Source: Deltaproteobacteria bacterium (GTDB lineage: Bacteria > Myxococcota_A > UBA9042 > DTJE01). From it: DNA of 32,752 nt. The DNA lies in NCBI GenBank assembly GCA_016875475.1, contig VGRB01000006.1, positions 1 through 32,752 on the forward strand, read 5' to 3'. How positions within the stretch are numbered: the first letter of the stretch is position 1; each line of letters starts with the position of its first letter. The translations under genes and the position numbers were made by a program. The notes under the pieces were generated by a model. It did no database searches. It was not told the DNA's origin and saw only the letters and a list, made by a program, of their open reading frames with translations. This document shows, piece by piece, positions 1 through 32,752 of this stretch.

Positions 1-1
1 G

Positions 2-154
2 GGGGCGGCCATCGATCGGAAGATCCCTCAGAAGTGGGACAACCACGACCACCACTACGTGCGCAACGACGACTGGCTGCTGTGGGACCTGCGCGAGGCC
101 GGGGCGAGGCCGGTGCAGGACCCGCACGACCGCAAGGGGGGCGCGAATGGGTGA
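2..154 (+). CDS. C-terminal end of an unidentified protein (5'-truncated by window edge)
   Basis: Frame 2 reads ...IDRKIPQKWDNHDHHYVRNDDWLLWDLREAGARPVQDPHDRKGGANG*, protein-like composition; stop overlaps the ATG at 147 by 8 bp (ATGGGTGA). Confidence 0.55.
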   Translation, partial: GAAIDRKIPQKWDNHDHHYVRNDDWLLWDLREAGARPVQDPHDRKGGANG

Positions 155-1949
155 CGCGGACCTCGACGGGCTCGCTCGACGGATGGAGCCGCTGGCGCGG
201 GCCGGGGACACGGCGGTCGCGGACGCGGCCGACCTGGAGGCGGCGTGCCGCGAGGCGCTCCGCCGCTTCAAGGGCCGGGCCGTCGCCGGGCCCGCTGGCG
301 GCCAGGGGGTCGAGCCGAGGTCGGCCCTGGACGGCCTCGCGTTCCGCGCGCTCCGCTACCTGGGCGGGGACCCCGATCGGACGGCGGCTACCCTGCGCGG
401 CTACGACCATCGCCGGTACGGTCCGTTCCTCGGGGTCAGCGACGAGGGCAGCGCGGCGGGTGACATCCGGCGGGCGGCCTACGCGTCGCCGAAGGCCCGT
501 GCGATCGGGCGGACCGCGCCGCTCGAGGTCGGGACGGCGCTCGACCTGGAACGCCTCGGCGGGGTGGGGGAGGTCGCGGTCGGCCCGAACGAATACTGGG
601 AGGCCTGGCGCGAGTGCGCGGGGCGCATCCTGATGACCACGAACGTCGGCACGCGCGTCAACCTGCGGACCTACCTCCCGCCGCCCTGCGTGGAGATCCC
701 GCCGGGACCCGGGCGCCTCGGCGAGGTCGTCCGGGAGGCGAACCGGTGGTTCCAGCGGTTCCGCGACACGCCGGACGGGCGGCCGCGGCCCTGCACGGTC
801 TTCGTCGAGTTCGCCAGGGCGACGCGCTGGACCGGCGCGCAGCGACGGTCGGCGCTCGACCGGATCCGGAAGGGGGTGCGGCGTGCGGGCGTCGCGGTGC
901 CGGAGCGGCACCGGCTCGGCCTGTGCGTCCGCGTCGGCTGGGGGGGCGGCGGCCGCGACGCCGCGCTCCGCGCGATCGACCTCGCGAAGGCGGCGGGCCT
1001 GCCGGAGGTCATGGTGGACGGCGTCACGCGGAAGCGCGCGGACCAGCTCGTCTCCAGGCCGGGGCTCCTCGACGCGCTCCCGCCGGACTGCGTGCAGGCG
1101 GTGCTGCGGCACGCCGCCGCGCAGGGGATCCTCGTCAGGCCCCGGAACCAGGTGGACGCCGACACGGTCGCGCGCGGCGCCTGGGGCGTCCTGAACACGG
1201 CGCGCGGGATGGGGCTGGACCTCGGCAAGTACGGGCTGTTCCCGCTGTCGTTCGAGGACCAGCAGACGGTGGCGGCCGAGGTTTCGGCCTGGTTCCGCAC
1301 GTGGGCGGCGGCCCCGGTGTTCTTCGTGGACCAGGGCCTGCTCACCGCCACGGACGTGCTGGTGGACGGCCGGGCGGTCGAGGGCCTCGATGCGTGGCTC
1401 CGGATGGTGGCCGGAAAGGGGGTCCGCGTCGTGCTCATCGACACGTTGGACAAGTCCAGGGGGCTCCGGATCCTGAAGGAGGGCGGCGACCCGCAAGGGC
1501 TGCTCCCGGAGGACGAGGTCCGGCGGCTCGACGGGCTCGCGGCCGACCTCGGGATCCGCGCGCTCTGGGCGGGGGGGATCACGCTGCCGCAGGCCTACCG
1601 CTTCGGGCGCATGGGCGTGTTCGGCGTCTATGTGACCACCGCGGCGGCCACGACCGTCCGTGTGCGCGGGCGCTACCGCAGGGACCCGTCCCTGGCGGGC
1701 GTGAAGGAGCCGACCTTCGAGGGCGTGTACCGGACGAAGCTGCTGCTGGAGGCAGGGTTCCTGGCCACGCGGGACACCGTCGAGCCCCCGCTCCGTGGCC
1801 GGATCGAGGTGGCCGCCGAGGACCTGACCGCTGCGATTGCGGCGTCCGACCGGTCCGAGGCAGGCGCCGCCGAGTCCAGGCTGGCCGTGCTGGCCGAGCA
1901 GGCCTGGCGCCGGCACCTGGCCGCCTGGTCGCCGGTCACGTCCAGGTAG
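147..1949 (+). CDS. Conserved 600-aa protein; C-terminal part resembles a TIM-barrel of the (5-formylfuran-3-yl)methyl phosphate synthase (MfnB)-like type (tentative)
   Basis: Long ORF; C-terminal VRVVLIDTLDKSRGL...LLPEDEVRRLDGLAADLGIRALWAGGITLPQAYRFGRMGVFGVYV resembles the MfnB 'LDT..KDG.SLFD...L..FV..A...GL..ALAGSL....' pattern from memory only. Confidence 0.5.
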   Translation: MGDADLDGLARRMEPLARAGDTAVADAADLEAACREALRRFKGRAVAGPAGGQGVEPRSALDGLAFRALRYLGGDPDRTAATLRGYDHRRYGPFLGVSDEGSAAGDIRRAAYASPKARAIGRTAPLEVGTALDLERLGGVGEVAVGPNEYWEAWRECAGRILMTTNVGTRVNLRTYLPPPCVEIPPGPGRLGEVVREANRWFQRFRDTPDGRPRPCTVFVEFARATRWTGAQRRSALDRIRKGVRRAGVAVPERHRLGLCVRVGWGGGGRDAALRAIDLAKAAGLPEVMVDGVTRKRADQLVSRPGLLDALPPDCVQAVLRHAAAQGILVRPRNQVDADTVARGAWGVLNTARGMGLDLGKYGLFPLSFEDQQTVAAEVSAWFRTWAAAPVFFVDQGLLTATDVLVDGRAVEGLDAWLRMVAGKGVRVVLIDTLDKSRGLRILKEGGDPQGLLPEDEVRRLDGLAADLGIRALWAGGITLPQAYRFGRMGVFGVYVTTAAATTVRVRGRYRRDPSLAGVKEPTFEGVYRTKLLLEAGFLATRDTVEPPLRGRIEVAAEDLTAAIAASDRSEAGAAESRLAVLAEQAWRRHLAAWSPVTSR

Positions 1950-2322
1950 CGGAGCCTCGCGCCCTTCCCGCCCGCGGGCACGGCGGCGAAGACGATCCCG
2001 GCCTTGCCGCACGAACCCGGCGCAGCGCACCGCGCGAGTCGGCCGGCAGCGGGCTCCCCTGGTCGTCGAGGAGGTTCATGGCCGTGCCCGATGCCTCCGC
2101 CACCACGGCGGGCGCGCCATGGACCGCCACGGTCGCGGACGCGCCGCCCGGCGCGGCGTGCGGGCAGGCGGTTCCGGCGCCCGTGTCCCCGCCTCCCCCC
2201 GTGTCCCCATCCTCTCCCAGGTCGCCTGCGTCGCCTGCCGGGCGGCCGACGGTGGAGCTTCCTCCGCACGCGGTCGCGAGCATGAGCCCGGCCGCGATTC
2301 AAGCGAGCACCCTGCCGGTCAT
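1936..2322 (-). pseudogene. Disrupted small lipoprotein gene (in-frame TGA in the signal peptide plus a frameshift)
   Basis: From ATG at 2322 the frame reads MTGRVLA*IAAGLMLATACGGSS..., a lipoprotein signal interrupted by TGA at 2299-2301; near 2010-2030 protein-like sequence continues in another frame (CAAPGSCGKAGIVFAAVPAGGKGARLRYLDVTGD). The 3' limit is uncertain. Confidence 0.5.
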
Positions 2323-2481
2323 GCGTTCCTCCGTGAAGGAGAGTCGTCGCTCGGTGTTGGCGGTAGGACGGTCGGGAACACGGCGTCAACCCGCGGTTCG
2401 TCCGCGCATGCGGCCCCCCTTGACGCCACCCTTGGGGCTGCAAATGACATTTAAGGATAGTCTTTGTCATGGATGGTGGAG

Positions 2482-5160
2482 ATGAAGAACGAAGGGATTT
2501 CGCGGATCGTCGGACGGGCCTCGTTGCCCGGCATGTTCGCACTCCTCGGCGTGGCCGCGGCGTGCGGGGGCTCGGGGGGATCGGCGGCCGGCGCGGACCC
2601 GGCCCCGGACCCGGGCGTCGAGGCCGTCCCGGAGGAGGCGGTCGAAATGGTCGGGGAGACGCCCGCCGAGACGGGGGGCGATCCGCTGACCGAAACGGTG
2701 GATGACCTGCCCGCCGACGCGGTCGCGCCCGGCTTCTCGTTGAGCGTCGATCCGGCGCTGAAGCCGGCGCTCGCGTCCCTGCCGGGCCCGCGCCCGCTCG
2801 CGCGCATGGTCGGGCAGACCGGCATCGCCATGGACTTCGTGCTCGGGGAGCTGATCCTCGCGACCGACGACGACGCGAAGCTCGCCGCCTTTCTCGGCCG
2901 CTGGGGGGGCACCGAGGTCGATACGGTCCCCGGGATCGGCGGTCAGCCGGCGCAGCACCTGGTCGCGCTCGACCCGGCCGCTGCGGACGTGGCCGCGCTG
3001 ATCGCGGAGGTCCGCGGGAAGGCGCCGGCACTGGCCGGCTCGTTCACGACGTCCGCCGAGGCGGCTTCGAAGCTGCTGGCCGTTGCGCTCGCCGAGGCGA
3101 GCCGCGGCGGGCTGGCCGTCAGCCCGAACTTCGTGCTGCCGTACGACGCGATCGCGGACGGGACCACGACCGAGGCGCCGGCCGGCGACGACGCCTCGTA
3201 CGGCCCGAACGCGTTCGCGTGGCCGTACATGGACACCGGGAGCGCGCAGGACATCGGCGTGGGCCGGGCGTGGCAGGCGCTGGAGCGCGCCGGGAGGCTC
3301 GGGAACAGGGTCAGGATCCTGGTCATCGATGGGGGCTTCGCCCCGAGCGCGGACTTCCCGGCCGTCAGGCAGGTCGTCGGCGACTGGAACGTGCCGAACC
3401 CCGGGAGCTGCGGGGGGAGCGCGTGCAACTGGCACGGGACCATGGTGACCACCGCGGCCATGGGCCGGCCGGACGACGGCTTCGGCGCCGCGGGCCCGGC
3501 CGGCCCGGTCGGCGAGCTGCTCGCGGTGCCGTTCGAGACGGACTTCTTCGCGCTCGTGTTCACGCTCGAGCGGATCGTGACCGCGACCCTCTTCGGCGGC
3601 GCGCGGATCGTCAACATGAGCTTCGGGTTCGAGCTGGACCTCGGGTGGGACATCGCGGTCAAGGTGGCGTGCCTCGGCCTGTGCCCATCGCCGAGCGAGA
3701 TCCTGGGCTCGATGACCGGTACGGTCGCCGCCACCGGGAAGCTGCTGTTCGCGTCCGCGGGCAACGCCCAGGGCGGCGCCCCCCAGAAGGACGTGGACAA
3801 CGGCGGCGCGAGCCCGGAAGGGGGGACGACGATTCCGTGCGAGCTGCCGGGGGTGATCTGCGTCGGCGGGATGGCGCACGGCGCGACCGCGCTCGACCCG
3901 GGCTCGAACTTCGGGAGCCAGGTCGAGGGCGATTCGGTCGACATCTACGGCCCGTTCTGGACGTTCGTCGGGCCGGACCCCGATGCCCCCGCCAACGCGG
4001 CGCGCCTGCGGGCCGGGACGAGCTTCTCGTCCCCGTTCGTGGCCGGTGTGGCCGCGCTCGTGTGGGCGGCTGACCCGTCGCTGTCGGCCTCCCAGGTCTG
4101 GCAGTTCCTGCGCGACACGGCCCACGTCGGCGGGGTCGGGACGACCGGCAACCCTCAGCGCGTGAACGCGTTCGGCGCGGTCGCGCGCGTGCTCGGGGGC
4201 GAGCCTCCGACCGTGACCCTGTCCGGCCCGTCGGCCGCGGCACTGAACCGCGAGGTCGCGTTCACCGCGGTCGCGAGCGACCCGGAGCACGGCGCCGGCC
4301 TCTGCCCGCCCCCCGCATGCCCGCTTGCGTGGTCGCCGGAGCCGGCCCGTACCGTCGGGAACACCGCGTACTTCCGGTTCGCCGCGGCCGGCGAGGTGAC
4401 GGTCACGGTAACGGCCGAGGACGCGGTCGGGCAGGCCGACTCCGACAGCCGGACGGTCGCCGTGTCGAACTCGGCGCCGGTCGTCGCGATCTCGCAGCCC
4501 ACGCCCGGCGCGTCCGTGCAGCAGGGCGTCGCGATCCAGCTCCTGGGCTCCGCGACCGACCTGAACGAGGGGCCGGACCCGGGTCCCGGGCCCGTCGCGT
4601 GCACGTGGACGAGCAGCGTGGCCGGCGACGCGGGCTTCCCGAAGAACGGGTGCGACACGACGGCGACGTTCGCTTCGACCGGGCCCAGGACGCTGACGCT
4701 GTCCGCGGCGGACCCGCAGGGGCTCTCGGCGACCGCGACCGTGTCGCTGGCGGTCACGCCCCCCCCGTCGAACCTGCCGCCCGTGATCACCACGGGCGCG
4801 CTGCCGCCGACCAACTACAACGGCGGCTACGCCTGGGACGCTCCGATCTCCGTCGCGGCGGGCGCGACGGACCCGGAGGGGAACAACCCGATCTCCTACG
4901 CGTGGAGGGCCACGTCGTTCCGGCCGAACTCGACGACCGTGTGGGCGGCGGACGTGACGGTCCAGGGGCCGGCCGCGACCGCGGGCCTGTCCTGGACGCC
5001 GGCGTCACACCCGGCGCTCTTCGGTGATTTCGCCGACTTCGGCATCGACTGCTACGACGGCCAGACCGTCAGGCTGACACTCCGCGCGACCGACGGCCTG
5101 GGCAACACGGCCACGAAGACCCTGCCCGACGTCAAGGTCTTCCGCTGCATACTGATCTGA
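2482..5160 (+). CDS. S8 (subtilisin-like) serine protease, lipoprotein, with C-terminal Ig/PKD-like repeats
   Basis: Catalytic motifs RILVIDGGF (Asp), NWHGTMVTTAAMG (His), AGTSFSSPFVAGVAALVW (Ser); lipobox-like LLGVAAACGG; repeats such as PPTVTLSGPSAAALNREVAFTAVASDPE. ATG at 2482 chosen over the upstream TTG. Confidence 0.92.
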   Translation: MKNEGISRIVGRASLPGMFALLGVAAACGGSGGSAAGADPAPDPGVEAVPEEAVEMVGETPAETGGDPLTETVDDLPADAVAPGFSLSVDPALKPALASLPGPRPLARMVGQTGIAMDFVLGELILATDDDAKLAAFLGRWGGTEVDTVPGIGGQPAQHLVALDPAAADVAALIAEVRGKAPALAGSFTTSAEAASKLLAVALAEASRGGLAVSPNFVLPYDAIADGTTTEAPAGDDASYGPNAFAWPYMDTGSAQDIGVGRAWQALERAGRLGNRVRILVIDGGFAPSADFPAVRQVVGDWNVPNPGSCGGSACNWHGTMVTTAAMGRPDDGFGAAGPAGPVGELLAVPFETDFFALVFTLERIVTATLFGGARIVNMSFGFELDLGWDIAVKVACLGLCPSPSEILGSMTGTVAATGKLLFASAGNAQGGAPQKDVDNGGASPEGGTTIPCELPGVICVGGMAHGATALDPGSNFGSQVEGDSVDIYGPFWTFVGPDPDAPANAARLRAGTSFSSPFVAGVAALVWAADPSLSASQVWQFLRDTAHVGGVGTTGNPQRVNAFGAVARVLGGEPPTVTLSGPSAAALNREVAFTAVASDPEHGAGLCPPPACPLAWSPEPARTVGNTAYFRFAAAGEVTVTVTAEDAVGQADSDSRTVAVSNSAPVVAISQPTPGASVQQGVAIQLLGSATDLNEGPDPGPGPVACTWTSSVAGDAGFPKNGCDTTATFASTGPRTLTLSAADPQGLSATATVSLAVTPPPSNLPPVITTGALPPTNYNGGYAWDAPISVAAGATDPEGNNPISYAWRATSFRPNSTTVWAADVTVQGPAATAGLSWTPASHPALFGDFADFGIDCYDGQTVRLTLRATDGLGNTATKTLPDVKVFRCILI

Positions 5161-5198
5161 GCCTTCCGCGCCGTCGCCCGGCTCGCCCCCCTGCCCGC

Positions 5199-5297
5199 CG
5201 CCCCGCGATGCGGGGCGCGGGCCACCCCCCTTGCGCGGCCGCCTTGCGGCCGCCGAGCGCGCCGCGCCGAGGCGCGGCGCGCCGAGGCGCGGCGCGC
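5199..5297. terminator. Cluster of GC-rich hairpins between convergent genes; possible bidirectional terminator
   Basis: CGCCCCGC-GAT-GCGGGGCG (5199-5217); GCGGCCGC-CTT-GCGGCCGC (5235-5253); GCGCGCCGCGCC-GA-GGCGCGGCGCGC (5257-5282), overlapping a 15-bp tandem repeat GCCGAGGCGCGGCGC x2 (5266-5295). No U-tract. Confidence 0.5.
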
Positions 5298-5348
5298 TCG
5301 ATCCGAGCCTTCCGCCAGTTCGGGCAAGGGGCTGCGCGGGACCTGCCC

Positions 5349-6695
5349 CTACACGAGGCCCTGGTCGATCATCGCGTTCGCGACCTTCACGAACCCGGCG
5401 ATGTTCGCGCCCATCACGTAGTTGCCGGCCTGGCCGTACTCGACGGACGTGTCGTAGGCGGCCTTGTGGATCGCGATCATGATCCCGTGCAGCCGGGCAT
5501 CGACCTCCTCGCGGGTCCAGGCGAGGCGCAGGCTGTTCTGGCTCATCTCGAGGCCGGACGTGGCCACGCCGCCGGCGTTCGCCGCCTTGCCGGGCCCGTA
5601 GAGGATCTTGTTCTTGAGGTAGACCTCGATCGCCTCGGGGTTCGACGGCATGTTCGCGCCCTCGGACACGACGTAGCACCCGTTCTTCACGAGGGTGTCG
5701 GCCTCCTCGCCGTCCACCTCGTTCTGGGTCGCGCACGGCAGGGCCACGTCGCACTTGACGAACCACGGGCGCTTGCCGGGGAAGAACTCGCAGTTGTACT
5801 TCTTCGCGTACTCGGCGATGCGGCCGCGGCGGACGTTCTTCAGGTCCATCACGAACCGCCACTTCTCGTCCCGGATGCCGTCGTTGTCCAGAACGGTCCC
5901 GTCGGAGTCGGACAGGGTCACGACCTTGCCGCCGAGCTGGTTGACCTTCTCGACCGCGTACTGGGCCACGTTGCCGGAGCCGGACACGGCCACGGTCTTG
6001 CCGCGGAAGTCCTGGCCGCGGGTCTTCAGCATCTCCTCGGCGAAATAGACGCAGCCGTAGCCGGTCGCCTCGGGCCGGATCAGCGAGCCGCCCCAGTTCA
6101 GGCCCTTGCCGGTCAGCACGCCCTCGAAGCTGTGGGTCAGCTTCTTGAACTGGCCGAACATGTAGCCGATCTCGCGGCCGCCCACGCCGATGTCGCCGGC
6201 CGGGACGTCGATGTTCTGGCCGATGTGGCGGTACAGCTCGTTCATCAGGCTCTGGCAGAAGCGCATGACCTCGGAGTCCGACTTGCCCTTGGGGTCGAAG
6301 TCGGACCCGCCCTTGCCGCCGCCCATCGGGAGCGTGGTCAGGCTGTTCTTGAAGACCTGCTCGAAGCCGAGGAACTTCAGGATGCCGAGGTTCACGGTCG
6401 GGTGGAAGCGCAGGCCGCCCTTGTATGGGCCGATCGCGTTGTTGAACTCGACGCGGAAGCCGCGGTTGACGTGGATCTCGCCCTTGTCGTCCTGCCACGG
6501 CACGCGGAACATGAACACGCGGTCCGGCTCGACGACGCGCTCGAGGACCTTCTGCTCCAGGTACTCCGGGTGCCGGTCGAGGCACGGGACGAGCGTGGAG
6601 AGCACCTCGTGGACCGCCTGGTGGAACTCCGACTCGCCGCGGTTCTTGGCCACCACGTGATCCAGGACCTTCTGCACGTACTTGGTCGCGTCCAT
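5349..6695 (-). CDS. gdhA: NADP-type glutamate dehydrogenase
   Basis: MDATKYVQKVLDHVVAKNRGESEFHQAVHEV...GPYKGGLRFHPTVNLGILKFLGFEQVFKNSLTTLPMGGGKGGSDFDPKGKSDSEVMRFCQSLM; SD AAGGAGAGG upstream of ATG at 6695. Confidence 0.97.
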   Translation of the reverse strand: MDATKYVQKVLDHVVAKNRGESEFHQAVHEVLSTLVPCLDRHPEYLEQKVLERVVEPDRVFMFRVPWQDDKGEIHVNRGFRVEFNNAIGPYKGGLRFHPTVNLGILKFLGFEQVFKNSLTTLPMGGGKGGSDFDPKGKSDSEVMRFCQSLMNELYRHIGQNIDVPAGDIGVGGREIGYMFGQFKKLTHSFEGVLTGKGLNWGGSLIRPEATGYGCVYFAEEMLKTRGQDFRGKTVAVSGSGNVAQYAVEKVNQLGGKVVTLSDSDGTVLDNDGIRDEKWRFVMDLKNVRRGRIAEYAKKYNCEFFPGKRPWFVKCDVALPCATQNEVDGEEADTLVKNGCYVVSEGANMPSNPEAIEVYLKNKILYGPGKAANAGGVATSGLEMSQNSLRLAWTREEVDARLHGIMIAIHKAAYDTSVEYGQAGNYVMGANIAGFVKVANAMIDQGLV

Positions 6696-6748
6696 GGACA
6701 CCTCTCCTTGTTGCCCCGCGCCACTCCGGGCGGGGGCTCCCGGGGAAT

Positions 6749-6771
6749 ACCTCCCCGATCCCTGGGGAGGT
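6749..6771. promoter_or_regulatory. Dyad in the gdhA 5' region
   Basis: Perfect 8-bp inverted repeat ACCTCCCC-N7-GGGGAGGT. Confidence 0.4.
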
Positions 6772-6919
6772 CCTGACCATTCCGGCCGCTGTACTACCAC
6801 CCGGCCGCGGGGGAAGGCAAGGGGGAAACCGACCGATCCGTGCCCGGCCCGGGTCCGGCGCGGCAGTCGGCCGGGCTTCGATCAGGATCCGGCGTGAAGC
6901 GGGGAACGCGGCACGGGGG

Positions 6920-8230
6920 TCAGGCGACGCGGGCGGCGGCGCGGCGGCGCGACATCCAGCGCTCGAACCACACGGTCACGGGCGCCGCCACGAACATCGA
7001 CGAGAACGTGCCGAGCACGATGCCGATGAAGACGACGAGGCCGAAGTCCTTGATCGTGCCGCCGCCGACGAAGTAGATGACGAGCAGCGCGAACAGCAGC
7101 AGCCCGCCGGTCAGGATCGTGCGGGACAGGGTCTCGTTGAGCGACACGTTCACGACCTTCGCCAGCTCGCCCCTGCCCTTCTGCAGGTTCTCGCGGATGC
7201 GGTCGTAGATGACGATCGTGTCGTTGATGTCGTAGCCGATGACCGTCAGGATGGCCGCGACGATCGTCAGCGTGAACTTGATGTCGAGGAGCGACAGGAA
7301 CCCGAACACCACGACCACGTCGCAGACCAGCTTGACGAGCGCGCCCGGGGCGAAGCGGAGGTCGAACCGCAGGGCGACGTAGATCAGGATCCCGATGATC
7401 GCGTACATCATCGCGACCAGGGCGCTCTGGAACAGCTCGCGGCCGACCGACGGGCTGACCGACGCCGTGGACAGGACCTGGACGAACGAGTCGCCGAACC
7501 GGGCCTTCAGCGCGTCCGTCACCTGGTCCTTGATCGCCTCTATCTCGACCGTGAAGCGCGAATCGACGAGGCCCGCGATCTTCGCGCTCGCCTCGTCCTC
7601 GACCCGCCTGGCCTCCTCCTTGACCTCGTCGTCCCTCGCGGTCAGCAGGAGGTCCTTCTCGCGGAGCATGTCCGACACGATGCGCAGCTCCCCCTCGGAC
7701 ACGACCTTCACGTTCGGATGCCCGAGGCGGGTCATCAGCTTCGCCACCTCGGCCTTGCCGGCGGCGACCGGCCAGTCCGCGGGCAGGCTGACGTAGAACT
7801 TGTCGCCCGCGTCGGACGGCGTCTCCGCGACGGTCCCGGCGCCGAAGTGCTTCTCGACCTCCTTGGCGACCTCGAGCTTCCTCAGCGGGGTCAGGAGGCT
7901 CGGCAGCTCCGTGAACATGAGGTACTTCACGGTGTCGGCCGCCGCGGCGCCGCCCACGTCGAAGTCCTGGACCTCGACCTGGGTCCCGCTCTGGCCGGTC
8001 TGCTTCGCGACGAGGTCGTCCACGACCTTCTTGATGTCGCCGCGATCGACGCTGCCGTCGCGCTGGAACTCGGCGATGATCTTCGTCCCGCCCTTGAAGT
8101 CGATCCCGGAGTCGAAGCCCTTCGTGAAGATCAGCACCAGGCTCGCCAGCATCACGATGCCGGCGGCCGGCAGCCACAGGCGGGCGGCCTTCATGAAGTC
8201 GTACGTGGTGCCCGGCTTGATCCATTCCAT
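6920..8230 (-). CDS. secF: Protein translocase subunit SecF (large periplasmic domain)
   Basis: GFDSGIDFKGGTKIIAEF...; VIGYDINDTIVIYDRIREN; C-terminal membrane segments; directly downstream of secD. Confidence 0.96.
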   Translation of the reverse strand: MEWIKPGTTYDFMKAARLWLPAAGIVMLASLVLIFTKGFDSGIDFKGGTKIIAEFQRDGSVDRGDIKKVVDDLVAKQTGQSGTQVEVQDFDVGGAAAADTVKYLMFTELPSLLTPLRKLEVAKEVEKHFGAGTVAETPSDAGDKFYVSLPADWPVAAGKAEVAKLMTRLGHPNVKVVSEGELRIVSDMLREKDLLLTARDDEVKEEARRVEDEASAKIAGLVDSRFTVEIEAIKDQVTDALKARFGDSFVQVLSTASVSPSVGRELFQSALVAMMYAIIGILIYVALRFDLRFAPGALVKLVCDVVVVFGFLSLLDIKFTLTIVAAILTVIGYDINDTIVIYDRIRENLQKGRGELAKVVNVSLNETLSRTILTGGLLLFALLVIYFVGGGTIKDFGLVVFIGIVLGTFSSMFVAAPVTVWFERWMSRRRAAARVA

Positions 8231-8240
8231 CTCGGACCCC

Positions 8241-10097
8241 CTAGATGCCGACCTGGAGCCGCTCGGGCCGCAGGCGCTCGATGTACCACTCGAACATGAT
8301 GCGCGTCACGAAGAGCTGCGTGAGGAACGTGCACACGATGCCGATCAGCATCGTGACCGCGAACCCATAGACCGGCCCGCTCGCGAAGTTCAGGAGCACG
8401 ATGCCCGCGATCGCGGTCGTCAGATTCGAGTCGAAGATGGCCGAGAACGCGCGGTCGTAGCCCGCCTCCATGCACGCGCGCGGGCCCTTGCCGAGCCGCA
8501 TCTCCTCGCGGATGCGCTCGGAGATCAGCACGTTCGCGTCCACGGCCATGCCGACGGTCAGCACGATGCCCGCGAGGCCGGGCATGGTCAGGGCCGCGTT
8601 GAACCCGACCAGGATCGCGAGCGTGAACAGGACGTTCAGCAGCAGGCCGATGTCCGCGAGCAGCCCGGACATGCGGTAGTAGGCCACCATCAGGACGAAT
8701 ACGATCGCGAACGAGATGATCAGGGACAGGACCCCGGAGTCGATCGTGTCCTTTCCGAGCGACGGGCCGACCTCGGCGTCATGGACCTTGTGGACCGGCG
8801 CCTTGTACGCGCCGTGGGTCAGCACGGTCACGAGGGACTGCGCGTCGGCGAGCACCTCGCGCGGGTGGCGGTTGCCGCCGAGCGTGATCTTCGCGCGCCC
8901 GCCGCCGATGCGCTCCTTGATGACGGGCGCCGAGTTCACCTCGTCGTCGAGCATGATCGCCATGTACTCGTTCGTGTTCTTCTCGGTGACCTCCTCGAAC
9001 TGCTTCGCGCCGATGTTGTCGAACTCGAGGCTGACGTACGGCTCGCCCTGCTGCTCGAACAGGACCATGGCGCGGGTCAGGTGGTCGCCGGTCACGTCCG
9101 CGCGCGACCACAGGTACAGGGTCTTGTGGTAGCGCTCCCGGACGATGTTGCCGTCGCGCTGCTCGACCAGCTCGAAGCCGACCGTGTGGTCGTCCGGGAC
9201 CCTGATCGTCTTCAGGAACGAGTACAGCGCGTTCTTCGCGAGCGAGTCGCCCTTGCCGCGGACGAGTCCCGCGTCCGCGCGGAGCTGCCACTGGCCGGTC
9301 GTAGCGTCGCGGTCGAGCTTCAGGAGGCGCCCCTTCTCCGGGAACTTCTCCTGGAACGTCGCGAGCGCGGCCTCCTGGTTCTTGAAGAAGGCGACGGCAT
9401 CCGGGCCGCGGTCCACGATGCGGAAGGCGAGGCGGGCGGTCTGGCCGATGCGATCGCGCACCTGCTCGACCTCGGCGCCCTTCACGCCCGGCATCTGGAT
9501 GTCGATGTCGGTGTCGCCGTTCTTGCGGACGTCCGGCTCCACCAGGCCGAACGCCTCGACGCGCTTGCGGATGACGTCGAGGGTCTGGTTCACGACCTCG
9601 TCGCGGATGGACGCGATGCGCTGGTCGGCCATGCGCAGATCGACCCTGTTCCCCGACGGCGCCTGCCGGACGAGGTCGCTGCGCAGCTCCTGGACCAGAT
9701 CGGGCGTGAGCAGCGCCACGTCCGCCTCGTCCTTGAACGTGGCCGAGAGAGTGTCGAAATCCGTCCGCTCCACCGTGAACTTCTGCGCGTACGCGGCCTT
9801 CTCCGCGTCGGCCAGGACCTCGGGGTCCTTGCCGTCCCGCGTCGCGTACGCACGGACGACCGCGTCGATCACCTGCTCGCGGGTGCGCAGCAGGTTGTCG
9901 CTGATCGCCTTCTTGTAGTCCACGGTGTAGCGCAGCTCGAGCCCGCCCTGGAGGTCCAGGCCGAACGAGAGCCGCTTCTTGAAGGGGAACCAGCCGGGCA
10001 CGGAGCCTTCCGGCAGGAAGGTGGGCAGCACGTACAGGGCCGCGAACGCGGTCAGCACGAGCGTGAGCACCGGCTTCCAGAGCTTCCGCTTGTTCAT
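8241..10097 (-). CDS. secD: Protein translocase subunit SecD
   Basis: RLSFGLDLQGGLELRYTVD; MPGLAGIVLTVGMAVDANVLISERIREEMRLGKGPRACMEAGYDRAF; downstream of yajC. Confidence 0.97.
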   Translation of the reverse strand: MNKRKLWKPVLTLVLTAFAALYVLPTFLPEGSVPGWFPFKKRLSFGLDLQGGLELRYTVDYKKAISDNLLRTREQVIDAVVRAYATRDGKDPEVLADAEKAAYAQKFTVERTDFDTLSATFKDEADVALLTPDLVQELRSDLVRQAPSGNRVDLRMADQRIASIRDEVVNQTLDVIRKRVEAFGLVEPDVRKNGDTDIDIQMPGVKGAEVEQVRDRIGQTARLAFRIVDRGPDAVAFFKNQEAALATFQEKFPEKGRLLKLDRDATTGQWQLRADAGLVRGKGDSLAKNALYSFLKTIRVPDDHTVGFELVEQRDGNIVRERYHKTLYLWSRADVTGDHLTRAMVLFEQQGEPYVSLEFDNIGAKQFEEVTEKNTNEYMAIMLDDEVNSAPVIKERIGGGRAKITLGGNRHPREVLADAQSLVTVLTHGAYKAPVHKVHDAEVGPSLGKDTIDSGVLSLIISFAIVFVLMVAYYRMSGLLADIGLLLNVLFTLAILVGFNAALTMPGLAGIVLTVGMAVDANVLISERIREEMRLGKGPRACMEAGYDRAFSAIFDSNLTTAIAGIVLLNFASGPVYGFAVTMLIGIVCTFLTQLFVTRIMFEWYIERLRPERLQVGI

Positions 10098-10123
10098 GTC
10101 GGGGCCGCCTCCAGGGAGGGACT

Positions 10124-10642
10124 CTAGGACGCCTTGGTCTCGCCCTCGGTGTACTTGCCGCTCACATGGCCCTTGACCATGCGGACGCGCACGTCCTTGG
10201 CGATCTCGAGGGTCACCACCTCGCCCTCGATGACCACGATGCGGCCGATGAGACCGGACGCGGTCAGCACCTTGTCACCGGGGGAGAGCGCCTTCAGGAA
10301 CTCCTCCTGCTTCTTCCGCTGCTTGGACTGCGGGCGGATGATCAGGAGCCAGAACACCAGGATCATGACGCCGAAGAAGCCGAGCGTCGTCCACATCCCG
10401 CCCTGCGGGTCAGCCACCTGCGCGCCGGGCGGCGGGGCGGCCGGCGCCGTCGTCGCGGGCTGCTGCGCCGCGGGCGCCGGAGCCGGTGCAGCCGCGGGTG
10501 CCGGCGCGGCAGCGGGCGCGCCGGGCGCCGCAGCCGGGGTCGCGGGCTGGACGGCCGCCGGGGCAGGGGGGGGCGGAGCGCCGGGCGGCTGCGCGCCGCC
10601 GACGGCCTGGGCGAGCACGATCGCCGTGAGCCAACCGTTCAT
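10124..10642 (-). CDS. yajC: Preprotein translocase subunit YajC with an Ala/Pro-rich N-terminal extension
   Basis: FFGVMILVFWLLIIRPQSKQRKKQEEFLKALSPGDKVLTASGLIGRIVVIEGEVVTLEIAKDVRVRMVKGHVSG; SD TAGGAGG; yajC-secD-secF order. Confidence 0.92.
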   Translation of the reverse strand: MNGWLTAIVLAQAVGGAQPPGAPPPPAPAAVQPATPAAAPGAPAAAPAPAAAPAPAPAAQQPATTAPAAPPPGAQVADPQGGMWTTLGFFGVMILVFWLLIIRPQSKQRKKQEEFLKALSPGDKVLTASGLIGRIVVIEGEVVTLEIAKDVRVRMVKGHVSGKYTEGETKAS

Positions 10643-10684
10643 TGTTCTGGTCCTCCTAAAGGTGCGCCGGAGAACGGACGGCGG

Positions 10685-10712
10685 ATTGTAGCAGGAAACG
10701 CATTGGGGTCAA
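10685..10712 (-). promoter_or_regulatory. sigma70-like promoter for yajC-secDF
   Basis: On the minus strand: TTGACC (10712-10707), 16-nt spacer, TACAAT (10690-10685), about 43 nt before the yajC ATG. Confidence 0.6.
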
Positions 10713-10748
10713 GCAATTCCCGGCAGCGCCGCCGGCGGCTCGGGTGCA

Positions 10749-10833
10749 GGTCTCCCCGCGCGCCTCGGTCCGCGGCGTTGGGGCCGCCGCGGACCGCCCG
10801 GAGCGAACGGGACGGCGCGCGGCGGGGAGGCCC
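10749..10833 (-). repeat. Structured intergenic element, copy B (three-way junction)
   Basis: Minus-strand stems: outer imperfect stem (7-bp core 10758-10764/10814-10820), CCCG-TTCGCTC-CGGG (10797-10811), GGTCCGCGGC-N9-GCCGCGGACC (10767-10795). Alignable with 32149-32237. Confidence 0.6.
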
Positions 10834-10969
10834 GCTGAGGCATCCCCTCATGATCGGCAGCCGAACGGAGTCGGGGAGCTGCGTGCGCGGTGGGCGATCC
10901 AGCGGGCCTCACATCTGGCCCGCGGCCCGGCGCGCCCGGCTTGCGGGGATACCTCAGGGAGGCCCGCGG

Positions 10970-10998
10970 TTGACAACCCCCACCGTCCTGACTAGGTT
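10970..10998 (+). promoter_or_regulatory. sigma70-like promoter for the ClpP-family gene
   Basis: TTGACA (10970-10975), 17-nt spacer, TAGGTT (10993-10998), then ATG at 11029. Confidence 0.55.
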
Positions 10999-11028
10999 CC
11001 GAGACGTCGTTACCGAGGCTTCGACACG

Positions 11029-11640
11029 ATGGCCCACGCGCGCAAGCAGCCCATGACCGCGGCCCGCGGCGACAAGGACGACGAGTCCGGCAAGGTCGCC
11101 GAGCGCCTGCTCAAGAGCCGCACGATCCTCCTCTCGTCCGAGGTGTCCCCGACCACGGCGCGCAAGATCATCGAGCAGATCCTGGTGCTCGAGGCGGACG
11201 ACCCGGAGAAGCCGATCACGCTGCTGGTGAACTCGCCGGGCGGCGAGGTCCACTCGGGCTTCGCTATCTACGACGTGATCCGGTTCGTCCGTCCGCGCGT
11301 CCGGATCGTGTGCGTCGGGCTGACCGCGAGCATCGCGACCGTGATCCTGCTCGCCGCGACCAGGGAGGACCGGCTCGCGCTGCCGAACGCGCGCCTGCTG
11401 ATCCACCAGCCGCTCTTCCAGGGCGAGGTGTTCGGTCCCGCGTCGGACCTCGAGATCACGGCCCAGGAGATCCTGAAGACGAAGCGCCGCATCAACGAGC
11501 TGATCGCGGAGGAGACCGGCCGCCCGCTGGACAAGGTCGAGAAGGACACCGAGCGCGACTACTGGCTGTCCGCCGACGAGGCCCAGAAGTACGGCCTGGT
11601 CGCCCGCGTGATCACGGAACGCGCCGAAATCGAGCGATAG
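11029..11640 (+). CDS. clpP: ATP-dependent Clp protease proteolytic subunit family (ClpP-like)
   Basis: LVNSPGGEVHSGFAIYDVIRF, GLTASIATVILLAA (Ser), LPNARLLIHQP (His), DLEITAQEILKTKRRINELIAEETG, KDTERDYWLSADEAQKYGLV. Confidence 0.9.
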   Translation: MAHARKQPMTAARGDKDDESGKVAERLLKSRTILLSSEVSPTTARKIIEQILVLEADDPEKPITLLVNSPGGEVHSGFAIYDVIRFVRPRVRIVCVGLTASIATVILLAATREDRLALPNARLLIHQPLFQGEVFGPASDLEITAQEILKTKRRINELIAEETGRPLDKVEKDTERDYWLSADEAQKYGLVARVITERAEIER

Positions 11641-11658
11641 GGGTCCCCGCCCACCGCG

Positions 11659-11951
11659 TCAGAACGCGACCGCCCGGACGAACACCCCTCGGAAGTCCCG
11701 CGCGCCGCCGCCCGACGGGAAGCCGTCCGGTCCCCGCCTGTACGCGGTCCGGCCGGCGAGCACGCGCTGCCCGTCGGCCGCGATCGCCGTCCCGGTCACC
11801 GGCGCGTCGGGCTCCGCGATCACGATCCGGTCGGGCCAGGTCGCGCCGAGGTCGGTTTCGGCACGGGAGGCGGGGCGCAGGCGGCGATCGCGGATGCGAT
11901 CAGGGACAGCGCGGCGAGGCGAACACGGCGCAAGCGGGCCTCCGCGTTCAC
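11659..11951 (-). pseudogene. Small lipoprotein gene with a frameshift (possible sequencing error)
   Basis: GTG at 11951 overlaps the GH4 stop (GTGA). Frame 1: VNAEARLRRVRLAALSLIASAIAACAPPPVPK... stops early; another frame gives SRAETDLGATWPDRIVIAEPDAPVTGTAIAADGQRVLAGRTAYRRGPDGFPSGGGARDFRGVFVRAVAF*. One extra C in the C-run joins them. Confidence 0.55.
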
Positions 11952-13327
11952 AGGCCGAGCGCGCCGACCAGGCGCCCCGCGACCTCGCGGGACGGCACGA
12001 GCGGGTGGGCGGCGAGCGCGTCCTCGAAGAGCGCGGACGAGCCGGTCAGCACGGCCCGGACCGCGAGCCGTTCGTATTCCTTCACGCGCGAGACCAGCGC
12101 GAGGTCCTCCGCCGGCATCGGGCCGCGGGGGCGGGGACGCACTCCCTCCGCGTCGACCTCGCAGTCGCACTCGACCACGTCGTCGTCGTCGAGACCGGGC
12201 ACCGCGCCGCCGTTCGGGACGTTCAGGGCCATCAGCCGTGGGACGGCCCCGGATCGCGCCGCGAGCAGATCCATCGCGACCTCGGCGTATCCGCCGACCT
12301 GCGCCTTCAACGAGCCGAGAGCATCCGACTCGTTGAAGGCCCCGTCCCCGTGCCCGTCCCCGAGCCCGAGCCCCGGCCCGCCGTCCTCTACCCCCCCCAT
12401 CGCGTACTTCATGTAGCTCGCGTGCCGCGCGGCCAGCCAGTCCGCATACACCGCGATCGCGAGCCCGACCTGCCCCTGGTCCGCGAGCCGGCCGACGTCG
12501 CCGAGCATCCTGCGGTTCGCCTCGAGCAGGGCCTCGCCCCGGGTCCACGGCTCCGCGAGCAGCGCGGTCAGGGCAGCGCCGGGGTCGGCGAAGTACCAGA
12601 GGTATTCCACGGGGATCCGGCCCGCGGCCCGCAGGTTCTCCGCCCGGAACGCCGGGAACGCCGAGGCGAGGAACGCGTCGTCCGCGAGCGCCGGGCCGAG
12701 CAGGTCCGCGCCGTCCGGACCGCGGACCGCGCGCGTCCAGGACAGGTGGTTCAGGCCCGACACCTCGAAGTCGCACGCGGCCGGCTCCGCGCCCGCGCGC
12801 CGGGCGACCTTCCGGCACGCCACGTCCGCGGAGTCGCACACGCCGACCGCGGGGAGCCCGAGCGCGTGCAGCGCCTGCGTGACCAGCCCCGCAGGGTTCG
12901 TGAACACCGCGATGACGCACGCCGGGTTCGAGGCCAGCGCCGCCCGCGCGCAGGCCGCGACCACGGGGATGGACCGCGCCGCGAACGCGAGGCCCGCCGG
13001 CCCGGTCGTCTCCTGGCCGATCACGCCCAGTTCCAGGCAGGCCCGCTCGTCGCGCGCGCGCGCCTCCTCGAACCCCGGGCGCACCGTCAGCACGACCGCG
13101 TCCGCGCCCTCCAGGCACGACTCGGGAGAGGCGTGGACGCGCACGGCCGGCACCGGCCCGCACTCGGCCGCGAGCGCGAGGCCGACCGGGAGCAGCGCGG
13201 ACATGCGGTCCGGGCGGACGTCGTAGAGCGAGACTTCGCGGAGGCGCAGCCGCGCGGACGCGGCGGCGACCGAGCCGAGCATCAGGGGCAGGCGCGTGGA
13301 CCCGGCGCCGACGATCGCGAGCTTCAT
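11948..13327 (-). CDS. Family 4 glycosyl hydrolase (6-phospho-beta-glucosidase/alpha-galactosidase type)
   Basis: MKLAIVGAGSTRLPLML, LYDVRPDRM, FTNPAGLVTQAL, GVCDSADVACRKVA, VSGLNHLSW: GH4 motifs. Confidence 0.88.
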   Translation of the reverse strand: MKLAIVGAGSTRLPLMLGSVAAASARLRLREVSLYDVRPDRMSALLPVGLALAAECGPVPAVRVHASPESCLEGADAVVLTVRPGFEEARARDERACLELGVIGQETTGPAGLAFAARSIPVVAACARAALASNPACVIAVFTNPAGLVTQALHALGLPAVGVCDSADVACRKVARRAGAEPAACDFEVSGLNHLSWTRAVRGPDGADLLGPALADDAFLASAFPAFRAENLRAAGRIPVEYLWYFADPGAALTALLAEPWTRGEALLEANRRMLGDVGRLADQGQVGLAIAVYADWLAARHASYMKYAMGGVEDGGPGLGLGDGHGDGAFNESDALGSLKAQVGGYAEVAMDLLAARSGAVPRLMALNVPNGGAVPGLDDDDVVECDCEVDAEGVRPRPRGPMPAEDLALVSRVKEYERLAVRAVLTGSSALFEDALAAHPLVPSREVAGRLVGALGL

Positions 13328-13361
13328 GCGCGTCACCGAGGCGGGCGATGGGTCGCCAGCC

Positions 13362-14573
13362 CTACAACCGGGCCCTGAGCCAGTCCGCCGCGTCGCACAG
13401 GGAGGACGCGGTGTCGGGACCGACCGACATCGACCGCTCGTACGCGTACTCCTTGTTCTCCCACTGCTCGCGCGTGAGCACGTAGCCCAGCTCGTCGCAC
13501 CCGAGGCAGAGCAGCAGCCGGTGCTCGCCCGGCGCCCGCGCCACGACCTCGCGGCCGACCTCGGGCGTGCACTCGCCGGGCGCGGTCAGGAACGACAAGG
13601 GGTCGCCGATCCGCACGCACGTCATCTCGGTCCGCACCCGGCCGAGCATGAACTCGCGGTCCATGACCCCGAGGAGCTTCATCACCTTGAACCCGGTGTT
13701 CGCGAGCGGCAGCGCGAGCGGGCGCCGCGCCGCGGCGAGGCCGGTGTCCGCCAGGGGGGGAGCGTCGCGCAGGGCCGCGTGCGCGCGCTCCGCGAGCCCG
13801 GTCCCGAGGCGGATGACCGCGGACTTGCGCTCCTCCAGGTTCGCGGACAGGGGCACGTTCGGCGTGACCATCCCGCCGAGCGCGCCCGAGAAGAAGGCGC
13901 ACTGCCCGCCCGCGAGCGACCGCATCCGGCGGCGGAGCGTGCCGGGGTAGTCGGACGAGACGAGCGGGCTCCCCTCCCACAGGGTCTCGGGGTGCGCGGC
14001 GAAATCGACGATCGTGGCGACGCGGGCCCCGCCGTCCGCGGCGTCGAACGCGACCGCGTGCCCGAAGTCGTCCTTGCCCCCGCCCTTCCGGTCGTTGCGG
14101 GTCCAGTCCGCGGGCACGTCGAAGCGCGCGGCGCGCACGGTCACCGGCACCCTGGCCGCGTGAGCCTGGCGGACTGCCGACGCGACGAGGTCGAGCAGCG
14201 CGTCCTGGTAGGCCGGGTCGAGGCCCGTCCTGCGCGGGAAGCGGCCGAGGAACGACGGCCCCCACAGGCCCATGGTGTCGGGGCCCGAGTGGGTGTGGGT
14301 CGAGCAGACGAGCACGTTGTGCGGCTGGGGATGGTCGGCCGCGAGCCGATCGCGGATCCACTCGACCCACGGCCGCTGGAGCCCGACGAGGTCCACGGCC
14401 ACGAGCGCGACGTGGGTCTCGCCGCCGGAAAGCGAGATCGCGTTCGCCTCCAGCGGGTCGAGCACCGCCCTGGCGCGGCGGTTCGACTCGAACCCGGCGA
14501 GGTACGCGCCCGGGACCTGCGCGTGCGGGGTGATGTCCACGGACGCGGCGCCGCAGAGGAGTCCGGCAGGCAT
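13362..14573 (-). CDS. Neutral/alkaline ceramidase-like hydrolase
   Basis: LLCGAASVDITP...; ALVAVDLVGL; NVLVCSTHTHSGPDTMG; VATIVDFAAHPETLWEGSPLVSSDYPGTLRRRM; FFSGALGGMVTPNV. SD AAGGAGA before ATG at 14573. Confidence 0.82.
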   Translation of the reverse strand: MPAGLLCGAASVDITPHAQVPGAYLAGFESNRRARAVLDPLEANAISLSGGETHVALVAVDLVGLQRPWVEWIRDRLAADHPQPHNVLVCSTHTHSGPDTMGLWGPSFLGRFPRRTGLDPAYQDALLDLVASAVRQAHAARVPVTVRAARFDVPADWTRNDRKGGGKDDFGHAVAFDAADGGARVATIVDFAAHPETLWEGSPLVSSDYPGTLRRRMRSLAGGQCAFFSGALGGMVTPNVPLSANLEERKSAVIRLGTGLAERAHAALRDAPPLADTGLAAARRPLALPLANTGFKVMKLLGVMDREFMLGRVRTEMTCVRIGDPLSFLTAPGECTPEVGREVVARAPGEHRLLLCLGCDELGYVLTREQWENKEYAYERSMSVGPDTASSLCDAADWLRARL

Positions 14574-14668
14574 CAACGTCTCCTTCGGGGGCGAGCGTCA
14601 ACTGCGCCGGCCTCATGCGGCGTCCGCTGCACGCGAGCCCGGCCGGGCGGCCTCGGTCCGCCCGGACG

Positions 14669-16009
14669 CTACTTGACGAGGGTCAGGCGCGGGCGCTCGC
14701 GGGCCTCGACCTCGTCCGCCTTGCGCGCGCCCGTGTCGGGGACCGCGGCCTTCGGCGTGACGTCGACGTCCGCGGCGAGCGCGCCCGGGTCGCACTCGAG
14801 CCCGTAGGCGGCCAGGATGCGCTGGACCTCCGCGCAGTTCTGCTCGAGCGCGCGCCGGACCGAGTTGTAGCCGTGTCGCGCGGCGACGCCCCGGTTCCAG
14901 ACCGCGAGCGGGTTCAGGCTGAAGAACTCCGCGTCGGTCTCGGTAGGCTCGATCAGGATGAGGTCGCCGCGGAAGCTCGGGTCGAGCCGGAGCTTCTCGA
15001 TGCCCAGGTACAGGCGCGACTGCGCGAGCGACCGGACCGCCTGGTTCAGCACGGTGCCCATGCCGAAGTCGGACAGGCTGGCCGCGGTCGGGTTCAGCTG
15101 GTAGCGGTTGCGGTTCATGAAGGGGCGGAACGGGTTGTACGCGATGATCAGGTCCGCGCCCTTGTGCATCGCGAGGCTCGCGTTCGCGGTCTTGCGGACC
15201 GAGGCGTCGAGGTACTCCTCGCCGCGGATCTTCGGCGGCGTATAGAAACCGGGGATCGCGGTCGATGCCTGGACCGCCTCGGAGATCGAGACCGTGTGGT
15301 CCGCGTCGTGGCCGAACACCACGCCGCGCGCGGTGTTGAGGTTCGTCGCGGTGATGTAGAGCGAGATCCCGCGCTCGCGCTGGAGCATGCGGAAATCGTT
15401 GGGGATCCCGTTCTCCACCAGGTTGACGCGGACGTACTGCTCGATGCGGGAGTTGTCGAAGATCCCGGCCGGGATGTAGCGGCCGACGTGGGGGATGGGC
15501 GTCTCGCGCAGCGCGTCCGCCACGAGGGGGCCGATCACCTGCTCGAGCGCCGTGTAGCCGGGCGCGGCCAGGAAGTCCATCATGCGGCGGCGGAACGCCT
15601 CGCGACTGCCCGACAGGTGCCTGACCACGCCGGCCGCGATCGACGGCCAGACCGTGATCGCGTCGCGCAGGAGCCTCGCGCCGCGCCGGCCGAACTCCCC
15701 GACGTCCGGCCAGTAGAAGTCGTAGAACTTGAAATGGCGCACGCGCTTCGACGTGCCGTCGAGGCCCTTCAGCAGCTCCTCCGGCGACAGGCCTCCCGCG
15801 ATGAACGCTGACAGGAACGCGCCGGCGGAGAGCCCCACGTAGATGTCGAAGTCGGTGATCTTCCGGTTCTTCAGGAACCGGTTCAGCGCGATCACCCCCC
15901 CGAGCTTGAACGACCCTCCCGAGATGGCCCCGCCCGCGAGCACCAGCGCGATCTTCGGGTTGCGCCTGGGCCGGGCCAGGTCGCTCTTCTGGACGATGGA
16001 GATGCTCAC
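14669..16009 (-). CDS. Patatin-like phospholipase
   Basis: IALVLAGGAISGGSFKLGGVIAL; nucleophile motif GLSAG; EEYLDASVRKTANASLAMHKGADLIIAYNPFRP. Confidence 0.85.
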   Translation of the reverse strand: MSISIVQKSDLARPRRNPKIALVLAGGAISGGSFKLGGVIALNRFLKNRKITDFDIYVGLSAGAFLSAFIAGGLSPEELLKGLDGTSKRVRHFKFYDFYWPDVGEFGRRGARLLRDAITVWPSIAAGVVRHLSGSREAFRRRMMDFLAAPGYTALEQVIGPLVADALRETPIPHVGRYIPAGIFDNSRIEQYVRVNLVENGIPNDFRMLQRERGISLYITATNLNTARGVVFGHDADHTVSISEAVQASTAIPGFYTPPKIRGEEYLDASVRKTANASLAMHKGADLIIAYNPFRPFMNRNRYQLNPTAASLSDFGMGTVLNQAVRSLAQSRLYLGIEKLRLDPSFRGDLILIEPTETDAEFFSLNPLAVWNRGVAARHGYNSVRRALEQNCAEVQRILAAYGLECDPGALAADVDVTPKAAVPDTGARKADEVEARERPRLTLVK

Positions 16010-16044
16010 GTCGCGCCTCCTCCCCGGACGCGATCATAGGGGAG

Positions 16045-16103
16045 CGCGCCCCGGACCGCCAACACCCGGCGAGCGATCCGCGCCCCGGACCGCCAACACC
16101 CGG
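16045..16103. repeat. 25-bp direct repeat, period 34 bp
   Basis: CGCGCCCCGGACCGCCAACACCCGG at 16045-16069 and 16079-16103. Confidence 0.85.
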
Positions 16104-16158
16104 GGACCGATCGATCAAGGAAGTGTAGGATCGCGGAGCGCGTGTCGAAGGGAGGCGG

Positions 16159-17061
16159 ATGCGCAAGCCGAGGAGGCCTTCGCCCGGGGCCGTGGTCCGG
16201 GTGGTCGCGCCGTGCTCGCCGTTCGACCTGGCGCGGTTCGCGGCCGGGGTCGAGGTGCTGGCCGGCCTCGGGCTCGTGCCCTCGGTCACGGAGCGGGTGT
16301 ACCAGGCCGACGGGTTCCTGGCCGGTCCGGACGCGCTCAGGGCGGCCGAGCTGGTCGAGGCCCTGTGCGGCGACGGCGCGGACCTCCTGATCGCGGCGCG
16401 CGGCGGCTACGGGTCGATGCGCGTGCTCGACGAGGTCTTCCGCCACGCTTCCGCCTTCGAGCCCCGGGCGCTGTTCGGCTTCTCGGACGTGACGGCCGTC
16501 CACCTGCTGCTCCTCCGCGCCGGGCTCGCCTCCTTCCACGGCCCGAACGTGACCACGCTGCCGCAGCTCGACGCGGCCTCGCTCGCGCGCACCGGGGCCG
16601 CCCTGACCGGGCGCGACGCGGAGGCGACCTTCACGTACGCGGGCCTCACGCCGGTCCGCGGCGGCCGCGCCGAGGGCACGCTCGTCGCCGGGAACCTGTC
16701 CATGCTGTCCGCCATGTGGGGCACGCGATGGGCGGCGCCGCTCGCGGGCGCGATCCTGGTGGTCGAGGACGCGGGCGAGGCGCCGTACCGGATCGACCGC
16801 ATGCTGACCCAGCTCCGGATGCAGGCGGAGGCGCACCGCCTCGCGGGCGTGGCCTTCGGGGACCTCGGCGCGACGAGCGAGGAGGACGCGTCCGCGGTCC
16901 GCCGGTCGATCGATCTCCTCGCGTCGCTCCTGCCGTGCCCGGTCGTGACCGGCTTCCCCGCGGGCCACGGCGCGACCAACTTCCCGGTCCCGTGCGGCGC
17001 GCGCGCGTCGCTCGACGCGGACGCCGGGCTGCTGCGCGTGCTGGAGGACCCTTTCGCGTAG
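16159..17061 (+). CDS. LD-carboxypeptidase (peptidase S66, LdcA-like)
   Basis: VVAPCSPFD..., DLLIAARGGYGSMRVLD, LFGFSDVTAVHLLLLRAGLASFHGPNVTTL, LVAGNLSMLSAMWGT, ILVVEDAGEAPYRIDRMLTQL. Confidence 0.93.
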   Translation: MRKPRRPSPGAVVRVVAPCSPFDLARFAAGVEVLAGLGLVPSVTERVYQADGFLAGPDALRAAELVEALCGDGADLLIAARGGYGSMRVLDEVFRHASAFEPRALFGFSDVTAVHLLLLRAGLASFHGPNVTTLPQLDAASLARTGAALTGRDAEATFTYAGLTPVRGGRAEGTLVAGNLSMLSAMWGTRWAAPLAGAILVVEDAGEAPYRIDRMLTQLRMQAEAHRLAGVAFGDLGATSEEDASAVRRSIDLLASLLPCPVVTGFPAGHGATNFPVPCGARASLDADAGLLRVLEDPFA

Positions 17062-17106
17062 CGCGGGACCGCGGATCGCCGTATCATCCGTGTGACGGAG
17101 CTGCCC

Positions 17107-17304
17107 ATGAAACCGGGAGCAAAGAAGACGCACGCCGATGCCGCGAAGAGGCGCAGCGCTTCCTCCGATGCGTCGCGGGCGGACCAGATCGAGCGCGACC
17201 GGCGGCTGTCGCCTATCGAAAGGGTGGACGTCGCCCTTGCCCTCGGAAGGCGATCCCAGGAGATCGCGGTCCTCTTCGCCCGGGCGTCGAGCTGCGCGAA
17301 ATGA
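17107..17304 (+). CDS. Small protein partnered with a nucleotidyltransferase (putative TA-like partner)
   Basis: MKPGAKKTHADAAKRRSASSDASRADQIERDRRLSPIERVDVALALGRRSQEIAVLFARASSCAK; ATG after ACGGAGC; stop overlaps the next ATG (ATGA). Confidence 0.65.
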   Translation: MKPGAKKTHADAAKRRSASSDASRADQIERDRRLSPIERVDVALALGRRSQEIAVLFARASSCAK

Positions 17305-17888
17305 GCGAGACGCTCGACCGCACCCTCCGCGTCGCCGAAACGGTCGTCGAGGCCCTCCGCGCCGAGGGTGCCGACGCGGTGGTGATCGGCGCCGTGGCCC
17401 TCGCGGTGCACGGTTATCCCCGCAGCACGACGGACCTCGATCTTGCGGTGTCTGTCCGGCGCGACGTCCTGCACCGGGTCGCTGACGCGCTCGCCGCCCA
17501 CGGGTACGCGGTGTCGGTCCGCGATCCCGATGCGGCGGATCCGCGGGGCGGGGTCATCGACGTCCGATCGCAAGGGGCGGACCTCGTACATGTGGTGAAT
17601 TTCGACAACCGGCCTTCCGGCGGATTTCCACGGCTGGTCGATGACGCGCTTGCGGAGGCGCTGCCGCTGACCGGGGACGGCGTCCTGAAAGTGGTCGATC
17701 CGTATCACCTCGTAGCGTTCAAGCTATACGCGCGAGGACCGAAATCGACGAACGACATCATCGAGTTGCTCGAGCGCAATCCCGGGCTCGACCGGGCGAG
17801 GCTCAGGGCGATGTGCAAGACGTATCGACTGGAAGGAGCCCTCGATCGCATCCTTCGACAACTGGCCGAGGAGACCGGGTCCGGGTAG
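17301..17888 (+). CDS. Nucleotidyltransferase-fold protein (AbiEii/MNT-like)
   Basis: VVIGAVALAVHGYPRSTTDLDLAVSV, the GG.A...HG..R.T.D.D pattern; C-terminal DPYHLVAFKLYARGPKSTNDIIELL. Confidence 0.82.
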   Translation: MSETLDRTLRVAETVVEALRAEGADAVVIGAVALAVHGYPRSTTDLDLAVSVRRDVLHRVADALAAHGYAVSVRDPDAADPRGGVIDVRSQGADLVHVVNFDNRPSGGFPRLVDDALAEALPLTGDGVLKVVDPYHLVAFKLYARGPKSTNDIIELLERNPGLDRARLRAMCKTYRLEGALDRILRQLAEETGSG

Positions 17889-17967
17889 TCGGGAAGCGGC
17901 CCCTCATCGCTTCGCCCGGGCGCTCTCCCTGCTCGACGCCGCGGTCGGCCGCGCGTACCCGGGCGCG

Positions 17968-18960
17968 GTGCTGCGGGTGCAGCGCGGGCGCGAGATGCCG
18001 TTCGAGGCCGCGGTCGGGTCGCCCGGCCGGCCGGACGCCGTCTGGGACCTCGCCTCGCTGACCAAGCCGCTCGCCGCGACCACGGTGCTGATGACGCTCG
18101 CCGCGGAGGGCCGCCTGTCGCCGTCCGACCCGCTCGCTCGCTTCGTGCCGGAGGCCGCGGGCACGGACAAGGCGGCCTTGACGCTCGCTTCGCTGCTCGA
18201 TCACTCGGCCGGGCTGCCCTGGTGGCGGGACTACGCCCGGGCGGCGCGGCGGGCGCTCGGTCCGGGGTGTGGCGGAACGCCCGCGGCGCGCGAGGAGGTG
18301 CTCCGCCGGGTGCTCGCGGAGCCCCTGACGCACGCTCCCGGGACGAAGGCGGTCTACTCGGACCTCGGCTTCATGCTGCTCGACCGCGTGATCGAGGCCG
18401 CGGCGGGCGTGCCGCCGGACGCCGCGTTCGCCGCGCGCGTCGCCGCGCCGCTCGGGCTGTCACGGACCGCGTTCCGCCCGCCGCCGGACTGGGACCTCGT
18501 GCCCACGTCGCGGACCGCGCGCCTGCGCGGCCTGGTCCACGACGGGAACGCGCGCGTGCTCGGCGGCGTCGCGGGCCACGCGGGCCTGTTCGGGACCGCG
18601 GCCGAGGTCGCCTCGATCCTCGCGGCCCTGCACGCGGCGTGGGCGGGATCGCGGGCAGGCCCGTTCTGGCCCGAGGTCGTCCGTCGCTTCCTGGCGAGGT
18701 CCGAAGTGCCCGGATCGACGCGCACGCTCGGGTTCGACACCCCGAGCGCGTCAGGCTCCCTCGCCGGCGACCGCCATCCCCCCCGGCTGGTCGGCCACAC
18801 CGGGTTCACCGGGACGATGTTCTGGCTCGACCTCGACTCGGGCACGAGCCTCGTGCTGCTGACGAACCGGGTGCTGCTCGGGGCCGCCCGCGCGCCGATC
18901 CCGAGGCTCAACGACGTCCGCCGCGCGGTCTGCGACGCGGTGTGGGACGCGGTCGGGTGA
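17968..18960 (+). CDS. Beta-lactamase-family serine hydrolase (N-terminus uncertain)
   Basis: DLASLTKPLAATTVLM (SxxK), LLDHSAGLPWW, YSDLGFMLLDRVIE, GGVAGHAGLFGTAAEVA, VGHTGFTGTMFWLD. Homology-like residues (FARALSLLDAAVGRAYPGAV) precede the first usable start. Confidence 0.85.
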   Translation: MLRVQRGREMPFEAAVGSPGRPDAVWDLASLTKPLAATTVLMTLAAEGRLSPSDPLARFVPEAAGTDKAALTLASLLDHSAGLPWWRDYARAARRALGPGCGGTPAAREEVLRRVLAEPLTHAPGTKAVYSDLGFMLLDRVIEAAAGVPPDAAFAARVAAPLGLSRTAFRPPPDWDLVPTSRTARLRGLVHDGNARVLGGVAGHAGLFGTAAEVASILAALHAAWAGSRAGPFWPEVVRRFLARSEVPGSTRTLGFDTPSASGSLAGDRHPPRLVGHTGFTGTMFWLDLDSGTSLVLLTNRVLLGAARAPIPRLNDVRRAVCDAVWDAVG

Positions 18961-18964
18961 AGGG

Positions 18965-20476
18965 TCAGGGGGCAGCGGGATACGGGCCGCGCGCCTCCAG
19001 CCGGAGCGACCGCTGCCCCCCTTTGCCGCCCGCGATTGCGATCCGGCCGGGCACGGCAGCGGGGACGGGCGCGGCCGGTGCGCCGTCCACGACGAGGTCG
19101 TAGCCGACCCTTGCCACCCACGCGGGCACGATCACCTCGGTCGCGCCCGCGGCCGGGTCCTCGTCCCACGCCAGGTCGAGCACCCGGGTCGCCGGGTCCC
19201 AGCCGAAGCGCACCGGCGTGCCCGCGATTGCGGCCGGGGCCGGGCGCAGGAACGCGGACGCGTGCGGGTGCCAGGAGCCGGTGGCCTCGTCCACCACGCC
19301 GAAGCCGCCGGAGCCGCGGGCGAAGATCCACAGGAACGAGGCCGCCTGCGCCGAGTCCAGCATCGCGTAGAACGAGGCGAGGAACGCGTCGAGGTTCGGG
19401 GTCTCCATCGCGCCGCCCATCTCGCCGAGGCCCCACGGCACGCCCGCGCGGGCCGCCTCGGCCCCGGCCGCGGCCGCCCAGGTCGCGTCCGCCTCCGCGT
19501 TCCCGTCCCACAGCAGGCCCGCCTCGACCGTCACGTTGTAGTAGTGCGGGAAGAAGACCGCCTGGAGCGGCGCGACGCCGGGCGCGGGGGAGGGGAAGCT
19601 CGTGGCCTGTTGCACGTTGAACAGCACGGACGGCTCGAAGAAGAGCAGGCGGCCGGGCAGCGCGCCTCCGACCTCGGCCGCGAACGCCTGGTGGAACGGC
19701 CACAGGAAGTCGCGCTCGAACTCCTCGAACGGGATCGTGCCCGGGAACGGCTCGTTGTGCGGGTCGAAGCCGATCACGCCTTCGTTGTCCGCCACGGCCT
19801 CGGCGACCCGGCGCGCAGCCGTCCGGTGATGCCGCTGCAAGTCCGGGGACTTCCAGAAGCGATCGAAGCAGGACGAGACCTCCGCCGAGAAGTAGTTGAA
19901 GAACCACGGGCTGGTCGGCTCGAACGCGGCGTAGGCGGCCTCGTCGCACGCCCACCGCGGCGCGCCGTGCAGCCCGAAGCCCATGCCGAACAGGTCCTGG
20001 TGCAGGTCGATCACCACGTAGAGGCCCTGCTCCCAGGCGAGCCTCGCGTGCCGGGCGACCAGGGCCACGTACTCCTCGTCGTACCGGTCCGGCGCCAGGT
20101 CGATCACCACGTAGAGGCCCTGCTCCCAGGCGAGCCTCGCGTGCCGGGCGACCAGGGCCACGTACTCCTCGTCGTACCGGTCCGGCGCGGGCTCGATCCG
20201 GTCCCAGTTGATCACCAGCCGGACCGCGTCGAACCCCGACTCCGCGATGAACGCGAGGTCGCGCAGGTCCGAATCCGGGGGGAGGCCCTTCCAGTGCGCG
20301 ACGTCGTCGGACGGGTAGTTGATGCCCCGGAGCACGATCGCGCGCCCGTGACGGTCCCGCACGTGCCGGCCGTCCGTGCGGTAGAGCGGCCCCGTCCCTG
20401 GGACCGCCGGGTCAACGGCGTCCGCCGCACAGCCGATCGTCGCGAACGCCAGGACGAGCCCTGCCCGAACGGTCAT
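18965..20476 (-). CDS. GH5 (endoglycoceramidase/cellulase-like) lipoprotein with a 31-aa internal tandem duplication
   Basis: VLRGINYPSDDVAHWKG...; GFDAVRLVINWDRIEP; VVIDLHQDLFGMGFG; GFDPHNEPFPG; lipobox-like ATIGC. Confidence 0.8.
   Translation of the reverse strand: MTVRAGLVLAFATIGCAADAVDPAVPGTGPLYRTDGRHVRDRHGRAIVLRGINYPSDDVAHWKGLPPDSDLRDLAFIAESGFDAVRLVINWDRIEPAPDRYDEEYVALVARHARLAWEQGLYVVIDLAPDRYDEEYVALVARHARLAWEQGLYVVIDLHQDLFGMGFGLHGAPRWACDEAAYAAFEPTSPWFFNYFSAEVSSCFDRFWKSPDLQRHHRTAARRVAEAVADNEGVIGFDPHNEPFPGTIPFEEFERDFLWPFHQAFAAEVGGALPGRLLFFEPSVLFNVQQATSFPSPAPGVAPLQAVFFPHYYNVTVEAGLLWDGNAEADATWAAAAGAEAARAGVPWGLGEMGGAMETPNLDAFLASFYAMLDSAQAASFLWIFARGSGGFGVVDEATGSWHPHASAFLRPAPAAIAGTPVRFGWDPATRVLDLAWDEDPAAGATEVIVPAWVARVGYDLVVDGAPAAPVPAAVPGRIAIAGGKGGQRSLRLEARGPYPAAP
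20003..20188. repeat. Perfect 93-bp in-frame tandem duplication inside the GH5 gene
   Basis: 20003-20095 is identical to 20096-20188; protein unit DRYDEEYVALVARHARLAWEQGLYVVIDLAP occurs twice. Confidence 0.95.
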
Positions 20477-20497
20477 GTCGCCCCCACGCACGCGCGA

Positions 20498-21739
20498 TCA
20501 ATGGTACAGGCGGTGGCTCTTTGCGTCGAAGCGCTGGGCGTAGATCGCCTCCTTCGCCCAGACTACGACCCAGGTGTCGTCGGGCAGGGTCGCGACGCGG
20601 GGGGAACCCATGCCGACGGGGGTCAGCTCCGTGCCGATGTCCACCATCGGCCCGACGGGGCCGGTCGGGGTGACCTCGCGAGCGACGCTCCCTTCGACGC
20701 CGAGCACGTTCCCGCCGGGCCGGACGGCGAGATCGCCCGCACCGTAGGGGGTGTCGAAGCCGCCTGCCGGGTCACCCGCCGCCGAGAAGAACCTTGCGAC
20801 GAGCGAGTCGCCGAACACCCCGAAGCCCCCGCCGGGCAGGCCCAGGATCCGAACCCAGTTCGAGTCGTCGAGGGCGATCCCGCTCCCGACCGGGGTCCCC
20901 TGCGCATCGAACACCTGCACGCGCGTGCCCGCCGGGTCGCAGGACTGGAGGCCAGCGAACCCGCTGCCGCCCAGCGGCGCGATCCGGGTCCAGCATGCCG
21001 CGCCGTCCGGCTCCAGCGGGAACGCGTCCCCCGAAGGCGTCCCGTCCGGCTCCAGGAACTGGCCCTGCGTGTGGACCGGGGGCAGGGTCGAGTTGATCCA
21101 CGTCCGCAGGAGCCTGTCGTCCGCTGGCAGCGTCAGCGAGTCCGAGTGGGTCGCGAGCGTGATCTGCGGCGCGGCCGTGGTTCCGTTCGGTGCGACGCGT
21201 CGGGCCCCGGTCCCGGAGGACGACCACCACCACACGAGGTAGGCGGACCCCGGCCGCGCCGCGATCGCGGGGGAGTCGAAGCCGCCCGCGGCCAGGAGCC
21301 CGGGCCCCCTCGCGACGCCGTCCGGACCGAACACCTGTGCGTGGATCCCCGAGCCGCCGCCCGCCGCGTCAAGAGGCGCCACGCGACCGCCCACGTACCA
21401 TCGTTGAGCGCCCCCACCGCAAGCTGGGAGACCCCTTCGCCGCCGACCCGGAACGCCGTGAGCTGGCCGTAGCTGCACCCGTCGTACGGCACCTGGTCCG
21501 GTCATCGCAATCGAACCCCGGCGGAGGGCACTTGCCCGCGATGCAGTCCACGTCGGCCGGCGCCTCCCCGGGCAGGTCCGCAACGACGCCCGGGTCCGGG
21601 TCGCCCCGGCCCGCCGACGCCCCCCCCGCCGCAGGCCGCGTACGAGGCCGCGATCAGGACGGCCGCAGCGACCCGGACGCCCGCCGCGACCCGGACGGCC
21701 GCCGCGACCCGGACACCCGCCGCGAACGTCGCCTTCATG
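20498..21739 (-). pseudogene. Lipoprotein gene with at least three frame breaks
   Basis: Starts MKATFAAGVRVAAAVRVAAGVRVAAAVLIAASYAACGGG; continues in shifted frames as ADVDCIAGKCPPPGFDCDD, then DQVPYDGCSYGQLTAFRVGGEGVSQLAVGALNDGTWAVAWR, then LDAAGGGSGIHAQVFGPDGVARG...RFDAKSHRLYH*. Confidence 0.65.
21653..21724. repeat. 18-bp tandem repeat (about 4 units) within the signal-peptide coding region
   Basis: Minus strand: GCGGCGGGTGTCCGGGTC / GCGGCGGCCGTCCGGGTC / GCGGCGGGCGTCCGGGTC / GCTGCGGCCGTCCTGATC, encoding AAGVRV AAAVRV AAGVRV AAAVLI. Confidence 0.85.
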
Positions 21740-21743
21740 ACCG

Positions 21744-23291
21744 TCACTCCTCCACCGCAGCCGCGCAGCGGCCGTCGATGCAGTACGCCGCGTCGGGCGG
21801 CGGCGCGCACTTGCAGACCCCGCCCCCGCCGCAGCCGGCCGCCACCCACTCGGACGCCAGGATGTCGAGGTCCCACTGGCCGATCCCGTATCCCGTCGCG
21901 ACGAAGCAGCCGCCCAGGCCGACCTCGCAGTGGCCGGCCAGGATCCGGCAGCCCGCGTCGTCCCCGCACTTCGCGAAATCGCCCTCGGCGAACCTCTCCC
22001 AGTCCGCCTCGATCTCCTCACACGACCGGCCGCACGTGGCGCCGGACGGTCCGCCCTCGATGCACGCCCCGCCTCCGCCGAAATCGCCCTCGGCGAACCT
22101 CTCCCAGTCCGCCTCGATCTCCTCACACGACCGGCCGCACGTGGCGCCGGACGGTCCGCCCTCGATGCACGCCCCGCCTCCGCTGCACTTCGCGAGGTCC
22201 CAGCAGCCGGACTTGCAGACGAGCAGGTACGGCCCGTCGCACCGCGCCTTCCCGTTCGCGCACGCGCAGCAGCCGCAGGGTGCGCCGCACGGTTCGCCGC
22301 AGCGCGGAGCCTCCGCGCAGTCGACACCGACGCACGCCGCTCCTCCAGTGCCTACGACCCTTGCCACGAACGGGAAGCCCGCCACGCGGCAGACCTCCTG
22401 CCAGGACGCGTCCGTCACCATCGCGGACCCCGGTTCGAGCGCGAGTTCGCTCCGGCACCAGCGGTCGCCGGGCGCGCAGACAGGAGAGTCGGAGACGGGT
22501 GGGCTGTCCGGGCAGTCGAGCCCGGGCGCGACCAGGAGAAGCTGCGGCAGCACATCGTAGAAGGGGGATCCGCCAGCTGCGGCGATGCAGGCGACCCAAC
22601 CCGTGTGCCCTGCCGGGTTCTCCCGCGCGAAGCCGACCTTGGACGGGTCGCAGCACGGGCCGTCCCCGGCCTTCGACGTCGCCGCCTTCCGACGTTCGCA
22701 GTCGTTTCGGTACGACTTCCCGTCGCATCCGCAGGCCCAGCCCCCAGGGTGGTGCGGGTATCCGTACGGCTCCCGGCACCACTGCTCCTCCTTCGGGACG
22801 CCGACGCAGGCGCCGCGGGCCGTCACCGGGTCGCACGAGCCCGTCGCCATCTCGCAGAAGTCCCCTTCCGCGCAAGCTGTCGCGGCAGGTCCGCCGCAGT
22901 CCGCCTTCACGCATTCGTCGTTCCCGCGACCCACGCCGAGCACGCACAACTCTCCCGTCCCGCACTGGCCTTCGCCATCCGTCTCGCAGCCTCCTCCCAT
23001 GCAGCAGCGCGGGTCATAGCCGAGGTCCGTGCAGGTCACCGTTCGGAAACGGACGAACCGGGTGGAGTCCCGGCACACGAACGTGGCGGAGCACGGGAAG
23101 TCGATCGCGATGCGTCCCTGCGGGCATGGGTCCGCGTCCACGTCCGGGGCGTCGTGCCCCGGCCCCGGGTCGGCCGCGTCCCCCTGGAGGAGACCTCCGG
23201 CTTCGCCGGGCACGTCCGAGGCCCCTGCGGGCTCCGATGCCACGCACGCGAACGTCAGGAGCGCGGTTGCGACGGGAATGGTTCGGCGCAT
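21744..23291 (-). CDS. Cys-rich lipoprotein with a Kazal-like segment
   Basis: MRRTIPVATALLTFACVASEP lipobox; many Cys; GGWACGCDGKSYRNDCERRKAA Kazal-like; stop 4 bp from the next lipoprotein's ATG. Confidence 0.75.
   Translation of the reverse strand: MRRTIPVATALLTFACVASEPAGASDVPGEAGGLLQGDAADPGPGHDAPDVDADPCPQGRIAIDFPCSATFVCRDSTRFVRFRTVTCTDLGYDPRCCMGGGCETDGEGQCGTGELCVLGVGRGNDECVKADCGGPAATACAEGDFCEMATGSCDPVTARGACVGVPKEEQWCREPYGYPHHPGGWACGCDGKSYRNDCERRKAATSKAGDGPCCDPSKVGFARENPAGHTGWVACIAAAGGSPFYDVLPQLLLVAPGLDCPDSPPVSDSPVCAPGDRWCRSELALEPGSAMVTDASWQEVCRVAGFPFVARVVGTGGAACVGVDCAEAPRCGEPCGAPCGCCACANGKARCDGPYLLVCKSGCWDLAKCSGGGACIEGGPSGATCGRSCEEIEADWERFAEGDFGGGGACIEGGPSGATCGRSCEEIEADWERFAEGDFAKCGDDAGCRILAGHCEVGLGGCFVATGYGIGQWDLDILASEWVAAGCGGGGVCKCAPPPDAAYCIDGRCAAAVEE
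21974..22183. repeat. Perfect 105-bp in-frame tandem duplication in the Cys-rich lipoprotein gene
   Basis: 21974-22078 is identical to 22079-22183; protein unit GGGACIEGGPSGATCGRSCEEIEADWERFAEGDF occurs twice. Confidence 0.95.
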
Positions 23292-23365
23292 GTCACACCC
23301 CCGGGCGATTCCGAGTCATCATAGGAAAACCGGGGGGGATGGGCAAGGCCGGGAACCGGCTGAAG

Positions 23366-24034
23366 CTACAGCTCCGCGAGCACGTTCCGGCGGTGGCGCT
23401 CGGCGCGGGTCAGGCCGGGCTCGATCGCGGCGTGGCCGGCGGGGAAATCCTCGTCCTCGCCGCGCGACCGGGCCACGTCGTCCGGGACGTCCAGCATGGC
23501 CCGCACGACGTCGGGGGGAGGGCCGTCCGCCATGCCTTCCGTGAAGCGCCGCCACGCGGTCTCGTCGTCGTCGGCCGGGGGGAACTCGGCCGGCAGCCGG
23601 GCGGGCGACGGATCGGCGGCCGAGGGCGGCACGGCGGCGGGTCGCGAGCCGGCACGGCGCATCGCGGCGTCGAACCACTCGCAGCGCACGGTGACCGCGC
23701 CCTCCCGTTCGCACGCGTGCGAGAGCGGCCGGTCGTTCGTGACCACGACGCAGCCGCCGCGCAGCCGCCGGACCTCGTCCACGATCCAGGCGTCCGCCTT
23801 CTCGCCGGGCCGCGAGAAGACCTCGACCGCGCGGCTGTGCGGCAGGCTCCGGCCCGGCCGCACGGGGTGGTCCGCGCCGTCGAACACGACCAGCAGGCGG
23901 TGGCCGCGCGCCGCGGCGTATCGGTCCGCCCGCAGGGCCAGCGACTCGCGCCGCGCCTCCAGGCGGCCGCGCTCGAGCGTGGAGGTGCTCCCGATGAAGT
24001 TGTAGCCGTCGACGATGACGGTCCGGCCTGCCAT
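23366..24034 (-). CDS. NYN (YacP-like) putative RNase-domain protein
   Basis: MAGRTVIVDGYNFIGS...LLVVFDGADHP...KADAWIVDEVRRLRGGCVVVTNDRPLSHACEREGA. Confidence 0.82.
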   Translation of the reverse strand: MAGRTVIVDGYNFIGSTSTLERGRLEARRESLALRADRYAAARGHRLLVVFDGADHPVRPGRSLPHSRAVEVFSRPGEKADAWIVDEVRRLRGGCVVVTNDRPLSHACEREGAVTVRCEWFDAAMRRAGSRPAAVPPSAADPSPARLPAEFPPADDDETAWRRFTEGMADGPPPDVVRAMLDVPDDVARSRGEDEDFPAGHAAIEPGLTRAERHRRNVLAEL

Positions 24035-24037
24035 GTC

Positions 24038-25399
24038 CTACAAGCTGTTCACGATCTCGCGGAAGCGCTCGCCCCGCTGCTCGAAGTCCCGGAACTGGTC
24101 GTAGGAGGACGCGGCGGGCGAGAACAGCACGACCGACCGCGCCGGCCGCGCGATCTCGAACGCGCGCGCCACGCCCGCGGCGAGGTCGGGCAGGACCTCG
24201 GTCGGGACGGCCGCGGGGAACTCGCGGCGCATCCGCTCCGCGCACTCGCCGACCAGCACCACGGCCAGCGCGCGCCGGCCGACCTCCGAAGCCAGCTCGT
24301 CGAGCGGCAGGCCCTTCTCGTGGCCGCCCGCGATCAGGACGACGCGCTCGTCGAACGCGCGGAGCCCCGTGATCGCGGCGTGCGGGTTCGTGGCCTTGGA
24401 GTCGTTGTAGAAGACCACGCCGTCGACCTCGCGCACCCGCTCGATCCGGTGCGGGAGGCCGCGGTAGGTGGCCAGCCCCTCGGCGAGCGCGTCCGGCCCG
24501 ATCCCGAGCGGCAGGCAGGCGGCGAGCGCGAGCAGCGCGTTCTCCACGTTGTGGCCGCCGGGCGGCGGGAATGCCTTCCTGCCGGCCACCCGCTCCGCCG
24601 CGCGGCCCGGGGCCGCGACCCAGAAGTGTCCGTCCCGGGCGTAGGCGCCGCTCGCGACCGGGCCCCGCTGCGACACGTCGAGCACGCGCTGCCCGTTGTC
24701 GCGGGTGTACGGGTCGGACGGCGACAGCCACGACGCGAGCACGGGGTCGTCGAGGTTCCGGACGAACGCGTCTCCCGCCGCCTGCGCCGCCAGCACGCGC
24801 GCCTTGGCGCGGATGTAGGCCGGGTACGACCCGTGGTGGTCGAGGTGGTCCTCCGCGAGGTTCGTCACGAGCGCGACCTGCGGCCGGAAGCGCGAGCACG
24901 TCAGGAGCTGGAAGCACGAGACCTCGGCCACGACCACGTGGTCCGCGCCGACGTCCGGGAGCAGGTCGCACAGCGGGTTCCCGAGGTTCCCCGCCGCGGT
25001 CGCCGGCAGGCCGGCCGCGCGGACGAGGTGCGCGACGAGCGTGGTCACGGTGCTCTTGCCGTCCGTCCCGGTCACGGCCACGACCCGGCCGGGGAACAGG
25101 CGCCAGAACAGCTCGACCTCGCCCATCACCTCGCCGGCCGCCCGCTCCGCGAGCCGGAACGCGGCCGCGTGGGGGGGGATCCCCGGCGACAGCACCGCCG
25201 TGTCGCCGGGCCGCACGACCTCGCCGCCGAACGTGGTCGCGACGCGGCCGTCGAGCCTGGCGACGGCGGAGGCGACGTCGGCCTCGGCGCACCGATCCGA
25301 CAGCAGCACGTCGCCTCCGAGCCGGGCCAGCAGGTTCGCGGCCGAGATGCCGCTCCTGCCCGCCCCGACGACCGAGAAGGACCGCCCGGCGACCTTCAT
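24038..25399 (-). CDS. murD: UDP-N-acetylmuramoylalanine-D-glutamate ligase
   Basis: VVGAGRSGISAANLL; VTGTDGKSTVTTLVAHLV; EVSCFQLLTCSRFRPQVALVTNLAEDHLDHHGSYPAYIRAKA; FYNDSKATNPHAAITGL; ATGA overlap with the upstream ligase. Confidence 0.92.
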   Translation of the reverse strand: MKVAGRSFSVVGAGRSGISAANLLARLGGDVLLSDRCAEADVASAVARLDGRVATTFGGEVVRPGDTAVLSPGIPPHAAAFRLAERAAGEVMGEVELFWRLFPGRVVAVTGTDGKSTVTTLVAHLVRAAGLPATAAGNLGNPLCDLLPDVGADHVVVAEVSCFQLLTCSRFRPQVALVTNLAEDHLDHHGSYPAYIRAKARVLAAQAAGDAFVRNLDDPVLASWLSPSDPYTRDNGQRVLDVSQRGPVASGAYARDGHFWVAAPGRAAERVAGRKAFPPPGGHNVENALLALAACLPLGIGPDALAEGLATYRGLPHRIERVREVDGVVFYNDSKATNPHAAITGLRAFDERVVLIAGGHEKGLPLDELASEVGRRALAVVLVGECAERMRREFPAAVPTEVLPDLAAGVARAFEIARPARSVVLFSPAASSYDQFRDFEQRGERFREIVNSL

Positions 25400-26808
25400 G
25401 ACGGCCTCCCCGACCCGGTCCCGCCGCCCGCGTCCAGGTCCGCCGCGAACCGGTCCGCCACCCCGAACAGGTCGTCCCCCCCGAAGAACACCACGGTGTC
25501 CCCGGGCCGCAGCCGTTCCCGGAGCGCGGCCGGGATCGCGTCCATCTCGTGGACGTACGCGACCTCCGACCCGGCCGACCGGATCTTCGCGGCCAGCCAC
25601 TCCGTGTCCACGCCCGGGATCGGCACCTCGCCCGCCGTGTACATCTCGGTGAGCAGCGTGACGTCCGCGCCCGTGAACGCGTCGCGGTACTCGTTCTGGA
25701 GGTAGTGGATCATGGTGAACCGGTACGGCTTGAACACCGCCACGATCCGGCCCGGCGCGAAGGCGCGCGCCCCCGCGATCACGCTCCGGATCCCGGTCGG
25801 GTGCGAGATGTAGTCCTTGACCACGAGGCAGCCGCCCGCCCTGCGCAGCGTGAACCGGTTCTCGAGCCCGAGGTACGCAGGGAGGGCCGTGCGCACCTGC
25901 TCCGCCGGGACTCCCTCCTCCAGCACGACCGACAGCGCCGCGGCCGCGTTCATCACGTTGTACTCGCCCGGCAGCGGCAGCTCGAACCAGCCGAGGTCTC
26001 CCCGCGGCCCCTCCAGCCGGAACATGGACCGGGTGCCCGCGGCCTCGACCGCGGCGAGCCGGTACGAGCAGCCGTGGGCCACGCCGAAGGTCACGGCGCC
26101 GCGGCCCGCGCGGCGCAATACCTCGGCCACGTTCGGGTCGTCACCGTTCGCGTGCAGGTGCGCGGGCGCGCGCGGCGACGACAGCGCGCGGGCGAACGTG
26201 TCGAGCACGCCTTCCAGGTCCTTGTAGTAGTTGAGGTGGTCCGCCTCGACGTTGTTCACGACCAGGCGGTCCGGGTGCGTGTTCGCGAACGACCCGTCCG
26301 ACTCGTCCAGCTCGCAGACGAGGTGACGGCCCGTGCCCTCGCGCGCGTTCGTCCCCCAGTTCAGCAGGACCGCGCCGATCGCGAACGACGGCGAGAGCCC
26401 GGCGGCGTCCAGCAGCCAGGCGATCAGCGCGGACACCGACCCCTTGCCGTTCGTCCCGGTCACGCCGATCGCGTGGCGGCGGACCATCAGGGCGTCGAGC
26501 ACCACGGACCGGTGCACGACCGGGATCCCCGCGGCCGCGGCCGCACCCAGCTCCGGATTCGTATCAGGGATCGCGGTCGAGCGCACGACGAGGTCCGCGC
26601 CCGCGAGGTTCTCCGGCCGGTGGCCGATCGCGATGCGCGCGCCCGCCGCGGCCAGCGCCTTCGTCAGCGCCGACTCCCGCACGTCCGAGCCGCTGACCCG
26701 GATGCCGCGCGCGAGCAGCAGCCGCGCGACCGCGCTGACGCCGACGCCCCCGACCCCGATCAGGTGGATCGCCGGGAACGCGTCGAGGTCGAGCCTCCCT
26801 CCGTCCAT
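25396..26808 (-). CDS. murC: MurC-like Mur ligase with noncanonical motifs
   Basis: IHLIGVGGVGVSAVARLLLARGIRVSGSD; GVTGTNGKGSVSALIAWLLDAAG; CELDESDGSFANTHPDRLVVNNVEADHLNYY; NRFTLRR; IVAVFKPYRFTMIHYL. Confidence 0.82.
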   Translation of the reverse strand: MDGGRLDLDAFPAIHLIGVGGVGVSAVARLLLARGIRVSGSDVRESALTKALAAAGARIAIGHRPENLAGADLVVRSTAIPDTNPELGAAAAAGIPVVHRSVVLDALMVRRHAIGVTGTNGKGSVSALIAWLLDAAGLSPSFAIGAVLLNWGTNAREGTGRHLVCELDESDGSFANTHPDRLVVNNVEADHLNYYKDLEGVLDTFARALSSPRAPAHLHANGDDPNVAEVLRRAGRGAVTFGVAHGCSYRLAAVEAAGTRSMFRLEGPRGDLGWFELPLPGEYNVMNAAAALSVVLEEGVPAEQVRTALPAYLGLENRFTLRRAGGCLVVKDYISHPTGIRSVIAGARAFAPGRIVAVFKPYRFTMIHYLQNEYRDAFTGADVTLLTEMYTAGEVPIPGVDTEWLAAKIRSAGSEVAYVHEMDAIPAALRERLRPGDTVVFFGGDDLFGVADRFAADLDAGGGTGSGRPS

Positions 26809-27602
26809 CAGCCTTCCCTCACCGCCCACTCCGGCGGCCGGTGCTCCGCGGCTGCCCGCAGGCCCTCGCGCCGCTCCGGGCTCGCCAGCATGGCGGCGCA
26901 CGTCTCGTCCTCGTGCGCGAAGCTCGCGGCCGACCACGGCGCCATCGCGGCACGGACGGACTCCTTCATGGCCCGGCACGCCTCGGGGCCGGCCATCTCG
27001 ATCGTCGCGCGCATCTCGGCCAGGTGGTCCTCCAGCGCCTGCCGGTCGGCGACCACGTCGTCGACCAGCCGCAGGACCCGGGCCTCCGCCGCGCGTACGG
27101 GCCTCCCGGTCAGCAGCAGGAGCAGCGCCCGTGCCTGGCCCACCCGCCGGGTCAGCCTCGTCACCCCGCCCCCGGCGGGCATCAGCCCGTAGCGCGCCTG
27201 CGTGAACGCGAGCCGGGCCGACCGGACCGCCACGCACACGTCCGCCGCGAGCGCCACCTCGCACCCGCCGCCGTGCACGTCCCCGTGGAGGGCCGCGATG
27301 ACCGGCACGGGCAGCGTCTCCAGCTCGGCCAGCGCCTTGCGCATGCGGTGCGCCCACGCCTTCGTGCGTCGCGCGTCCAGGCCGTTCAGCTCCTCGAGGT
27401 CGGCCCCGGCCAGGAAGACCGACTCGTGGTCCGACGCGAGCGTGACCGACCGCACGGAGCCGTCCCCGGCGATCGCGCGCACGACCTTGGCGAGACCGCC
27501 GGCCGTCGCGGCCGTGAGGACCGGCAACCCTCCGGCGGGACAGCGGAACCGCACGATCGCGTGCAGTCCGACCCGCTCCGGCACCACCGTGCAGCCGCCC
27601 AT
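26808..27602 (-). CDS. Enoyl-CoA hydratase/isomerase (crotonase) family protein
   Basis: SVFLAGADLEELNGLD; LPVPVIAALHGDVHGGGCEVALAADVCVAVRSARLAFTQARYGLMPAGGGVTRLTRRVG; SD AAGGAGGT; stop overlaps the murC-like ATG (TGATG). Confidence 0.88.
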   Translation of the reverse strand: MGGCTVVPERVGLHAIVRFRCPAGGLPVLTAATAGGLAKVVRAIAGDGSVRSVTLASDHESVFLAGADLEELNGLDARRTKAWAHRMRKALAELETLPVPVIAALHGDVHGGGCEVALAADVCVAVRSARLAFTQARYGLMPAGGGVTRLTRRVGQARALLLLLTGRPVRAAEARVLRLVDDVVADRQALEDHLAEMRATIEMAGPEACRAMKESVRAAMAPWSAASFAHEDETCAAMLASPERREGLRAAAEHRPPEWAVREG

Positions 27603-27634
27603 CTTCGAAACGACCTCCTTCCCCCGGGAATCCC

Positions 27635-28507
27635 CTACTCGTCCCTGCCGCCGTCCACCTCTCGGATGAGGTCGGCCGCCTCCCGCGCCACCACCGGGTC
27701 CGTCGTCTGGTTCCCGATCATCTCCAGCACGCGCCTCGCCTCGGGCCCGCCGATGTCCCCGATCGCGCGGAGCGCGACGTGCGGCAGGTCGGGCGCGGGC
27801 GACAGCGCCACCTTCCCGAGCGCCCGGATCGCGGCCGTGTCCCCGATCCGGCCGAGCGACCCCATCGCCCTCAGCACGAGGTCGCGGTCCCTCGATTGCA
27901 GGAGCGCCACCAGCGGCGCCACCGCCCCCGCGAGGCGCCGATCGCCCGCGAGGTCGATCGCGGTAAGGAGGACGGCGTCGGCCGTCGGGTCCGGGCCGCG
28001 GAGGATGCGGAGGACCTCGTCGTCGGGCGCCCCTGCGAGCCGCGCGCTCGCCGCGGCGCCCTCGATGCCGGCGCGGATCGCCCCGGCCACCGCGAGCAGC
28101 AGCCTCCACCCGCCTTCCGAGCACCGGTCGCACGCGCGTTCGGCGAGGCCCTCGTACAGCGCCTCCGGCTCGCCGGGGGGGGAAACCTCCAGCTCCGCTG
28201 CGACGCGCACGACGACCCGATCCGCGGCGTCGCCCTCGGCGCAGGCCACGGCCAGCCGGAGCGCGGGCCGCTCGGTCCCGACGTCGAGCCCGCCCGCGGC
28301 GACCGCGAACAGCAGCCCGGCGTCGACCGGGCAGGCGGGCTCCACCGCACCCTCCTCGGGCGTGACCGACACCATGCGGATGGCCTTGAACGGGAGCGTG
28401 CCGGGTGGCGCCGTGGGGGCGGACGCGGGCTCGGTGGCCCGGCCGCACGCGGCTGCGACGCAGGCGAGGAGCGCGGCCTTCGCACACGACCGTGTGGCCC
28501 GGATCAT
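27635..28507 (-). CDS. Lipoprotein with HEAT-like repeats
   Basis: MIRATRSCAKAALLACVAAACG lipobox; VAPLVALLQSRDRDLVLRAMGSLGRIGDTAAIRALGKVAL...HVALRAIGDIGGPEARRVLEMIG. Confidence 0.7.
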   Translation of the reverse strand: MIRATRSCAKAALLACVAAACGRATEPASAPTAPPGTLPFKAIRMVSVTPEEGAVEPACPVDAGLLFAVAAGGLDVGTERPALRLAVACAEGDAADRVVVRVAAELEVSPPGEPEALYEGLAERACDRCSEGGWRLLLAVAGAIRAGIEGAAASARLAGAPDDEVLRILRGPDPTADAVLLTAIDLAGDRRLAGAVAPLVALLQSRDRDLVLRAMGSLGRIGDTAAIRALGKVALSPAPDLPHVALRAIGDIGGPEARRVLEMIGNQTTDPVVAREAADLIREVDGGRDE

Positions 28508-28542
28508 GTCTGAGCCTTATACACGATCCCGGCGCGTCGAGG

Positions 28543-29307
28543 CTACAGCCGCATCCCGCCCGTGGCCTCGATGCAGACGCCGGTCACGAGGTCGCACTTC
28601 GCGATGAAGATGGCGGTTTCCGCGATCTCCTCGGGCTTGCCGAGACGGCCGATCGGGATGATCTGCTTGAACTTCTCGAGCGCCTCGGGCTTCATGTCCT
28701 TCATGACCATCGGGGTCTCGATGAACCCGGGCGCGATGGCGGCGGTTCGGATGCCGAATCGCGCCAGCTCTCGCGACCACGCGACGGTCATCGCGATCAC
28801 GCCCGCCTTGGACGCGGAGTAGTTGGTCTGGCCGAAGTTGCCTTCCTTGGAGATCGAGGACAGCAGGATCAGCAGGCCCCTGCGCCTGCCGTCGATCATC
28901 GCGGCGGCGGCCTCGCGGCCGGTCAGGAACACGCCGGTCAGGTTGACGTCGATCACGTCCTGCCACTGCTTGACGGACATGCGGTCCGCGACCATTCCGG
29001 TCGCCTTGTCGACGCGCAGGAGCAGCCCGTCGCGCAGGATCCCCGCGTTCGCGATCGCGACGTCGACGCCGCCCCAGGTGTCCGTCGCGAACTTCATGGT
29101 GGCCGCGACCGACGCCTCGTCGCGCACGTCGCAGACGACGCCGGCCGCCTGCCCGCCCGCCTCTCGGATCCCGGCCGCGGCCTCGTCCACGCCCTTCACG
29201 TCGGCGATCACGACCTTCGACCCCTCGGCCGCGAACCGCTGCGCCATGGCGAGCCCGATGCCGGACGCGCCGCCCGTGATCACGACGACCTTGTCCTTCA
29301 ACTCCAT
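28543..29307 (-). CDS. SDR-family oxidoreductase (FabG/acetoacetyl-CoA reductase-like)
   Basis: [79 protein letters not shown] before ATG at 29307. Confidence 0.93.
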
Positions 29308-29380
29308 GTCACCCTCCGGAAAGCCTCGGAGCAACCCGGGCGGAGGGTAGCACGAACGGGGTGGGCGCGGGAGTTGCATG

Positions 29381-29386
29381 TACAAT
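29381..29386 (+). promoter_or_regulatory. Candidate -10 element (TACAAT) 7 nt before the HK ATG; possible leaderless start
   Basis: TACAAT-CGCGTCG-ATG; no SD immediately before the ATG. Confidence 0.4.
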
Positions 29387-29393
29387 CGCGTCG

Positions 29394-30758
29394 ATGACGA
29401 CGGACACGGCAGGCGGAAGGGCCCCCGGGGCCGGCAGCGTGGCGGTGACCGCGGCGCTCTCGGCGTTCCTGCTCGGCCTCTCGATCGCGGGGTTCTGGGC
29501 GGTGCGGGTCGCGGAGCGCGATCGGCTGACCGCGGCGGCGCTCCAGGCGACGTTCTCCCTGCACGACCAGGTGCGCATCGCGCGTCCGGCGGGCCCCCTG
29601 GCGCTCCAGGACGTGATCGAGCGTTTCGAGGCCGACTCGGTCGTGTCGGTCGCGATCATCGGGCCGGGCGGCCGGGTCGTGGCGGGGTCGGACCCGGCGG
29701 AGCGCGGGCTGCCCGTCGTGGACGCGAGGCTCCAGGCGGCGCTCGCGACCGGCGAGGTCCAGGCCGGGGGCTCCGGGGGCTCGTTCGAGGCGTTCGTCCC
29801 GGTGCGGCACCTGCGCGGCCTCGGGCACCGCTGGCGGAAGCTCCTGCCGCCGCTCCACGGGCTCGCGCACGACGGGCCGCCCGGGGACGGGCCGCCGCCG
29901 CCCGACCCCTGGGGCCCGGGGTTCGGGGACGTGGTCGTCCGGATCGGCCTGGACGCGGGCGGGTCGTGGCTGTGGACCTGGGTGTGGGCCCAGGGGCTGG
30001 CGTCGGCCGCGGTCGTGGCGGCGCTCTGGATCTGGCTCGCGCGGTCGCGGCGGACCGCCGCGCTGCTCGCGGCAGCCGAGTCGGGCCGCCGTCGCCGGGA
30101 GGTGCTCGCGCGCCTGGGCGAGGTCTCGGCCGTGCTCGCGCACGAGATCCGCAACCCGATCGCCGCGGCCAAGGGGCAGGTGCAGCTCGCGGCCGAGGCG
30201 GCCGCGGCCGGGTCCGCCGGGCCCGCGATCGCTGGAAGGCTCGACGTCGCCGTCGCCGAGGTCGGCCGCGTGGAGGCGCTGGTCCGGGGCCTCCTCGACT
30301 ACGCCCGGGATCGGCCGCTCGCGCGTGCCCGCACCACCGCGGGCGCGCTGGTCGACGCAGGCGTCGGCCACGCCGGCGTGCCCCGGGCGAGGGTCGAGGT
30401 CGCCGGCGACCTCGAGATCGCGATCCACGCGGACGGCGCGCAGCTCGGCCGCGCGCTCGGGAACGTGCTCGCGAACGCGGTCGAGGCGGCGGGCGGCGCC
30501 GGGCGGGTGCGCGTGGAGGTCTCGGAGGCCGCGGGCGCCGTCCGGATCGCGGTCGAGGACTCGGGCCCCGGCGTGCCGGACGATCTCGCCGACCGCGTCT
30601 TCGACCCGTTCGTCACCGGCAGGGTGCACGGGGTGGGCCTGGGCCTCGCGGTCGCGCGCGACGTCGTGGAGGCGCACGGCGGCACGCTGTCCGCGGACCG
30701 CTCGGAGGCGCTCGGGGGCGCCCGGTTCGATCTCGTGCTGCCGCGGGGGGGATCATGA
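29394..30758 (+). CDS. Sensor histidine kinase (ZraS/NtrB-like)
   Basis: N-terminal TM, periplasmic region, second TM ([15 protein letters not shown]), [14 protein letters not shown]-box, [50 protein letters not shown]. Confidence 0.93.
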
Positions 30759-32095
30759 CCGTGGACGGCGCGCGCATCCTGGTGATCGAGGACGAGCCCG
30801 CGGTCCGGAACTTCGTCGCGGACTCGCTCCGCGGCGCCGGGCACGCGGTTGACGAGGCCCCGGACGGCGACGCGGGCATCGCGCTCGCGCGCCGGAACGA
30901 CTACGCGCTGGTCCTGACCGACCTCCGCATGCCGGGGCTGTCCGGGATCGACCTCGTGCGCGCGCTCCGGGCGATCCCGGACGCGCCGGAGGTGGTCGTC
31001 CTGACCGCGTACGGGAGCGTCGCGACCGCGGTCGAGGCCATGAAGGCGGGGGCGCTCGACTTCATCGAGAAGCCCGCGTCCGGGCCGGACCAGGTGCGGC
31101 TGGTCGCGGAGCGCGCGGTCGAGCGGCGCCGGCTCCAGGCCGAGAACGAGCGGCTGAAGGGCGCGACCGCGCGGACGCCCGCGGTGCGGCCCGTGGTCGC
31201 GGACCCCGCGATGGCCGCGGTGATGGACCGGGTCCGACGGGTCGCGCCGACCGACACGACCGTGCTGCTGCTCGGCGAGAGCGGGGTCGGCAAGGAGGTC
31301 GTCGCGCGGGAGGTCCACCGGCTGCGCCACGGCGACCGCGGCCCGTTCGTCGCCGTGAACTGCGCCGCGCTGCCCGAGGCCCTGCTCGAGAGCGAGCTGT
31401 TCGGCCACGAGAAGGGCGCGTTCACCGGCGCGGCCGAGCGCAAGGTCGGGCTCGTCGAGGCCGCGTCCGGCGGCACGCTGTTCCTGGACGAGGTCGCGGA
31501 GATGCCGGTCGCGCTCCAGCCGAAGCTGCTGCGCGTGCTGGAGACCCGCGAATTCACCCGGGTCGGCGGCGTCCGCACCCTGACCACCACCGCGCGGTTC
31601 GTGGCCGCGACCAACCGCGACATCGCCGCGGCGGTCGAGGCGGGGAGGTTCCGGTCCGACCTCTTCTACCGCCTGAGCGTGTTCCCCGTGACCGTGCCGC
31701 CGCTCCGGGAGCGGCCTGCCGACGTGACCGCGCTCGCCGGGCGGTTCCTGGAGACCGCCAGGGTCCGCCTGTCGCGGCCGGACCTCGTGCTGTCCGAGGC
31801 CGCGCTCGCCGCGTGCCGGGCGTACGAGTGGCCGGGCAACGCGCGCGAGTTGCGGAACGCGGTCGAGCGGGCCTGCATCCTGGCCGACGGCCCCGAGGTC
31901 CGTCCCGCGGACCTCGGTCTCGCCGAGCCCGCGTCTCCTGCCGGGGGTGACGCCGGCGCGCTCGCCGCGGTCGAGCGGGAGACCATCCTCCGCGTGGTCC
32001 GCGAGTGCGGCGGCAACCGCCGTGCTGCCGCCTCCCGGCTGGGCATCTCGCTTCGCACCCTGCAATATCGGCTCAAGGAATACGGTGAGGTCTGA
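30755..32095 (+). CDS. NtrC-family sigma54-dependent response regulator (ZraR-like)
   Basis: Receiver [13 protein letters not shown]+ [24 protein letters not shown]; Fis-type [30 protein letters not shown] overlap with the HK. Confidence 0.96.
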
Positions 32096-32096
32096 C

Positions 32097-32148
32097 GTTC
32101 GGCGGTGCAGAACCTGCACTCGAAGGTGCAGGTTCTGCACCGCCGAAC
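32097..32148. promoter_or_regulatory. 23-bp perfect inverted repeat containing two EBP-like dyads (candidate UAS)
   Basis: GTTCGGCGGTGCAGAACCTGCAC-TCGAAG-GTGCAGGTTCTGCACCGCCGAAC; nested GTGCAG-N3-CTGCAC at 32105-32119 and 32126-32140. Confidence 0.75.
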
Positions 32149-32237
32149 GGGCCGCCCCCTGCGCGCCCGTCCCGTTCAAGCCGGGGCGGGCCGCGGCAGA
32201 GCCATGCCGCGGCCCGAGGGCGCGCAGGGGGCGGCCC
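32149..32237 (+). repeat. Structured intergenic element, copy A (three-way junction)
   Basis: 20-bp perfect outer stem (32149-32168/32218-32237), stem-loop TCCCG-TTCAAGC-CGGGG (32170-32186), 11-bp stem-loop GGGCCGCGGCA-GAGCCA-TGCCGCGGCCC (32188-32215). Confidence 0.7.
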
Positions 32238-32238
32238 C

Positions 32239-32253
32239 TGGCACGCCGGATGC
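32239..32253 (+). promoter_or_regulatory. sigma54 (-24/-12) promoter
   Basis: TGGCACG-CCGG-ATGC; GG-N10-GC spacing; one mismatch to TGGCACG-N4-TTGC. Confidence 0.7.
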
Positions 32254-32317
32254 ATCGAAGGTCACCGGGAGCGGCAACGGGCCGCTCCGGAATCTCTCGA
32301 TTGACGGAGGTCACGCC

Positions 32318-32752
32318 ATGAGACGGAACCTGTTCGCGATCCTGGCCGCGGTCGCGCTCGCACTTCCCGCGATCGCCGCGGCGCAGCCCGGCCCCGGCGG
32401 CCGGGGGGGCGGGTACGGGTACGGGCACGGGAAGGGGGGGATGGGTCCGGGCATGCACGGGGGGCCGGGCGTGCACCTGCGCCACGTGTACAAGTGCCTG
32501 ATGAACTCGCCCGAGATCGCGCTCGACGCGGACCAGAAGAAGCAGGTCGACGCGATCCGCGACGAGCTGAAGGCCGGCCTGAAGGGCCGGAAGAACGAGA
32601 TGCGGGCCCGGCACCAGGAGTTCATGAAGGCCTTCTCGGACGCCTCGAAGTCGAACGCGGACCTCAAGAAGATGGCCGACGCGATGCACGCGGACATGAA
32701 GGCGCAGATGGACGCGAAGTGGGACACGGTGATGAAGGTCCGGCAGGTCCCC
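32318..32752 (+). CDS. Spy/CpxP/ZraP-like periplasmic protein (3'-truncated by window edge)
   Basis: MRRNLFAILAAVALALPAIAAAQPGPGG signal peptide; Gly/His-rich GYGYGHGKGGMGPGMHGG; helical ALDADQKKQVDAIRDELKAGLKGRKNEMRARHQEFMKAF; SD GGAGG. Confidence 0.72.
   Translation, partial: MRRNLFAILAAVALALPAIAAAQPGPGGRGGGYGYGHGKGGMGPGMHGGPGVHLRHVYKCLMNSPEIALDADQKKQVDAIRDELKAGLKGRKNEMRARHQEFMKAFSDASKSNADLKKMADAMHADMKAQMDAKWDTVMKVRQVP

Follow-up and report, generated by a model that had tools for sequence, protein, structure and literature searches.

What kind of element is the three-way junction at positions 32149-32237 of the analyzed window (the whole stretch of 32,752 nt), and how did it come to lie there? 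On the plus strand this sequence, designated copy A, folds in the order P1-P2-P3-P1′, as the first-pass annotation had proposed, with an energy of −90 kcal/mol compared with −55.6 ± 3.6 kcal/mol for shuffled sequences (z −9.5). In the MFE structure its 5′ arm (32149-32168) and 3′ arm (32218-32237) form a P1 helix of 20 bp, within which lie the P2 hairpin GTCCCG-TTCAAGC-CGGGGC (32169-32187) and the P3 hairpin GGGCCGCGGCA-GAGCCA-TGCCGCGGCCC (32188-32215). A relative, copy B, had been placed at 10749-10833; the relationship was upheld, while its ends are better set at approximately 10747-10830 on the minus strand. Folding of the reverse strand of 10745-10834 gave the same helix order with a weaker P1 (z −3.9). 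Both copies carry a 7-nt P2 loop starting with TTC, and the compensatory G-C to T-A change reported between their P3 stems is present in the DNA.

The likeness of copies A and B exceeds that expected by chance. The host genome is a MAG of 5.67 Mb (89% complete), and a BLAST search of copy A against it revealed at least 39 further full or nearly full copies (E ≤ 2.1e-11). A covariance model (R1) built from 29 sequences scored copy A at 76.6 bits and copy B at 59.7 bits and gave 102 matches at E ≤ 0.01. The family therefore numbers approximately 100 copies, most of them outside predicted genes, of an element of roughly 88 bp (85-90 bp) with three helices. Two additional matches stand back to back with known copies, so inverted pairs exist. 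Mean pairwise identity of the copies is 73%, with a median of 86% to the nearest neighbour; identical recent copies are absent, the closest pair sharing 94.5%.

The conservation of the structure was analyzed in an alignment of 100 copies, which was fitted to the model and thus favours pairing, the structure itself having first been seen in an independent alignment; here 96.1% of stem cells are paired, and 26 of the 29 base pairs show double (compensatory) changes. Double-changed cells numbered 308, compared with 72 in shuffles, the covariation score was 0.323 (0.073 in shuffles), and the signal was lost when the pairing partners were slid. Between the closest copies 13 double changes were observed, where 1 would be expected under independence, and the variants of P1 and P3 are mostly unlinked; these two observations indicate that the covariation does not merely reflect two or three inherited subfamilies. 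An absence of further copies and of covariation, by which the first-pass annotation would have recognized a chance similarity of GC-rich hairpins, is clearly not what the genome presents, and its description of a dispersed family with conserved structure but no recognized affiliation also holds, as no sequence in the window matched Rfam at the gathering threshold.

Several unpaired positions are conserved as well, namely GU between P1 and P2, RTTCR opening the P2 loop, a G opening the P3 loop and a lone A before P1′. Column conservation among the 100 copies reaches 99% for G19, 96% for U28, 93% for C30 and 96% for A77. CGTC, located internally at the P1/P2 junction, occurs in 79 copies and TTCR in 68; in copy A the conserved CGTCCC/RTTCR core is carried by the P2 hairpin. 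While this inner core is conserved, the outer part of P1 differs among copies in both sequence and length. The sequence GTTCGATTC hinted at a T-loop or at an element derived from tRNA, but this reading was rejected, since TTCRANY is present in only 10 of the 100 copies.

Searches with the covariance model found no copy in 35 relatives, 12 of them from the same family, or in 51 other genomes of the class, and none of the genomes searched belongs to another species of the genus. The same was true of the 188 other genomes of a 189-genome phylum sample, in a coarser search that scored the best 23 candidates per genome. The GTDB species collection was also scanned with the core pattern, which is strict, so that diverged versions elsewhere could escape it; six sites were returned, none resembling a real copy. 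With the model, the pattern sites in other genomes (L062-L067) score no higher than 25 bits, which is near chance; the top-scoring location outside these sites in four of the pattern-hit genomes (L131; 30.6 bits, E 0.012) was likewise dismissed. By the searches made, the element is lineage-specific.

Placement relative to genes was determined with calls made by a home-made finder based on codon usage. Of the copies that separate co-directional genes, 36 are in the sense orientation and 8 in the antisense (p = 2.5e-5); convergent gaps hold 23 copies, divergent gaps 7, and 24 were unassigned. Sense copies start at a median of 4 nt past the stop codon, and only about 2% of genes are estimated to have a copy; those followed by one include tsf, a nuoF-like gene, a Mur ligase gene and maf. 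Copy B, one of the few divergent copies, is found in the yajC-clpP gap (neighbours assigned by Pfam). Copy A is situated downstream of a gene encoding an NtrC-type sigma-54 response regulator (30755-32095, plus strand; Pfam Response_reg, Sigma54_activat and HTH_8), which ends with TGA, and upstream of a plus-strand gene without a Pfam match that is cut by the window end (32318-32752). Between the stop of the NtrC-type gene and copy A there is a near-perfect palindrome of 54 nt (GTTCGGCGGTGCAGAACCTGCAC..., 32096-32149), which is single-copy in the genome and possibly a terminator or operator. Of 98 copies, 10 are flanked by arrays of a G-rich hexamer, (GGGNNC)n, and 9 by CCTGGGG motifs, the corresponding frequencies at random places being 1.3% and 2.3%; examples of such flanks are found at L017, L014, L092 and window positions 32405-32428. 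One copy (L019 2292-2376; G000:C14:13071-13144) lies with its end 12 nt away from an opposite-strand tRNA gene.

Of 69 stop codons that adjoin the elements, 47 are TAG; at other gene ends without overlap the count is 36 of 89 (p = 6e-4). Overlapping stop/start junctions do not account for this excess, which persisted when they were controlled for (p changing from 3e-6 to 6e-4). TAG exceeds TGA on both sides of the elements. The TAG excess may stem from a preference during insertion, or leaky TGA may be selected against ahead of a stable structure. GTAG was considered as an element terminus or insertion target and rejected: G precedes TAG in 33 of 49 cases at the elements and in 26 of 35 in other genes, and GTAG is enriched upstream only where a stop codon adjoins, being absent from the enriched words where none does.

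The S10-spc-alpha ribosomal-protein operon (contig C66) is interrupted by three copies, located at the rpmC-rpsQ, rpmJ-rpsM and rpsK-rpsD junctions (genes named from their translations). The last two junctions are element-free in the 11 same-family relatives compared, of which ten have short gaps there, of roughly 10-25 nt with a Shine-Dalgarno sequence, and one has longer gaps, still with no copy. This makes it most likely that the copies at these two junctions were gained in the present lineage. These copies left intact the ribosome site belonging to the gene that follows, and the rpsK stop, TGA in the relatives, is TAG in this genome.

Selection on a transcribed RNA is expected to tolerate G-U and to reject A-C in stems. 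Among 2773 stem cells of the element, G-U occurs in 30 and A-C in 25; in the co-directional sense copies alone the numbers are 12 and 9. This near equality suggests that it is at the DNA level that the stems are kept paired, and not through selection acting on the sense RNA, and it weakens the earlier suggestion of a structured RNA. In tRNAs of the same genome the G-U share is 5.3%, compared with 1.1% in the element, a comparison that is usable for G-U, whereas the A-C count of the tRNAs is no fair control because ARAGORN reports only pairable stems. Within the stems G-C to C-G flips number 198 and changes to A-T 76. Most simply, complementarity would be preserved at the DNA level, either in a folded strand or cruciform that is recognized, or by template switching between the arms, which can imitate compensatory change (PMC8794818). 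The conserved loops would favour recognition as the cause.

The sequences were also screened for marks of mobility. Flanking direct repeats of k = 3-9 showed no convincing excess over permuted partners that would point to a target-site duplication; neither fixed termini nor a terminal inverted repeat was found, the outer P1 varying between copies, and none of the 100 copies has GTAG in its first 8 nt. A linked REP-associated tyrosine transposase (RAYT), which the first-pass annotation had proposed to look for, was not found in the 89%-complete MAG. The only Y1 transposases detected there are ordinary IS200 TnpA proteins, encoded by two near-identical IS200/IS605 genes (155 aa; L068 2949-3413 and L069 513-977), and both Y1_Tnp matches are IS200 equivalogs far below the RAYT cut-off. 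The element does not constitute the ends of these insertion sequences: one copy lies approximately 1.2 kb from one tnpA, not at its ends, and none was found near the other. A gene between two copies on contig C14 was rejected as a transposase (no Pfam match, no HUH motif by eye). A contrast to the element is provided by a separate MITE (10835-10957, plus strand), which is not part of it and is inserted at the 5′ foot of copy B. This MITE of ~123 bp has about 36 copies, mostly around 90% identical, and possesses inverted repeats (CTGAGGnATCCCC...GGGGATnCCTCAG) and a 9-bp target duplication, GGAGGCCCG, at 10826-10834 and 10958-10966.

On balance, and with modest confidence, we favour the interpretation that the element is a lineage-specific, REP-like dispersed extragenic repeat with a three-way-junction body, probably non-autonomous and mobile. 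The way of spreading is inferred: copies would have moved non-autonomously, a trans-acting enzyme recognizing the unit when it is folded as a single strand or cruciform that presents the conserved CGTCCC junction and RTTCR loop, and they would survive directly behind stops, where coding sequence, Shine-Dalgarno sites and promoters are spared. If transcribed, so stable a junction would probably act as REPs do at mRNA 3′ ends and operon junctions, as an exonuclease barrier and with weak polarity; such an RNA action would be a side effect and not the origin of the element. Simple insertion of DNA would not be expected to give the sense bias, which counts against a mobile element, as do the lack of a detected mobilizing enzyme, of target duplications, of a terminal tag and of identical copies, and the variable outer stem. 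We put forward, as a tentative idea, that this is a new type of mobile unit: a single strand folded into a three-way junction, which an enzyme unrelated to RAYTs would recognize by the inner junction (CGTCCC, RTTCR loop) and not by the ends, and would put beside stops without target duplication.

The main rival explanation, which we regard as doubtful, is a host-functional RNA of 3′ UTRs and intercistronic regions: the junction behind the stop would control mRNA 3′-end stability, operon polarity or ribosome release, and would be kept by selection on the RNA. The short distance from the stop, the sense bias, the TAG excess and the very stable fold agree with such a role, and so do the copies in the ribosomal-protein operon and behind the other genes named above. 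However, G-U is no commoner than A-C in the stems, in which its share remains far below that in the tRNAs, very few genes have a copy, and the relatives manage without it at the two compared junctions. We consider it unlikely that the copies are protein-binding cruciforms or nucleoid sites for gyrase or a nucleoid protein, relieving supercoiling between genes as proposed for BIMEs. Their absence from all same-family genomes searched and the orientation bias would be unexpected for such sites, although mismatches symmetrical at the DNA level, the many copies in convergent gaps, and the conserved junction and loop bases are consistent with them; we know of no binding protein.

Nor do passive inverted repeats provide a probable explanation, i.e. 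old duplicates whose arms have been kept complementary by replication template switching without structural selection. This mechanism exists and mimics compensatory change (PMC8794818), and the equality of G-U and A-C that it predicts is the one observed, but it leaves the conserved unpaired bases, the gain of ~100 copies and their placement unexplained, and the predominance of G-C to C-G flips is odd for copied spontaneous mutations. It is very improbable that the elements are intrinsic, possibly bidirectional, transcription terminators. Stable hairpins behind genes and in convergent gaps would suit this predicted role, but those copies that precede rpsQ, rpsM and rpsD within the ribosomal-protein operon cannot be strong terminators, and no T-tract follows the stem in the copies inspected. 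Among the three origins suggested by the first-pass annotation (a REP/MITE-like family, a protein-binding cruciform and a structured RNA), the REP/MITE-like one is the best fit to the genomic distribution.

A REP-like repeat of this kind would represent a new architecture among dispersed repeats, combining a three-way junction and a conserved inner core with variable ends. The strong compensatory variation without an RNA signature is a caution against calling structured RNAs by covariation alone. With copies present in the ribosomal-protein operon and element-free junctions in the relatives, it also becomes possible to test how inserts of this kind affect operon expression.

Some known elements share part of these features. 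Bacterial MITEs such as ERIC, NEMIS/Correia and RUP are likewise dispersed, intergenic, foldable and non-coding sequences of 70-300 bp, but the element differs from DDE-type MITEs in having neither a fixed terminal inverted repeat nor a target-site duplication. Integron attC sites are recognized as a folded single strand; they also lie behind the stop in the gene orientation and conserve structure over sequence. However, RYYYAAC and GTTRRRY ends were not seen by eye in the element ends inspected, and attC sites form a cassette array, whereas the element copies are scattered across core operons. The ends of IS200/IS605 elements are folded single-stranded DNA recognized by HUH transposases, and two IS200 TnpA genes are present in this genome, but the element is not found at the tnpA ends.

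The closest likeness is to REP, BIME and REPIN sequences, which are also extragenic, reach high copy numbers in one lineage, form imperfect palindromes with compensatory stem changes, and occupy co-directional and convergent gaps near 3′ ends, with some inverted pairs. REPs have been described in the same unidirectional and convergent gaps, no more than 20 bp from 3′ ends, and the TAG stop is often provided by GTAG REPs (PMC3733652), whereas GTAG is no part of the element described here. A REP is a single hairpin of 20-40 bp, one end of which bears GTAG or CGTC as an unpaired tag; the element, in contrast, is a three-way junction of ~88 nt without a terminal tag, in which CGTC is internal. REPINs conserve their ends (PMC3116915), while the element conserves its inner core and varies in its outer stem, and it is further distinguished by the lack of a RAYT and of any G-U preference. 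The family is real and lineage-specific, and it is best treated as REP/MITE-like, resembling REPs in distribution and evolution but not in build.
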